The notes under the pieces are model-generated. The model ran no database searches, was not told where the DNA came from, and saw nothing but the letters and a program-made list of their open reading frames with translations. Of a DNA stretch of 64,000 bases, positions 1-64,000 are shown piece after piece. Each line of letters starts with the position of its first letter. Position 1 is the first letter of the stretch. This stretch comes from Planctomycetota bacterium (GTDB lineage Bacteria; Planctomycetota; Planctomycetia; Planctomycetales; Planctomycetaceae), in contig QWPB01000084.1 in assembly GCA_003671275.1 (NCBI GenBank), positions 1-64,000 on the forward strand, given 5' to 3'. Position numbers and translations under genes: made by a program.

Positions 1-78
1 GTTTACTTCGGGCTGGAACTCCGACCGGTAACAAGCAAGGCCGCGACGAAAGCAAAGCCGAAGCGGGAGGGGAAATAA
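1..78 (+). CDS. C-terminal end of an upstream gene, cut by the window edge
   Basis: An open frame enters from the left edge and ends at TAA 76-78. The visible 25 residues finish in a lysine/arginine-rich tail (SKAATKAKPKREGK). The stop lies one base before the ATG of the integrase, so the two genes are probably translated together. Small DNA-binding or excisionase-like genes often precede integrases, but too little is visible to name this one. The basic tail would fit a nucleic-acid-binding protein; that is inference only. Confidence 0.5.
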   Translation, partial: VYFGLELRPVTSKAATKAKPKREGK

Positions 79-79
79 T

Positions 80-2215
80 ATGGGCAGCGTCTACAAGAAG
101 ACCGTGACGCGACCGCTACCGGCAGGGGCGGAACTCTTCACCAAGGCCGGGGAACAGTTCGCCCGATGGAAGCCTGCCAAGGGGCGAACGCGAACCGCCA
201 AGGTGACGACGGGGAAGGATGGCTCGCCTCGCATCCTCGATGAATCGCGAACGTACATCGCCAAGTTCCGCGACGGCTCCGGGTATGTCTGCGAAGTCTC
301 GACCGGATGCCGGGATGAAGACGCTGCCCGGTCCGTTCTCAGTAAGCTGGAACGCCGGGCGGAACTGGTCCGAGGCGAAGTTATCAGCACAGCGGAAGCC
401 GCGACTGCCGATCATCAGACGACACCCGTGGCGGAACACTTCGTAGCGTACTTGCTGCATCAGCGGTCGAAGGTATCGGAACGGCATCTGCGGGACTTGG
501 ATCGCATCGGGAATCGGATGTTGCGGGAATGCGGGCTGAAGACGCTTCGCGATATCCGACCGGAAGCGGTCGAACGCTGGCTGGTGGCTCAGCAAGCCGA
601 AGGGATGGCGGCACGTACTCGGAACATCCATTTGCAATCGGTGCGAGGGTTCTGCCAATGGTGTGTCCAGACCGAGCGACTCTCCTCGAATCCGCTGGCT
701 CGCATCAGCAAGGCCGACGAGAATAGCGACCGCCGACGGCAACGCCGGGCAATGACGGAACCGGAACTGCTGAAGCTGTTGCAAGTGGCTCGGCTCCGAC
801 CGCTGGCCGAATGCGGACGGGAAACGCTGGCCGTCGATGCCAGCGACGCCGAAGCGAATGGCAAACGCCGCAAGCGGTCGAACTGGACTTACAAGCCGCT
901 GACGCTCGATACCCTCCCCGCTGCGGTCGAGAGGGCACGGGAGCGACTCGCCGACAATCCCGACCAGTTGGCCGAACTGGAACGACTGGGGGCAGAACGG
1001 GCGTTGATCTACAAGACGCTGGTTCTGACGGGACTTCGACGGAACGAACTCGCCTCGCTGACGGTGGCACAGTTGGACCTCACCGGGCCGCTGCCGTATG
1101 CCGTGTTGAACGCTGCCGACGAGAAGAGCCGCCAAGGCTCCACAATTCCGATCAGAACAGACCTCGCTGCCGAGTTGCGGGAATGGATCGGCGAGAAGCG
1201 GGAACGATTCCAAGGGCGTCCGGATGCGTTTGGACGGGAACCGCTGTTTGTCGTGTCCGACGCGTTGGTGAAGATTCTCGACCGCGACCTGAAAGCCGCT
1301 GGAATCAATAAGGCGGACGAACGGGGCCGGACGATCGATGTTCACGCCTTGCGGACTTCGTTCGGAACCCTGCTCAGCAAGGGGGGCGTGACGCCTCGCA
1401 CGGCTCAGGCGGCAATGCGGCACAGCAACATCGATCTGACGATGAACGTCTACACCGATCCGAAGTTGCTCGATGTGCAAGGGGCGTTGGACTCGCTGCC
1501 ATCGCTCGACTGGAAGTCGCCGGAAACCTTGACCGAACGGGCCGTCCTGCGGGCGACTGGAACCGATGGCCGGAACCCGTCAGTGAACCCACGACTTCCG
1601 GCCACCGCTGGTGCAACGGAGAAAAGTTTCGTTGCACCAGTTGTTGCACCAGATACTGGCGAACGGGGGCAATTCCTGTCGTTTCCTGTCCTCGCACCAT
1701 CAATCGGAGGCCAGTGGGAGAAACATGCCGAAGTCAGCAAGTTCCGCTCAATTGACAGTGAATCCTCTGATTCCTACGATCCTGCTCTCTCAGAGAGACT
1801 ACCTGTTTCCGTAGCTCAATTGGATAGAGCGTCGGCCTCCGAAGCCGAAGGTTGGAGGTTCGAGCCCTCCCGGGAACACTTTGTTTTACGCCTTGGATTG
1901 CCAGGAAACGAAGCGGATTTCCTGCATTTTACCAAGGCTGATGGCTTCGCTCGTTCTGTTGCCCGTTTATCAACGGGATTTGATGACAGGACTGGAAACG
2001 ACAGGAATTGCCCCCGTTCGCCAGCATCTGGTGCAAACTGCGAAAGGGCGTTTGCACCGGCGGAGTCCAAGCGTCGCGGGTTCGCCGAAGTGTCCCGGCC
2101 ATCCGTCCGTCGTTCGCAGGACAGCCCGTTCGGTCGAGGCGTCGGGCGTCTTCCCATTAAGCGACGGCAGCGAGTCCACTTCGGTAGTCAGCAGTCTGAA
2201 AATATTGAACCGTGA
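80..2215 (+). CDS. Tyrosine recombinase (phage-type integrase) with a read-through tail over a tRNA
   Basis: Site-specific recombinase of the tyrosine integrase family; it would catalyse insertion or excision of the element lying to the left. An N-terminal SAM-like core-binding region spans about residues 115-215. The catalytic domain shows Arg320 (TGLRRNEL), Lys349, His422-x-x-Arg425 (HALRTSFG), His448 (MRHSN) and the nucleophile Tyr458 (MNVYTDP), so the active site is complete. GGGAGGGG precedes the ATG. The conserved part ends near residue 475. The frame then continues for over 230 residues, and codons 576-600 are the tRNA-Arg gene itself. The tail is therefore unlikely to be ancestral protein. 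It probably reflects loss of the normal stop at or after integration, or a non-functional extension. Confidence 0.85.
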   Translation: MGSVYKKTVTRPLPAGAELFTKAGEQFARWKPAKGRTRTAKVTTGKDGSPRILDESRTYIAKFRDGSGYVCEVSTGCRDEDAARSVLSKLERRAELVRGEVISTAEAATADHQTTPVAEHFVAYLLHQRSKVSERHLRDLDRIGNRMLRECGLKTLRDIRPEAVERWLVAQQAEGMAARTRNIHLQSVRGFCQWCVQTERLSSNPLARISKADENSDRRRQRRAMTEPELLKLLQVARLRPLAECGRETLAVDASDAEANGKRRKRSNWTYKPLTLDTLPAAVERARERLADNPDQLAELERLGAERALIYKTLVLTGLRRNELASLTVAQLDLTGPLPYAVLNAADEKSRQGSTIPIRTDLAAELREWIGEKRERFQGRPDAFGREPLFVVSDALVKILDRDLKAAGINKADERGRTIDVHALRTSFGTLLSKGGVTPRTAQAAMRHSNIDLTMNVYTDPKLLDVQGALDSLPSLDWKSPETLTERAVLRATGTDGRNPSVNPRLPATAGATEKSFVAPVVAPDTGERGQFLSFPVLAPSIGGQWEKHAEVSKFRSIDSESSDSYDPALSERLPVSVAQLDRASASEAEGWRFEPSREHFVLRLGLPGNEADFLHFTKADGFARSVARLSTGFDDRTGNDRNCPRSPASGANCERAFAPAESKRRGFAEVSRPSVRRSQDSPFGRGVGRLPIKRRQRVHFGSQQSENIEP
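1656..1686 (+). repeat. Left arm of a perfect 31-bp inverted repeat within integrase-tail DNA
   Basis: This stretch (begins CTGGCGAACGGGGGC, ends GTCGTTTCC) is matched exactly, in reverse complement, at 1994-2024 on the other side of the tRNA. It is the best-conserved core of a longer imperfect inverted repeat (about 1485-1700 against 2186-1982) formed by two opposed integrase 3' ends. Confidence 0.85.
1805..1878 (+). tRNA. tRNA-Arg (anticodon CCG)
   Basis: A full cloverleaf can be drawn. The acceptor stem is GTTTCCG (1805-1811) with CGGGAAC (1871-1877), including one G-U pair. The D stem is GCTC/GAGC. The anticodon stem is TCGGC/GCCGA with loop CTCCGAA, giving anticodon CCG at 1839-1841. 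The T stem is GGAGG/CCTCC with loop TTCGAGC. The discriminator base is A1878 and CCA is not encoded. The gene is on the same strand as, and wholly inside, the integrase reading frame. tRNA genes are common integrase targets, and this one is probably the attachment site. Confidence 0.93.
1982..2186 (-). pseudogene. Remnant of a second integrase 3' end, opposite orientation
   Basis: Read on the minus strand from 2186 this starts DSLPSLNGK and continues TERAVLR, closely matching the plus-strand integrase at DSLPSLDWK...TERAVLRATG (from nucleotide 1488). Further on, after a frame change, GERGQFLSFPVL reappears exactly as in the plus-strand copy. The catalytic domain is absent: homology stops abruptly at 2186. 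It is best explained as the leftover tail of a related element integrated at the same tRNA from the other side, or a duplicated and inverted element end. Confidence 0.7.
1994..2024 (-). repeat. Right arm of the perfect 31-bp inverted repeat
   Basis: Exact reverse complement of 1656-1686. Together the two arms bracket tRNA-Arg symmetrically, about 120 bases from either end of the tRNA gene. Confidence 0.85.
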
Positions 2216-2389
2216 GTCACAAGTCGAACAATAGGGTAGCCGGAATCCAAAACGGAACCCACGTCATTTCCCCTAGGCCATCCGTTTGTGAGCCGCGACG
2301 ATGATTCGGTCAGATCCCTGTGTCGCGGAGTTCTTGCCGGACTCCAGACGTGAAACGGTTTCCTGTCGGACACAGGCGATCGCACGCCG

Positions 2390-3712
2390 TCAGTATTTCG
2401 GGAAGATGGCCGGTGTCGGGAAACGCTCCTCCAGGCTGTGGGCATCGTTGAGATATTCTTCACGTGGTACCTGGACCTGGGGCCAATTGCCGGGGCAGAC
2501 CCGAACGATTCGACCGGGGCGGAGGCCCTCGATGATGAGGTCGGTCTCAAACCGAATCTGAATGCCGCTGCTGCCGGGAGGGGCTTCGCCTTCCGAGTTG
2601 ATGACTTCGAGGATCGTCCCTCGTGACGCCATGTGAGCTGGGCCGTACGCGCCATGGGTGTGCTTCAACGTGTTCTCGACGGCATTCATCATGGCCGAGG
2701 TGTCCTTCTTGAAGTCGGCGTAAAGCGAGTCATCCATCCCGCCGAACAAGGTCGCGGTCACGGTCGCCCGGCCGAACTTCCCGTACTCGACGGTATCGAT
2801 CCACGCGGGCATCCAGCGGCTGCGAATGAAGGCCTTGTGTGTTTCCGTCTGGTGGTGGGCGGCACGCTGCATCGCGGCGTCGTCCAGCCAGATGTCCGAG
2901 ATGTGGAACCGGGTGAAGATGCCGTCCGGTGATGGCTTCCAAGTTACCCCGAGCAGCACGGATTGATCGTCAAGCGATTTCTTCCCCTCGGCGGGCCAGA
3001 GGCCCTCCGCAATCAGGTCTTCGATCCCGAGCAGCTCTCGACCACGCCAGACGCGGGTGGCGGCATCGAAGGTCAACTTCTCTTCTTCGGCCTTGCCAAC
3101 TCCGCCCTCCGGGGGGGCACAGCGGGCCACGATCATCCCGCTGTTGTTCTTGATGTCCACTTCCTGGAGCCTCCAGATTTTTCCCACACGCTGGCAATAG
3201 CTGGGTTCGTCTTCGAGCAGGAGTACATGGTTCTCTGCGGGGGCAATCCCGGCCCCCCGATTGTGGTTGCCATCCAGCTTCTTGCTATCGATCGGCAATA
3301 CGGGCACGGCGGAGATTGGGGGCTCCGGCGGCAGAAATGCCTGCACGTGCAGCACAGTACCCAGCGGGATGTCCCGCAAGTCGGCCGGTGCGCCGTGATA
3401 GCGTACGATGCCGTAGGGAAGCATGGCGAACGGGTGCGGATCGTTTCGGAAAAACATCCCCGCCCCTTGCACACGGATGCTGCCGCGGCGGTTGGCGTGG
3501 TCTACAAAGACGAGTTCGCCTCGGTAGGAGTGTGCCTTTTCCAGGGGGGGGAACTTCCCGGCTTCGGGCCGAAAGATATCTATTCCTTGTTCTTGGCTGA
3601 AGGCGGTCGCCTGAACGATTGCCGAACACGCAAGCACAAGAAACAACGAACGAACCAAACACCACGAACGAGGACCGAAGACCCCAGAACCAAGAACGAA
3701 GAACCGTTTCAT
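2390..3712 (-). CDS. Secreted hypothetical protein, third gene of the DUF1592-DUF1552 operon
   Basis: 440 residues, no family recognised. The N-terminus carries a hydrophobic signal-like stretch ([14 protein letters not shown], about residues 23-37), so the protein is probably exported. Its ATG overlaps the stop of the DUF1552 gene by four bases (ATGA), a strong sign of translational coupling. The body contains a predicted beta-rich stretch ([18 protein letters not shown]) and no catalytic motif I recognise. The first 30 codons lie in low-complexity GTTC-rich DNA that also occurs in the spacer ahead of the DUF1552 gene, so the very N-terminus may be a repeat-derived extension. Function unknown; the operon suggests it works with the two surface proteins. 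Confidence 0.8.
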
Positions 3713-5064
3713 AGTTCGATCACCTTGTTGCTGTCGCCAAACTTATCGGTCTCCACTCCCATCCTCTGGGCCATCAGGAGTAGCAGGTTGCTCATGTGAG
3801 CATCGGGATTCGCGGGGCGGCTGCAGAGCGAGTAATGTTCACCGGGCTTGTCGAGCTGGTAGCCTGGGAAGTGCCCCTGGTTGAAGTCAAGGTGAGTGCC
3901 GTGCTTGAGGCCCAGGTCCGACCCGCCCGCAAGCACCAGCGGCAGGTTGGCGTTGCCGTGGCTGTGGCCGTACGACATGCCGCTGCCGAAGAGGGCCATC
4001 GTCGAGCCCAGGAGCGGCTGGCCGCTGAGATCCTTGGTCTCGGCCAGCCGAGTGAGGAAGTAGCTGAACTGCTCGATCGCGAAGGCATCGTAGTTGGTCA
4101 GTTTTTCCATGTAGCCCGGATCGCCACCGTGGTGGCTCAGTTGATGACGTGACTCGGTGATGCCGATCTCGGGAATAGCGAAAGCATCCCCTTCGCCGCC
4201 GAGGCTAAAGCTCGCCACACGGGTCACATCCGTCTGAAAGGCCAGCACGATCAGGTCATAGACAGTCCGGAAATAGTCGCCCGCCTGAGTCTGGGGAACG
4301 TCGCGATTGGTCCGCTGACGGTCGGCGTCAGCGATCGTCGGGAGCGGCGTGTCGAGCCAGGCATCGGCCCGCCGCGTGCGAACTTCCGCCTCACGAACCG
4401 AAGTGAGGTATTGATCCAGGCGACCTTTGTCGGCTGAACCGATCACCTGCTCGAGTCGCCGGACTTCCGCCAGGTTGGCGTCCAGCACACTGCCCTTGCG
4501 GCGCAGGGCCTTCCTCTGGGCTGCCGTGCCGCCTTTCGGCTCAGCGAACAGTGACGCGAAAATCTCGCTGCAACGCCGCATCGACGGCAACCGGACGCCA
4601 TCCGCTGTCCAGCCCAGGGAATCTCCCGTGAGGGCAATCTCCATCGACGGATAACGCGTGTGCTTTGCGGTGACCTCGGCCATCTTCTGATCGACTGAGA
4701 TCGTGTTTCTGTCTGAAGGCCCGAGCTTTCCACCGGTCAGCCAGACGGAGATGCAGTTGTGGTGATGGCTAATCGCCCCGGGATGATGCAGACCGCTGAT
4801 TGGCGTGATCACCGCGCGATGCTTTTCCAACGGTTTGAGTGACCGGGAGAATTGGTAATCCTTGCCTGGCATCGTGATCTGGTAGTTCAGCGAATGGACG
4901 CCATTCGCGAGATAGATGAAGGCGCTCCGCCGGGGCGCGGCGGTGGGCGGGGCGGCTGCCCGCAGCGGAACCATGCACTCCAGAAACGGAAGCGCGATGC
5001 AACTGCCCAAGGCCCGCAGGGCGTGTCGGCGATCGATCAACCACGATTGAGAGAGAAAATTCAT
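3709..5064 (-). CDS. DUF1552 domain-containing secreted protein
   Basis: 451 residues matching the planctomycete DUF1552 family in length and motifs. A twin-arginine signal is visible at the start ([20 protein letters not shown], residues 11-30), implying Tat export. The body has the family's typical stretches [52 protein letters not shown] and [17 protein letters not shown] near the C-terminus. The family has no proven biochemical role. It is almost always encoded next to a DUF1592 cytochrome-like protein, as here (about 100 bases downstream of it), and is generally thought to form a surface module with it. The four-base overlap with the following gene confirms an operon. Confidence 0.93.
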
Positions 5065-5164
5065 GGTTCATGGTTCCTGGAACTTGGTTAGAGGTTCATC
5101 GTACTTGATTCTTGGCTTCTGGTTACAGGTCTGGTTACTCTGGTCCACGAAGAACCAAGAACCC

Positions 5165-7612
5165 TCACCGCTTCCTCAACAATTCGGACATCGCTACGGC
5201 ACGTATGATCTCTCTGACACGGTATTCGTTCTCCTTTGCCTCGGCCTCGATCAACTGGATGTCGTCTTGATCGTCTACCGTCAGCACCCGACGAAGAGCG
5301 TAGGTGCAAAGGTGCTCGATGAAGGCTCGCGTGAATTGGTCGCGGTCTTCGATCAGCAGCTTTTTGAATTGGACCGAGTCGTTGAACGTGCGGCCATCGG
5401 GCATCACCCCCGAGGCATCCACCAGCGGGTCTTCACCCACTCCCGTGGGAACCTGCTCGCGAGTTCGCCACTGGCCAATGGCATCGTACTGGTCAAAGGC
5501 CAACCCCAGCGGATCGATGTTGCGATGACAGGCGGCACAACTGGCGTTCTTGGCGTGGGTTTCAATTCTCTGCCGGATGGTAATTTTGGTACCCGTGGGG
5601 GGGATCGGTTCGATGGGGTCCACATTCGCCGGGGGGGCGGGCGGCGTCTTGCCAAGGAACGCTTCACTGACCCACACCCCGCGATGGACCGGGCGGTGGC
5701 GGGTTCCATCCGAGGTCAGCCCGAGCACCGCTCCCATCGTGAGTAGTCCGCCCCGATGATCCTCGGGCTTCAGCGAGACGCGTTGGAAGCCTCCCGACTT
5801 CGGCTCCGGCAGCCTGTAGAAATCACACAGGCGGGGATTGGCCATCGTCCAATCAGAATCGATGAGGCTGTCCACGGGCAGGTTCTTCGAGTACATCTCG
5901 CGGAAGAACTCGACGGGTTCCGCGCGCAGGCTCGTTTCCAGCCAGGCATCGTAACTGGGATACAGCTTCTTATCCGGCGGGAACATCCCGAGGCGATGCA
6001 GTTGCAGCCATTGCCGCGTAAAGTCGTTGATGAAGCGGTTTGTCTTCTCGTCCGCGAGCAGCCGGTCGACTTCTTTCGCCAGGCCATCGCCGTGCAATGC
6101 ACTACTTCGGACCGCAGCGAACAGGCCCTCATCGGGCATCGAGCTCCAGAGAAAATACGATAGCCGTGAAGCGAGTTCCGAGTCATTGAGACTTCCTCGT
6201 GCGACCGGGTCGCCCTCCACGAGGTAGATGAAATGGCGTGAAGTCAATACGCCCTGCATGGCCACTCGATAGGCGTCCGCAGTCTTCTCGCCCGACTCGC
6301 GTTCTGTGCGATAGGCTTGCAGGTAGTCGGCCAACTCGTCCGGCTTGACCGGTCGCCGCCAAGCCCGCTCAGCGAAGCGGTGCAGGCACTCGGCGACGAC
6401 TTCCGGCGTCGCATCCTCCGGCGGCAGCAGCCCACCGCGGCGAGACTTCTCGACCTCGGTTTCCAGTGGGCCCTCCCATTCAATCCAGTCGATCAGAACG
6501 GTTGAGAACAGACCGTTCCCCTTGTCGTCGAACATCTGCGGAGCGTTTGGGTTGAGGAGCAAGGTCTCGCTGCTGTGCGTGAACAGGTACGACGAACTAT
6601 TCAGCGCATTTCGGAAGGCCGCGCCAGCTCGGCGGTCGACCACATCCGTGGCCACCACGCAGAACTCCAAACTCGTCGGCATCTCCAGAAATACTTCGAA
6701 CTCATACACCTGCGGACTGTCTTCCGCACCCGTCAGGTCAAACTCAATGAGCCCCTCTACGGTCTCTTCACCGGTCCGCTTGCCGATACTCAGGTGTGCC
6801 GTCTGGCCGCCGAGCGGACGAATCCCACTGGCCTGAAGTCGCAAGCGATAGAGACCGCTGTGCTCTGGGCCGGTCTTTCCAAGCCAGTGAGATGAAAACG
6901 CGTTGTGGACAGTCCCCGGGTAGAGGAGAAATCGCAGCGGCCGCTTGATGCCAAAGCGGTCCAGCACTTCCTGCTGGGTCTTCCCACCGTTGTATCGCAA
7001 CTCGGCAGCGGTCTTGTATACCTTACGGACCTCTCCCGGAGAATCGGGAAAGGCCCGGTCCAGCACGAGTCCTGCCGCGCGGTAATAGCGATCAACATGC
7101 GACGCCGAAAGCGACAACTCCGAACCAATCCGTTCGAACCCATGCCACAGCGGATCTTCGTTCAACTCGCCGGGCTTGGTCGGGTCATAGCGAACGCCGA
7201 GCAGATCGTACACTGTATTCTGGTACTCTTTGCGACTCAGTCGATAATGCGCCACTGCGGGTCTCGCGGCCATGCGTGCGGCCCGTCCCTCTTTGAGCCG
7301 CGCGTCCAGACTGGTGACGAACGCCGAGATCTCCGCTTGCGATGGTTGCGGTTCCTTCTTGGGGGGCATCTCGCCACTGTTGATTTTATCGAGAGCCTCG
7401 GCCCAGTGATGCGTGTCTGTCCCCGCCTTGAAATCGCGAGATAGCCGGTCGATCCGGATGTCCCCCTCCTCCTTTTCGGGGCCATGACACCGAATGCAAT
7501 GCTGCTCCAGAAAGCCTTCGAACGGTTCCGCTCCCAGCACGGAACGGGCCGAGACAATGTCGCCGGCGAAGGCCAGCAGTGCGAGCCACAGGGGGGCGAA
7601 GATGAACTTCAT
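5165..7612 (-). CDS. DUF1592 domain-containing protein with N-terminal cytochrome-like haem motif
   Basis: 815 residues with the full planctomycete arrangement. There is a signal peptide (residues 1-28), a PSCyt1-type c-haem motif CIRCHG (Cys39, Cys42, His43), and a DUF1587-like segment ([17 protein letters not shown]). A DUF1595/DUF1592 core follows ([16 protein letters not shown]), then DUF1588 ([19 protein letters not shown]) and a DUF1585 C-terminus ([14 protein letters not shown]). A second CxxCH ([12 protein letters not shown]) lies near residue 693. Two haems suggest periplasmic electron transfer; the substrate of this family is unknown. It is the first gene of a minus-strand operon with DUF1552 and a secreted partner. 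Confidence 0.94.
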
Positions 7613-8287
7613 CTCGATTCTCTTTCCAGCGAGTACTCAAGGCTCGGGAGTGCAACGTTATCTCGGATCAACACATTCTCGCAACCTTGCGACAACGGCT
7701 ATGAGATCGAAATCCGAGGCAGCTTCTCGGCCCCACGGCCACTCACTCCGGCCGTCCATCAACTCGAGTTTCGTGTCCTCGACATGAAGGCAGGGACGTT
7801 CGGAACCCAGGACGCGGACTGGGAGTACCGCCGGTCGGAAAATGACGCAAATATCACGGGTATTCTGGTTGATCGCGAATTGAAGGTTGTTCAGGCCTCC
7901 GCCGGCGGAGTTCCCATCACCCTCGTTCCACCCACACAGCGTTGGCGACTTCGCGGAATTCTTCCCAAGACAAGTCTCCATTCGCTTCCCCCCGAGCGAT
8001 TCGAAGTTCGTAGTTTGACAGCGGAGACGTTTTTCAGAATCGCTGGACAGCCCAACCGAACAGTTCGCGAAGTGGCTGATACCGATGTTCGAGATGCGTA
8101 ATAAGTGGAGACATCTCTGGGGCGATCAAAGCCATCTCTGTGATCGATTCGCACAGCGACATTGAGTGAACTGGACTGGACAGGGGGGCTCGATGGACTC
8201 CGGAGGCGGTCGAAAAACTTCTCCCCGTAAGGCGGCCTATTGAAGCGGCACTGTCTCGGGATTCAATGTGGATAAGGCAGCAGGCTC
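7613..8287. other. 675-bp spacer without a convincing gene
   Basis: Open frames of 80-200 codons exist on both strands here, but they overlap one another, lack good ribosome sites and do not resemble known proteins. The stretch probably holds the promoter of the DUF1592 operon and decayed sequence. The one recognisable piece is the EF-hand-like fragment listed separately. Confidence 0.5.
7917..8033 (-). pseudogene. Possible remnant of an EF-hand-like coding segment
   Basis: A 38-codon minus-strand frame between two stops reads ...NYELRIARGEANGDLSWEEF..., where N-G-D-L-S-W-E-E-F resembles the second half of a calcium-binding EF-hand loop (as in DxNxDGxLSxEEF). There is no start codon and an in-frame stop precedes it. 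It may be a fragment of a decayed gene or a coincidence. Confidence 0.22.
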
Positions 8288-9658
8288 CTAATTCCCGGGG
8301 AAGGCGGCTTCGGCTGTCCCAGCGGCTGAGCCTCGCGAGAACAGTTCGCTGACAATATTGAGGGTCAGGACATTCGAGAAGTATCGCGAGAAGGCCTCGC
8401 CGGAGGTTTCCTGAAGGATCAGAACGTCGCCTGGCTGGATCAGGATGTTTTCGCGAGGATCCTGCAAGGCGCGGTACAGGTCGATTCGGATATTCACTTG
8501 TCGGCCATCGGGGCTTTGACGCAGGATCGAGAGCAGGCTGGGTGAGGGGTGTCCGATCCCCTTAGCGACGATTTGTCCGGAGATGTTATTGGAGTGCAGG
8601 CCGCCGTTGACCACGGGGCCGCCCGCTCGCACGATGGCTTCAACGGCCGTAATGTCGATATCGCGGGGCAGCGACATTTCCCGCGCGGGAAGCAGTCCAG
8701 CGGTATAGTAGACTTCCGCGAGACGGGCTTCGACGAAAATGATGTCACCGGTCTTCAGGACGATGTCTTCTGGTTGAAACGGGGCGGGGGCTCCCGGGCT
8801 GATGCGAAGCGGGATACGAATCGATTCACCCCGTGTCATCTCTGTGGATCCGTTCGGCTGAGTGGTCGTTGCTCCTGCACGCTGGATGACCACTTCGTTC
8901 TGTGCCCCCGCTCCGGGCAGTCCGCCGGTCCGGGTGAGAGCGGTTAGCACGTCATTCTCGTAAGCGGGCAGATCGACCACCGTCCCGGTGCCCTGGAATT
9001 GGGTGGTACTGGTTGTGGACATGCTGCTTAGTCCACGAAAGCCGCCGGTCAGGCCCATCGAGTTGTCGGCTTGCAGACTTGCTCCGGGGTTGTCCTGGCG
9101 AATCACCAGGATTCGTTCCGTCCGCGGGCGAATGAGGGAGACCAGAATCCGTTCATTCTCAAGGTTGACCAGTTTACGCTGGACCGTATAGGCGTCGATG
9201 ATCGCGGCTTCGGCTTCCTGAATCGTCTTCCCGGCAACGGGGATCGAGGGGACTGTCGGCAGTGGTAATGAACCGTCTTCTCGCACCGCAATCGGTACTC
9301 CAACGGCCGGGGGCAGCCCACTGGCTTCGGGGATTGTCACGGGGGGTAACGTGTCCCGGTCACCCAGTACGCCATCAATATGTACGCCCAGGACATCTCC
9401 CGCTGCGAGACGGTATTCTGTTACGGGAGGCCGTCGTAACCAGGCCAGCGGGATGGTTTCTTTGGGATCTCGCGCCTCGGCGAGTAATTCCGGAGGGACC
9501 AGTCGGACGGGAATTCCATTCGCGACCGGATTAGTCAGAGCCGCACAGCCGGAAAACAGAATCAGCAGGAACAAGCCGACCGCCCGGCGCAACACGTTCC
9601 TCTTCCCGCAGGTCATGCGGTGAGCTGAGGCACCGAGGAATGGAACGGGCCGGATCAC
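8288..9658 (-). CDS. Polysaccharide biosynthesis/export lipoprotein (Wza-like)
   Basis: Outer-membrane export channel family for capsule or exopolysaccharide. A lipobox LFSGC places the lipid-modified cysteine at residue 38. The polysaccharide-export domain begins at EYRLAAGDVLGVHI and includes REDGSLPLPTVPSIPVAGKTIQEAE; SLBB-like soluble ligand-binding segments follow. The start used is GTG overlapping the stop of the preceding lipoprotein gene by four bases (GTGA). A later ATG (residue 15) would also keep the signal intact. No Wzc-type kinase or polymerase is in the window, so the polysaccharide cluster is elsewhere or reduced. The last 60 residues lack further motifs. Confidence 0.87.
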   Translation of the reverse strand: MIRPVPFLGASAHRMTCGKRNVLRRAVGLFLLILFSGCAALTNPVANGIPVRLVPPELLAEARDPKETIPLAWLRRPPVTEYRLAAGDVLGVHIDGVLGDRDTLPPVTIPEASGLPPAVGVPIAVREDGSLPLPTVPSIPVAGKTIQEAEAAIIDAYTVQRKLVNLENERILVSLIRPRTERILVIRQDNPGASLQADNSMGLTGGFRGLSSMSTTSTTQFQGTGTVVDLPAYENDVLTALTRTGGLPGAGAQNEVVIQRAGATTTQPNGSTEMTRGESIRIPLRISPGAPAPFQPEDIVLKTGDIIFVEARLAEVYYTAGLLPAREMSLPRDIDITAVEAIVRAGGPVVNGGLHSNNISGQIVAKGIGHPSPSLLSILRQSPDGRQVNIRIDLYRALQDPRENILIQPGDVLILQETSGEAFSRYFSNVLTLNIVSELFSRGSAAGTAEAAFPGN

Positions 9659-10404
9659 GGTGTCCCCTGAATCAGTGGGGGAACCAGACCAGCAGTCTGA
9701 TCCGACAAATCGATGAACTCCGCAGGGGGAGACGGGAGGTTGAGAACCGAATCTGGAGCGGGCACAGGCAGGGGAGCAGGCATGTCCGTGGGGGGCGGTC
9801 CTGTGGTGGGGACAGGCTCTGATTCGGGAAAGTACGGGACAGGTGTGGCGGGGAGACTGTCGACGGGGTCAGGCAGGTAGACATCAGCGGGACTGGCAGG
9901 CATGGTCGCGGAGGAGGCTACGGTCTCCATCGATCGCAGACCGAGCTGTTCGGCGTACTCACGACCATGGGCACAGCCAGCCAGCCATTGCTGTCCGGCA
10001 GTCTGTCCCTTGGCATCACGGTATTGCAGGTTCCAGTACCGCCGCGGAGGTAGCAGCGGCGGACGCTGATCTCCCCCGTAGGTCAGGTAGTCCACAATGC
10101 CGTCCTCGAACCCGATCCGGTAGTCCGGCTGAGTGGTGCATGGCTGGCCACTCATTTCCGAATGCTGCGTGGCCAGTTGCTGAGCCAGACGGCGATGGTG
10201 TTCGTCCGTGGCCTTGAGATCCGCATGGAGGGAGAATTGTTTTCGCGCCACGCACAGGTTCTGGAATCCTGTTTGAAACATCGAACAGCCAGTCAGGGAG
10301 ACCATCAGCGCGTAGAGACACAGAGTCCTGACGAAAGCACGTGTCGGACGGCTTTCGAGGGACTGGCGGTCACCAGTAAGTCTTCCTGACGAAACGGCAG
10401 GCAT
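9655..10404 (-). CDS. Hypothetical lipoprotein coupled to the Wza-like gene
   Basis: 249 residues. SLTGC marks a lipobox with Cys40, preceded by a hydrophobic stretch (TLCLYALMVSLTG), so the protein is probably lipid-anchored. The middle contains YRIGFEDGIVDYLTYGGD and a WLAGCAHGREYAEQLG segment. The last 80 residues are proline-rich (TPVPYFPESEPVPTTGPPPT), a flexible cell-envelope linker or tail. The stop overlaps the start of the polysaccharide-export gene, so both are made together. A role as accessory factor in polysaccharide export is inference from that coupling. I recognise no named family. Confidence 0.75.
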   Translation of the reverse strand: MPAVSSGRLTGDRQSLESRPTRAFVRTLCLYALMVSLTGCSMFQTGFQNLCVARKQFSLHADLKATDEHHRRLAQQLATQHSEMSGQPCTTQPDYRIGFEDGIVDYLTYGGDQRPPLLPPRRYWNLQYRDAKGQTAGQQWLAGCAHGREYAEQLGLRSMETVASSATMPASPADVYLPDPVDSLPATPVPYFPESEPVPTTGPPPTDMPAPLPVPAPDSVLNLPSPPAEFIDLSDQTAGLVPPLIQGTP

Positions 10405-10580
10405 GCGAACGAAGTGTCCGACAGAGTGAGCCGGTCCCGGCAGTCCGTGCCGGTGCGCGCGCGTCCTCTCGAGACGCCTCTCGCCACTCCATCCATTCGA
10501 CTGGGGGAGGCGATCTGCTTTAACGATTTAGACGGATTTGTTAGTTGCGTAAAATGGGGTGTGTGGGGGTTATTTGTGGC

Positions 10581-11354
10581 TTATCGCGCGGTCCACCCAC
10601 CATCTACGGTAAGCAGGCTTCCGACCATGTAGCTGGCGGCATCGCTGGCCAGGAAGATGGCCGCTCCCTGGATTTCCTCCATGCGGCCCCACCGGTTGAG
10701 GGCCACGGCACCGACGATGAACTTGAGGGCTTCTTCCGTGTTGGCAATCGGCTCGTTCATGGGTGTCAGGAATGGTCCCGGGCAGATCGCATTGCAGGTG
10801 ATTCCAAAGGGAGCCAGCTCCAGGCCGAGAGCTCGGGTCATCTGGACGACGGCTCCTTTACTCGATGCGTACGGTGTCCGGTTGGCCAGACCGACCACGC
10901 CCAGAGTGCTGGCCATGTTGATGATTCGCCCATGCCCCGCCTTCTTCATGAACGGGACTACGGCTTTTGAACACAGCCACAAGCCATCAACGTTGATGTC
11001 ATGGACCTGCTTGAACTGTTCATAGGTCAGTTCGTCGATTGGTCCGCGGATATTGATTCCGGCGTTATTGATGAGGATGTCGACCTTGCCGAACCGTTCC
11101 AGGGTCTGGGCGACAAGTGCTTCCACGTCATCGGGCTTGGTGACATCGGCGGCGACACCGAGAGCCTGGTGTCCGTAGGTCTGAGCGATCTCTTTCGCCA
11201 CCTGTTCGACTTCGCTCAGTGTTCGGCTGGCGAGGACCACATCGGCTCCCGCCGAGGCCAGCCCGGCCGCCATGGCCGCCCCCAACCCCTTGGAACCCCC
11301 TGTGATGATCGCAACACGACCGGTCAGATCGAACAGCTTAATGCCGGGCAGCAT
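10581..11354 (-). CDS. SDR family oxidoreductase (3-oxoacyl-ACP reductase / gluconate dehydrogenase-like)
   Basis: 257-residue classical short-chain dehydrogenase. The NAD(P)-binding TGGSKGLG sits at residues 18-25, the NNAG motif at 97-100, catalytic Ser149, and Tyr162-x3-Lys166 (YASSK). The C-terminus ends in the usual Rossmann tail FLASDAASYMVGSLLTVDGG. Length and motifs are typical. Substrate cannot be assigned: gluconate 5-dehydrogenase, glucose dehydrogenase and 3-oxoacyl-ACP reductase all share this pattern. It stands alone on the minus strand, 69 bases after the gene upstream. Confidence 0.9.
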   Translation of the reverse strand: MLPGIKLFDLTGRVAIITGGSKGLGAAMAAGLASAGADVVLASRTLSEVEQVAKEIAQTYGHQALGVAADVTKPDDVEALVAQTLERFGKVDILINNAGINIRGPIDELTYEQFKQVHDINVDGLWLCSKAVVPFMKKAGHGRIINMASTLGVVGLANRTPYASSKGAVVQMTRALGLELAPFGITCNAICPGPFLTPMNEPIANTEEALKFIVGAVALNRWGRMEEIQGAAIFLASDAASYMVGSLLTVDGGWTAR

Positions 11355-11423
11355 GGGTGAGTCCTCTATGTCAGAATCTGGGATTGCCGTGAGCTGCGAT
11401 CATATCGCTCTTGTGGATGAAAC

Positions 11424-12233
11424 TCACGACTCCGCAGCGCAGTGCTTCAGAAGCAACTCCATTTCCTTGGACTGAATTCGTCGAGCGATGTCGTTCTCGG
11501 GTGAGGGGTGTTCTCGCACCCGCTCGCACAGATCGACGAATCGCAGTGGATCCCACTCTCCAATCACTGGCTGGCCGATCGATCGCAGCAGGGGAGCGGC
11601 CCACTCATTCAGGGACCGATCGATCGGATGCGAACCCACACGGCGGAACCAGTACTTGGCATTGGAGGCGTCTGGCTCGCGGCGGTGCATGAGGGCGTGC
11701 CACCGGTCGGCGTCTGAATCACCCTCCCGTGTCTGTACCAATGAATGGCATTCGTCGAGAAAGTCATGTCGTAGCAACAGTCCAGCCCGAAGGAGCGTCG
11801 TCATGCGTGCGGAATGCCCCGTCACGCGACTGATGGCCTGTGCGATCGACGGAGCCGCTTGATGTCCCGGTCCGAGAGAAGGGAGATATTCCAGAGGGAT
11901 CTCGGGGGTGAGTCCCTCCAGAGGGATTCGTTGCAGCTGGAGGCCGATGGTCAGCATGGATTCCTGGAGTGTTTCCCGGTTTGACAAAGAAGCGGGCCAC
12001 AGGACGACCCCCATGCTGTCTGGCGGGCGGTTCAGGATTTGGACAGCCAGGGGCCACGCCTCGGGATCGGGGGCCAGCCATGTGGGAGTTTGTTGATCCC
12101 ATCCGCCAATTGCCGGGTGCCGGGCAAGACTCTCGCTGGTGAGACGGGGATCATCGCAAATAACGGTGGGGATTCGTGGATCGCGTTGCGGGAACGTGGC
12201 TGTCGTGCAGCGAGAAACAAGCAGCGGGGGCAT
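11424..12233 (-). CDS. Conserved hypothetical protein downstream of recO
   Basis: 269 residues from the ATG at 12233, which lies 11 bases after the recO stop; a longer frame would overlap recO and is less likely. The C-terminal half carries a distinctive stretch, DADRWHALMHRREPDASNAKYWFRRVGSHPI, typical of a conserved but unnamed bacterial family (shown here only as its start WHALMHRREPDASNAKYW). The conserved His and Arg residues there suggest a binding or catalytic site. No signal peptide or membrane segment, so cytoplasmic. The recO-proximal position may be chance. Confidence 0.75.
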   Translation of the reverse strand: MPPLLVSRCTTATFPQRDPRIPTVICDDPRLTSESLARHPAIGGWDQQTPTWLAPDPEAWPLAVQILNRPPDSMGVVLWPASLSNRETLQESMLTIGLQLQRIPLEGLTPEIPLEYLPSLGPGHQAAPSIAQAISRVTGHSARMTTLLRAGLLLRHDFLDECHSLVQTREGDSDADRWHALMHRREPDASNAKYWFRRVGSHPIDRSLNEWAAPLLRSIGQPVIGEWDPLRFVDLCERVREHPSPENDIARRIQSKEMELLLKHCAAES

Positions 12234-12244
12234 CGGGCATTCGC

Positions 12245-13021
12245 CTAGAATTTCAGGTAGTCGAGCATCTTCGGACGCCGGTCGAGGGCATGGCACACGG
12301 CGGCGGTCACGACGCGGCGAACCTCTTTCCACTGAATCGACGACGGGTCCAGTGGCACATCGTGGAGTTCCGGGGAGTCAATAATCTCTTCCAGAGGCGA
12401 CAGCTCCTCGGCCAGATGTCGCAACAGACGGACACTGGCAAACTGGATCGCTGATTCGCTGTATTCGGGTCGACCACACCGTGGGCAGACCAGTCCTCCC
12501 GGCGTGACCCAGTAGCGTTCGGTGGAAGTGGAGAGGGCCTCAACTCCGCACAGGGAACAGCAATCGAGTTCCGCTAGATGTCCAATTTCTCGCAACCAGC
12601 GCAGTTCGAAACGCAACAGCGCCCACCGTGAGTCGGTCTCCCGCTCCAGTCTCTCCAGTGTTTCCAGGGCGAGGTCAAACAGATCTGGATGCGGATCGTG
12701 GGGCTCCGTCCCCAAGTCGAGCAACTCGGCGACGTAGTAGCCCGAGTACAGCGGCAACATGGTTCGCTGGGGCGGGGCGAAACGCTTAATGAGCTGGGAC
12801 TCGGTGACTAGATCGAGGACATCACTGTCCTTGCGATAGAGCACGATCCGGACATGCGCTAGCAGGTCGAGCGACACCTCAAAGGGCCCCTTGAGTCGCT
12901 TGGCGCCTTTGGCCAGGGCACTCGACTTGCCGAATTCGCGGGTGAAGAATGTGACCACGCGGCTCGACTCGCTGAAGTCAGCCTGGCGAATGACGAGAGC
13001 TTCGGCTTTTTCCGGGGGCAT
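12245..13021 (-). CDS. recO: DNA repair protein RecO
   Basis: 258 residues. RecO promotes annealing and, with RecR, loads RecA on SSB-coated single-stranded DNA in RecF-pathway recombination. The N-terminal OB fold reads EALVIRQADFSESSRVVTFFT...GKSSALAKGAKR, the family signature. A helical C-terminal domain follows with a four-cysteine zinc site (CSLCG...LVCPRCG). Length matches the family. Encoded 70 bases downstream of the M32 carboxypeptidase and just ahead of the conserved hypothetical gene, all on the minus strand and possibly co-transcribed. Confidence 0.95.
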   Translation of the reverse strand: MPPEKAEALVIRQADFSESSRVVTFFTREFGKSSALAKGAKRLKGPFEVSLDLLAHVRIVLYRKDSDVLDLVTESQLIKRFAPPQRTMLPLYSGYYVAELLDLGTEPHDPHPDLFDLALETLERLERETDSRWALLRFELRWLREIGHLAELDCCSLCGVEALSTSTERYWVTPGGLVCPRCGRPEYSESAIQFASVRLLRHLAEELSPLEEIIDSPELHDVPLDPSSIQWKEVRRVVTAAVCHALDRRPKMLDYLKF

Positions 13022-13091
13022 TCAGCGAGCCATCGGCCAAGGCCGGGATTGAGTGACAGGCGGAGAGGCCACGTTTCGGAAGAACCTGAGG

Positions 13092-14609
13092 CTAGACGCC
13101 GAACAGTGGCGAGAATCGACCCCGCAGGTGAGTCAGCAGTGGCTCGGCAGACAACTTCTGCCCGGTCACCTTCTCCACAAGTTCGGAGGCCCGGTACTGT
13201 AAACCGTGGCGGTGGATCTGGGTGTTGAGCCATTCTTTCAGAGGTTGGAACTCGCCCCGGGCGAACATTGTCGACAGGTCGCCCAGTTCCGTTCTGGCCC
13301 GGTCAAAGAATTGTGACGCATACATATTACCCAGGGCATAGGTCGGGAAGTATCCAAGCAGCCCCGCACTCCAGTGGACATCCTGCAGGCAGCCTAATGC
13401 ATCGTCCGGGGGCGTCATGCCAAAATACTCCTGGAATCGTTCGTTCCAGGCTGTGGGAAGATCGGCAGGCTGCAGGTCGTCACGGATGAGTGCCTGCTCC
13501 AGGTCGAACCTGAGCATGATGTGCAGATTGTAGGTGACTTCATCGGCTTCCACACGAATCCACGAAGGCCGCACGTCGTTGATGGCGAAGTGAAACTGGT
13601 CGAGAGAGATCTCTTGCAAGGCACCCGGAAAGGCCTGCTGGGCTGCGGGATAGAAGTGTTCCCAGAAGGCGCGGCTGCGACCGACCAGATTCTCCCACAT
13701 TCGGGATTGCGATTCGTGGATTCCGAGCGAGGCGGCCTCGCCGCAAGCCAGTCCGAACTGGTCGGGGGCCAGCCCCTGTTCGTAGATTCCGTGGCCAGCC
13801 TCATGCAGTACGCCGAAGAAGGCTCCGGGGAAGTGGTGCTCGTGATACCGTGTTGTCAGTCGGCAATCCCCCGGTCCGATCCCGCTGCAAAAGGGATGCG
13901 CAGAGGTGTCGAGTCGACCGCGATCAAAGTCGAAACCAATCGCGGCAGCGGCGGCCCGGGCAAATTTCTGTTGCGTCTCGACCGGGTAAGAGCGGGTCAG
14001 GATTGCGGCATCGGGGCGACGGGGGGCCTCAGCGATGGCGGCGACCAGAGGGACCAGCTCCCGTCGCAGGGCAGTGAAGACTGCCTGAATCTCCGCCGTG
14101 GTCGCCCCGGGTTCGTAATCATCCAGCAGGGCATCGTAGAGCACCCCCGATGTGGAGCCGACCGCCTGGGCCTCCTGCCGTTTGAGGCCGACCATCTTGT
14201 CGAGCCAGGGCAGGAACTGGCCGAAGTTCCTGGCCTTCTTGGCCCCAACCCACGCCTGCTGCGCCAGCGTCGCGCAGCGGGAAAGTTCTTCGACGAGGGT
14301 CTGGTCGAGTTTGGTGGCCCGATCGTATTTGCGGCGAGCCTCTCGCAGATTGGCGGCCGTCACGGAATCGACTGGTTGCCGGGGCAGTTCGGCTTCAATC
14401 TGGGAAAGCCATTCTCCCACGTGCGGCTGTGTCGCCCGTTCGTGAGCCAGACCCGCCAGCTGGGCGGACTGATTGGCACGATGCTCCGCGCCGCCGCTGG
14501 GCATGAAGGTCTGTTCATCCCAGCCGAGCAATCCCAGTGTGGAGCGGAGATAGGCCACCTGCTGGAGTTCGGCGAAGAGGGAAGAAATCATCGGGTTGAT
14601 CGTCGACAC
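13092..14609 (-). CDS. Carboxypeptidase M32 (Taq carboxypeptidase family)
   Basis: Zinc metallocarboxypeptidase releasing C-terminal residues from peptides; cytoplasmic. The zinc motif HEAGH is at residues 269-273 (VLHEAGHGIYEQG), followed by the third-ligand helix GIHESQSRMWENLVGR typical of M32. The start chosen is GTG at 14609 because AAGGAG sits five bases upstream and it gives 505 residues, the normal family size. An ATG at 14750 would add 47 residues with no homology, running over the neighbouring promoter region. No signal peptide. Confidence 0.94.
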   Translation of the reverse strand: MSTINPMISSLFAELQQVAYLRSTLGLLGWDEQTFMPSGGAEHRANQSAQLAGLAHERATQPHVGEWLSQIEAELPRQPVDSVTAANLREARRKYDRATKLDQTLVEELSRCATLAQQAWVGAKKARNFGQFLPWLDKMVGLKRQEAQAVGSTSGVLYDALLDDYEPGATTAEIQAVFTALRRELVPLVAAIAEAPRRPDAAILTRSYPVETQQKFARAAAAAIGFDFDRGRLDTSAHPFCSGIGPGDCRLTTRYHEHHFPGAFFGVLHEAGHGIYEQGLAPDQFGLACGEAASLGIHESQSRMWENLVGRSRAFWEHFYPAAQQAFPGALQEISLDQFHFAINDVRPSWIRVEADEVTYNLHIMLRFDLEQALIRDDLQPADLPTAWNERFQEYFGMTPPDDALGCLQDVHWSAGLLGYFPTYALGNMYASQFFDRARTELGDLSTMFARGEFQPLKEWLNTQIHRHGLQYRASELVEKVTGQKLSAEPLLTHLRGRFSPLFGV

Positions 14610-14804
14610 ATCCACTCCTTCGGGGTTGGCTCGGGATCCTTGGCGTGATGGCTGGGCATCACGTCCCGATTCGATCCGAAATGTATCGAGACAACAAACC
14701 CTCTCGCAACCGGTGGTTGTGGGCCCGTTAGTGAATCCGAGCAGGGCCACTGCCGCTCAGAGCTCAATCGCGTTATCCTCACCGCATCAACCGGGGGAGA
14801 CAGC

Positions 14805-15791
14805 ATGGCAGTGGAAGGTGGTCGCGATTTGTGGGTGGGATTTGATTTGGGTGGCACCAAAATGCTGGCTCAGGTGTACGACTCCCAATACAAAATCCTC
14901 GGCAAGGACCGACGCAAGACCCGCTCGTCCGACAAGGCCGAATCGGGACTGGATCGCGTGGCACTGACGATTCGGACGGCGATGGAGGTCGCTCAAGTCG
15001 ATCCCTCGCGTTTGGCCGGGATTGGGATCGGCTGTCCGGGGCCCGTTGATATGGACCGGGGAATCGTTCTGAATCCGCCGAATCTGGGGTGGGACGATGT
15101 CAACGTCCGGAAGCGTCTAGAGGCGGAATTCAACTGTCCCGTTGCGGTCATCAATGATGTCGATGCGGGAGTCTATGGAGAGTACCGGCGTGGAGCCGCG
15201 CAGGGAGCCCGCTGTGCCGTCGGGGTCTTTCCGGGGACCGGCATCGGGGGCGGCTGCGTCTACCAGGGGGAAATCTTTCGCGGTCGCAACAGCTCGTGTC
15301 TGGAACTGGGGCATATCCCCATGGTTCCCAACGGGCCGCTTTGCGGTTGTGGTCAACGCGGGTGTCTGGAGGCGATCGCCAGTCGAACGGCAATTGCCGC
15401 TCAAGTGGCGCGAGCGGTCCTGCGGGGGGACGCACCGGCACTGGCCAAGAGTGTGGGGGCCGACGTCGAGAAGATTCGCAGTGGCGATCTGGCCGCGTCG
15501 ATTCAAGCGGGCGATCATGTCGTTGAAGAGATTGTATACGACGCAGCCCGGTCCTTGGGGGCAGGGGTGGCTGCGATCGTCAACCTGCTTTGTCCGGATG
15601 TAGTGGTGATGGGGGGCGGCCTGGTTGAGGCGATGCCCGAAATTTTTGTGGACTACCTGCAGAAGGTTGCTCGCAAACGGGTCATGACTTCCTACCGCCG
15701 GTCGTTCTCCGTCGTGGCCGCCCAGTTGCAGGACGATGCCGGGGCGACAGGCGCGGCGGCATGGGTCCGGCATGTTGTTCAGGGCGACTGA
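14805..15791 (+). CDS. ROK family sugar kinase (glucokinase-like)
   Basis: 328 residues. An ATP-binding DLGGTK motif lies near the start (VGFDLGGTKMLAQVYD), then IGIGCPGPVD and VINDVDAGVYGEY, which supplies the catalytic Asp. The ROK zinc site is ELGHIP plus CGCGQRGCLEA (Cys180, Cys182, Cys187). The absence of a DNA-binding domain argues for a kinase rather than a NagC-type repressor. It would phosphorylate glucose or another hexose in the cytoplasm. Divergent from the carboxypeptidase gene; followed by a TPR protein gene 146 bases later. Confidence 0.92.
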   Translation: MAVEGGRDLWVGFDLGGTKMLAQVYDSQYKILGKDRRKTRSSDKAESGLDRVALTIRTAMEVAQVDPSRLAGIGIGCPGPVDMDRGIVLNPPNLGWDDVNVRKRLEAEFNCPVAVINDVDAGVYGEYRRGAAQGARCAVGVFPGTGIGGGCVYQGEIFRGRNSSCLELGHIPMVPNGPLCGCGQRGCLEAIASRTAIAAQVARAVLRGDAPALAKSVGADVEKIRSGDLAASIQAGDHVVEEIVYDAARSLGAGVAAIVNLLCPDVVVMGGGLVEAMPEIFVDYLQKVARKRVMTSYRRSFSVVAAQLQDDAGATGAAAWVRHVVQGD

Positions 15792-15937
15792 GAGCCGGGG
15801 CAGGCTCCGTTTTTTGTGAGATTCGAGAGGACAATGGCATCTGGCAAGTCGCGTGTGACGGTATCAACGATGGCACATCGCAATTCGTGATGGGTAGACT
15901 GTGAAGGATGTGGACGGGCCTGCGTGTGGCGGAGTGA

Positions 15938-18580
15938 ATGATGATGCGATGGGCGCTGGTAATGTTCTGCGTGGGGCTCTGGGCCTCAGGAGTATGGGCC
16001 GAAGATTATCAACCCGGTGATCGGGTAACCGTTGTGAGGGCCGACACGCGGGGCACAACCCTGGCCGGGCAGGAGTTTCCCGTTCCAGTAGGGGAGACTT
16101 TTTATGTAACGGAAACTATCGGAGAGCGGGTCCACGTCACCCGGCACCCCGTGGTCCGACCCGTCCGACTGGCCGGCGAAGGGGTTCGCCTCTGGAAGAT
16201 ATGGGGCAGCGAATTGGCCGGGCAGCCGGAGGGGCACTTGCCCATGGTGGCCGTGCTGGGCAGTGAAGCGGCGGTCGCCGCGTTTCATGATCAGGTTCGC
16301 CAGCAGCCTACCGCCGCGAACTATCTGGCGCGGGCTCGAGTCTATGTGGCCCTGGGGGAGGTCTTAAATGCGCAAGAGGATCTGGACGCGGCACTTCAAC
16401 TGTCTCCACAGGATGCCGATCTGATCTGGGTGCGACATCTGACTTTCGCCGCCGAGGGTCAGTTTGACCTGGCCATCGCCGACTTGGGGCGGCTGTTGAC
16501 GAAAGAGCCTCGGGATCTGCGCGTCATGGTGCGGCGGGCCGAGCTTTGGAAGTTGGCCGATAACGCAACGCAAGCAATGCAGGAATTTGATGCCGCCTTG
16601 CAGATCGATCCCAACAGCTCGCTGGTGCGTCAGGCAAAAGCTGACCAGCACATGGCAGCCAGTGAGTGGATGGAGGCGGTCCAGGAGTTGAATGAGCTGA
16701 TCCGTCTGAACCCAGAACAGCCGTTGCTCCCGATGTTGCGCGGTTCGGTGTATCGGCAACTCGTCAATGAGCCGCTGGCCCTGCAAGACTTGAATGGGGT
16801 GCTTGAGCGGTTTCCCGGGTTCATCAGTGCCCGTTTCGAGCGGGCTGAACTGTATCGCAAGAATCGTCAATGGACCGAGATGGCCTCTGATTACGACGAG
16901 ATCATCAAACAGCGTCCCGAGTTCGTCGAGGCCTGGTCCGGCCGGGCGGATGCGAACTATTCCCTGAAACGTTATCCCGAGACGATCGCCGATCTGACCC
17001 AGGTGCTGGAAATGCAACCTGAGAATCGGGCGGCCCGGCACTGGCGGGCCTGGAGTAAGTATCGCCTGAACGATTTCGAAGGAGCCGTGGCGGACTTCAC
17101 GAACAATATCGAGGCGGAGAATCCGAACCCCCGGTCATTTCATGGCCGCGGATTGTGCTGGTTGTCGTTGGGGCGGCTGGACGAAGCGCAGAACGACTTC
17201 GATCGCCTGATCGAGCTGAATCCCAAGGACGCTGTCGCTTTCAGCAATCGTGCGGTCGTCTGGATGCGTCGGGAGGACTACGCCCGGGCGATGATCGATA
17301 TCAGTGCCTCGTTACGGCTTCAGCCAAAGAGTGTGTTTAGTTTCAAGCTGCGGGGCGAATTGTGGATGCTTCAGAAAGAGTATCAGCGGGCCCTCGCCGA
17401 TTACGGTGCTGCGTTGCGAATCGATCCGCGAGACACGGACTCGCTGCAGGATCGGGGCCACGTCTACATCGCAATGAAGCAGTACAAGGAAGCCCTGGTC
17501 GATTTCGACACCATTGCGAAAATTGATCCCACCTCGCCGTTACCGCATGTAGGGCGGGCGCACGTCTGGCTCGAACAAAAGGAAACCGACAAGGCGATGG
17601 CTGCCTTGGATGAGGCGATTCGTCTGGCTCCCGATAATTCGCAGATGTACACGATCCGGGCACAAGCGTTGAAGGATCTGAATCGTACGGACTCGCAGAT
17701 TGCGGATCTGAACAAAGCCCTTGAACTGGGACGCCAGGACACCTGGATCTACATCGAGCGGGGCATCGCCTGGCGTGCGAAACGTGAGTACGAGAAGTCG
17801 ATTGCCGACTTGAACCAGGCGGCGAAGATCGATCCCCGAAACGTTCATGTGTTCAATAATCGAGCCCTGGTATGGCAGGACCAGCGGATCTTTGACAAGG
17901 CCCTGGAAGATTTCAACCGGTGCCTGGAACTCAATCCCAAATTTGCCTTTGGCTGGAACAACCGGGGGTGGCTCAAGCGAACACAGAAAGATGTCGAGGG
18001 AGCGATCAGCGATTTCGAACAGGCCGTGCAGCTCAATCCCCGGTACGCTACGGCCCACAACAATCTGGGACTGTGCTGGCAGGACAAAAAGGAATTCGAC
18101 AAAGCCCTGGCCGCTTACAACCAGGCATTGACGATCGATTCCGCGTCCCCGTGGACACTCCAGAATCGTGGATTGTTGTACTCTCAGGTCGGTCGGTATC
18201 AGGCGGCGCTGGATGATTTCGAATCCGCGCTGGGGGTTGATCAGAAATACGCGGCGGCCTGGAATGGTCGGTCGTGGATGCGGGCCACCTGCCCGGATGC
18301 AGCATTTCGCAATGGGGTTCAGGCGATTGAGGACGGGAAGAAGGCCTGTGAACTGACGGAGTGGAAGGCTGCGGGTTACATTGACACCCTCGCTGCCGCC
18401 TATGCCGAGACCGGGAACTTTGCACAGGCGGTCGAGGAGCAGAAGAAAGCCATTGAACTGCTTCAACAAGACGATAAGTTGGAGTATCAGAAGCGGCTGG
18501 ATCTCTATCTCAAGGGAGAACCTTTTCGGGAACCGGCTGAAGGAACTCTCCAGGCGGGGGCTCCCGAAGCCGTACCCTGA
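15938..18580 (+). CDS. Large secreted tetratricopeptide-repeat protein
   Basis: 880 residues. A signal peptide is visible (MMMRWALVMFCVGLWASGVWA). Next comes an SH3-like stretch (YQPGDRVTVVRADTRG...VGETFYVTETIGERVHV), then about twenty TPR units with the repeating pattern AxxDFxxALxLxPxxAxxxxxRG (examples: DALVDFDTIAKIDP-like and DFNRCLELNPKFAFGWNNRG). Such solenoids bind other proteins; the partner is unknown. Three ATGs lie in a row, preceded by GGAG at 15931. It ends 16 bases short of the convergent next gene. Periplasmic or surface scaffold is the most likely role. Confidence 0.88.
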   Translation: MMMRWALVMFCVGLWASGVWAEDYQPGDRVTVVRADTRGTTLAGQEFPVPVGETFYVTETIGERVHVTRHPVVRPVRLAGEGVRLWKIWGSELAGQPEGHLPMVAVLGSEAAVAAFHDQVRQQPTAANYLARARVYVALGEVLNAQEDLDAALQLSPQDADLIWVRHLTFAAEGQFDLAIADLGRLLTKEPRDLRVMVRRAELWKLADNATQAMQEFDAALQIDPNSSLVRQAKADQHMAASEWMEAVQELNELIRLNPEQPLLPMLRGSVYRQLVNEPLALQDLNGVLERFPGFISARFERAELYRKNRQWTEMASDYDEIIKQRPEFVEAWSGRADANYSLKRYPETIADLTQVLEMQPENRAARHWRAWSKYRLNDFEGAVADFTNNIEAENPNPRSFHGRGLCWLSLGRLDEAQNDFDRLIELNPKDAVAFSNRAVVWMRREDYARAMIDISASLRLQPKSVFSFKLRGELWMLQKEYQRALADYGAALRIDPRDTDSLQDRGHVYIAMKQYKEALVDFDTIAKIDPTSPLPHVGRAHVWLEQKETDKAMAALDEAIRLAPDNSQMYTIRAQALKDLNRTDSQIADLNKALELGRQDTWIYIERGIAWRAKREYEKSIADLNQAAKIDPRNVHVFNNRALVWQDQRIFDKALEDFNRCLELNPKFAFGWNNRGWLKRTQKDVEGAISDFEQAVQLNPRYATAHNNLGLCWQDKKEFDKALAAYNQALTIDSASPWTLQNRGLLYSQVGRYQAALDDFESALGVDQKYAAAWNGRSWMRATCPDAAFRNGVQAIEDGKKACELTEWKAAGYIDTLAAAYAETGNFAQAVEEQKKAIELLQQDDKLEYQKRLDLYLKGEPFREPAEGTLQAGAPEAVP

Positions 18581-18595
18581 TGGCTTTCGCGGCGA

Positions 18596-19414
18596 TTATC
18601 GTGAGGTTAGCAGCTTCTTCTGGTAATCACGGAACGACACCCACACCACATCTTTGGATTCTAATTGGGATTCCCACTTGGTGATGTGCCGCTGGTCGGT
18701 CGATTGCAGATCCCAGGTGTATTGGTGTTCCGCCTGCAACCGGACCTCGCTCTCAATACGCATCAGCCGTTCCACCTTCAGCGGCAGTTGCCCCCGCTTG
18801 CGGAGGGCCGCGTTTAACGCCAGCCGCGGTTCTGGTTGGGAGGACTGGGGGTGCAGAATATGGTTCAGTCGTGCGAACCAGTCCGAGTAGGCCAGGTATT
18901 TTTCAACGGCTTGCGGATCTTTGGCGTTTGTCGTGGTCACTTCATAGCGGACGATCTCACTGGAGAGCAGCAGTCGCTGGCGGGTGTTGTCGTATTTTTC
19001 GGTGAAAGTCGGAGTCATTTCAAAACGAATGGCGCTGGCCTGCTTCAGGGCTAGAGGAGAACCATCCTGATCAAGCTGCTTCAGGTATTTGCGAGTTTCG
19101 GCTTGCGAGACCTTGAGGTACTGTTGAAGTTCTTCCACCTGCAGTTCCGAAGCCCGGTAGTTGCCGTCCATGAATACGAAACGGTTATTCATCGGTTCGT
19201 AGATCACGACCTCACCGACATCCTCCATGAAGTCATAGACCTTTCCATTGTGGAAGAGGGTCAGGCTGTGGGCAATTTCCTTGAGCTGGCCATCGGCTTC
19301 GCCGTGTCGCACGGTCGTGTAGATCCGCAGTTCCTGCGCGGTCAAATCTGCACTGTACAGCAGAGCACTGAAGAACGACGTGCAGAGAACCAGTGCGACC
19401 GGGAAGCGATGCAT
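18596..19414 (-). CDS. Secreted hypothetical protein
   Basis: 272 residues with a clear signal peptide (FPVALVLCTSFFSALLYSADLTAQ). The mature part begins ELRIYTTV and contains HNGKVYDFMEDVGEVVIYEPMNN, a beta-rich segment, followed by a charged helical region. No catalytic motif or named domain recognised; the pattern is seen in planctomycete secreted proteins. Convergent with the TPR gene and divergent from the SDR gene, so it has its own promoter somewhere in 19415-19686. Confidence 0.8.
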   Translation of the reverse strand: MHRFPVALVLCTSFFSALLYSADLTAQELRIYTTVRHGEADGQLKEIAHSLTLFHNGKVYDFMEDVGEVVIYEPMNNRFVFMDGNYRASELQVEELQQYLKVSQAETRKYLKQLDQDGSPLALKQASAIRFEMTPTFTEKYDNTRQRLLLSSEIVRYEVTTTNAKDPQAVEKYLAYSDWFARLNHILHPQSSQPEPRLALNAALRKRGQLPLKVERLMRIESEVRLQAEHQYTWDLQSTDQRHITKWESQLESKDVVWVSFRDYQKKLLTSR

Positions 19415-19686
19415 GAGTCAAATCCCGAGGGACGTGCGGAAGCCCGCAGGCGATGCGATGGTCCGCCTGTAGCGATTGTGCGGAATGTGCGAGGCAGCAC
19501 TCCGGGGGAAAATGAGGATAGACCCGTCTGGATGTGAGCCTCAAGACGGCTTCCAAGAATCCGCGTGATTCGGGTATTGAACTCCTCGATTTTCCCGCTG
19601 AGAATTACGAAATCGGCAGAATGTGCGGATGGTCGGCCGTCATATGCCGACTGGGTGAGTTCTCTTTTCTTGAGCGGGTCTTCCCA

Positions 19687-20547
19687 GTGAGCAAGCGTCT
19701 TGAAGGTAAAGTCGCCATTGTCACCGGCGTGAGCGATCGCGGGATCGGCGGTGCCATTGCGGAACGACTGGCCGATGAAGGGGCCGCGACCGCCATTCTC
19801 TGGATGGAGCGCCCGACCCGGTTGATTCAGCGACTGACCCGTCGGGAGCGGACGGTCATCGACTGTCAGTGCGATGTGACTCAGGCCACGTCGATTCGCG
19901 AGGCCGTGGATACCTGCATGTCGGAGTGGGGGCAGGTCGACATTCTGGTGAATAACGCCGGGATTGAAGACGTTCATGAGTTCGAAAATGGCCGCGACGA
20001 CATCTGGGAGCGGCTGTTGGATGTCAATTTACTGGGCACGATGAAGATGATTCGCGGAACGCTTCCCGTGCTGACGGAGCCGGACGGCGTGATTGTGAAT
20101 ATCGCCTCGGTCCTGGGGATGGCGGGGTGCGGCGGGTTTGGTGCGTACTCGGCCACCAAGTCCGGACTGATTGGGCTGACGCAGTCTTTAGCGGCCGAAC
20201 TGGCTCCGAAGCGGCAGCGTGTGGTGGCTGTGGCTCCCGCACTGGTTTTCACGCCGATGATGCAGCGGCACATCAAGAGTTCGGCGTCGGAAATGGAAGC
20301 ATTGCTGGCCCCTTCTCATCCGCTGGGAGTCGGAGCTGGGCATGATGTTGCCGCAGCTGTGGCGTTCCTGGCTTCCCCCGAGGCTCGCTGGATCACGGGG
20401 ACGACATTGCCGTTGGGATGGATGCCAAGCTTTCCCCTGCCGTTCGGTGCAATGGCACAGGCTGCGACAGCCACGCCGGAACAAGTTTCCGGCGATGCCA
20501 AACCAGAAGTGGAGGTGCCTCCCGTGCAGACTCTTCCGCTCAAGTAA
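19687..20547 (+). CDS. SDR family NAD(P)-dependent oxidoreductase
   Basis: 286 residues from GTG at 19687 (VSKRLEGKVAIVTGV). An upstream ATG would add 51 residues without homology, so the GTG is preferred, though no strong ribosome site is seen. The cofactor motif is slightly unusual, TGVSDRGIGGAI (residues 13-24), with one extra residue against the usual TGxxxGIG, as in enoyl-ACP reductase-like SDRs. NNAG is at 89-92, the active site is Ser141 and Tyr154-x3-Lys158 (YSATK). A long C-terminal extension after residue 250 is low complexity. Substrate unknown. Confidence 0.82.
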   Translation: MSKRLEGKVAIVTGVSDRGIGGAIAERLADEGAATAILWMERPTRLIQRLTRRERTVIDCQCDVTQATSIREAVDTCMSEWGQVDILVNNAGIEDVHEFENGRDDIWERLLDVNLLGTMKMIRGTLPVLTEPDGVIVNIASVLGMAGCGGFGAYSATKSGLIGLTQSLAAELAPKRQRVVAVAPALVFTPMMQRHIKSSASEMEALLAPSHPLGVGAGHDVAAAVAFLASPEARWITGTTLPLGWMPSFPLPFGAMAQAATATPEQVSGDAKPEVEVPPVQTLPLK

Positions 20548-20589
20548 AGCGATGCGGGTGGCGGAGGGCCTTCGTGTCTGTGGAGTAAA

Positions 20590-20620
20590 TTGTCAATTTC
20601 CGCATATTTTATTTGACAAC
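20590..20620 (+). promoter_or_regulatory. AT-rich inverted repeat with a TTGACA box ahead of the secreted hypothetical
   Basis: ATTGTCAA and TTGACAAC form an inverted repeat spanning 20590-20620 within unusually AT-rich DNA, about 70 bases before the next ATG. TTGACA at 20613-20618 could act as a -35 box, although a clear -10 box is missing. It may be a promoter with an operator. Confidence 0.3.
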
Positions 20621-20690
20621 GCTGTTTCACGCTTCTTAGCCTCGGAAGAGGAAGGCGGTTCCCGCTTTCATCCCCTGATGGCGGTGTGCG

Positions 20691-21299
20691 ATGGCTCGTG
20701 TGTTAGCTGCGAATTCTCTCTCGGAATCACTGGTTTTACGTCTCACCAACTGGTGTTTGCGGAGTGTCGTGACCGCGCTGGTGCTGACAGGCCAGTTGCT
20801 TCCTTCCGGAGCTGTGCAGGTCGAGGCGACGCAGATTCCGACTCCCCAGCCGGTCACTCTTTCGGGGGAACCAACGGTCGGGGACGCCTCCCCGGAGCCG
20901 GAAGCGGTTGTCGTACCGGTCTCGTCCCCCGTCGAAATTCAGATCATTCCCGCAGTGGCTCCACTCGATCTTCCGGTCGCGGGTCAACAGGGAGAGATGC
21001 GGATTCGACCCGCGAAGCGGCCCGTCCCGCATCCGACGAACCAGCCGAAGCTGCTGGCCGTAGTTCCGCCGTCTGTGGCCGCCCGACAGAATTCCACCGC
21101 AGTGAATGTTCAGGTCAGCCAAGTCGTGGCCACCTCGTTTCAGCCTTGGGGAGTGCATCCGATTTTCGCAGAGCCCAGTTTGTGGCGTGGGCCGACCTCG
21201 ACATACCTCTTTGATCGACCATTACCCTATTGGCAGTTACGGTCAGACTTTCATCATCTGCGTCCGATGATCTCCCGGCTGCGTTCTCGGATGAGATGA
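20691..21299 (+). CDS. Secreted proline/valine-rich hypothetical protein
   Basis: 202 residues. A hydrophobic segment (CLRSVVTALVLTGQLLPSGAV, about residues 22-42) is a probable signal or anchor. It is followed by a proline- and valine-rich stretch (IPTPQPVTLSGEPTV...PVSSPVEIQIIPAVAP), which looks like an extended envelope linker. The C-terminus is basic (SRLRSRMR). No family recognised. Its plausibility rests on the signal-like start, the AT-rich upstream DNA and the absence of a better frame. Confidence 0.55.
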   Translation: MARVLAANSLSESLVLRLTNWCLRSVVTALVLTGQLLPSGAVQVEATQIPTPQPVTLSGEPTVGDASPEPEAVVVPVSSPVEIQIIPAVAPLDLPVAGQQGEMRIRPAKRPVPHPTNQPKLLAVVPPSVAARQNSTAVNVQVSQVVATSFQPWGVHPIFAEPSLWRGPTSTYLFDRPLPYWQLRSDFHHLRPMISRLRSRMR

Positions 21300-21305
21300 G
21301 CACTG

Positions 21306-21341
21306 AAAAAAGAAACAGGCCCGAGAAGACTCACTGGCCTG
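21306..21341 (-). terminator. Probable rho-independent terminator after purQ
   Basis: On the minus strand CAGGCC and GGCCTG form a GC stem around a loop containing further pairing, followed by TTTCTTTTTT. It lies about 35 bases beyond the purQ stop. Confidence 0.6.
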
Positions 21342-21375
21342 CGTGGCTTTGCTGATTCCGCACGATGCCGGGGCA

Positions 21376-22188
21376 TCACTTCTGGAAGTATTCCACCGCA
21401 TTCCGGAATATCTGGAGTCCCGCTCCTTCTCCTCGGAGCTGGTGTCGCGTCCAGCGGGGATGTTGGGTGGCATCAATAAATCGTTCGGGATGCGGCATCA
21501 GGCCCAGCACGCGTCCGGTGGGATCCCCCAGGCCCGCGATGTTGGCCAGTGAGCCGTTCGGGTTTTCCGGATACGGTAACAGCGTGCCATCGGACGGGGT
21601 GTGACCCTGCTCGTCGGTGTAGCAGAGAGCGATTTGCCCCTGAGTGGTCCATTGATCGAGGATGGCCGGATCGCGAACCGCGATTCGGCCTTCCGCATGG
21701 GCGATCGGCAATTCGATCTCGTTGATTCCTCGCAGGAAAACATTCTGGGTGGTCTGACAGCGGAGGCGGACCCACAGGGCGGTGTACCTCCCATTTTCGT
21801 TCCATGTCAGCGTCGCGGCAGGCGGCTGGTCGAGGTTCGGCGGCCAGGTGGTTGTTCCACCGGGCAGCAACCGAGCCTTCATCAGCACCTGGAATCCATT
21901 GCAGATTCCCAGGGCGAGTGTGTCCCGCAGCAGGAACTCACCAATCGTTTCAGCCAGCTGGCTTTGAAGCTGGGAGCCAAATACGACACCGGCTCCGAGG
22001 TCATCGCCGTAGCTGAATCCACCGGGGATACAGAGCGTCTGGAAGTCTCGTAGAAGTGCGGGATTCTCCAAAAGTTCAAACAGATGGATACGCTGAGCCA
22101 CCGCCCCACATCGTTCAAAGGCGTGGGCCGTCTCGTGATCACAGTTCGTGCCGGGAGCCCGGAGAATACAAACCCGAGGTGAGGCCAT
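21376..22188 (-). CDS. purQ: Phosphoribosylformylglycinamidine synthase subunit PurQ
   Basis: 270 residues. Glutaminase subunit that supplies ammonia to PurL for the fourth step of purine synthesis. The class I glutamine amidotransferase triad is visible: Cys96 in LALGICNGFQ and the His/Glu pair in GLMPHPERF. CIPGGFSYGDDLGAG is the family's oxyanion-side motif. Length is near the upper end of the family, typical of the larger PurQ type found with PurS. purL and purS are not in the window. Downstream of adenylate kinase on the same strand, both in purine nucleotide metabolism. Confidence 0.95.
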   Translation of the reverse strand: MASPRVCILRAPGTNCDHETAHAFERCGAVAQRIHLFELLENPALLRDFQTLCIPGGFSYGDDLGAGVVFGSQLQSQLAETIGEFLLRDTLALGICNGFQVLMKARLLPGGTTTWPPNLDQPPAATLTWNENGRYTALWVRLRCQTTQNVFLRGINEIELPIAHAEGRIAVRDPAILDQWTTQGQIALCYTDEQGHTPSDGTLLPYPENPNGSLANIAGLGDPTGRVLGLMPHPERFIDATQHPRWTRHQLRGEGAGLQIFRNAVEYFQK

Positions 22189-22417
22189 GGACAGGTGTTC
22201 CGTCGAATGTCGCGGGAGTCGCAGTCTCGATTCGAGAACCGCTGAGACGCATCTTGACGGGCGGGGGACGACTTGCCAAACGAGCGCCCCCGGAAAAGAA
22301 CGTTCCTTGGGGAGGGCCGTTGATTCCGGAGACAGCGGTCAGCGCAACGCCTACGCCACAGAATTCTTGTGATGCGCGGGCTCGGGAATTCGGACCTCCC
22401 GTAATCGTTGAGGGCAG

Positions 22418-23041
22418 TCATCCCTCATCGGGAAAGCTGGCTTTCAAGACGGGAATCAGTTCGGCCAGACAGCCTGCCAGAACCTCAGCTGGACGACCAC
22501 TCGAATCGATCTTCTTAATCAACTCAGGGGGGTAATATTCCAGGACCGGGGTGGTTTCCCGCTGGAATGTTTCCAGTCGCTTGCGTGTGACTGATTCACT
22601 GGCGTCGTCGGGACGGCCTTCGAGAACGGCTCGGCGGCGGATGCGGTCGACCATGACTTCCAGGTCGGAGCACTCGAAATACAGCACCAGTTTCACATCG
22701 ATATACCGCTCGATCAACTGGCATTGATTGACGGTGCGTGGAATACCATCCAGCAGCAGCAGTTGCTCGCGTGGTTTGTATTTATCAGCGGCCCGGCGGC
22801 CTTCCAGCCAGTTACGGAAGATGGACACGGTCAGTTCGTCAGGAACGAGCTCGCCGCGCTTGCAGAATTCGCTGATCTGCCGGGCTTCTTCGGTCTGCGG
22901 GTCCAGTTTACGGAAGATCACCCCGGTCGACAGATGAAAAAAACCGGGAACGCGGGTCAGGATCTCCCCTTGTGTCCCTTTCCCCGCACCAGGTGCCCCG
23001 AAAACCAGTGCTGCGGGGTAACGTGAGAGGAGTTTCGCCAT
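22418..23041 (-). CDS. adk: Adenylate kinase family nucleoside monophosphate kinase
   Basis: 207 residues. The P-loop [11 protein letters not shown] occupies residues 14-24, and the NMP-binding segment [11 protein letters not shown] resembles the usual HISTGDMLR with Asp replaced by Val. [14 protein letters not shown] replaces the canonical DGFPR motif. [16 protein letters not shown] marks the short LID and following helix; there is no zinc-binding LID. The changed positions leave some doubt whether AMP is the preferred substrate. 229 bases upstream of purQ on the same strand. Confidence 0.87.
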
Positions 23042-23285
23042 CGAACCAGCCTTGCAGGGGGGTGAAACGGGGGTGGGTATCCGCCAGGAGGCTCGACCGT
23101 TCAGCGGAGGGAAAAGGGTAGCAGAAACCGGCGACCCTTGTCTTGCCGAAGGATGGTTTTCTGATGTGATTTGTCGAGAGCGGGGTCTCGGGCTTGAAAA
23201 CCGTTCGGCGGCTGCGGAAAATCAGGGGCTTCCGATTCGTGAGCGGTTCGTTCACTGGATCTGTCCCGTTTTCTCGGAGTGTGCC

Positions 23286-24857
23286 ATGAACCTGACCCCG
23301 GAGCAGACGAAAATCGGCAAGGAGAACTTTGCAGATGCCGTCGGGCTGACGCGGCGTGACCTGCTCAAGGGGGTTGCCGCAGGAGCCACCGGACTGGGAG
23401 CGATGTACTTCGGCTATTCGGAGCTGAAGGGAGCCCCGGTCAAGACGGGATTTGTCGGGACCGGCGACGAAGGGAACATTCTTCTGACCCAGCATCCGCC
23501 CGCTTATATGGATGTGGTAGCAGTGGCCGATCTGCGTCCGTCCAACCGCGAGCGGGCCTTTCAGGGTGATCCGAACGACGATCGCATCGGACTGGTCCGC
23601 AAGCTGGGTGCAGCTGCTGCGGGCAAGGTCAAAGTCTACGAATCCCACAAGGCTCTGCTCGCCGCTAAGGATGAACTCGGGCTGGAAGCGGTTGTCATCG
23701 CCGTACCTCTCAGCGAGCATTACAGTGTGGCGAAGGCCTGCCTCGAAGCGGGACTGCATGTGCTGTGCGAAAAGCTGATGTGTCGCACGATCACCCAGTG
23801 CAAGGAACTGATTCGCCTGGCCGAGTCGAAGAATCTGCTCCTGACGGTCGGTCATCAGCGGCACTACAGCGTGCTCTATGACAATGCGGCCAATCTCGTA
23901 CAAACCGGGTTGCTCGGAGAGATTAAACACATTCGCGCCCAGTGGCACCGGAACAACAGCTTTCCGAACAGTGACCAGTGGCGGAAGACCGACTTGAAGG
24001 AATCGAAGGAAGACATCGCCGCCATGGCGAATGTGGACCTGAAGGAGTTCGGGTACACCTCGATCCAGCAGCTCATCAACTGGCGGTTGTACAACACCAC
24101 CGGTGGCGGGCTGATGGCCGAACTGGGCAGCCATCAGATGGACGCGGCGAGTATCTTCCTGGGCAAGGTCCATCCACTTGCCGTGCAGGGCTTCGGCGGT
24201 CGCAACTTCTACGGTGTGCCTGGTGTCGGTTCTCCCGACAAGCAGAAAGACGACCGCGAAATCGACGATCATGTCTATGTGACCTATGAATTCCCCGGTC
24301 GTAATTACGCCCAGGCTCCGGAAGATCTGGCGGTCGTGACCTACTCGTCGATCAACACGAACAAATTCGAACCGTACGGAGAGACTGTCTTCGGCAGCCG
24401 CGGCACGATGATCGTGAAGACCGAAAAGGAAGCCATGCTCTACAAGGAAGAGGGCAAGGGCAGCACGGGTGGGGGACCGGATCAACGCCTCTGGGTGGTG
24501 AGCAACGCCGTCTCGGGCGGTCCGGTCCTGAATGCCTATGAAACCAGTGCCGGGCCCAAAGTCGCAGCCGGGGGCGCCGACTGGTCAGCCAACATCAGTC
24601 GCGGCTACACCGAGGAGATGGAACACTTCTGTTACGCGATTCGCAGCCACGGCCCGCAGTACTACCGCGATGGCAAGCTACTGCCGGTGAGCGAGGGCGG
24701 TCTGCGGTGTCCTGGTCCGGTGGCGATGGCCGACGCGATCATGGCCTTGACTGCCAATCTGGCGATGGAGAAAAAGAAGCGCATCGAGTTCCGCGACGAG
24801 TGGTTCGATCCCAAGAGCGATGCGGTGCCGGAGACCGACCCTCAGGTCGTCGGTTAG
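23286..24857 (+). CDS. Gfo/Idh/MocA family oxidoreductase, Tat-exported
   Basis: 523 residues. NAD(P)-dependent sugar or inositol-type dehydrogenase family. The twin-arginine motif LTRRDLLKG (near residue 24) precedes a hydrophobic stretch ([15 protein letters not shown]), so it is exported by Tat, as many planctomycete members are. The nucleotide-binding [10 protein letters not shown] motif and the family's EKLMC near VLCEKLM (a variant of EKP) are present; a GHQRHYS motif follows. The ATG at 23286 is chosen since the signal begins there; an open frame 78 codons longer has no homology. Terminator directly downstream. Divergent from adk. Confidence 0.9.
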
Positions 24858-24904
24858 TTCCGTCGGCGTGAATTGAAGATAGATCCGGAATTGGCTCAAG
24901 CGTT

Positions 24905-24935
24905 AGCGGCTTCCTAAACGGGAGCCGCTTTTTTT
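24905..24935 (+). terminator. Rho-independent terminator after the Gfo/Idh/MocA gene
   Basis: AGCGGCTTCC pairs with GGGAGCCGCT (one G-U) around the loop TAAAC, followed by seven T's. It lies about 45 bases after the stop codon. Confidence 0.88.
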
Positions 24936-25190
24936 ATGGCATTTTCGGTCACTGACGCCGTTGGATTCCCGGTGCTCCGCAGTCCCTATCACTCGTCAGG
25001 GTTGTCACCGTAGTCTGAATCGGGCATTCTCATTGTCGAGTTGCGGGGAGCGAGTTCACTATTCGTCTTGACCAGCTGATCCATCAGGAGTGCCTGCTCC
25101 TCTTTCAGAGGACTCGCACGTTCCTGCCGGTGTTTCCGTGAGGACGATTCTGAATCGGCTCGAGTTCCGAAGTACAAGGGGGACGAGATC

Positions 25191-27611
25191 ATGATTCGTT
25201 GGAAGTGCGGGGCAGTGCTGGCCATGTTGCTGGTCGTGGTTTCCGCTATGGCTCAGGCCGATGATGCGGGCCGCGGACCGGTGGGTGCCGTCGAATTTCA
25301 ACCTCTCGCAGCTGCCACAACCCGCGTTCTGGAAGCGTTAACGTTTCAGGGAACCCCGCTCCCGGAGCGGGACACCACAGCCCTTCAGCAGATCCTGAAG
25401 ACTGGAGCGGGACGCGATGGCTCGCTCGCCATTCAGAAGATTCTTGATCCCCATTGCCTGACCTTGGTGCGGATTAACCCGGAAGGCCGTGTCTCAGCCA
25501 GCCCTGGTCCCGCACCCCGACAGCTCATGCAGCAAGGGTGGCGGACCTTTCTCGTGAAGGTTCACAACGAAGCCGGGGTGACGGCGGAGTTGAAAATCGG
25601 CAGCCCCCAATCGGGCGTCTCTTACCAGCAGGGAAAGGGCCCGCGCGAAAAACCACAAACCGATCAGAATCTGGTCACCGCCGCAGAAGCAGCTGCGCGG
25701 TTCCTCGACATTGATGCCACGCAGTCCCAGCCGTTGTCTCCCAATCTTTCCGGCCTGCTCGTGGAGTACCGGCTGGTGCAACTCTTCAGCCGCGACAAGG
25801 GCGACCGCGAGGCGACGTTGATGTTCGATGTCGGCCAGGGGACACAGGATCTCGGGTTCCGCAACGAGACGCCGATCCTGTTTCAGTGCCTGCCTGCGGT
25901 CGAGGTGGTGCTGGATGTGCGCGATTTCGATGGGAAGCCGACGAGCGCGGCCTTCACGTTCAAGGACGCGCGCGGTCGCGTCTACCCGCACCCCAAGCGG
26001 CGGCTGGCACCGGACTTCTTCTTTCATCATCAGATCTATCGGGCCACTGGCGAGACAGTCACGCTGCCGCCGGGGGACTATACGGTGACGGTCCAGCGCG
26101 GGCCGGAGTACCTGGTCGAGACGCTGCCGCTGGCGGTGCAGCCCGAGGCGGTCAATCAGCGCCTCGCCGTGCAACTGCAGCGGTGGATTCATCCGGCGAA
26201 GCGGAACTGGTACTCCGGCGACCACCACGTCCACGCGGCAGGCTGCGCTCATTACGACAGCCCGACCGAAGGCGTCGGTCCCGCCGACATGATGCGGCAT
26301 ATTCTCGGGGAAGACCTCAACGTCGGCTGCGTGCTGTCGTGGGGACCGTGCTGGTACACGCAGAAGCAGTTCTTCGAGGGGAAGACCAACGCCCTGTCCA
26401 AGCCTGACTACCTGATGCGGTACGATGTCGAGGTCAGCGGGTTCCCGTCCTCGCATGCGGGGCATCTCTGTTTGCTACGGCTCACGGAGGACGACTACCC
26501 CGGCACCACGCAGATCGAAGAGTGGCCGAGTTGGACCTACCCCGTGTTGGAGTGGGGCCAGAAGCAAGGCGGGGTCGTGGGGTACAGCCACAGCGGCTGG
26601 GGACTGGCACTGCCGGACCATATGCCGGACGGGTCGCGGCAATTCTCTCCGCACCCGTGGGGCGGGGCACCCCAGGACTGGAAAGGCCGCTGTGCCGACA
26701 CTCTGCCGGATGATGCCTTACCTCCGTTCAACGGCATCGGAGCCAACGAGTTCATCGTGACCGGCCCGCTCGGCGTGTGTGACTTCATCTCGGCGGTCGA
26801 TACGCCCGTGATCTGGGAACTCAATATTTGGTATCACATGCTCAACTGCGGCGTGAAGACCCGCATCAGCGGCGAGACCGACTTCCCCTGCATCTATGGC
26901 GACAAGGTCGGCCTGGGACGGATCTATGTCCAACTCGACCAGGACCAGCCGCTCGACTTCGATGCCTGGTGCGAAGGACTCAAGCAAGGCCGCAGCTACT
27001 GCGGCGACGGCCTGAGCCATGTCATGGATTTCCGCATCGTCGACCCAAAAGCGTTGTCGCTCATTACCAACGGTCGGGATCTTTCAACGGCCAGACTCGG
27101 GCAACAAGGCCCCGGCAGCGAGATCAGTCAGATCGACCTGAAAGAGCCCGGTAAGGTCCAGGTCACCTTCGATGTTGCCGCCCTCCTCGCCGAAAAGCCC
27201 ACGCCCGAGACCGAACGCATCCGGTCTGCAAGACTCGACTCCAAGCCCTATTGGCACCTCGAACGCAGCCGCCTCGGCGACACGCGCACGGTCCCCGTCG
27301 AGATCATCCGTAACGGCCTCGTCGTCAACCGCCAGGAGATCGCCGCCGACGGGAAACTGCAATCGATCACCGCCGAGATCGACATCCCGGAGTCGTCCTG
27401 GGTCGCCGTCCGCATCCTCCCCAGCGTCCACACCAACCCCATCTGGGTCCAAGTCGGCGAGCAGCCCGTGCATGTCACCAAGAGCGCCCAGTGGTGCCGC
27501 AAAGCCGTCGACATCTGCTGGGCGGCCAAGCAAAAGGCCATCCGCGCCTCCGAACGCCCGGCAGCGGAAGCCGCCTATCAGAAGGCGAGAGAATTCTACG
27601 ACAAGCCGTAG
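25191..27611 (+). CDS. CehA/McbA-like metallohydrolase, secreted
   Basis: 806 residues. A signal peptide (AVLAMLLVVVSAMAQADD) directs export. The middle holds a PHP-like metal site starting NWYSGDHHVHAAGC, with further conserved segments HPWGGAPQ and GYSHSGWGLALPDHMPDG, the pattern of the CehA/McbA metal-dependent hydrolases (carbaryl and related esters or phosphates). Substrate here is unknown. The N-terminal 230 residues are beta-rich without recognised motifs. The second half is noticeably richer in G and C at third positions than the first third. The ATG follows AAGGGGG. It lies immediately left of the REP/RAYT region. Confidence 0.85.
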   Translation: MIRWKCGAVLAMLLVVVSAMAQADDAGRGPVGAVEFQPLAAATTRVLEALTFQGTPLPERDTTALQQILKTGAGRDGSLAIQKILDPHCLTLVRINPEGRVSASPGPAPRQLMQQGWRTFLVKVHNEAGVTAELKIGSPQSGVSYQQGKGPREKPQTDQNLVTAAEAAARFLDIDATQSQPLSPNLSGLLVEYRLVQLFSRDKGDREATLMFDVGQGTQDLGFRNETPILFQCLPAVEVVLDVRDFDGKPTSAAFTFKDARGRVYPHPKRRLAPDFFFHHQIYRATGETVTLPPGDYTVTVQRGPEYLVETLPLAVQPEAVNQRLAVQLQRWIHPAKRNWYSGDHHVHAAGCAHYDSPTEGVGPADMMRHILGEDLNVGCVLSWGPCWYTQKQFFEGKTNALSKPDYLMRYDVEVSGFPSSHAGHLCLLRLTEDDYPGTTQIEEWPSWTYPVLEWGQKQGGVVGYSHSGWGLALPDHMPDGSRQFSPHPWGGAPQDWKGRCADTLPDDALPPFNGIGANEFIVTGPLGVCDFISAVDTPVIWELNIWYHMLNCGVKTRISGETDFPCIYGDKVGLGRIYVQLDQDQPLDFDAWCEGLKQGRSYCGDGLSHVMDFRIVDPKALSLITNGRDLSTARLGQQGPGSEISQIDLKEPGKVQVTFDVAALLAEKPTPETERIRSARLDSKPYWHLERSRLGDTRTVPVEIIRNGLVVNRQEIAADGKLQSITAEIDIPESSWVAVRILPSVHTNPIWVQVGEQPVHVTKSAQWCRKAVDICWAAKQKAIRASERPAAEAAYQKAREFYDKP

Positions 27612-27624
27612 CGGAAGCGCACTC

Positions 27625-27680
27625 GGTCCCAAGCTCCGGCTTGGGACCGCCTATCCTCGAAGCACTGCTTCGCCGCGTGC
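27625..27680 (+). repeat. REP-type hairpin repeat, left of the RAYT transposase
   Basis: GGTCCCAAGC and GCTTGGGACC form a perfect ten-base-pair hairpin (27625-27648), followed by GCCTATCCTCGAAGC...TGCTTCGCCGCGTGC, which contains a second small stem (GAAGCA/TGCTTC). The whole unit reappears inverted at 28275-28332 on the far side of the transposase. Confidence 0.85.
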
Positions 27681-27724
27681 CAGAACGCTCCCTCTTGCAA
27701 TCTGTCCCCACTGGATCCCCTCCC

Positions 27725-28261
27725 ATGACCCGCTCTCGCTACCGGTTCTTCGAAAACGAATACCCCGACTTCATGACCTGTACTATCAACAGCTGGATCC
27801 CAATCTTCACCCGGCAGGAATCCGCCGACATCATCCTCGACTCGCGGCGGCATCTCCAGAAGGAGCGCGGGCTAAAACTCTTCGCGTATGTCATTCTGGA
27901 TAACCACCTGCACATGATCGCCTCCGCCCCGGAGATTTCGGCGGTGACCCAGAGCTTCAAGTCCTACACAGCCCGACAGATCATCGATCTGCTGAAGAGT
28001 CGCGGCTCGGAAACCCTCTTGCGGCAGTTGAGCGCGACCAAGCTGAATCACAAGACCGAGAGCACGTACCAAGTCTGGCAAGAGGGCAGCCACCCGTAGC
28101 AGATTCAGGGCGACGAGATGATGTGGCAGAAGATCGAGTACATTCACAACAACCCGGTCCTGCGCGGATTCGTCGACGACCCGCTGCATTGGCGGTGGTC
28201 GAGTGCGAGGAACTACGAGCGGCAGCCGAGCCTCATTGAGGTCGTGACCGACTGGCAGTAG
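27725..28261 (+). pseudogene. REP-associated tyrosine transposase (RAYT, IS200-like) with an internal stop
   Basis: From ATG 27725 the frame shows the Y1 transposase signature: LFAYVILDNHLHMIA holds the metal-binding HLH pair. A TAG at 28097-28099 (codon 125) breaks the frame exactly where relatives read glutamine in GSHPQ. After it the same frame resumes with a good C-terminal half, QIQGDEMMWQKIEYIHNNP...DDPLHWRWSSARNYE, and stops at 28261. A single CAG-to-TAG change would explain it, so the element probably died recently. It is flanked by an inverted pair of REP hairpins, the usual setting of RAYT genes, which process REP sequences as single-stranded DNA. Confidence 0.85.
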
Positions 28262-29258
28262 AGTGAGTTGTCGAGCACGCGGCGAAGCAGAGCTTCGAGG
28301 ATAGGCGTGACCAAGCCGGAGCTTGGTCACGAGAGAACAAATCGAAGGTTCCCGGATCGGGGACATCCCCCGTAGCGTTGAGTACCGCCGTCACATTCGA
28401 CGAGTTGTTGAGGGCCGCCCCTTCGATCAGGCACTGCACCGCGCGGGCATTGGAATCAAGGCCCACAGCCCGGACCCCCTCCGCACGCTGTGCCGCCGCC
28501 AAGGCAATCACCCCTGCGCCGCAGCCCATGTCGAGAATCTTCTCGCCGGGGTGGACAGACATGGTCTCCAGGATGGCCCGCGCACCGAGATCGATGCTCC
28601 GGTGACTGAACACTCCAGGGCGACTCACGGCATGAATCAACCGGCCCTCATCGCGGAATGCAAACTCGCAGCGTAGATCGCGCGGCCGCTTGAGTTCTCC
28701 TTCTTTCACGCAGCGGTACACCACCCCACGCTTCTTCGGCATGCGGGCGATACTGCGGAATATCTTCTCCAGCTCATGGCACAGCCAAGTGTCTTCGCGG
28801 TTGTCGACAGCGGCCAGCAACATCCCGCCGGGCACCAGACGAGCGTGCATTTGCTGTAGAAAGTCTCGGTTCAGTTCGGCTTCGCCCCGAATGCTGACGG
28901 GGAGCGCTGCGAACTCCACCGGCTCGGGCGGCAGGTCCACATCACACACGATGCGGAGGTTCGGCACCTTGCCTTCGTGGTAGGTAATCGTATCGTTGGC
29001 CAAAAACTGGTCGAGAAAATAGCAACTGACCTTCGACTGTGGGTCGAGTGTGGCCAGATGAGCGGCGAGTTGCCCTCGACCGAGCGACGAACACAGTGCC
29101 GATTCGACCTCCAGTTCGTCGACCTCCAGTTCGTCGACCTCCTGCACGAGGAGAAACTCAGCGTCCGGCACGCGCAACGTGAAATCCGGCTCATCCGTGA
29201 AACCGTGGGGGACGACCAGATCGGAGCGACGACGAGCCATAAAGCCGAGGACTTTCAT
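28233..29258 (-). pseudogene. Class I SAM-dependent methyltransferase, 3' end lost to the REP/RAYT insertion
   Basis: Start is taken at ATG 29258 (MKVLGFMARRR). The N-terminal domain is followed by a SAM-binding motif, ILDMGCGAGVIALAAA, and the acidic-loop GLDSNARAVQ, as in RsmC-type RNA or protein methyltransferases. The family then needs a catalytic NPPY/F motif. Instead the frame changes at TFDL (28338-28349) and enters the right-hand REP hairpin, ending in random residues at 28233. The enzyme therefore lacks its catalytic motif and C-terminus. A 15-base tandem repeat near 29106 duplicates an EVDEL unit in the N-terminal part. Confidence 0.7.
28275..28332 (-). repeat. REP-type hairpin repeat, right of the RAYT transposase, inverted
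   Basis: Reverse complement of the left unit (27625-27680). The hairpin reads CGTGACCAAGC and GCTTGGTCACG. It differs from the left hairpin at stem positions, yet both sides change together and keep pairing, which indicates selection on structure. It overlaps the truncated end of the methyltransferase frame. Confidence 0.85.
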
Positions 29259-29397
29259 CAGGAGCGGGAAGCGGTGGCCGCATTGTCGCCGATTTCCCCT
29301 CGGCAGGCGAGACAGTCGAAACTGATTGGTCCGCTGATGTCGCAATGGGCGTATTACGGCCAGCGACAGTCACCGATTCGTTCTTGAACGCTTGAAC

Positions 29398-30189
29398 CTA
29401 CTCCTTCGGCACATGCTGATCGAAGCGATACATCAAATCACTGAATCGATCCAGGAACTCCTTCGGCGCATCGTCTGGGAACTTCAGGCGTACGTTCAGA
29501 TAGGCATCAAGCGTTTCGGATCTCGGCAACATGAGCTGATCTTTGTAGTAGTGCTTGTCAAAGGTTTGGGAAGCTGCCATGCCTCCGTACTGTCCTGGAC
29601 AGAACTCGATTTCTCCGACAATCCCGCTCTGCATCCGGTTCCGAAAACCGGCTCCTTGGGGGCCAATCTCGACGCCAGGACGCTGCCACCATTTGGCATT
29701 GAACATCCGAGTATGGATCATGAATGGCATCGTGTTCCACTCAACCGAAATGGTGTTTCCCTCCAATTTGATGATTGCCTCGGGGTAGTGTTCGAGCACG
29801 AGCTTGCGAATGGCTTTCTCGAACTCCCGCAGCCTGGGGTTCGGGGGGCCCGCTGGGTCGCGTTCGATCGTTTCGAGGTAATCCTGTGGTGCATGCTCGC
29901 GCAGCCGTTGTTTCTGTTCCTCACTCAACACATCCATGAGGGCCGCGTTGCGGAGTTGCTTGTGCTGCTCAACAATTGCGAGCTGATTCCGAAGATATAA
30001 GGCATGCTCTTCGTGAATCTGAGCCAGTTTCGCTTGTTGCTTTTCGTCGAGACCCAGCTTCTGGAAAAACTCGGGCAACTTCTTTTGAGACAAACTGGAC
30101 TCCCGGCGACCGCTCTCTTGTCCGACTGCCATCCAGACGCCCATCGTCAGGATGAGTCCCGTAGTGCTGAGCAGAATGAAGAAACGCAT
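29398..30189 (-). CDS. Secreted Spy/CpxP-like hypothetical protein
   Basis: 263 residues. Signal peptide (FFILLSTTGLILTMGVWMAVG). The region after it (FFQKLGLDEKQQAKLAQIHEE...LSEEQKQRLREHA, about residues 41-105) has two copies of the L-x-x-x-Q-type helical motif seen in Spy, CpxP and zinc-resistance periplasmic proteins, which bind unfolded proteins or metals. The remaining 150 residues are beta-rich and not recognised. The ATG at 30189 precedes the hydrophobic core directly. A chaperone-like role is possible but unproven. Confidence 0.72.
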   Translation of the reverse strand: MRFFILLSTTGLILTMGVWMAVGQESGRRESSLSQKKLPEFFQKLGLDEKQQAKLAQIHEEHALYLRNQLAIVEQHKQLRNAALMDVLSEEQKQRLREHAPQDYLETIERDPAGPPNPRLREFEKAIRKLVLEHYPEAIIKLEGNTISVEWNTMPFMIHTRMFNAKWWQRPGVEIGPQGAGFRNRMQSGIVGEIEFCPGQYGGMAASQTFDKHYYKDQLMLPRSETLDAYLNVRLKFPDDAPKEFLDRFSDLMYRFDQHVPKE

Positions 30190-30263
30190 ATCGTCTCCTG
30201 TGTCAGAATCCGAAGTCAGGCAGGCCGGAGCCGTTGTTCATCACAATTTGCAAGACGGACAGG

Positions 30264-31619
30264 TCAGGCGGTTCCCGATCCCCCAGGCACGGCCTGACCC
30301 TGCGAGTCGATCTTGCGGTCGAACCTTCGCCAGCTCCAAATCGCAATCAGGCCAAGGGCAGCATACCACGGCCAGCGGGGACGGGGCACCAAAGGGTACA
30401 GAGCCATCGTCTGCCGGTCATTCGGCTGAGGGTAACGGACTGGCAAGTGCAGCGCGAACTGTCGGTCGCGAGAAATCGACCAACGCCCCCGGCCTTCCTT
30501 CGGTCCCTGCCACAAGACCTGTCCGGTGGTCGCCTCTCGCAACAGCGGGGAGTAGTCGTCAAACGCAGGGTTGAAAGTGTCGTAAATCCAGCGAGTCAAA
30601 CGGTACCTCCAACCCCAGCTGGGAAAGGGCAGGGATCGCTTGGAATGGTAGTACGTCTCGAGGCAATGCCCCTCCGCAACCTGCAACCACCGTGACCGAA
30701 CATCGCGGCCGTCCCAGTCCGTCCAGTCCAGGACGCTCATCTCAACGCCAGTCGGGCGAACCTGGCAGCGAAACCATCGGTTAATCGTGTCGTCCTGGTT
30801 CCCATCCCCGATCGTATCCATCTCCTCTTCGACAAAGAACGTGTCTCCCTCCCAGGCGTGGGGGAGGATCGTGAAGCGGTTGTTTCCGTGGTTCTTGCCC
30901 AGAGTCCATTCGTGCAGAATCTCGCCCGAGGGCCAGGTGTGAATCCGCCCCACCCAGTCCCCGAAGCTGTTCTCGGGTTTCCGTTGCTGGCACACTGTCG
31001 CGATGAGATTCTCGTCCGGGGAGATTTTCAGTTCCCCAAAATAAGCGATCAACCGATTCTGGGGGGCTTCGTAGCCGCTGAGTGTCATCCCCCACGTGGT
31101 CAGCAGTTCCTCAGTCGGCCAGACCCGCCAAGGCCCCGAGCCGTCCCGGACTTGGCAGCGATACCCAACCCTCCGGACTCGCCAGCGTCCTGAGGAGGTC
31201 ACCTCATCGTACACAGCATCGGAAGGCTCTTGACCGATCCGGCGAGTGACCAGGTCGAAAGACGGATGACTCGAATGTTCCTGCATGTACAGCACAACCC
31301 GTTCTCCCCGCACGCGAAACTGCCCATATGCTGACCAGTTGGGCAAGTCGTATTCCGCAACGGGCTGGCCTGTCGACTGGTCATAGATCGCCAGTCGTTT
31401 CCACACCGACGAACTCTGCTTTCGATCCCACTCTCCGGAGACCAGGACAAACTGGTTGTCGTTGATCCAGCCCGCCAATTCGGTTTCACGAACACCGGAC
31501 AGCTCGCGAGTCCAGACCGGTCGTCGCGAGTAATTCTCCACCCAACGAACGGCGAAGAAGATCAGGATTAGCCAGACGCCGAATCGAACGCGGGGCGACA
31601 TGTGACGAAGAGAACGCAT
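30264..31619 (-). CDS. Membrane-anchored hypothetical protein
   Basis: 451 residues. An N-terminal membrane segment (FGVWLILIFFAVRWV, about residues 12-26) and a second hydrophobic stretch near the C-terminus (WPWYAALGLIAIWSW) bracket a large, tryptophan-rich extracytoplasmic region. That region contains several short repeats resembling beta-propeller blades (for example ISPDENLIATVCQQRK and ISRDRQFALHLPVRY). No family name can be given. A GGTCAGGC/GCCTGACC hairpin lies at the 3' end around 30264-30299. It follows the Spy-like gene's neighbourhood with 74 bases between them on the same strand. Confidence 0.75.
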   Translation of the reverse strand: MRSLRHMSPRVRFGVWLILIFFAVRWVENYSRRPVWTRELSGVRETELAGWINDNQFVLVSGEWDRKQSSSVWKRLAIYDQSTGQPVAEYDLPNWSAYGQFRVRGERVVLYMQEHSSHPSFDLVTRRIGQEPSDAVYDEVTSSGRWRVRRVGYRCQVRDGSGPWRVWPTEELLTTWGMTLSGYEAPQNRLIAYFGELKISPDENLIATVCQQRKPENSFGDWVGRIHTWPSGEILHEWTLGKNHGNNRFTILPHAWEGDTFFVEEEMDTIGDGNQDDTINRWFRCQVRPTGVEMSVLDWTDWDGRDVRSRWLQVAEGHCLETYYHSKRSLPFPSWGWRYRLTRWIYDTFNPAFDDYSPLLREATTGQVLWQGPKEGRGRWSISRDRQFALHLPVRYPQPNDRQTMALYPLVPRPRWPWYAALGLIAIWSWRRFDRKIDSQGQAVPGGSGTA

Positions 31620-31714
31620 GCTCAGTGACCTTGGCCTTGAGGCTGGAGCTGTGACCGATCACCGCCAATCACTCCAACGCGTACTTGGATGATTGGAAAC
31701 TCTCCCGCGTGACA

Positions 31715-31735
31715 CCCCCGACTCAACGTCGGGGG
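31715..31735 (-). terminator. Hairpin after the YdeP-type oxidoreductase gene
   Basis: CCCCCGAC and GTCGGGGG form an eight-base-pair perfect stem around TCAAC, beginning five bases after the stop codon. No long T-run follows, so it may stabilise the mRNA end or be a dispersed palindrome rather than a strict terminator. Confidence 0.5.
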
Positions 31736-31739
31736 CTCG

Positions 31740-34007
31740 CTATATCTCCGCAGTGACGGTCACCAGCTCGTTCTTGAACGCCGGTGTCTTCGACTGCGGG
31801 TCGACCTCGCGACCGAAGAGGACGTTGCACTCGGGGCAGTACATCATCGCGTTGCCGGGGCGGATGTCGAACTCACGGACGCGTTGGTACCGCATCTCGC
31901 CGGTGCGGCTTTTGACGCTCACGAGCTGGTCGACTTTGAGTCCCAGACGGGCGATATCCTGCCTGCTCATCAGGATGATGTCGCGGCGGTCCTGGCCGCG
32001 GTACAGGTCCTCTTCCTCGTAGACGACCGTGTTGAACTGGCCTTCGGAGCGGATCGACATCAGTCGCAGCTGGGGGCCGGTCTCATCGTGATCGGCGGGG
32101 ATCGCGACGGCGTGGAACTTCGCTTTGCCACTGGGGGTGGGGAAGCGGGGGGGCGATGGGCGTGAGGTCTCTCCGGGGTCGCGTACCCTCACCCCCAGCC
32201 CCTCTCCCGGGGGGAGAGGGGAGGAAGCGGGGGGAGTGCCGTCGAGGACTCGCCCGGCGATGTGGAACTCTTTCTTCGTCGTCGCGATATCGCGGATCGG
32301 CTCGAAGCCAGGGATCAACTCCGAGATCAACAGCCGGACGGCGTCGTGGCTCTCCAGCTTTTTCCAGTCGACGGGTCCGGACTCGCCGAGGACAGCCTTG
32401 CCCATCGCGGTCAGGACCGAGACCTCGCTGCGCGGGCCGGTGTAACGCGTTGGGCCGCCGTCGCTCAGACGCACGTAGCTGAACATCGACTCCTGGGTCG
32501 TGGGTTCGGGTTCTTCATCCCGCGGCAGGATCGGCAGCACCAGCGTCTCCTGCCCCCGACCCCACGCGTGACCGGTATTGAGCGTCGTCGTCAGGTAGGT
32601 CACCAGCCCCAGCTTCTTCATCGCTCGCTCGGCGTACGCGGCGTCCGGGTTGCTGCCGTAGAGGTTCCCGCCCAGGCAGAGGGCAACATCCATCTCGCCT
32701 CGCTCGGAGGCATCCATGCAGGCCATCGTGTCGAGACCCGGCGAGGTCGGCAGCTGGACGCCCAGCCGCTCCTCAAACTTCTTGAGCATGCTTAGCTTGA
32801 GCTGCGGCGTGACACCGACGGAGCCCATCCCCTGCACGTTGCTGTGCCCGCGAATCGGCATCAGCCCGGCATGCGGCCGCCCGACCATCCCCCGCAGCAA
32901 CGCGATGTTGGCGATCATCTTGACGTTGTCGGTTCCGTGCAGATGGTGCGTGATCCCCATGGTCCAGCCGATCACCGCATTCTTCGAGGCCGCATAGGTC
33001 GCAGCCACCTGCTCGATCTCGGCACGCTTCACGCCCGAGCCGTTCTCGATGGTGTCCCACGAAGTCGAATCGACCATCTGCCGGAAGGCGGCGAACTCCT
33101 CCGTGGCTGTTTCAATGAACTGCGCATCGTGGGCCGACTTGGCCAGGAGCGACTTCGCGACTCCTGTGAGCAGCGCAATGTCCCCGCCGATATGCGGCTG
33201 GACATACTGGCTGGCGATCTCGGTCCCGAACAGCAGGCTGCGAACGTCGCTGGGCACACGGAAGTTCACGAGCCCCAGTTCCTTCACCGGGTTGATCACG
33301 ATGATCTTCCCTCCCCGCCGCCGCAGTTCCATCAAGCTGCGCATCAGCCGCGGATGGTTCGAAGCCGGGTTGCCGCCGATCAGGATATACAGGTCCGCAT
33401 GGTCGAGATCGTGCAGCTGGATCGTCCCCGTGCCGGTCCCGAGAGCCGCCCCCAGCCCGACGCCGCTGGCCTGATGGCAGTAGTACGAGCAGTTGTTGAC
33501 GTAGTTCGTCCCGAACAGCCGCGCGAACAGCTGAAGCAGGAACCCGGCCTCGTTGGAGGACCTCCCGCTGGCGTAAAAGAAGCTGCGTGTGGGACCGGCG
33601 GCCTTCAGTTTGGTGGCGAGCAGCTGCAGGGCCTCGTCCCAGCTGATCTGCCGGTACTGCTTGTCGTTCGGCCCGGCATAGATCGGAAAGACCAGCCGCC
33701 CGGCCATCTCCATCTGCCGAGGCGAGAACGCCCGCAGTTCGGCGAACCCGTACCGCTGAAAGAACTCGGACGTGATCCCCGACTGCATGTCAGAGACCAT
33801 CGCCTGGAACGACTTCTTGCAGACCTCGGGGAAGTAGCCTCCCTCGTTGACCATGCCGCCCATCTGCCCGCCCATGCCGAGCGCACAGGTCTTGCAGGCG
33901 TTCTTCGAGCGCATCGCGGTCCACAGCTTCCACCAGCCGACGCGATTGGCCATCCGAAGGGTATACGCGATGGCCTTCCAGTCACCGCCGCTGCGAGGTG
34001 CTTTCAT
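31740..34007 (-). CDS. FdhF/YdeP family molybdopterin oxidoreductase
   Basis: 755 residues. The family belongs to the formate dehydrogenase-like molybdopterin enzymes. Its characteristic region KNACKTCALGMGGQ holds the cysteines that differ from a 4Fe-4S cluster site, as usual for YdeP. Further blocks include SNEAGFLLQLFARLFGTNYVNNCSYYCHQASG, IGGNPASNHPRLM, GMVGRPHAGLMPIRGHSNVQG and GHAWGRGQETLVLP. A C-terminal domain reads DIILMSRQDIARLGLKVDQ. At about residues 597-625 an insert (SPLPPGEGLGVRV) is encoded by a palindromic repeat. The electron partner is not visible. Upstream is the small membrane protein gene on the other strand. Confidence 0.9.
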   Translation of the reverse strand: MKAPRSGGDWKAIAYTLRMANRVGWWKLWTAMRSKNACKTCALGMGGQMGGMVNEGGYFPEVCKKSFQAMVSDMQSGITSEFFQRYGFAELRAFSPRQMEMAGRLVFPIYAGPNDKQYRQISWDEALQLLATKLKAAGPTRSFFYASGRSSNEAGFLLQLFARLFGTNYVNNCSYYCHQASGVGLGAALGTGTGTIQLHDLDHADLYILIGGNPASNHPRLMRSLMELRRRGGKIIVINPVKELGLVNFRVPSDVRSLLFGTEIASQYVQPHIGGDIALLTGVAKSLLAKSAHDAQFIETATEEFAAFRQMVDSTSWDTIENGSGVKRAEIEQVAATYAASKNAVIGWTMGITHHLHGTDNVKMIANIALLRGMVGRPHAGLMPIRGHSNVQGMGSVGVTPQLKLSMLKKFEERLGVQLPTSPGLDTMACMDASERGEMDVALCLGGNLYGSNPDAAYAERAMKKLGLVTYLTTTLNTGHAWGRGQETLVLPILPRDEEPEPTTQESMFSYVRLSDGGPTRYTGPRSEVSVLTAMGKAVLGESGPVDWKKLESHDAVRLLISELIPGFEPIRDIATTKKEFHIAGRVLDGTPPASSPLPPGEGLGVRVRDPGETSRPSPPRFPTPSGKAKFHAVAIPADHDETGPQLRLMSIRSEGQFNTVVYEEEDLYRGQDRRDIILMSRQDIARLGLKVDQLVSVKSRTGEMRYQRVREFDIRPGNAMMYCPECNVLFGREVDPQSKTPAFKNELVTVTAEI
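32185..32225 (-). repeat. Palindromic repeat inserted in frame within the molybdopterin enzyme
   Basis: CCCTCACCCCCAGCCCCTCTCCC is the well-known dispersed repeat seen in many bacteria; here CCCCTCTCCC (32199-32208) pairs with GGGAGAGGGG (up to 32221). Read in the minus frame it gives the inserted peptide SPLPPGEGLGVRV. Being a multiple of three, it preserves the enzyme's frame. Confidence 0.75.
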
Positions 34008-34317
34008 GGGGAGCTGTCCTCAAAAGGGGAAACCCTATGATAGCCAAGGGAAGCGGCATTTACCCAGGAAAAAGTTCGCCTCCTCGTCCGGTTGTGTGCG
34101 TCCGAAAAGTGGGGGCGACAGAACCTCTTGTCGGTCGCACGCTTTACCGTGCATTGTCTTCCTGGAGATTGTGGGGCAGGCAAAATTGCCGACCCTGCTA
34201 CTTAGTTTGCTGACACAGGCATTCGTCGCCGCGCACAGGTGGCGTTCGCTTGTACGCGGTTCATTCGGGTTTTATGCTTTCCGAAGTGTTGGACTGTCGA
34301 CCACAGGAGACTCTGTC
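34008..34317. other. 310-bp spacer between divergent genes
   Basis: Holds the presumed promoters of the minus-strand YdeP-type gene and the plus-strand small membrane protein. No structured RNA or further coding frame was recognised. Confidence 0.4.
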
Positions 34318-34479
34318 ATGGGTAACATCGTCATTGGATTAATTTTTCTGATCGGTGGATTGTCGGGCAAGATTGCGATTCGCGGAACAGATAGCTCGAC
34401 CGGCGCGGCCATTCTGGGGGGCGCGCTGGTGATCTGGGGAATCGTTCAACTGGTCCGATCAAAGTCTCAGAAGGAGTAA
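34318..34479 (+). CDS. Small membrane protein (53 residues)
   Basis: MGNIVIGLIFLIGGLSGKI begins with a hydrophobic segment, then an RGTDSSTGAA linker and a second hydrophobic segment (ILGGALVIWGIVQLV) ending in a basic tail. This gives a two-helix hairpin with both ends probably cytoplasmic. AGGAG lies eight bases before the ATG, supporting the start; the next frame upstream is not convincing. Function unknown. Confidence 0.7.
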   Translation: MGNIVIGLIFLIGGLSGKIAIRGTDSSTGAAILGGALVIWGIVQLVRSKSQKE

Positions 34480-34661
34480 TTCCTTCGGCTTTGGGGCTTG
34501 ATCGAGACTCCACCTGCGGGAACAGCCTGATAGAAAGGGACGGACACAATCGCCGAAGCTGCGAGCTGTGTGAATCATGTCCGCTGTGAGGCTTGAGCCT
34601 TCGCTGAATCCCGGTGACGGGAGCGCCCCGCGTTCCCGCGGGGAGTTCCCATGTCATCCTG

Positions 34662-35990
34662 TTATTCCGTCATGCCTTCGGAGGCTGCGGATTTCCACCC
34701 GCTCAAGGTATCACTGAGGATTTCGTGGATCGCCCGGCGATCCTCTGGGCTCAGGTGTACGAATTCCGGGGACTGGTCCCGGCCACTCAGGACGGCTCGC
34801 AACTTGTCGAGGACCGCCGATTTGGCCTGCGGCGGCAGCTGTGTGAAACTATCCGAATAGATCAGATAGCTGCAGGGATATTTGAACATCCGGGTCTGTA
34901 GATCCAGATCACGCAGTGACCGGCCACGGCTATCGCGGGGGCCCGTGTTGGAGAATTCAGCGGTAAATCCGGAGGTCCCTGCCACAGGTGCGGCGAGCGC
35001 GAACTCCTGGCTGAATAACATGTATCGCACCAGTTTGTCGACGACTCCCTGGATGCGGCGTCCAGTGAGTTCGCTTTCAAAATCTGCGGGTCGTTCCAGG
35101 GCTTTGTTCATGATCTGATCGTGGTGCAGGGCGCTCCGGGTTTCAAAATTGACCAGCGTCAGGTGGTTGTGCATCTGCACCTGGTGCTCAAGCACCATCA
35201 AGGCGACCAGATCGCTATGTGGGGTTAAGTACGGGGTGACCGAAACAATCGGGCTCAGGTCCGTGATATTGGCTCCCGCTTCCCGGTCGATGGCTTCCGG
35301 GGCCTGTCGCTTGGCGATGACGTTTCCCATGTGCCGCATGGCACCATGCTGTCCGGTGACGTACCACCCGCCCCATCGCTTGAAGAAATCGCTGGAGTGA
35401 TCGGTGTTGAAAGTGCCCGAACCGAGCAGGGGATGCCCCCCTTGGTCCGAGTAGACCGACCGGACAAGCAATCCTGGCACTCCCTGAGTGCGGGAGGAGG
35501 CGTGGCAGGTCAGGCACTGACCACGATCACGAAGGAACTGCGGCTTGGCTGCGGGGTCTTCAGGAGCCGTTTGGTTGAGGGTATAGAAGATCGTCCCTTG
35601 CTGGCTGTCTTGTGCAGCCACCTCCAGAACGTCCCCCTGCTGGCAATAGCCGATGTACATATCGTCGCTGAAATAGACAGCTCGGGGGCGTGAGGGGGTA
35701 ATGCGGCGCAGCTGAAGGCTGGTTTTGGAGAAGACCAGCGTCTGCGACGAAGGCGGAACGTTGAGCAGCTTCAGGACCGATTCGAGATAACCGCGCTGCG
35801 GGTCACGTTGGAGTTCGATTTCGCCCGCATCAATCTGGGCCTGCAGGCGTGTAATACGGGTGTTCACTGGTGTGGTGTCATAGGCGATGGGAGCGGCTTC
35901 AAACTCCAATTGGGCATGAGCCACCCCGGAGGCCAGCGCCAACCAGACCATGCCCCCCCACAGGAGGCTCAACTCGCGTACAAACATCAT
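34662..35990 (-). CDS. Secreted protein with a CxxCH haem-binding motif
   Basis: 442 residues from ATG 35990, which precedes a signal peptide (LLWGGMVWLALASGVAHA). A longer frame to 36056 would place extra residues ahead of it. A single c-type haem motif, CLTCHAS, is in DRGQCLTCHASSRTQGVPG, followed by a large domain with GGWYVTGQHGAMRHMGN and MVLEHQVQMHNHLTLVNF, a histidine-rich stretch that could bind metal. No named family recognised; resembles planctomycete periplasmic cytochrome-like proteins. Divergent from the response regulator. Confidence 0.78.
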   Translation of the reverse strand: MMFVRELSLLWGGMVWLALASGVAHAQLEFEAAPIAYDTTPVNTRITRLQAQIDAGEIELQRDPQRGYLESVLKLLNVPPSSQTLVFSKTSLQLRRITPSRPRAVYFSDDMYIGYCQQGDVLEVAAQDSQQGTIFYTLNQTAPEDPAAKPQFLRDRGQCLTCHASSRTQGVPGLLVRSVYSDQGGHPLLGSGTFNTDHSSDFFKRWGGWYVTGQHGAMRHMGNVIAKRQAPEAIDREAGANITDLSPIVSVTPYLTPHSDLVALMVLEHQVQMHNHLTLVNFETRSALHHDQIMNKALERPADFESELTGRRIQGVVDKLVRYMLFSQEFALAAPVAGTSGFTAEFSNTGPRDSRGRSLRDLDLQTRMFKYPCSYLIYSDSFTQLPPQAKSAVLDKLRAVLSGRDQSPEFVHLSPEDRRAIHEILSDTLSGWKSAASEGMTE

Positions 35991-36068
35991 GGTATCGACT
36001 CCGCAACTGAGAGGTTCGTGCAGCCCGTTCCGAGTGAAACCTAAACAGGCAGTCACGACTCCTCTTTT

Positions 36069-36097
36069 ATCATAGTCGGTGGTTTTCAGTGATTCCA
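36069..36097 (-). promoter_or_regulatory. Possible promoter for the CxxCH protein gene
   Basis: On the minus strand TGGAAT and TATGAT are 17 bases apart, a reasonable sigma-70 pair, with the -10 box about 80 bases before the ATG. Confidence 0.35.
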
Positions 36098-36237
36098 GAA
36101 GAGAATCTGTCGAATCGGATCAATTCTTGCGGGTTGGAAGCGGCTCCAAGACCTGAGACAATGGTGACGGCGTAGTCAATCGGTGGGGTTGGCGACAGAA
36201 TAGCCGGTCATGGCTTGGCTTGGACTCAGGGACCCCC

Positions 36238-36999
36238 ATGAGTGATCGCAAACGGATTCTGATTGTCGAAGACGAAGAGTCGATCGCCGCTGGGCTGCGA
36301 TTCAATTTCGAGCAGGAGGGGTACGACTCGCTGGTGGTGGGGGAGGGGCGATCGGCTCTGGCCCAGTTTGCCGAAGGAGGCGAAGGGGCGGATTTGGTTG
36401 TGTTGGACCTGATGTTACCCGGGATGAGCGGCTATGAGATTTGTCGGGGGATTCGGGAGTATGATCCCCGCGTGCCGATCATGGTGCTGAGTGCCCGCAC
36501 GTTGAGCGAAGACCGGTCCCACGCGTTTGACTGCGGAGCGGATCAGTATTTGACCAAGCCCTTCGCGTTGCCTGAACTGTTGAGTCGCGTTCGGAATCTG
36601 CTGGATCGCAATATCCGATTGGGGGTGGGGGCCGAGCCCGAACGGGCTCCTCTCGAGTCCTATCGGTTTCACGATGTCGAAGTCGACTTCCGTTCGTTTG
36701 AGCTGCGACGTGGGGATCAGGTTCACCGCCTGACAACGATGGAGATGCAGCTGTTCAAGTTTTTCATTGAGCATGAGGGAGAGGTTCTATCACGTGCCCG
36801 AATCCTGAAAGTCGTCTGGGACCAGAGTGCCGAGGTAACGACCCGGACCATCGACAATTTCGTAATGCGATTGCGGAAGTATGTTGAACATGACCCGACC
36901 GCTCCGCGTCATCTCGTATCCGTTCGGGGTACGGGATATCGATTTACGGCTGATTCGGATGTTGCAACTCCTTTTGTGGAAGATGATTACGAGTCTTGA
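36238..36999 (+). CDS. PhoB/OmpR-family response regulator
   Basis: 253 residues from ATG 36238 (MSDRKRILIVEDE). The receiver domain has the acidic pair in VEDEE, phospho-acceptor Asp57 (VVLDLML), Ser in VLSART and Lys in TKPFALPELL. A winged-helix DNA-binding domain follows from about residue 150 (EVDFRSFELRRGDQVHRLTTMEMQLFKF) with the recognition helix SRARILKVVWDQS and TTRTIDNFVMRLRKY. No histidine kinase is nearby, so it is an orphan regulator here. Its stop overlaps the first unit of the TGAC array leading to the desaturase. An alternative start 18 bases upstream is possible. Confidence 0.94.
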   Translation: MSDRKRILIVEDEESIAAGLRFNFEQEGYDSLVVGEGRSALAQFAEGGEGADLVVLDLMLPGMSGYEICRGIREYDPRVPIMVLSARTLSEDRSHAFDCGADQYLTKPFALPELLSRVRNLLDRNIRLGVGAEPERAPLESYRFHDVEVDFRSFELRRGDQVHRLTTMEMQLFKFFIEHEGEVLSRARILKVVWDQSAEVTTRTIDNFVMRLRKYVEHDPTAPRHLVSVRGTGYRFTADSDVATPFVEDDYES

Positions 37000-37058
37000 C
37001 GTGGCTTTGACAGAGTGTGACAGGACTTTGACCAAACTTTGAATCCCTGCTGACAGAG
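36994..37058 (+). promoter_or_regulatory. Array of six TGA(C) direct repeats, 10-11 bp apart
   Basis: TGA begins at 36997, 37008, 37018, 37029, 37040 and 37051, giving spacings of 11, 10, 11, 11 and 11. Five of the six units read TGAC, and three read TGACAG, whose complement CTGTCA is the half-site of the E. coli Pho box. Direct repeats at one helical turn are what PhoB/OmpR-type regulators bind. The array lies between a gene for such a regulator and a desaturase gene (ATG at 37150). The last unit, CTGACA, could overlap a -35 box. Confidence 0.65.
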
Positions 37059-37149
37059 TCGCTCCGAAGATTGTGTTAGAGTCCTTGCCGCCTCGATTGG
37101 CCGAACGTCGGCGATCCAGGTTCACGGGACTCCCGAACGGAGATCAAAC

Positions 37150-38142
37150 ATGTCAGCCATTCCTGTACCCACCCCTGAGACGGGGAACCGCGACGATTGG
37201 CGAAAGACCAAGGCCGAAGAGCGTTCACTGCTCCTGTCGACGTTCGGTCGCCAGAACCTGCGGTGGGATAACGTCGACTGGGTCGTCGTGGTCTGGATGC
37301 TCGCTATGCACGTCGGAGCACTTGCGGCTCCGTTCTTCATCACTTGGGAGGCGGTCGTTACCGCCGTAGTGCTGCACTGGGCCACCTGCAGTGTGGGGAT
37401 CTGCCTGACGATGCACCGGTATTTGAGCCATCGGTCGCTGAAGTTGCGGACGCCTGCTAAGTTCTTTGGTCTACTTTGTGCGACCATCGCGGGTGAGGGC
37501 ACGCCGATGCACTGGTCGTCAGTGCATCGCATCCATCATCAGAAGTCGGACCAAGAAGGGGATCCACACTCACCGAACGAAGGGGATTGGTGGTCGCACA
37601 TTCTGTGGACTTTTACTGGGCGAGATTCCCGTTTGCGTCCGACGATGTACCGCCATTTTGTCCCGGATTTGGTTCAGGACAAGATGATGTGGTTCTTTGA
37701 AAAGGCTTTCGGTCCCGTGCTGATCGGGACGGGAATTCTGCTGTACGTGATCGGTGGGCTGCCGATGTTGCTGTGGGCGATGTGTGTTCGGATGGTGTTT
37801 GCCTACCATAGTACGTGGTTTGTCAACTCGGCCACGCACATGTGGGGCTACCGCACGTATGAAACATCGGATCGTTCCCGCAATCTGTGGTGGGTCGCGG
37901 TGCTGGCTTACGGTGAAGGGTGGCACAACAACCACCATGCCTACCCGCGGTTGGCCCGGGCTGGACACAAGTGGTGGGAAGTCGACCCCACCTGGATGTT
38001 CATTCGCTTCCTGCAACTGATTGGTCAGGCATACGATGTGGATGCCCGGCTGCCCCAGGATTTACCCGCCACTAAGTCGGGCGGCGTGCTGCAGCAGCTG
38101 CAAAGCAAGTCGAAGGGCGTTTCGCCTGTCGAGGCAGCGTAA
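37150..38142 (+). CDS. Acyl-CoA/fatty acid desaturase
   Basis: 330 residues. Membrane di-iron desaturase introducing a double bond into acyl chains. The three histidine boxes are intact: HRYLSH (89-94), HRIHH (126-130) and HNNHH (259-263). Hydrophobic segments surround them (VDWVVVVWMLAMHVGALAAP; VLIGTGILLYVIGGLPMLLW). No fused cytochrome b5 domain is present, so electrons must come from elsewhere. The order regulator-array-desaturase suggests regulated membrane lipid adjustment. A hairpin terminator follows the stop. Confidence 0.94.
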   Translation: MSAIPVPTPETGNRDDWRKTKAEERSLLLSTFGRQNLRWDNVDWVVVVWMLAMHVGALAAPFFITWEAVVTAVVLHWATCSVGICLTMHRYLSHRSLKLRTPAKFFGLLCATIAGEGTPMHWSSVHRIHHQKSDQEGDPHSPNEGDWWSHILWTFTGRDSRLRPTMYRHFVPDLVQDKMMWFFEKAFGPVLIGTGILLYVIGGLPMLLWAMCVRMVFAYHSTWFVNSATHMWGYRTYETSDRSRNLWWVAVLAYGEGWHNNHHAYPRLARAGHKWWEVDPTWMFIRFLQLIGQAYDVDARLPQDLPATKSGGVLQQLQSKSKGVSPVEAA

Positions 38143-38165
38143 CCTGTTCTTTTCGAGAGATTTCC

Positions 38166-38194
38166 AAACGGCCCGCCCCTGTGGCGGGTCGTTT
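38166..38194 (+). terminator. Hairpin terminator after the desaturase
   Basis: AAACGGCCCGCC pairs with GGCGGGTCGTTT (one G-U) around a five-base loop. The T-run is short, so it may be only partly efficient. Confidence 0.6.
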
Positions 38195-38344
38195 GCATGA
38201 GGGCTATGCCGAAGTCCCTGATGGAAGGGGGGCGAACTCCCTGTTGCCTCGGATTCAGGGTTTAAGATAGAACCCTCCCAGCATCGGGAGAGTCTCGACT
38301 CGCTCCGGCATGCGCCCGACCTTTCGCGGAATGGAGTCCGCTCG

Positions 38345-39397
38345 ATGGCCCACACTGTGGATGAACTCGCTGTGCTGGTCCAGGGAACGGTCTTTGGGGA
38401 TGGGCTGGTGCGGGTTTCGAATGTGGCCGCACTCGATTGTGTGACGCCGGAAACGATGACTTTTCTCGACAGTGCTCGCCGCGTAAAACGTCTGGAGGGG
38501 CTCACTCCCGGCGCTTTGATCGTTCCGCGCGATGCGGTTGAGGCGGTTCAAAAAATCGTCAGTTGTCCATTGATTGCCGTGGAGGATTCCCAGGGAGCAT
38601 TCATCTCCTTGATGCTGCATTTTCGCCCGCTGGCTGTGCGACAGACGACCGGCATCTCGCCCCAGGCCAGCATTCATCCCTCGGCTCAGATCGGTTCTGG
38701 CACCAACGTTCACAGTTCCGCCGTGATCGAGGCCGATGTGACGATTGGGGCGAACTGTGACATTCATGCCGGGGTCGTCATCCGTCGCGGTTCGACTCTC
38801 GGTGACGAGGTGACACTGCACCCGAATTCCGTGCTGTATCCCGGTATGCAATTGGGGGCTCGCGTGATCGTTCATGCCAATGCTGTCATTGGAGCCGATG
38901 GGTTTGGATATCGATTTCTCAAGGGGGAATACGTTCGCATCCCGCACACCGGGATCGTGCGAATTGATGACGATGTCGAGATTGGGGCCTGTACCACGAT
39001 CGATCGGGCCATGGTGGGCGAGACCGTGATCGGGGCCGGTTCGAAGATCGATAATCTGGTCATGATTGCCCACAACTGCCGGATTGGAAAACACAACGCC
39101 TTTGCATCGCAGGTCGGCTTCGCGGGTTCGATCACCACGGGGGACTATGTTCGCTGTGCGGGGCAGGTCGGTATCGCGGACCACATCAAAATTGGAGACA
39201 AGGCCACGCTCGGGGCCAAGGCGGGCGTCATGGTCGACATCCCCGCCGGTTCGACCCAGGTGGGGATTCCCTGTTTGCCGGACAAGGAACAGTTCCGCGT
39301 CATGTTGGCGACGCAGCGTCTCCCGGAACTGGTCAAAAAGGTCGAAGCCCTCGAACAGCGTTTGGCAGCGCTCATCGCCAGTCAGGATGCTGCTTAA
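38345..39397 (+). CDS. lpxD: UDP-3-O-acylglucosamine N-acyltransferase LpxD
   Basis: 350 residues. Adds the second acyl chain to UDP-GlcN in lipid A synthesis. An N-terminal uridine-binding domain ([14 protein letters not shown]...[14 protein letters not shown]) is followed by a left-handed beta helix of hexapeptide repeats ([26 protein letters not shown]). The catalytic His lies near residue 240 in [12 protein letters not shown]. The C-terminus is a coiled helix. Next gene downstream is lpxI. Confidence 0.95.
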
Positions 39398-39478
39398 ATG
39401 TGCGGGAGGGGCGGTCCCCTCCCGCGTCTCATTCCTCACCCCCTGTTCTTTGCTGTGACTGCACCTGCCACCATCCCG

Positions 39479-40348
39479 ATGCGACCTTCTCAGCCCGAGC
39501 GAATTGGCTTGCTGGCGGGATGGGGGCGTTTTCCGATTGTGTTCGCGGAAGAAGCCCGGCGGCAGGGGTACTCGGTCGTGTGCAACGCAATCGAGGGCAT
39601 GGCCGACGAAGAAATGTCGCGATACTGCGATCACGTTCGATACACACCGCTGGCCCGACTGGGGGCGGCGATCCGTTTCTTTCACAAGCACCGCGTCAAA
39701 CGCGTGGTGATGGCCGGCAAGGTCCATAAGCAGGTGCTCTTTTCACCGTGGCGGGTACTGCACTTGATGCCTGACCTGCGAACACTGAATATGTGGTTGC
39801 GGCATGTGGCCAACAAGAAGGATGACACGCTGTTACTGGCGGTCATGCGCGAGTTTGAGCGCGACGGAATGCAGTTCGAATCCGCTCTCACCTTTTGTCC
39901 GGAGTTACTCGTGAAACACGGATTCCTCACCAAGCGTCAACCGACGGCCGCCCAGTGGAAAGACATTCGTTTTGGCTGGGAAATGGCCAAGGAAATGGGG
40001 CGGCTGGACATCGGTCAGACCGTCATCGTGAATGACACCGCCGTCATCGCCGTCGAGGCCATCGAGGGCACGGATCAGTGCATTCGGCGGGCGGGAGAAC
40101 TGTGCAAACGCGGTAATCTGGTGGTCATTAAGGTGGCTAAGCCCAACCAGGACATGCGGTTTGATGTTCCCACGATCGGAATCCAAACCTTGCAGACCAT
40201 GCAGGAGGCCGGAGCCCGCGTGCTGGCCATCGAAAGCGGGATGACCATTCTGCTGGATGAGCCCGAAGTGATCGCCATGGCGGAACGCCTGGGAATCGCC
40301 ATTGTCTCTCTGAAGTCCGAAGAGGTTCAGCTGCGCGTTGTGGCCTGA
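39479..40348 (+). CDS. lpxI: UDP-2,3-diacylglucosamine pyrophosphatase LpxI
   Basis: 289 residues from ATG 39479 ([19 protein letters not shown]). Hydrolyses UDP-diacylglucosamine to lipid X, using the LpxI enzyme rather than LpxH. Family motifs are [31 protein letters not shown]-type C-terminal blocks, and [23 protein letters not shown], the metal- and substrate-binding region. The open frame extends 27 codons upstream, but no homology lies there. Adjacent to lpxD on the same strand, 81 bases apart, so the two act in sequence. Confidence 0.93.
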
Positions 40349-40509
40349 CCCATCAAGTCCCATGGATTCCGTTCGGGGAGCCTTTCGGAGGACTGATGAG
40401 GCTGTTAGCCTCTGAAGGGTATTGCTCCTCACGCGATGGTCGCAGTTTCCCTGGAGCAGGGACGGTCTGGCGATCGCGGAGGGGGATTCCTCCCACGAGT
40501 CTCGAAGTC

Positions 40510-41193
40510 ATGGCCAAGGCGGTTGTTCTGGTAAGCGGAGGTCTGGACTCCGCCACGGTGCTGGCGGTCGCCCGCAACCAGGGTTACGAATGTTATGCCC
40601 TGTCGTTTGATTACGGGCAGCGGCATCGTCACGAACTGGAAGCGGCCCATCGGGTCTGTCGTCGCTTCGGGGTGGTGGACCACCGCGTTTGTCCACTCGA
40701 TTTGCGGGTGTTTGGTGGGTCGGCGCTGACGGCGGATATTGAAGTGCCGAAGGATCGGCCTGACGGAGAAATGTCCCACGGGATCCCGATTACCTATGTC
40801 CCTGCCCGGAATACGATTTTCCTGTCGGTCGCCCTGGGGTGGGCTGAGGTGCTAGGAGCCCATGACCTGTTTCTCGGTGTCAATGCAGTCGATTACAGCG
40901 GTTACCCCGACTGCCGTCCCGAGTTTATTGCGGCCTTCGAATCGCTGGCCAATCTGGCGACAAAGGCAGGCGTCGAAGGCACCCGCTTCCGCATTCATAC
41001 CCCGCTGATCGATCTGACCAAAGCCGAAATCATCCGACTGGGACGATCCCTCGGTGTCGATTACAGCCTGACTCACAGTTGCTACGATCCGTCCCCGAAC
41101 GGTCGTCCCTGTGGGCGTTGCGACAGCTGCCAACTACGTGCCAAGGGGTTCGCGGAAGCCGGGTTGAGCGACCCAGCGCTCGCAGGACCATGA
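40510..41193 (+). CDS. queC: 7-cyano-7-deazaguanine synthase QueC
   Basis: 227 residues. Converts 7-carboxy-7-deazaguanine to preQ0 in the queuosine or deazapurine pathway. The ATP-binding motif SGGLDS (residues 9-14) opens the protein, DYGQRH follows, and the zinc-binding C-terminus is HSCYDP...CGRCDSC with four cysteines. ATG 40510 is chosen because the motif starts eight residues later, as in the family. No other queuosine gene is in the window. Confidence 0.95.
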
Positions 41194-41241
41194 AGAAGAG
41201 GTCATTGCGGCCTCCCGTTGAGAGTTTTCGAGGATTGCGAG

Positions 41242-41625
41242 ATGACCGAGTCGAATGACCCCGCCCAGTTCATACGTCAGACTCTGGACCGGATCGAAGA
41301 TGTCCTGCAGGAGGCGGCTCAGGCCGCCCGCCCGATTGAAGTCGACCCGGCCCGAACGCAGCTGTTTCAGCTCTTTGGCGAGGCCAGTCGCCAGGGGCTG
41401 GTCTGTGATGAGTTCGAATCGAATCTGACCGCAGACTCAATTTGTTCCGCGTTATCGGCCCGATGGGGACTGAAAAACACGGTTCAGGACTCCGTAACGA
41501 AGCAGCAGCGGTTGACGGGGGAACAACTGGCGCAGATGCGTTCGCTGTGGTCCGTGATGCGGATGTGGATGGAGTGGACGTACGCCTGGGATCGCTGGGC
41601 GGAGTACCATCACGCCGAAAAGTGA
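41242..41625 (+). CDS. Hypothetical protein
   Basis: 127 residues from ATG 41242 (MTESNDPAQFIRQTLDRIED); an upstream TTG is less likely. Helical and charged, without signal peptide or membrane segment. The C-terminus has an aromatic stretch (MRMWMEWTYAWDRWAEYHH). No family recognised. Confidence 0.65.
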   Translation: MTESNDPAQFIRQTLDRIEDVLQEAAQAARPIEVDPARTQLFQLFGEASRQGLVCDEFESNLTADSICSALSARWGLKNTVQDSVTKQQRLTGEQLAQMRSLWSVMRMWMEWTYAWDRWAEYHHAEK

Positions 41626-41794
41626 ACACCCGCACCGTGTGGATCACAATTCTTACGGACGGGAGTCCCGTGAAACGAGCCGACCCCATGCAGCATCCGC
41701 TGGCATCGCTCTCGGGGATCGAATAACCTCACCATGAAGTGATCGTCACCCGGCGCGAGGGGGTGATGCGAGTCTGTAGCAAGCGAGGAATGTG

Positions 41795-43078
41795 ATGGCG
41801 GACACTCTGACAGTCACCGATAACCGAACCGGGAAAACCTATCAGCTCCCGATTACGGACGGGACCATCCGGGCCGCGGACTTGCGTCAGATCAAGGTGC
41901 AGGACAACGAGTTCGGGATGATGAGCTACGACCCGGGGTTTCTGAACACCGCGTCCACTCGCAGCTCGATTACCGAAATTGATGGCGATATTGGAATCCT
42001 CCGCTACCGAGGGTATCCCATCGAACAATTGGCCGAGCACGCTACCTTTCTGGAAACGGCCTACTTGCTGCTGCATGGAGAGCTGCCGAATGCCGACCAG
42101 CTGACCGAATGGGAACTGTCGATCCAGCGGCACACGGTCGTTCATGAGAACGTCAAGCAGTTCATGGAGGGGTTTCGCTACGATGCCCACCCGATGGGGA
42201 TGTTCATCAGCACGGTCGCGGCGTTGTCGACCTACTATCCCGAAGCGAAAGCCGTTCGCGATCCGGTCAACCGCAAGAAGCAGATCTGCCGGCTAATCGC
42301 CAAGGCTCCCACGATTGCCGCCTTCAGCTACCGGCACTGCCAGGGATATCCGTACAACTACCCGAATAACAAGTTGAGTTACACGGGTAACTTTCTGGCG
42401 ATGATGTTCAAGATGGTCGAAGCCAAGTACGACCCGCACCCCGTGCTGGCCAAGGCGCTCGACATTCTGTTTATCCTGCATGCCGACCACGAACAGAACT
42501 GTTCGACGAACGCGATGCGAGCCATCGGCTCCTCCGAGGCTGACCCGTACAGCGCGCTCGCCGGGGCCGCTGCGGCGCTTTACGGTCCGTTGCACGGCGG
42601 GGCGAACGAAGCGGTTCTGAAGATGCTGACCGAGATTGGGGATGTGAAGAAAGTCCCCGAGTTCATCGAGCAGGTGAAGGCCGGTAAGTGTCGCCTGATG
42701 GGCTTTGGCCATCGTGTCTACAAGAATTACGATCCGCGGGCGAAGATCATCAAGCGGACTGCGGATGAGGTCTTTGCGGTGACCGGGAGGAACCCGCTGC
42801 TGAAAATTGCCCTGGAACTCGAAAAGATTGCGCTGAATGACGAGTACTTCGTGAAACGCAAACTCTACCCAAACGTCGACTTCTACTCGGGATTGATCTA
42901 TCAGGCGATGAACCTGCCCGTCACGATGTTCCCGGTCTTGTTCGCGATCCCTCGAACGGTAGGCTGGCTCGCCCAGTGGGCCGAATTGCTGGATGACGGC
43001 GAGCAGAAGATCGCCCGCCCGCGCCAGATCTACACCGGTCCCGGTGTTCGTGACGTGGTTCCGATCACTCATCGGTAA
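41795..43078 (+). CDS. gltA: Citrate synthase
   Basis: 427 residues. Condenses oxaloacetate and acetyl-CoA at the entry to the TCA cycle. Catalytic histidines are in LHADHEQNCSTNAMR and YGPLHGGANE, the FGHRVYKNYDPRA motif follows, and the catalytic Asp is in YPNVDFYSG. Size and motifs match the hexameric type II enzyme. The start is ATG 41795, with GCGAGGA upstream; GTG three bases earlier is possible. No other TCA gene lies nearby. Confidence 0.96.
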   Translation: MADTLTVTDNRTGKTYQLPITDGTIRAADLRQIKVQDNEFGMMSYDPGFLNTASTRSSITEIDGDIGILRYRGYPIEQLAEHATFLETAYLLLHGELPNADQLTEWELSIQRHTVVHENVKQFMEGFRYDAHPMGMFISTVAALSTYYPEAKAVRDPVNRKKQICRLIAKAPTIAAFSYRHCQGYPYNYPNNKLSYTGNFLAMMFKMVEAKYDPHPVLAKALDILFILHADHEQNCSTNAMRAIGSSEADPYSALAGAAAALYGPLHGGANEAVLKMLTEIGDVKKVPEFIEQVKAGKCRLMGFGHRVYKNYDPRAKIIKRTADEVFAVTGRNPLLKIALELEKIALNDEYFVKRKLYPNVDFYSGLIYQAMNLPVTMFPVLFAIPRTVGWLAQWAELLDDGEQKIARPRQIYTGPGVRDVVPITHR

Positions 43079-43131
43079 TCCGGCAATTCCTGTTCACGGG
43101 GTGGTTACCGGGACCATTGGGGAGAATTGTA

Positions 43132-44526
43132 ATGCCCCGACGATCGCGGACTCGTGGTGGCCTTCCCGAGTGGTTGAGCCAGACCGTCCAGCCTGTTTTC
43201 GTGATCGATTCTCGCCGGGTGGTCCTGTATTTCAATCGAGGTTGTGAAAGTCTGACCGGGTGGAACGCCAGTGATCTGATTGGGCAGATCGCGGTATGGG
43301 CTTCCACTGGCGATGCCACGGTTTCAGCCACCCTGCTGTCGGCCCTGGTTCCTCCCGTGGCTCTGGAACCGACGACCCATCGTGTGCATCTGCTGACTCG
43401 CGATGGACAGAGTCTGGACCGCGTGATTCATTTCTTTCCGCTTGCTGCCATCGAACTGGATTCGACTCTCGATGCGGAACCACAGCGATGGATGGGCCTG
43501 ATTGTTCCGCCTCCCCCGCCCCAGAAGCTGTTACCGGTCGCCACCGAATCCCAACTGCATGCGGAGCTGTCCGCTTTGAAGGCCGATTTACGGCGACGCT
43601 ATCAGCTGTCACAGGTTGTGGCCCAGTGTTCTTCGATGCGGCGAGTGATGATCCAGGTGCAACTGGCCGTGTCATGTCACGCACCGTTGGCATTTTGCGG
43701 CCTGCCGGGAACTGGCAAAGAGCATTTGGCCCGTGCCGTCCATGCGGCCGGGGAGCATCGCGTTCGGACCTTTGTTCCGGTCGACTGTCGGCAATCACCA
43801 CGCCTGCTGGATGAGCTGCTGGACAGTCTGCTGGCCCCCGAGCGGGAGGAGCCGCCGATTCCCGTTCTCCGGCGGGGGGCGGTGCTTCTGCAGCATGCGG
43901 ATCATCTGCCGCGGGATTGGCAGCGACGCATGACCGAAGAGGTGGACCTCACTGCGGGGTCCGGGGCTGTGCGATGGATGATCGCCGTTTCATCGCCTCT
44001 GGACCTTCTGGTGCAGAGTGGCGAACTGTTGCCAGAGTTTTGCGACCGATTCGGCGTACTGGAGATTCATCTGCCCAAGCTGGGTGATCGCCCTGGAGAG
44101 TTTCCACTGCTGGTCCAGCAGGCGATTGAAGTCGCCAATACCACCGGCGATCCGCAGATCACGGGGTTAAGTCCCGATGTCTGGCAACAGTTCGCGGCTT
44201 ATAACTGGCCGGGGCAGCTGGATGAGTTGTTCGCCGTCATTCAGGAAGCACACGCTGCCAGTGCGGGCCCCCTGATCACCGTTCGTGATCTGCCGTTTCG
44301 GTTTCGAGCCGGGCAAGACGCCCAGACAATTGGCCCGGCGGAGGTGGGCTTGCTCGCCCCTCTGGAGGAAACACTGGCCCGCGTGGAGCGGGAACAGATC
44401 CAACGAGCCCTCGAACAATCGGGAGGAAACAAGAGCGTTGCCGCCGATCTCCTGGGAATCCCCCGCCCCAAACTGTACCGGAGACTGGAGTCACTCGGAT
44501 TGCTGGATGACGGTAATGGGTTGTAA
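43132..44526 (+). CDS. Degenerate NtrC-like regulator: PAS, AAA+ and Fis-type HTH
   Basis: 464 residues from ATG 43132, which follows GGGGAG. A PAS-like sensor (PVFVIDSRRVVLYFNRGCESLTGW) comes first. An AAA+ domain shows Walker A GLPGTGKEH (190-198). The loop that should carry GAFTGA is absent, and the Walker B region reads RRGAVLLQHADHLPRDWQ, lacking the Asp-Glu pair. A Fis-type helix-turn-helix ends the protein (REQIQRALEQSGGNKSVAADLLGIPRPKLYRRL). Without GAFTGA it is unlikely to contact sigma-54 or remodel the closed complex, so it may act as an ordinary DNA-binding regulator. Confidence 0.85.
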   Translation: MPRRSRTRGGLPEWLSQTVQPVFVIDSRRVVLYFNRGCESLTGWNASDLIGQIAVWASTGDATVSATLLSALVPPVALEPTTHRVHLLTRDGQSLDRVIHFFPLAAIELDSTLDAEPQRWMGLIVPPPPPQKLLPVATESQLHAELSALKADLRRRYQLSQVVAQCSSMRRVMIQVQLAVSCHAPLAFCGLPGTGKEHLARAVHAAGEHRVRTFVPVDCRQSPRLLDELLDSLLAPEREEPPIPVLRRGAVLLQHADHLPRDWQRRMTEEVDLTAGSGAVRWMIAVSSPLDLLVQSGELLPEFCDRFGVLEIHLPKLGDRPGEFPLLVQQAIEVANTTGDPQITGLSPDVWQQFAAYNWPGQLDELFAVIQEAHAASAGPLITVRDLPFRFRAGQDAQTIGPAEVGLLAPLEETLARVEREQIQRALEQSGGNKSVAADLLGIPRPKLYRRLESLGLLDDGNGL

Positions 44527-44691
44527 GTGAATTCTGTGTATTGACATACGGTTTTTTTGTGGGAGGTTGTTTCGACGGGAAATCCCCCAGTCAAGCTCGG
44601 TTGCCAACCGGCCATTGCCTCTCGTACACTACTCGGCTCTCAAATTCGACCACGCTACCGTCCAACGCCGGTGGCCCAGCAGAGGTGAGCC

Positions 44692-44958
44692 ATGAAAGAA
44701 GGCATCCATCCCGATTACCACCCCGTCGTGTTCCACGATGTCGGTTCGGGCGTCAAGTTCCTGACCCGTTCGACCATGACCTCCAAAGAAAAGGTCAAAT
44801 GGGAAGACGGTAACGAGTATCCACAGATTTCGGTCGACATCAGCTCGGCCAGCCATCCATTTTTCACTGGCAAGATGAAGTTCATCGACGCCGCCGGTCG
44901 TGTGGAAAAGTTCCAGAAGAAATACGGTCTGGTCAAGAAGGACGGCGACGCGAAGTAG
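44692..44958 (+). CDS. rpmE2: 50S ribosomal protein L31 type B
   Basis: 88 residues. Begins [16 protein letters not shown] and continues [13 protein letters not shown], the type B (zinc-free) L31 pattern. No cysteine pairs are present, so the ribosome form does not need zinc. prfA follows about 160 bases later on the same strand, a common bacterial pairing (rpmE-prfA). Confidence 0.94.
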
Positions 44959-45122
44959 TTGCAACAGTTCGGCAATTCTACGGCCCGCCGGGGGAGACCC
45001 CGCGCGGGTTCGTTGTTTGGAAGGCGGAGAGATTCGAGGCGGAAACCGAAGCACAAGTGTTCCAGCGCTCGTTTCCATCTCTCCTTACCAGCCCCCGTCA
45101 CCTTTCTTTCGTCTGATCCACC

Positions 45123-46193
45123 ATGTACCCGAGCCTGCAGCTGAAGTTGGATCGCTTCGAAGAACTCGAACGCCAATTGCAAGACCCGGAAGTGCTGTCG
45201 AACTCGAGTAAGCTGGTGGAAGTCCAGCGCGAGTATGGCGGACTGCGCAAAGTGGCCGAATCGGTTCGCACCTTCCAGAAGATGGAATCGGATCTGGCAG
45301 CCGCTCAGGAGTTTCTGGCCGAAGCGACCGATGATGAAACACGGGAGTATGCTCAGGCGGAAGTCGCTGAACTGACGATTCATCAGACCGCTCTGAAAGC
45401 GGAACTGGAAGATCTGGTCACCGCGGGGGACTCGATCACCCGTGGTGGATTGATTATGGAAATCCGGGCCGGAACAGGGGGCGACGAAGCGGCTCTGTTC
45501 GCGGGTGATCTGTACAACATGTACTCCCGGTACATCGACACCCAGGGGTGGAAAACCGAGATCATCGAAATCGCCGAAGGCGAAATGGGGGGATTCAAGG
45601 AAGTCGTCTTCTCCGTCTCTGGAGAAGGAGCCTACCACCGGTTGCAGTTCGAAAGCGGGGGCCATCGCGTTCAGCGGGTGCCGGCAACCGAATCGCAAGG
45701 CCGCATTCACACGAGTGCTGCCACCGTGGCGGTGTTGCCTGAAGTGAATGAAGTCGAAATCGAAATCCGCGATGAAGATCTTCAGATCGACACGATGCGT
45801 GCTGGCGGCCCCGGGGGACAGAAGGTCAACAAGACCGAATCGGCTGTCCGCATCACCCACATCCCCACGGGGATCGTGGTGAAGTGTCAGGACGAAAAGT
45901 CCCAGCACAAGAACAAGGCTCAAGCGATGCGCGTGCTGCGCAGCCGCATGTTTGAAGAGCAGCAAAAGAAAGAGAATGACGCCCGGGCCTCAGCCCGTCG
46001 AACCCTGATCGGTTCGGGGGATCGCAGCGAAAAGATCCGCACCTACAACTTCCCGCAGGCTCGCGTCACCGATCACCGCATCAACTTGTCGATCTACAAA
46101 TTGCAGGCATTCATGATGGGTGAGATCGACGAAATGATTAATGCCCTCGTCGAGTTCGATCGTCAGGAACGCCTGAAGATGGTCAACGAATAA
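45123..46193 (+). CDS. prfA: Peptide chain release factor 1
   Basis: 356 residues. Recognises UAA and UAG stops and triggers peptide release. The codon-reading tripeptide PAT is at 187-189 ([23 protein letters not shown]). The peptidyl-hydrolase GGQ motif is at 231-233 ([18 protein letters not shown]). Size fits RF1. Because RF1 reads UAG, the amber stop in the RAYT gene should act as a real stop. Confidence 0.97.
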
Positions 46194-46244
46194 CCCGTCG
46201 GTAGCGGCTCCAGGCAACCTTCGAACTGCTCCTCACTAGAATCT

Positions 46245-47402
46245 CTACCGTCCAGCGTACCTCTCGTAGGCCGCTTTGGCTTCGGAGTTATTCCCGGTAT
46301 CCGCCCGGACGTTTAGGCCATACTTCAGCTTCAATGACTGGCCGGGTTCAAGATTCACAATCGCTTCGGGTTGCGCTCCATTGGAGTAAGCCTTTTCACC
46401 AAACGGGCTCACGGAGAACAGCCCATAATCGCGAACGTGATAGCGCGATTTGCGGAAATTCTGGGGGTGATCGAACAACGTCACTGCCAGTCGCCGTTGA
46501 CCGACGGGCCCCGCATAATCCACCCATGGGGATGGCTGGCCCCAACACTGGGCGGTCGTGGTCAGTCCCTCGGCATTGGTAACGGGGCCTCCCTGGGAGA
46601 ATTCTCGCATGCTGTTGGGCAGGCGGATCGCGAACAGCCCCTCTTTCGTGTCCCCGAAATGAACCGCCTGGCCTTGCGCCTTCAGTTCAAAGTCAAAAGA
46701 CATCGTCCGATCGGCATAGAAACGCATCGTGGTGGTTTCTTCGAGCAGGGGAGTGTCCTCCTTGGACAGCCAGTGGCTGACCTGCGTCAGCTGGGCAAAT
46801 TCGCCTTTCTCCACATCGATCTTCGTCGAGACCGGGAGAATGCGGCCATCTTCATTCCAGAACTTGATCTCATTGACTTCATCCACCGAGAACCAGACTC
46901 CCTTATGGTGCGGATGGTCGTAATACAGCGGATGCTGTCGATCGAGGCCTTTCTGGGGGGCGGTCTGAATGACTCGGGTGACCGTACTGCCCAGGGGGGC
47001 CACATCGCCCTCGTGAACCCAGCCATTGGCTTCCGGAACGAACAGCCATGGACGTTTTACTTCGCGGACCTCCACAACCTGACCTTGCGCGAGTTTGCCG
47101 GTTGGCTGATCGTTCAACCGGACCTCGGCAAAGTCGCGGCAGATCAGCACTCGGCTGCCCGGTAGCCCCGGTTCACCGCTCGGATGCGTCACATCCATCG
47201 CCAGCTGTTCGAGCCCTCCGGCGGCTGTCACCGGATTCAAGAACAGCTTTCGCCATTGTGTCCCGGTGTGCAGGACTGTGAACACTTCTCCATCGATGCG
47301 AACGACCACGCTCTGCGGATCGGACACCAGCGTGACTTCACCCGCTGACAGACTCGACAGGCACCATCCGCTCAGCAGGCAGACCAGGATCCCGATTCTC
47401 AT
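46245..47402 (-). CDS. DUF6807 (PmoA-like) secreted protein
   Basis: 385 residues from ATG 47402, directly before a signal peptide (IGILVCLLSGWCLSSLSAG). An open frame 47 codons longer is basic and unlikely. The body resembles the DUF6807 group often annotated as methane oxygenase PmoA-like: HPLYYDHPHHKGVWFSVDEVNE, FGDTKEGLFAIRL and GQRRLAVTLFDHPQNFR. The 'PmoA' name should not be taken as methane oxidation, and no pmo genes are present. Function unknown. Confidence 0.87.
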   Translation of the reverse strand: MRIGILVCLLSGWCLSSLSAGEVTLVSDPQSVVVRIDGEVFTVLHTGTQWRKLFLNPVTAAGGLEQLAMDVTHPSGEPGLPGSRVLICRDFAEVRLNDQPTGKLAQGQVVEVREVKRPWLFVPEANGWVHEGDVAPLGSTVTRVIQTAPQKGLDRQHPLYYDHPHHKGVWFSVDEVNEIKFWNEDGRILPVSTKIDVEKGEFAQLTQVSHWLSKEDTPLLEETTTMRFYADRTMSFDFELKAQGQAVHFGDTKEGLFAIRLPNSMREFSQGGPVTNAEGLTTTAQCWGQPSPWVDYAGPVGQRRLAVTLFDHPQNFRKSRYHVRDYGLFSVSPFGEKAYSNGAQPEAIVNLEPGQSLKLKYGLNVRADTGNNSEAKAAYERYAGR

Positions 47403-47638
47403 TGTTCGCTCCACAGGAATAGAACACTCACGATTGATGTGATACACGATCCCGCGGCGTACTGAAAGTCGGCGGAGCGATTCTTTGCGACTAGGCACAC
47501 TCATTCGCATGCGAGAGGATCTCCAAGACAGCCGGTGTGTCATGATGACCAGTCGTGGGGCGTTATCGACTGAAGTACCGTCCTGATTGCAACATCATAT
47601 AATGGCGTTTCCTGTGACCGTGCTCCGGATCAATCCAC

Positions 47639-48037
47639 ATGTCGCTCCATCGCATTCGCTTGCAAGGCCCGTGGGAATGGACCACGTCCGCATCGCGTGA
47701 GCCACAACGAGTGAAGCTCCCGGACGAGTGGGGAACGTTACCGGTGTGGAATGCCGAGGTTCAATTCATCCGTCGTTTCCACCGGCCGACGGGGATCACC
47801 TCGCAGGATCAACTCTATATCAGCATTCCAACGCGGGGTCTGGTTATCCACCTTCACTTGAATCAGATGCGTCTGGAGATCGACCAGTCGACCGGTCTGG
47901 TCCGGGCCAATGTTACGCGTCCGCTCAACGAGCACAATGAACTGGTCGTGACGTTCTCCGCCATCGACCCGGCTCGTCCCGATCAGGGACTGGGAGAGCC
48001 GGTCGGACTGGAGATTGTGACACCGGACCTCGAATAG
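47639..48037 (+). CDS. Hypothetical protein resembling a galactose-binding-like domain
   Basis: 132 residues. The pattern LQGPWEW, RVKLPDEW, FIRRFHRP, LYISIPTRGLVIHLHLN and NEHNELVVTF resembles the sugar-binding beta sandwich of glycoside hydrolase family 2, without any catalytic domain. No signal peptide. Convergent with the phosphohexomutase gene, ten bases from its end. Standalone function unknown. Confidence 0.62.
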   Translation: MSLHRIRLQGPWEWTTSASREPQRVKLPDEWGTLPVWNAEVQFIRRFHRPTGITSQDQLYISIPTRGLVIHLHLNQMRLEIDQSTGLVRANVTRPLNEHNELVVTFSAIDPARPDQGLGEPVGLEIVTPDLE

Positions 48038-48046
48038 GTAACAGGT

Positions 48047-49657
48047 TTATGCCGACCGGAGATTGCCCCAGTCTTCGACCTGAGCCTTGGCGTTATGGGC
48101 TTCACAGAACTGCTGGACCCAGGAGATCAGTGTGTCGCTGCGGCCCGTGACATCGGCGGCACTCTGGGCTTCGACATTCAGTCGGAGCAGCGGCTCGTTG
48201 TTCGAAGCGCGGACATTCAGCCACCACTTGGGTGTGTAGCCATCGGCGACCGTGCGGTAGGTCGTTCCCGTCGGATCATTCGGCTTGTCGATCTGGAATA
48301 GATCGTCAACCGTTTGGAACTGTGGAGTCCGTGGATGGAATACACCGACTCCATCCAACTCGAAGACATAGGCATCCTCCACGGGATCGTTGTACTGTCG
48401 GGTCAGGGCATCAATGATCTGCTTGCTGGTCTTTTTCCAATCGGCACTTTCGATCCGCAGATTGACTTCTCCGCTGGATGGCCACGGTGCCAGTGAACTG
48501 AGCAGCTCGGAGCAACTTTTTCCCGAGGCCAGCAGCATGTCCCAGAAATCAACCAGCGAGAACAAGCCGGAGTCGAGGCCATACGATTCGGGATAGTTGT
48601 AGTGCGCGGAGGATTCTCCTCCAAACGCGGCATCGGTCTTGATGAGGGCCACTTTCAGGGCATCCTGCCCCACACGACTGACGACCGGGCGGCCACCGGC
48701 TTTGCGAACCGTTTCGACCACCAGCCAGGAAGACACGGCGGAGTAGACAACGGCGGGGTACTTTCGGCCCGTGGCGAGGGCTTTGCGAATGGCGTTCTGT
48801 CCGAGAGCAGCCAGCAGCAGCGAGCCAGAAACGAACTGTCCCCGCTCGTCGACCATGAACACGCGGTCCGCATCACCGTCAAAGGCGGCTCCGAAATGGG
48901 CTCCCAGTTCCACAACCGTTCGCTGGAGTAGTTTGACCGCTCCCGGCAGTCCAGGGTTCGACGGTCGCGTCGGGAATGTCCCGTCGATTCGTTCGGCCAC
49001 AGCGTGAACTTCGACCGATGACTGACGGGCGGCGAGTGCCTGCTTGAGCAGCGGGACAAACAATCCGCCAACGCCGTTACCCGGATCGAGGACAATTCTG
49101 CCTTTTGCCTGGGGCAGACGCGTTGACCGCTGGCATGCGGCCTCGGTGAACTTCTCCTGCAGCTGGAGATTTGGTCCACACGGGAAGGGAGCACACGCCG
49201 GAGCTGCTGCGGCTCCCGAGGAGGAGCCCGCCGCGAAGAGCGGATCCAGATGCGCAGCTGGACTGATCATGTCGAGTCCCCCCGTTTTCTTGTTGAGCAA
49301 GACAGCCTTGATGCCGTTGTATTCGCCGGGGTTGTGGCTGGCGGTGATCATGACACCGGCGATGGCTCCGTCGAGCTGCTCGCCGACGCCCCATTGGACC
49401 ATGTCGGTTGTGGCCAGACCGCAGGGCAGCGGTACTCCCCCGGCAGCGGCGATTCCCTGCACGACACTGGAGTACAGGGCCGGGGACGAGATTCGCCCGT
49501 CGCGACCGACGATAATGTGCGGTTCCGACTCGCCCGTAGCTTGAGCAACATGTTTCGTGATGCACTGGCCGACGAACCATGCCAGTTCTTCGTTGATCTG
49601 GTTGGGATAAATGCCGCGAACATCGGCCTTGCGCTGCATCAACGAACGGTCAAACAT
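48047..49657 (-). CDS. Phosphomannomutase/phosphoglucomutase
   Basis: 536 residues from ATG 49657; a longer open frame has no homology. Interconverts hexose-6- and hexose-1-phosphates. The phospho-serine loop TASHNPGEYNG places Ser107, the metal loop is FDGDADRVF, a sugar-binding GGESSAH motif follows, and the C-terminal domain has the phosphate-binding RASNNEPLLRL. An alanine- and proline-rich stretch near residue 150 (GSSSGAAAAPACAPFPCG) is an unusual insertion. Hexose-1-phosphate feeds cell-envelope sugars or glycogen; glgB is 1.4 kb away but not adjacent. Confidence 0.9.
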   Translation of the reverse strand: MFDRSLMQRKADVRGIYPNQINEELAWFVGQCITKHVAQATGESEPHIIVGRDGRISSPALYSSVVQGIAAAGGVPLPCGLATTDMVQWGVGEQLDGAIAGVMITASHNPGEYNGIKAVLLNKKTGGLDMISPAAHLDPLFAAGSSSGAAAAPACAPFPCGPNLQLQEKFTEAACQRSTRLPQAKGRIVLDPGNGVGGLFVPLLKQALAARQSSVEVHAVAERIDGTFPTRPSNPGLPGAVKLLQRTVVELGAHFGAAFDGDADRVFMVDERGQFVSGSLLLAALGQNAIRKALATGRKYPAVVYSAVSSWLVVETVRKAGGRPVVSRVGQDALKVALIKTDAAFGGESSAHYNYPESYGLDSGLFSLVDFWDMLLASGKSCSELLSSLAPWPSSGEVNLRIESADWKKTSKQIIDALTRQYNDPVEDAYVFELDGVGVFHPRTPQFQTVDDLFQIDKPNDPTGTTYRTVADGYTPKWWLNVRASNNEPLLRLNVEAQSAADVTGRSDTLISWVQQFCEAHNAKAQVEDWGNLRSA

Positions 49658-49861
49658 CGGGTTCTCTCCGGGATGATCCCGAGGCTGTTTCCGTCCGTGG
49701 GCACACGACGTGACCGGCAGGGTACAGATTCCCGGAATACCCGGAGTTTTGCGAATTCGGGGCTGGACGGCTACAGCGGTTTTGTGAGAATCGTTACTAG
49801 GAACTGCCGCGGGTGTGAGATGACCCGCAGGGACAGCCGCTTGTTGGTTTCGAATGAGGGG

Positions 49862-50065
49862 ATGATGCCGACCATAGATTGGCAAACCGCGTTGGCACTG
49901 CTGTGTGTCATGGCTGCGGCTGTTGTGATTGTCCGGCGGATCTGGGCGGTACTGCACCCATCTCGGACCGGGTGTGGCGGAGGCTGTTCCGGCTGTTCGG
50001 GAGCTTCGGCAACCGGGCCGAAAGAACTGCCGATGGTCTCCCTGCCCGACACATTTCGCCGGTAG
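49862..50065 (+). CDS. Small Cys-rich membrane protein
   Basis: 67 residues from ATG 49862. One membrane helix (ALALLCVMAAAVVIVRRIW) is followed by a cysteine cluster, GCGGGCSGCSG, and a short hydrophilic tail. The arrangement recalls FeoB-associated Cys-rich membrane proteins, though no feoB is in view. GAGGGG precedes the start. It could bind iron or another metal. Confidence 0.65.
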   Translation: MMPTIDWQTALALLCVMAAAVVIVRRIWAVLHPSRTGCGGGCSGCSGASATGPKELPMVSLPDTFRR

Positions 50066-50236
50066 AAAATTCCGGCACCCGATACAGGACAAGCCCATCG
50101 ATAACGCTCACCGCCGCGCCGGAGAGGATTTCGGAATCGCCTCTACCCATGGAACGGAGGTCCGGTCTGCTCCGGCTCGGTCACTCAGCGGTCCGTTGGA
50201 GTGTCCATATTGGGAATTCCCTATCCGGCTTGGCTG

Positions 50237-52138
50237 TTAATCCCGCTTCAGGATCAGCATGCCCAATGGCGGCAGGGTGAGAACCAGACTCTGTCCACAT
50301 CCGTGAGCGGCAACCGATTCGGTCTGGATCTCGCCGCCGTTGCCGACATCCGTTCCTCCATACCATTTGGCGTCGCTGTTCAGAATTTCTCGCCAGACTC
50401 CCGCATCGGGAACGCCGATCCGGTAGTGCTCACGGGGGACGGGCGTCATGTTCAGGACAACCACGACCTGTTCACCGGGAGCGGTCCCCTGGCGGATCCA
50501 AGTGAAAACACAGTTCTGGGCATCATCGGCGTTAATCCAGCGGAACCCGGCGGGATCGGTGTCGAGTTCATGGAGAGCGGGCTGTTCGCGTTTGACGCGG
50601 TTGAGATCACGGACATACCGCAGCATCCCAGAATGCCGGTCTTCACTCAGCAGAGCCCAATCGAGTTCGGAGTCGTGGTTCCATTCTCGCCACTGGCCAA
50701 ACTCGCCTCCCATGAACAGCAGCGGTTTTCCCGGTGTGGTGAACTGGGTTCCCAGCAGGAGTCGCAGATTGGCAAACTGCTGCCAGGCATCCCCCGGCAT
50801 TTTGCTGACCAGCGATTTCTTGCCGTGTACGACCTCGTCATGCGACAGCGGCAAGGTGAACGTTTCGGTGAACGCATACAGGGAGCGGAATGAGAACTCC
50901 GACTGATGGTGACTGCGGTGAATGGGATCGCGGGAGAAATACCGCAGGGTATCGTTCATCCACCCCATGTCCCACTTCATGCCGAACCCGAGACCGCCAT
51001 CGTAGACCGGACGCGACACCAGCGGCCAACTGGTTGACTCCTCGGCGACGGTCATGATGCCGGGGAATTCGGCGTGCAGCGAGACGTTCATGTCCTTCAG
51101 GAACTGCACGGCCTCCAGGTTCTCGCGACCACCGCGTTCATTGGGAATCCACTCTCCGGCCTCGCGAGAGTAGTCGAGGTACAACATCGACGCGACCGCA
51201 TCGACGCGAATCCCGTCCACGTGATAGACCTCGCACCAGAAACGAGCGTTCGACAGCAGAAAGTTGCGGACTTCGTGCCGACCGTAGTTGAAGATGTAGG
51301 TATTCCAATCCGGGTGGAACCCCTTGCGCGGGTCTTCGTGCTCATAGAGCGCGGTGCCGTCAAACCTCCCCAGTCCGTGACCATCGGTCGGGAAATGCCC
51401 CGGAACCCAGTCGATTAGCACTCCGATGTTGTTCTGGTGGCAGTAGTCGACAAAGAACTGGAAATCATCGGGCGTCCCGTACCGTGCCGTCGGGGCGAAG
51501 TACCCCGTCGGCTGATACCCCCACGAACCATCGAACGGGTATTCCGATACGGGCATCAGTTGCAGATGCGTGAACCCCAAATCCTTTGCATAGGCGACCA
51601 GTTCGCGAGCGGTCTCCCGGTAGCTGTTGTACCGGCGTTTGTCCCAGGGCCGCCGCCAGGAACCGAGGTGAACCTCGTAAATGGATACCGGTTGTCGGGA
51701 CCAGTGCTGTTCGCTGCGATTTTTGAGCCACTCGGCGTCGTGCCACTCGAAGCGGTCGAGGACTTCGTAAACGATGTTCGCCGTCTTGGGAGGGCACTCG
51801 CAGGCAAATGCGTACGGATCGCATTTCTCCATAATTTGGCCGGTCGCGGAGCGCAGGCTGTATTTGTAATGCGTTCCATTCCCGATGCCGGGGATGAAGC
51901 CATACCAGACACCGTTCGGACTGGAATTCAGATAGAACGCCCCGTGCCGCCAGTGGTTGAAATCTCCCACGACGCAGACTTCGCGGGCATTCGGGGCCCA
52001 CACGGCAAAATAGACCCCCGCGATCCCGTCCTGTTCCGTTGGATGGGCCCCCAAGTGTCGGTAGGTGGTCAAACTCATCCCCCGCCTCATCGCTCTTTGT
52101 TCCGCCTGCGTCGCAGTCGGTGTGTCTGTCTGAAGCAT
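50237..52138 (-). CDS. glgB: 1,4-alpha-glucan branching enzyme GlgB
   Basis: 633 residues from ATG 52138, which has GGAGG just upstream; an open frame 21 codons longer lacks this. Forms alpha-1,6 branches in glycogen. A carbohydrate-binding N domain ([23 protein letters not shown]) precedes the GH13 barrel: catalytic nucleophile in [15 protein letters not shown], acid/base in MTVAEEST, and [10 protein letters not shown]. The C-terminal beta domain ends in [12 protein letters not shown]. Other glycogen genes are not in the window. Confidence 0.96.
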
Positions 52139-52527
52139 ACAACAGCCTCCGGGTATGGGGAGTGCAGAATGAGTTGTACGCTCTCGATCGTTGAATGTCA
52201 TGCCGGATTGCCGGTGTGCAGTGGCTTTTCCAACGGATCAACCTGCACAGGGACAAGCGGCAGGAATGGCCTTCCGTAGCGTGAGTTGTCGGTGGCCGTT
52301 CGACTTGAAATGTGCGGCACACGTGCAGTTCGCAGGAATCGCTGTGACAGTCTGTCACATAGTATTTTATCTTGTTTTTCGCATGTCTGAATCCGTAACT
52401 TGTATGGCCTCAGGCGATCGGATTACGGTGGATGTCGAGTCTCTGCCGATGACGTGGCTGTTGTCGAAATCTCGGGCTGCAAAGGGATGTGGCCGATCGA
52501 CAATGCCCCTGCACTTGGATGCATAAG
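52139..52527. other. 389-bp divergent regulatory region
   Basis: Lies between the minus-strand glgB and the plus-strand porin-like gene and must hold both promoters. It contains the palindrome at 52343-52359 followed by an AT-rich run (ATAGTATTTTATCTTG). No further gene was recognised. Confidence 0.5.
52343..52359. promoter_or_regulatory. Perfect 17-bp palindrome, probable operator
   Basis: TGTGACAG, a central T, and CTGTCACA form an exact palindrome ahead of the porin-like gene. The outer TGTGA and TCACA resemble CRP/FNR-family sites, but the spacing between them is seven rather than the usual six. The inner TGACAG/CTGTCA halves match the units of the array at 36994-37058, in inverted arrangement. 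Confidence 0.55.
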
Positions 52528-53502
52528 ATGTCACTGTTTCGTCGGGTCCTCGCGATGCTGCTGATGGCGACTCCGGCCATCGCGGATGATTGTGTCGTCG
52601 GCACCGGTTGTGCCACCGGAACCTGTCTGGGTGAGGAGTCTCTGGACGGGGGATGCGGGGCACTGGGATTCGGTTCGTGCCTGATCATCGATGACAAGCT
52701 GCTGGGGATTTTTGCCCACTCCGATCCGTGTTTTACGGACTTCATCAGCCCGATGACGAACCCGGTCTTCTTCGAAGATCCCCGGACGTTGACCGAAGCC
52801 CGGTTTATTTACCTGAATCATCAGCTGCCCAATGCACTGGGGGGAGACAACGTTCAGGTGATGGCCATGCAGGCCCGGATGGCCCTGACGGATGACCTGT
52901 CAATTATCGCGACCAAGGACGGCTACATCGTCTCGGACAGTCCGCTGATTGAAGACGGCTGGGCCGATGTGTCAGCCGGCCTGAAGTACAACCTGTTTAA
53001 AGACAGCGAAACCCAAACGATTCTGAGTACTGGTTTCACGTATGAAATGCCGGTCGGCACGAATGAATCGCTCCAGGGGAATGGAGACGGTGAGTTCAAT
53101 GTGTTCGTGTCCGGAGGAACTCTGTTGATGGATGGCGTCCATCTGGTCTCGGGAACCGGATTCCGCTTGCCAGTCGACAAGCAGGAAGAAAACCAGATGT
53201 GGTACTGGTCCAATCACATCGATTACCAGTTGGGGAGCAGCGGCATTTATTTGTTCAAGGAAGTGAACTGGTTCCACTATCTGTCGGACGCGGATGCCTT
53301 CCCGGCTCCAATCGGAGGACATGACCTGTTCAATTTGGGGTCCATCAACATGGCCGGTGAGAACCTCGTGACCGGTGCGGTCGGAGCGAAGTACAAGCCC
53401 AGCCAGAACACGGAAGTCGGCGTGGCTTATGAAATGCCGTACTCGGACCGCGAAGATGTGATTAAAGATCGATTCACCTTCGATTTCATCGTCCGGTATT
53501 AG
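52528..53502 (+). CDS. Outer-membrane porin-like hypothetical protein
   Basis: 324 residues from ATG 52528. A signal peptide (RRVLAMLLMATPAIAD) is followed by a short cysteine-containing stretch. The remainder alternates polar and hydrophobic residues typical of beta-barrel strands (for example VFVSGGTLLMDGVHLVSGTGF, TEVGVAYEMPY), and the final residue group DFIVRY ends in an aromatic, as barrel proteins do. Resembles the transporter-like barrels seen in planctomycetes. Cargo unknown. A bidirectional terminator follows. Confidence 0.72.
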   Translation: MSLFRRVLAMLLMATPAIADDCVVGTGCATGTCLGEESLDGGCGALGFGSCLIIDDKLLGIFAHSDPCFTDFISPMTNPVFFEDPRTLTEARFIYLNHQLPNALGGDNVQVMAMQARMALTDDLSIIATKDGYIVSDSPLIEDGWADVSAGLKYNLFKDSETQTILSTGFTYEMPVGTNESLQGNGDGEFNVFVSGGTLLMDGVHLVSGTGFRLPVDKQEENQMWYWSNHIDYQLGSSGIYLFKEVNWFHYLSDADAFPAPIGGHDLFNLGSINMAGENLVTGAVGAKYKPSQNTEVGVAYEMPYSDREDVIKDRFTFDFIVRY

Positions 53503-53559
53503 GTTTCGATACCGTGTCGAGCATCCCGGTGGGTACGAGCGATTAATCGCGGCAGGCCG

Positions 53560-53589
53560 AAAACACCCCGATCACCATCGGGGTGTTTT
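53560..53589. terminator. Bidirectional rho-independent terminator
   Basis: AAAACACCCCGAT pairs perfectly with ATCGGGGTGTTTT around CACC. A-run and T-run on either side let it serve both the porin-like gene and the convergent glycosyltransferase gene. Confidence 0.92.
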
Positions 53590-53609
53590 CTTTGAACCAT
53601 GGGGCATCA

Positions 53610-54815
53610 TCAGCGGGGCCAGATCAGCGGAACGATCAGATCGCTGCGGTAGAACAGGATCACCGCCACAAACCCATGCAGCCATTCCAGCCCCAATCCG
53701 AGCCACGCGATGAGGGGAATCGCCCGGCCTGCCTGACGCCGGTCCTGAGCCGCCAGCACCCATAAACAGGCTGTCGCCGGGGATACCAGAATGATATATC
53801 GCAATAGCTTGGAATAACCGATGGCCCCCAGCCCGGCGATCACCGCCACCACCACTCCGATCCAGATTCCCAAGGCCCATGCGATCTTCCCGAGACGACC
53901 TTGCGGTGGCTGTCGCCAGAGCATGTACAGCGCACTGGGCAGCGTGGACATCACGCATGTCAGCAGGGGGAAGTAGATCCACCACTTACGCTCATCTGTC
54001 AGATACCGGACATACGCATTGTTCGCGATCAGTTCCGGATGAGGTCGGCCAGCCCACGTTGGAAACGGGCTGCCGAGCACTCGCCATTGCCAGACTAACC
54101 AAGGAACACACAGCACGCCGATCGTCATCGTCATGACCAGAACGGGGCCCCAGACGATCCGGCGGCGGCACGCCCAGCTGACCAGATAGATTCCCGGTAA
54201 GGCCAGCACCGCATGCAGCTTCGTCCAGCAGGCCATCGTGAAAATCAGACCGGCCAGCCAGCCTCCGGACAGGCTGCGGCGTCGGCAGGCATCGACGCAG
54301 ATGGTGGCCGCCAGCGTGGCCCAGGCGGTCTGCGGTCCATCCAGCCAGAGATGCGTGCTGACATGGGCCATAATCGGCGACAGAGCCACCGTCATGCAGG
54401 CGATCGTGAACAGTGTGTGGTCAAGACGGCCAGCTGTCTGTCGGATGAGTCGTAACGTGGCCCAGTAGAACACGCCAAATAGGGCCCACTGGGCCAGTCC
54501 AAACCCAGCGGTTCCAAAGAGCAGATAGAACCCCCAGAACACCGCCAGCCCCCCTGGCGGATGAAAGAACATCGGCTGATCGTATTGCTCTCGAATCAGC
54601 CAGGGTTCATTCAGGATGGGATGTCCCCGCAGGGTGTAGCCTTGGCCTGCTGCCAATTGCTCGACGAGTGCCCGATAGATTTTTTCATCGTTCTCGCGTG
54701 GCTCATCGCGAAAGACCGACAGCCGGATCACAAGTGCCAGTCCGAATACAATCCATGCGATCCAGCGTTGATACCGCCGGGCGGTTGAAAGCGAGTTCTC
54801 CGTTGGGGCTGTCAT
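53610..54815 (-). CDS. Integral membrane glycosyltransferase, GT39/ArnT-like
   Basis: 401 residues with about nine hydrophobic segments. The first is WIAWIVFGLALVIRLSVF, with acidic residues after it (RDEPRENDEKIYRALVEQL), where this family places its catalytic Asp. MFFHPPGGLAVFWGFYLLFG is a typical second-loop motif. Uses a polyprenyl-phosphate sugar donor outside the membrane. It is shorter than many ArnT/PMT members, lacking a large C-terminal domain. Acceptor unknown; lipid A genes are elsewhere in the window. Confidence 0.8.
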   Translation of the reverse strand: MTAPTENSLSTARRYQRWIAWIVFGLALVIRLSVFRDEPRENDEKIYRALVEQLAAGQGYTLRGHPILNEPWLIREQYDQPMFFHPPGGLAVFWGFYLLFGTAGFGLAQWALFGVFYWATLRLIRQTAGRLDHTLFTIACMTVALSPIMAHVSTHLWLDGPQTAWATLAATICVDACRRRSLSGGWLAGLIFTMACWTKLHAVLALPGIYLVSWACRRRIVWGPVLVMTMTIGVLCVPWLVWQWRVLGSPFPTWAGRPHPELIANNAYVRYLTDERKWWIYFPLLTCVMSTLPSALYMLWRQPPQGRLGKIAWALGIWIGVVVAVIAGLGAIGYSKLLRYIILVSPATACLWVLAAQDRRQAGRAIPLIAWLGLGLEWLHGFVAVILFYRSDLIVPLIWPR

Positions 54816-55161
54816 GGGATGATCCGGCGTTCAGAACTCAGTCGACCTGGGCGGAGCGGTGGCATCGTAGACGATCACCGCTTGCCCGGCATCCCGAGAT
54901 ATCTGGGGAAATTCACAGGCGGCGGGCCGACTCGTGGTCAACTCGTGGATAGCCCCGAATCGTCACCCACTGTCAGTCGGCAGGCTGGAGTATCGTTTTG
55001 TTTGTTGCGAAGCAGCCGGGGAAGACGCCACAGACTTCGGCCAGTTTCGATGCGTTGGCAGTCAGGGTGAGGCGATCATTCCGGGTTGGAAGGAGCGATT
55101 GCTACACTACGGCGACACTCATTCCACTCCTCCCTGTGAACGCCTTGACGGCGACATTCCC
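54816..55161. other. 346-bp divergent intergenic region
   Basis: Separates the minus-strand glycosyltransferase from the plus-strand phosphoglycerate mutase. Presumably holds both promoters; no clear -35/-10 pair, RNA structure or extra gene was recognised. Confidence 0.4.
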
Positions 55162-56370
55162 ATGTCCGACATACACGCTCTCACTCGACAACTGCAAAAA
55201 GACAACGGTTCGAAGATCGTTCTACTGGTCTCCGACGGGCTGGGGGGCCTCCCGCTGGAACCGGGCGGATTGACGGAGCTGGAATCCGCGAAGACGCCGA
55301 ACCTCGACAAGCTGGCCCAGCAGGCGGAACTGGGCTTGAGTACGCCCGTGCTGCCGGGGATTACTCCGGGCAGCGGGCCAGGGCACCTGGGCCTGTTTGG
55401 TTATGACCCCCTGGAGTACAAGATCGGTCGCGGTGTACTCGAAGCACTCGGCATCGACTTCGACCTCGGTCCGAACGATGTGGCCATTCGTGGCAACTAC
55501 TGTACTCTCGACGCCGCAGGGAATATCAGTGACCGCCGTGCGGGACGCATCTCCAGTGAAGCTGCCGCTCCGCTGTGCGAAAAGCTCGACAAGATCAAGA
55601 TTCCCGGTGTGGAGCTGTTCGTTCGGCATGTGCAGGAATACCGGCTGGTGATCGTCTTCCGAGCGGCAGGTCTGCAGGGCGATGTGGCAGACACCGACCC
55701 GCAGAAGACTGGTGTTCCGCCACTCGATCCGGTGGCTCGCAGTGCCGGTTCGCAGAAGACGGCGGACGTGGCCAGGGAGTTCCTGCGGCAGGCTCGCGAG
55801 ATCCTCAAGAACGACGCCCCCGCCAACTTTCTCACACTACGCGGGATCGACTGCAAGCCGCAGATCCCTCCGTTCCAAGAGGTCTATGGGACCAAGGCGG
55901 CGGCCCTCGCGGTCTACCCGATGTATCGCGGTCTGGCCCGGTTGGTCAGTATGGATATCCTCGATGCGGGGCAAAGCCTCGATACTCAGTGTGAACGTTT
56001 GAAGGAGAACTGGGAGAAGTACGACTTCTTCTTCGTTCACTTCAAGTACACCGACTCTGCGGGCGAGGATGGAAACTTCGCCAGGAAGGTCGCCAAAATC
56101 GAGGAACTCGATGCCGCGATCCCCAAGATCATGGCTCTCAAGCCCGACACCCTGATCGTCACCGGCGACCATAGCACCCCCTGTAAGATGAAGTCGCACA
56201 GCTGGCACCCGGTGCCGACGATGATCGTGTCGGACAACTGCCGGTACGATGGCTCGACGGCGTTTGGCGAAAAGCAGTGTCGAATGGGCGGGCTGGGGAT
56301 GTTCGAGGCTCGACACCTGATGCTGCTGGCACTGGCGCACGCCGGGCGGCTGGAGAAGTACGGAGCGTAG
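55162..56370 (+). CDS. apgM: Cofactor-independent phosphoglycerate mutase, archaeal type
   Basis: 402 residues from ATG 55162. Interconverts 2- and 3-phosphoglycerate without 2,3-bisphosphoglycerate. The alkaline phosphatase-fold metal motifs are visible: IVLLVSDGLGGLP with the first Asp, TPGSGPGHLGLFGYDP with the phospho-serine, and FFVHFKYTDSAGEDGN and TGDHSTPCKMKSHSWHPVP with further ligands. The length and motifs match the archaeal ApgM type rather than the 510-residue GpmI. The frame extends 76 codons upstream without homology. Confidence 0.94.
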   Translation: MSDIHALTRQLQKDNGSKIVLLVSDGLGGLPLEPGGLTELESAKTPNLDKLAQQAELGLSTPVLPGITPGSGPGHLGLFGYDPLEYKIGRGVLEALGIDFDLGPNDVAIRGNYCTLDAAGNISDRRAGRISSEAAAPLCEKLDKIKIPGVELFVRHVQEYRLVIVFRAAGLQGDVADTDPQKTGVPPLDPVARSAGSQKTADVAREFLRQAREILKNDAPANFLTLRGIDCKPQIPPFQEVYGTKAAALAVYPMYRGLARLVSMDILDAGQSLDTQCERLKENWEKYDFFFVHFKYTDSAGEDGNFARKVAKIEELDAAIPKIMALKPDTLIVTGDHSTPCKMKSHSWHPVPTMIVSDNCRYDGSTAFGEKQCRMGGLGMFEARHLMLLALAHAGRLEKYGA

Positions 56371-56882
56371 TCGTCATCCCTCGAGAGGCCGGGGGCAAGG
56401 GCTCATGTCGCGGCAAGCGTCCTGAGCCCTGTGCTCGCAGTGGGGCTCCGTGGCGTTGCTTGGTCACTGCCGATTGGATTCTTCATTCAGCGTGAGGAGC
56501 CCACTCCTGGGAGGGGGCATCCTGCCCTTAAAACGCGTGCTCGGACCTCTGCGGGTTCCCCTTGTTATTGACCGATATCCGCCAGATACGATTGTAACGA
56601 GATTACGGAGCGTACCGATCAGGTCGAGTTCGGGTACTTTTCCGTCAGTTGAATGCCTCTTCTTGCGGTTACCACTCGCGTTGAGGCGATGAGTTGGGCG
56701 ATTCTTCTTACCGGTGAGACTGCGCAAAGTCGGTGGATCATATCCGTTGTCGCGATTCGTCAAGATTTCGGGAAAGCGTTGATCCGCCGGGAGAGCCTTT
56801 ACGTTGAACCCAATGACTGGTTGGTGATGACAGCCTCGGATGGAGGCTGTTCGTCCACCAGAAATGAAGGCGAGAAATTGAC
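56371..56882. other. 512-bp spacer, no gene seen
   Basis: Contains only short frames with no homology. Probably holds the promoter for the SPFH pair; a TTGACC near 56577 is a candidate -35 box but its -10 partner is unclear. AGCCTC and GAGGCT near 56833-56848 form a small hairpin in the leader. Confidence 0.4.
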
Positions 56883-58457
56883 ATGGCAGAATTTCCGACG
56901 TTTCCTCTGCGCGGCGCCAAGAAGCGTCCCCAGCTGGCGGCTCCGCTGATGCTGTTTCTGGTTTTTCTGCTCTGTGGGATGACCTGGATGGTTTACTCCA
57001 GCTTCCGGATTGATGTGGGGCAGGGGGAGATGGCGATCCTGGTCCATAAGGTCGGAAAGGATATTCCCAACGGCGAGGAGGTCGCCCCCACGGAGGAGTA
57101 CAAGGGGGTGCAGCGGAAGGTGCTGACCGAAGGCCGCTATTTTTACAACCCCTACTCGTGGTCATGGGAAGTCAAAAAGCAGGTGGAGATCCCCCCGGGC
57201 AAGATCGGGGTCAAGGTCAGCTTGACGGGCAAGGACTTGGGATATGGGGAGTTCCTGGCTCGCGTCGACGAGAAGGGGGAGGCCACGACCAAGGGGATCA
57301 TGCCCGGCATTCTCAATCCCGGTCGCTATCCGCTGAACCCGTACCTGTACGCCATCGAGGAAGCGGAACCGGTCACAATTGAGGCCGGATTCAAGGGAAT
57401 TGTCACCAACCTGGCTGGGCCGCTGCCGAAGAAGCCGAACGAACTTCTCGTCGATCCGGGCGAGCGCGGAATGCAGAAGATCGCCTTGGAGCCGGGAACA
57501 CACCCGGTCAATCCCTACCTGGTCCGCATCAACAAGGTCGACTGCCGCAGCCAGCGGTTCAATCTCGGCGAAGAAGGAGATATGGGCTTCCCCTCCAAAG
57601 ACGGCTTCTGGGTCAGCCTGGACGGGATTATTGAGTTCCGCGTCAACCCGGAAAAGGCAGCCGAGGTCTATGTTGTGTTTAACCAGATCGATAATGGAGA
57701 CGCCATCGACGAAGAGATCGTTCGCACGGTCATCATGCCCAACGCGCGCAGCTTCTGCCGGCTCCAAGGGTCCAATTCCTCGGGCCGTGACTTTATTCAG
57801 GGGACCTCCCGCACGCAGTTCCAGACCGCGTTTGAGACTTCGATGAAGGAAGCCTGCGAGCCGCTGGGGATTGAGGTCATCCAATCGCTCGTTACCAAGA
57901 TTCGCCCACCTCAACAGATCGCCACTCCGGTCCGCGAGCGAGAAATTGCCAAGCAGCAGGAACTCCAATACCAGCAGCAGATCCTGCAACAGGAGTCGGA
58001 ACAGAAGCTCGCTGTCGAGAAGGCGATGGTGCTCCAGAAGCAGGCTCTCGTGGCTGCGGAACAAGATGTCGTTAAGGTGACGACCAAGGCCAAACAGGAA
58101 CAGCAGGTGGCACTGACGAAGGCTCAGGAACAACTCGCTGTCGCTCAGTTGAAGCTCGACGCCTCGATCGACGAAGCGGCGGCGATGGAAGCCAAAGGCA
58201 AAGCGGCTGCTGACGTGATCCGGTTCGAGAACGAAGCCGAGTCCGCAGGCTGGAAAAAGGCGGTCGAGTCATTCAGCGGAGATGGCCAAGCCTACGCCCA
58301 GTACGTGCTGTACCAGAAACTGGCTGCGTCGTATCGCCGGATCATGGTCAACACGGCGGACAGCCCGATCATGAAGATCTTCGACGACTTCGCGGAGGCC
58401 AGTTCACCAGAGGCGAAGCCGAAGGCCGAGCTGCAACCGACCACAACCACACCGTAG
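56883..58457 (+). CDS. SPFH/band 7 domain protein, first of a tandem pair
   Basis: 524 residues. One membrane helix near the N-terminus (LAAPLMLFLVFLLCGMTWMVY, about 18-39) anchors the protein, as in stomatin and flotillin relatives. An SPFH domain follows, unusually preceded by a repeated unit: QGEMAILVHKVG, PPGKIGVKVSLTG and EAGFKGIVTNLAG each look like the start of a band 7 strand. From about residue 355 a long, charged coiled coil (EREIAKQQELQYQQQILQQ...) suits oligomer assembly. Likely scaffold of membrane microdomains. The next gene encodes a distant homologue. Confidence 0.88.
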   Translation: MAEFPTFPLRGAKKRPQLAAPLMLFLVFLLCGMTWMVYSSFRIDVGQGEMAILVHKVGKDIPNGEEVAPTEEYKGVQRKVLTEGRYFYNPYSWSWEVKKQVEIPPGKIGVKVSLTGKDLGYGEFLARVDEKGEATTKGIMPGILNPGRYPLNPYLYAIEEAEPVTIEAGFKGIVTNLAGPLPKKPNELLVDPGERGMQKIALEPGTHPVNPYLVRINKVDCRSQRFNLGEEGDMGFPSKDGFWVSLDGIIEFRVNPEKAAEVYVVFNQIDNGDAIDEEIVRTVIMPNARSFCRLQGSNSSGRDFIQGTSRTQFQTAFETSMKEACEPLGIEVIQSLVTKIRPPQQIATPVREREIAKQQELQYQQQILQQESEQKLAVEKAMVLQKQALVAAEQDVVKVTTKAKQEQQVALTKAQEQLAVAQLKLDASIDEAAAMEAKGKAAADVIRFENEAESAGWKKAVESFSGDGQAYAQYVLYQKLAASYRRIMVNTADSPIMKIFDDFAEASSPEAKPKAELQPTTTTP

Positions 58458-58465
58458 CCTCCGAC

Positions 58466-58543
58466 GGAGGCGAGGCTCCTGCCGAGCCGCGTGCGAGATT
58501 GGACGTTATTCCGCCACTCGCGGCTCAGCAGGAGCTTCGCCCT
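58466..58543. repeat. Inverted pair of REP-like repeats between the SPFH genes
   Basis: GGCGAGGCTCCTGCCGAGCC (near 58469-58488) and GGCTCAGCAGGAGCTTCGCC (58522-58541) are imperfect reverse complements separated by about 30 bases. They can fold into a large hairpin. Close copies occur at the right edge of the window (63916-63994), showing a dispersed family. Confidence 0.75.
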
Positions 58544-58597
58544 CCCTCACGACTCGCACTTTTCAACACTCCACCATCCTCCCCTCGGGAGTTTCCC

Positions 58598-60247
58598 ATG
58601 AGTACCGACAATCCCTCCTCTCGCTTCTCGCGGGGCTTGATCGCCCTCGGGCTGTCGACACTGTTCTTGGGCGCGATCGGGTTGGAGATGTTCCACTGGA
58701 TCTTCAATCGGGTCTATGTGCCGCAGGGGGCCAGCCTGGTGGTGCGGTACAAGGGACCGCCGTTGCCGTTCCTGCCGGGGCGCAAGCCTGTCGCTACTGC
58801 GGGACAGTTCGCCCAAGTCGATGCGAATGGCAACCCGCTGGAAGTCGGCATTCTCAAAGAAATGCGTGGCCCCGGTCGCCATTTTTTCTGGGTCGGATGG
58901 TGGGAGACCACGCTCGTGACCGACACGACGATCAAGCCGGGTGAACTGGCCCTCGTCTCCAGCAAGATGGGCAATGACCTGAAAGACGGGCAATTCCTGG
59001 TCGATGGCGAGATCGACGAGACCCAGGAAAAGGGAACGCTGCGCAAGGTCTTCGGTCCCGGCACCTACCGCATCAACACATATGCCTATGACGTGAAGAT
59101 CATCCAAGAGGAGTCGATCACCTCCGGCCTGCAAACCAAACACTCCGGCTGGGTGAGTATTCCCACTGGATATGTGGGCGTTGTCACGAACCTGACCGAT
59201 AACACGCTCACCCAGGCCAAGGCAGGGATTCAGGACAATGTACTTCAACCCGGCCTGTACCCTGTGAATCCCCGCGAACAGCAGATCGACATTATCGGGG
59301 TCGGGTATGCCGAGAAGTCGGTGAAGTCGAACCTTGTCAGCCGCGATGGTGTGCCGGTTTTGGATGACAGTGGCGAGCCGACGGTGATGGACGACGACGC
59401 CGGGATCACGTTTCCCTCCAGTGATGGTTTCAAGATTCACATGGACTTCACCGCCGTTTGGGGCATCATGCCCGATCAGGCTCCCGACGTGATCCGCAAG
59501 TTCGGCAACCTCGAAGCCGTCGAGGCCAAGGTCGTCATCCCACAGATCGAGAGCTTGTGCCGCAACAAGGGGTCGTCGCTGGGAGCGGTCGACCTGCTCG
59601 TGGGTGACACGCGTCGTAAGTTTCAAGACGACGTGTCCGACTCGTTCCACAAGATTCTCGAAGACAAAGACCTGACTCTGCTGCACGGCTTTGTCCGTAA
59701 CATTCACATCCCGCAAGAGGTCCGTAAACCGATTCAGGAAAGCTTCCTGGCCGACGAACTGACCCTCACCCGTAATCAGGAACAGCTGACCACGCTCACC
59801 GAAGGTCAGCTCCGCGAAGCCGAGAAGAAAGTCGAACTCGAAGAGGAACGGATCAAGGCGGAGACCATGAAGCTCGTTGCCGAGGCGGTCGCCGAAGGGG
59901 CCAAGACCGCGGAAGAAACCAAGGCCGAAACCGCCAAGCAAGTGGCCACCGTGGCCCGCGAGACCGCGGAACTCGACGCCCAGGCCACCGTGACCCTCGG
60001 CCGGGCGACCGCCAGCGTCAAACAACAGAGTGCTGAGGCCAAGTCCGAGCTGTTCAAGCTGGCAGTTGACGCTTTCGGCTCGGGCAAAGCCTACAACCAA
60101 TGGGTCTTCGCGACGGGCCTGCCCGAGGACATCCAGCTCGACCTGTTCTACGCGGGGGAAGGGACTCTCTGGACCGACCTCAAGGGTTTTAGCGACGTGA
60201 TGCTCGGACGGGAGACGCAGCAGCGCCCGATGCCGACGCGGAAATAA
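58598..60247 (+). CDS. SPFH/band 7 domain protein, second of the tandem pair
   Basis: 549 residues from ATG 58598 (CGGGAG upstream). One membrane helix (LIALGLSTLFLGAIGLEMFHWIF) is followed by an SPFH domain with the same repeated band-like units as its neighbour (VPQGASLVVRYKG, KPGELALVSSKMG, PTGYVGVVTNLTD). The C-terminal third is alanine- and glutamate-rich coiled coil (EEERIKAETMKLVAEAVAEGAK). Similar layout to the first protein but low identity, suggesting an old duplication and possibly a hetero-oligomer. REP repeats lie in the 140-base gap between them. Confidence 0.87.
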   Translation: MSTDNPSSRFSRGLIALGLSTLFLGAIGLEMFHWIFNRVYVPQGASLVVRYKGPPLPFLPGRKPVATAGQFAQVDANGNPLEVGILKEMRGPGRHFFWVGWWETTLVTDTTIKPGELALVSSKMGNDLKDGQFLVDGEIDETQEKGTLRKVFGPGTYRINTYAYDVKIIQEESITSGLQTKHSGWVSIPTGYVGVVTNLTDNTLTQAKAGIQDNVLQPGLYPVNPREQQIDIIGVGYAEKSVKSNLVSRDGVPVLDDSGEPTVMDDDAGITFPSSDGFKIHMDFTAVWGIMPDQAPDVIRKFGNLEAVEAKVVIPQIESLCRNKGSSLGAVDLLVGDTRRKFQDDVSDSFHKILEDKDLTLLHGFVRNIHIPQEVRKPIQESFLADELTLTRNQEQLTTLTEGQLREAEKKVELEEERIKAETMKLVAEAVAEGAKTAEETKAETAKQVATVARETAELDAQATVTLGRATASVKQQSAEAKSELFKLAVDAFGSGKAYNQWVFATGLPEDIQLDLFYAGEGTLWTDLKGFSDVMLGRETQQRPMPTRK

Positions 60248-60459
60248 GGAGTGGTCACCGGCGTTGTCGCGGGGCGTCCTGGCGCCCCCGCCTGACCGAT
60301 GGGATTGGTTACAAATCGCGCCGCCCCGAGGTCATGGTCGCGTGTTGCAATGGCGTCGAAACGGAGATCTCACTGGCGGAGGAATGGGATCTCTGCCGGT
60401 GACTGGGTGGGCATGAAGGATCGGAAAGCCGCTCCGATCAAGAGGCGGAGCGAACGCCC

Positions 60460-63400
60460 TTACTTCTTTCCCTTTTCCGGGGGGGCAAAGCCCCGACGCA
60501 TCGTATTTTCTGTGATGTTCACCGGGATCAGGAACTGCAGCAGGTAGTCACGACCGCCGGCTTTGGTGCCGATTCCCGACATCTTGAAGCCACCGAACGG
60601 CTGTCGCTGAACCAGCGCTCCGGTGATCGGACGGTTCAGATACAGATTTCCGGCTTCCAGCTCGCGTCGGGCTATGTCGAGATGTTTGGGACTCCGACTG
60701 TAGACGCCAGCGGTCAGGGCGTAGTCGCTCTGGTTGGCGATGTCGATTGCTTCGTCAAAATCTTTGGCACGAATGACACAGAGTACTGGTCCGAAGATTT
60801 CCTGTTGGGCGATCCGGGCATCCGCCGGGACATCGGCGAAGACATGGGGAGCAATAAAGAACCCTTCTTTCGCCAGCGTCTTCACATCCCCATTGACGAT
60901 CAGGCGGTGTTCATCGAGTCCAAGGGCCACGAAGTCGTTGATTCGCTTGTAGGCTTCTTCATCGATGACGGGGCCAATCACGGTGCCGGGGTCTTCTGCC
61001 GGACCGACGATCAGCGCTTCGACGGCCTGCTGCAGTCGTGTCAGGAAGGTCTCATAGATTGACCCGTGGACCACCACTCGTGAGCACGCGCTGCACTTTT
61101 GCCCGCTGTAGCTAAAGGCACTGTGGATCACTCCGGTGACCGCTTCATCGAGATCCGCATCCTCGTCGACGATGATGGCATTTTTGCCACCCATCTCGGC
61201 GATGACGCGCTTGACGCTCGGCTGTTGTCGGGGATCGGTCTCGGCAGCCAGTTTGTTGATGGCCAGCCCGACTTTCTGGGAACCCGTGAAGGCGATGATG
61301 TCGACTTCCGGATGCGACACCAGCGCCGGGCCAACATCTTCACCGATACCCGGCAGATAGTTAACGACTCCGTCCGGAATCCCCGCATCACGGAGAATTT
61401 CCATGAACTTGGCCGCCACCACGACGGACTGTTCCGCAGGCTTCATGACCACGGTGTTGCCACTGACGAGGGCCGCCACCGTCATTCCGCACAGAATCGC
61501 GAGTGGGAAATTCCACGGAGCGATCACGACGCAGACACCCCGTGAACGGTAAAAGTAGGCATTCTCCTCGCCCGGCAGATCGCACGGCAGCGGGGATTCC
61601 AGTTCCCGCATCAAATGGGCGTAGTACATGCAGAAGTCGATCGCCTCAGCGATGTCTCCGTCCGCCTCGGCCCAGGACTTCCCGCATTCGAAGACTTCCC
61701 ACGCAGCCAGATCGAACCGCTGGTTCCGCATCTCGGCGGCGATGATTTCCAGATAGTCGGCACGCTGCTGGGCCGGGGTCCGGGACCACTGGCGATAGGC
61801 ACGCCGTGCCGCCTGGACCGCCTGGTCCGCATGATCGGCACTCGCCGAAGCCGAAGTGCCGACAACCTGTTTCTTATGCGAGGGATTCTTGGAGGTGATT
61901 CGTGCCCGTGTGTCGACGGCTTTGCCGTTGATAACCAGCGGGTACTCGCCGCCCAATTCTTCGGCGACATGATCGATCGCCGCCTGCATCGCCTCGCGAT
62001 TCTCCGGCACGCTGAAATCAGTCGGTGGTTCGTTCTGGAATACAGACATCGGCGCGGTCTCAACAGTCACGGTAGCAGCCTTTCGCTCGGCAGTGATCCG
62101 GGCTCCCACTTCTTCCGGATTTCTCAGCAGTTCGTCAATCGGCAAATCGCGGTCGTACGCATGCTTGAGGAATGAATCGTTCGACGAATTCTCCAGCAGC
62201 CGTCGAACCAGATAGGCCATTCCAGGCAGCAACTGCCCGAAGGGGGTATAGATCCGGACACGATGCCCCTGCTCGGCGAACAGCGCCGCCTGATCGTCCG
62301 CCATTCCGTACAGCATCTGGATTTCCCAGGCATGTTGAGGAATGTTTTTGTGTGTGGCATAGGCCAGTGCGTGGGCTAGGCTGCGCAGATTGTGGCTGCC
62401 GATTTGGGGCCGCAGCCATTCCCGTTCGTCCAGCAGGGTGCGGCTGAGTTTTTCGAAGTTGGCATCGGACTGCCATTTTTCGGTGAAAGCGGGTGTCTGC
62501 CAGCCGCGATTACGTGCGTGAATCGTCTCGTAATCCCAGTACGCCCCCTTGACGAGGCGGATCGAGATTGGGGTACCGCGTTCCGCCACCCATTCGCGGA
62601 ACTTCAGAAGGTCGGCCTCCGCATCTGTCAGGTAGGCCTGGATCACAATGCCACAGTCCGACCAGTCGCGGAACTCATCTTCCATCAGCACATCCCGAAA
62701 GATCTGCTGCGTCAGCCCCTTGTATGCGGACTGCTCCATGTCGACATGGACATAGGCGTCATTTTCGCGTGCTGCCGTCAGGATGGGGCGCAGCCGGGCC
62801 TTGACGGCTTCCGCGCTGCGTACCGGATCGATGGGCTTGAACTGGCAGTAGAGTGCTGACAGTTTGAGCGAGACCTGGCAACGGGGGATGAACCCCGCTT
62901 CATCACGGTCCAGCAGGTCATTGTCGGGCCACTTTTCGACCTGGGGTGACAGATTCCGGATCAGGTCCAGGTATTGCTGCTGATAGGCTTCGGCTTCGGG
63001 TTCGCTGATGACCGCTTCACCCAGCAGGTCGAGTGTGAAGGCCATCCCCTGTCGACGCAGTCGATGGACACTCTGGTACACTTCGTCGGCGGTGGTCCCG
63101 GCGATAAATCGCTCGGCCATCTTGCGGACGTTGTTTCTCGCATTGACTGCCAGTGCCTTGCCGAGCAGTGAATCGGGGTCAGCCACCTCAAGGGCCAGCC
63201 GGGCGGCCAGTGGCAAGTGAGAGTTAACCTCATCGAAGTATTCCTGCAAGTGACGGGCAATCGATTCGCTGGATTTCAGCGTCGGCAGCACATCGACAAA
63301 GCGGAACATCTGCACTTTGACCGACGCATCCGCCATGGCCCATTCGAGCAGATGATCCAGCCACCACCGTCGGTCAAATATCGTGGGACGCCGGTCGTCC

Positions 63401-63495
63401 AGCGCGTCCCAAAGCTCACGCCCGAGGCGGAGCGTCTCCGCGTCCAGCGAAGGCAGTGTTGATTTCGTTGCTTTCCGTGCCACTGTGCGATGCAT
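60460..63495 (-). CDS. putA: Bifunctional proline dehydrogenase / P5C dehydrogenase (PutA-type)
   Basis: 1011 residues. Oxidises proline to glutamate in two steps. The N-terminal FAD-binding proline dehydrogenase shows RLVKGAYWDYE and YTPFGQLLPGMAYLVRRLLEN. The C-terminal aldehyde dehydrogenase has the catalytic Cys in FSYSGQKCSACSRVVV and the Glu in RVIAEMGGKNAIIVDE. There is no N-terminal ribbon-helix-helix DNA-binding domain, so it is not an autoregulator like E. coli PutA. 212 bases separate its end from the convergent SPFH gene. Confidence 0.95.
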   Translation of the reverse strand: MHRTVARKATKSTLPSLDAETLRLGRELWDALDDRRPTIFDRRWWLDHLLEWAMADASVKVQMFRFVDVLPTLKSSESIARHLQEYFDEVNSHLPLAARLALEVADPDSLLGKALAVNARNNVRKMAERFIAGTTADEVYQSVHRLRRQGMAFTLDLLGEAVISEPEAEAYQQQYLDLIRNLSPQVEKWPDNDLLDRDEAGFIPRCQVSLKLSALYCQFKPIDPVRSAEAVKARLRPILTAARENDAYVHVDMEQSAYKGLTQQIFRDVLMEDEFRDWSDCGIVIQAYLTDAEADLLKFREWVAERGTPISIRLVKGAYWDYETIHARNRGWQTPAFTEKWQSDANFEKLSRTLLDEREWLRPQIGSHNLRSLAHALAYATHKNIPQHAWEIQMLYGMADDQAALFAEQGHRVRIYTPFGQLLPGMAYLVRRLLENSSNDSFLKHAYDRDLPIDELLRNPEEVGARITAERKAATVTVETAPMSVFQNEPPTDFSVPENREAMQAAIDHVAEELGGEYPLVINGKAVDTRARITSKNPSHKKQVVGTSASASADHADQAVQAARRAYRQWSRTPAQQRADYLEIIAAEMRNQRFDLAAWEVFECGKSWAEADGDIAEAIDFCMYYAHLMRELESPLPCDLPGEENAYFYRSRGVCVVIAPWNFPLAILCGMTVAALVSGNTVVMKPAEQSVVVAAKFMEILRDAGIPDGVVNYLPGIGEDVGPALVSHPEVDIIAFTGSQKVGLAINKLAAETDPRQQPSVKRVIAEMGGKNAIIVDEDADLDEAVTGVIHSAFSYSGQKCSACSRVVVHGSIYETFLTRLQQAVEALIVGPAEDPGTVIGPVIDEEAYKRINDFVALGLDEHRLIVNGDVKTLAKEGFFIAPHVFADVPADARIAQQEIFGPVLCVIRAKDFDEAIDIANQSDYALTAGVYSRSPKHLDIARRELEAGNLYLNRPITGALVQRQPFGGFKMSGIGTKAGGRDYLLQFLIPVNITENTMRRGFAPPEKGKK

Positions 63496-64000
63496 CCCTG
63501 GGGCTTGTCCGGAGTCGGGCCAAGTAGTCTAGGGGAAACCAGCGGGCTTGTCGTGTCTCATTTTCATGGCTTTTCCGTCTCTCCGGTTGGTTGGCGAAAG
63601 GCGACTGTGTGTGCATGGCTTTCGTGGGTGCGGACTGCCACTCAATTCGCCGGGTCGAGATTCCTGGTCGATCGGTCCTTCAATTGTGCCGATTGGTACC
63701 AGTTTCCGTTCGTTCCCGGACCATCGTCGTTCACGCAGTACCGGGAGGCCGCAGTCGGCAGAGGCTTTTTGGGAACCGGTAGAACTTGTGAAATCGGTGG
63801 AAGATACCTGCCGGGGGCAGGCGAACGATCGACAGGCGGCGGTTCACGGGCTGCACGGGAGGCCGGTTTGGGCCGCGGCTGGCTAGAAAGATCTACTGGT
63901 AAGTTTGTGCGGTGGAGAGGGCGAAGCTCCGGCTGATCCGCGACTCCTTGAAAACCTGGCTCCCGCGCAGGCGGCTCGGCAGGAGCTTCGCCCCAGCCGA
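63496..64000. other. Right-edge spacer with no convincing gene
   Basis: Several frames of 60-150 codons overlap on the plus strand, but none has a ribosome site or recognisable similarity. It should contain the putA promoter on the minus strand. Repeats of the same type as between the SPFH genes occupy the last 85 bases. Confidence 0.45.
63916..63994. repeat. Second inverted pair of the REP-like repeat family
   Basis: GAGGGCGAAGCTCCGGCTGA (from 63917) and CGGCTCGGCAGGAGCTTCGC (from 63971) face each other about 30 bases apart, matching the repeats at 58466-58543. The left copy is the more degenerate. Confidence 0.7.

Follow-up and report, generated by a model that had tools for sequence, protein, structure and literature searches.

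The direct repeats between a response-regulator gene and a fatty-acid desaturase gene in this planctomycete genome are, with a probability of roughly 0.77, an operator through which a dedicated two-component system controls the desaturase; the kinase of this system would most likely become active on membrane stiffening or cooling. The window, i.e., the whole 64-kb stretch of DNA that was analysed, contains the following features of this putative circuit.

36238 to 36999, forward strand: OmpR/PhoB-type response regulator of 253 aa, with a receiver and a winged-helix DNA-binding domain (Pfam Response_reg, 91.5 bits; Trans_reg_C, 73.9 bits).
36997 to 37011, forward strand: two additional upstream half-sites (TGAC at 36997 and 37008), read from the sequence and followed by one 10-bp step; the 11,10 spacing also occurs in genome G001 of the same genus.
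37018 to 37056, forward strand: conserved four-unit core TGACAGGACTT TGACCAAACTT TGAATCCCTGC TGACAG (alignment of 39 loci; leave-genus-out matrix, 39.5 bits).
37077 to 37082, forward strand: probable -10 element TAGAGT, at an offset shared with TATAMT-like hexamers in most relatives.
37139 to 37142, forward strand: probable ribosome-binding site GGAG, 7 nt before the ATG (from the sequence only).
37150 to 38142, forward strand: membrane fatty-acid desaturase of 330 aa (Pfam FA_desaturase, 74.9 bits; cut-off 29.7).

The array consists of six TGA starts at 36997, 37008, 37018, 37029, 37040 and 37051, separated by steps of 11, 10, 11, 11 and 11 bp. Five of the six units read TGAC, the exception being TGAA at 37040, and three of them (37008, 37018 and 37051) read TGACAG. 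On re-reading the sequence, the positions, spacing and counts given in the original prediction proved exact. The first TGA of the array doubles as the regulator's stop codon. Shuffling the window 300 times with dinucleotides preserved never produced a chain of six TGAs at 10- or 11-bp steps; the longest chain had four TGAs (reached in 21 shuffles), and none of 200 shuffles matched the TGAC-chain score of the 500-bp region preceding the desaturase. No second chain of this kind was found elsewhere in a scan of the window.

Downstream of the array, the probable -10 at 37077 begins 26 bp past the T of the last unit and 59 bp past the first core unit. Neither a consensus -35 with 16–18 bp spacing nor a consensus sigma-70 promoter was found between 36900 and 37200. 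Direct-repeat half-sites about 11 bp apart that adjoin the -35 region are the arrangement of an OmpR/PhoB-type operator. The translated desaturase carries the histidine boxes HRYLSH, HRIHH and HNNHH. A leader-RNA thermometer in its 5' region was considered and rejected, with folding no better than that of shuffles (z = -0.74). Directly after the desaturase and on the same strand lie homologues of LpxD and LpxI of lipid A synthesis (38345–40348). Upstream of the regulator, on the opposite strand (34662–35990), is a protein of approximately 440 aa with a CxxCH haem-like motif (CLTCH), for which Pfam and NCBIfam returned no match.

The array of repeats is a genuine promoter element and is conserved across a planctomycete family. 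Desaturase homologues were found in 54 of the 59 relatives searched, and an in-phase array lies upstream of the desaturase orthologue in nearly all genomes of family f1 and also in f4; in most loci, its score exceeds those of all 200 shuffles. Loss of the 11-bp periodicity in relatives had been named beforehand as grounds for giving up the prediction, and the periodicity turned out to be conserved. The gap-free alignment of 39 loci yields the core TGACANAASTT TGACANAAGTT TGACNNNNNNC TGACAC, with a TATAMT-like -10 that starts 26 bp beyond the T of the last unit, a distance fixed in most loci. Given that most relatives have four units, which match the promoter-proximal four here, 37018–37056 was taken as the conserved core. 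Six units were seen in G001, with the identical 11,10,11,11,11 spacing, and in G014, at 11 bp throughout, while the f5 array is a diverged TTAC form. In four loci (L010, L017, L021 and L025), the regulator has moved away yet the array remains with the desaturase, so that the array does not simply result from the 3' end of the regulator gene.

Trained with the window's genus left out, a 39-column matrix scored 39.5 bits at 37018; the next-best places in the window reached 15.8 bits (a register shift of the array) and 8.4 bits. It also found the same place, with 36.2 bits, in the kinase–regulator–array–desaturase locus of a planctomycete MAG outside the training set (L225, JAHZKX010000065). The background maximum was 10.3 bits in 1.2 Mb (both strands of pstS loci and of further loci, the majority from other phyla), and desaturase upstream regions from all 13 of 13 regulator-negative genomes scored below zero. 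When 1.4 Mb was scanned, every match above 18.8 bits lay at a desaturase, and with five column-permuted matrices no match exceeded 14.5 bits. As that scan used a matrix built from those very loci, the independent test is the leave-one-out analysis, in which the same place was found in every f1 genome. The f5 arrays were recovered weakly by the f1-trained matrix (5.7–12 bits). A second desaturase of G017 (L094) has a weaker, three-unit array of 21.6 bits; the paralogues checked in G026 and G033 are without one.

The presence of the array follows that of the regulator. Regulator orthologues form a clean group (at least 208 bits, next best 144) present in 44 of the 59 genomes, 40 of which also have the desaturase. 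The array precedes the desaturase in 39 of these 40 relatives and in none of the 13 genomes that have a desaturase and no regulator, a comparison in which some of the 39 matches belong to the matrix's own training set and which partly reflects phylogeny, since the regulator-negative genomes are mostly from other families (f2 and f3). One loss falls inside f1, namely G004, where regulator, kinase and array are all gone. In G054, the regulator is present and a search upstream of the desaturase found no array. Adjacency of regulator and desaturase is conserved as well, in tandem or, in f5, convergently. Residues D12, D57 (the phospho-acceptor Asp) and K107 are invariant in regulator orthologues and paralogues, as expected of the OmpR/PhoB family. 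Nor is there a sign of autoregulation, since none of the scanned loci has an array in front of the regulator gene.

Furthermore, at the positions corresponding to the PhoB base contacts T194 and V197, the f5 regulator, whose recognition helix reads TRAPDQFI, has A and Q where the others have T or S and N. This helix change parallels the TTAC in place of TGAC in the f5 units and is suggestive of co-evolution between half-site and recognition helix, to judge from sequence comparison; the correlation is not perfect, since some units in G025 and G033 read TTAC although the helix is unchanged. Array conservation and co-occurrence make the adjacent regulator the likely binder, in keeping with the original proposal that it controls the desaturase through half-sites about 11 bp apart. 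Together with the parallel divergence in f5, co-occurrence is indirect evidence of binding. The regulator very probably acts through the array on the desaturase.

In most relatives, a kinase of approximately 300 residues (304–353 aa in most) is encoded directly upstream of the regulator. It has two N-terminal hydrophobic helices separated by a gap of a few residues or none, followed by HisKA and HATPase_c only; a domain search found no HAMP, PAS or extracytoplasmic sensor domain. Such a short protein with two transmembrane helices and a very short loop has the layout of an intramembrane-sensing histidine kinase. The genome of the window (G000) encodes the orthologue on another contig (C79:18234-19127, L206), where it stands alone, with 83% identity to a same-genus copy; in G002, also of this genus, kinase and regulator are adjacent. 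The regulator had been called an orphan, which is correct locally, with no kinase beside it in the window, but not genome-wide: the orthologue on C79, which is the regulator's neighbour in most relatives, means that it is not a true orphan. We infer that the two would form a pair in G000, based on this gene order in relatives.

To cover genes other than the desaturase, we searched 162 genomes of the family for an exact, gene-blind pattern of two units plus a -10 at the right distance, and genome-wide statements here rest on such pattern searches. The pattern occurred at 27 sites, against 1 for the reversed-pattern control. Of the 27, 22 precede a desaturase gene, 4 the gene for an RRM RNA-binding protein and the last one that for a DEAD-box helicase. 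At the RRM sites (G007, G021, G036 and G064; L316:639, L317:1726, L354 and L364), the -10 has the same 59-bp offset, and the genes have 5' leaders of approximately 230–630 nt. The helicase site (RhlE/CshA-like; G066, L355:1565-1501) is approximately 700 nt before the start codon. The regulator was present in 18 of the 19 newly found pattern-positive genomes; in G131, which has the site, it was searched for and not found. Other two-unit matches, in G019, G006 and G020, fall within predicted coding sequence or overlap it, and were taken as chance.

Neither RNA-related gene qualified as a general target. No site precedes 30 homologues of the helicase in relatives including G000, so that G066 is a single case, and the RRM site is found at four of the closest orthologues and is absent in G020 and from more distant RRM proteins; no close RRM homologue was found in G000. 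The further TGACAG arrays looked for in G000 did not materialise, the window site being its only match to two units plus a -10. A wider regulon in G000 was likewise not found with a three-unit pattern allowing one mismatch (4 matches versus 6 in controls).

We propose that the small inner-membrane kinase (C79:18234-19127), with its two helices and no sensor domain outside the membrane, would phosphorylate the regulator. Phosphorylated dimers would fill the four core half-sites head-to-tail, as two dimers, and a third could occupy the two extra upstream units in the window. The regulator would thereby cover the -35 region with one helical turn per subunit, replace the -35 contact and recruit RNA polymerase to the -10 at 37077, leading to production of desaturase and, in turn, to more fluid membrane lipids. 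The signal would be the physical state of the membrane, most likely a stiffening such as cooling brings about. The same element may, in some relatives, also drive the RRM protein and, once, the DEAD-box helicase, by way of long 5' leaders. RRM and helicase targets with long leaders are as expected of a cold response, and the kinase layout together with the identity of the targets makes a membrane or cold signal somewhat probable. An array at a fixed distance from the -10 without a consensus -35 is typical of activation by OmpR-family regulators. As both features are present here, we infer activation rather than repression.

Two variants of this model would place the same parts in another role: the regulator might bind the array as a repressor, or the signal might be another envelope stress (pH, osmotic or peptide). 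Some OmpR-family proteins do repress from the -35 region, which the units cover here, but the absent consensus -35 and the fixed array-to--10 distance fit activation. Kinases of such a layout also serve as envelope-stress sensors, and SaeS of Staphylococcus aureus answers several signals (PMC9600363); the desaturase, RRM protein and RNA helicase targets nevertheless fit cold adaptation. We therefore regard these variants as unlikely.

A link of the array to PhoB and phosphate, as originally predicted, did not survive. On that account, the array would be a Pho box bound by PhoB, tying the desaturase to phosphate limitation. TGACAG is indeed the reverse complement of the Escherichia coli half-site CTGTCA, the PhoB consensus being TGTCA(T/C) (PMC3264566), and the best NCBIfam model for the regulator is PhoB (TIGR02154), yet at 171 bits the match is under the cut-off of 296, with 243.5 bits for the pst-linked PhoB. 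The PhoB of G000, one of only three full OmpR-type regulators in this genome, is a different gene, behind pstSCAB-phoU on contig C31; it ranks third in similarity, with 29% identity. Its recognition helix, ERTIDVHVRALR, has valine at base contact 197, as against asparagine in the window regulator (TRTIDNFVMRLR; residues according to PMC3264566). In G000 and many relatives, the direct repeats of the pstS promoters are TTMACA, not TGACAG, and no pstS locus or promoter rose above background with the array matrix. Moreover, the array tracks the regulator, while pstS was not found at the search cut-off in array-positive G015, G022, G023, G024, G028 and G036. Control of the array by PhoB is accordingly very improbable. 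As a separate observation, a candidate planctomycete Pho box precedes pstS (G000:C31, L095:14440-14560; L110-L129), made up of (A)TCTTMACAATT direct repeats that several genomes have in tandem.

It is scarcely credible that an ordinary constitutive promoter underlies the repeats, with the units as redundant or accidental -35 boxes (TTGACA-like), despite the resemblance of TTGAC to a -35 hexamer, as the last unit is 21 bp from the -10 and thus too far for sigma-70, the 11-bp phase of four units is kept over dozens of genera, the region is without a consensus promoter and the presence of the array follows the regulator.

The preferred reading is thus that of an operator for a membrane-responsive kinase and its OmpR-type regulator. 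We found no description of a regulator of desaturation or of a cold sensor in planctomycetes in the literature searched, in which few subscription journals were included. The odds are about even that the system is a previously undescribed planctomycete regulon for cold or membrane rigidity, consisting of an intramembrane kinase and an OmpR-type regulator with a four-unit operator, with the main desaturase as target everywhere and the RRM protein and DEAD-box helicase in some lineages. If true, lipid and RNA cold adaptation would be coupled under one regulator, in a phylum with unusual membranes. The candidate circuit is complete and testable (kinase, regulator, operator, promoter and target), is conserved over many genera, and would amount to a regulon with almost a single target, to which two genes for RNA handling are occasionally added. 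It may be a good natural example in which to examine how a minimal kinase with two helices senses the membrane and how half-sites and recognition helices evolve together.

Several known systems resemble it in part. In DesK-DesR, a membrane kinase and a response regulator also switch on a lipid desaturase (delta-5 in Bacillus subtilis). DesR is a NarL/LuxR-type regulator, whereas the regulator here has an OmpR/PhoB winged helix and tandem 11-bp half-sites. DesK of B. subtilis is activated when membrane lipids rigidify (PMC8301901, PMC6879721) and has five transmembrane helices (PMC8301901), compared with two in the kinase here. Hik33 contains HAMP, leucine zipper and PAS regions that this kinase is without, and controls many genes, whereas the element described here controls very few. 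RpaB is OmpR-type. In Synechocystis, Hik33, a kinase with two transmembrane helices, and the response regulator Rre26/RpaB control desB in the cold (PMC3264485, PMC6789579). Cyanobacterial RRM proteins and RNA helicases are cold-induced, and RbpA3 secures desaturase mRNA; rbp1 and crhR are cold-induced but independent of Hik33 (PMC6789579, PMC3264485). SaeS of SaeRS in S. aureus shares the two transmembrane helices and the very short linker, and its activity depends on membrane fatty acids (PMC9600363), but SaeRS targets virulence genes, not lipid desaturation. The PhoB/Pho box and KdpE half-sites represent the same winged-helix family recognising direct-repeat half-sites (PMC3264566); the operator here differs in having four to six units instead of two, a TGACANAASTT unit, N at the position of PhoB V197 and a location away from pst genes. 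Two-component control of a desaturase is thus known from DesK-DesR and Hik33-RpaB, and the parts of the planctomycete system are differently built.
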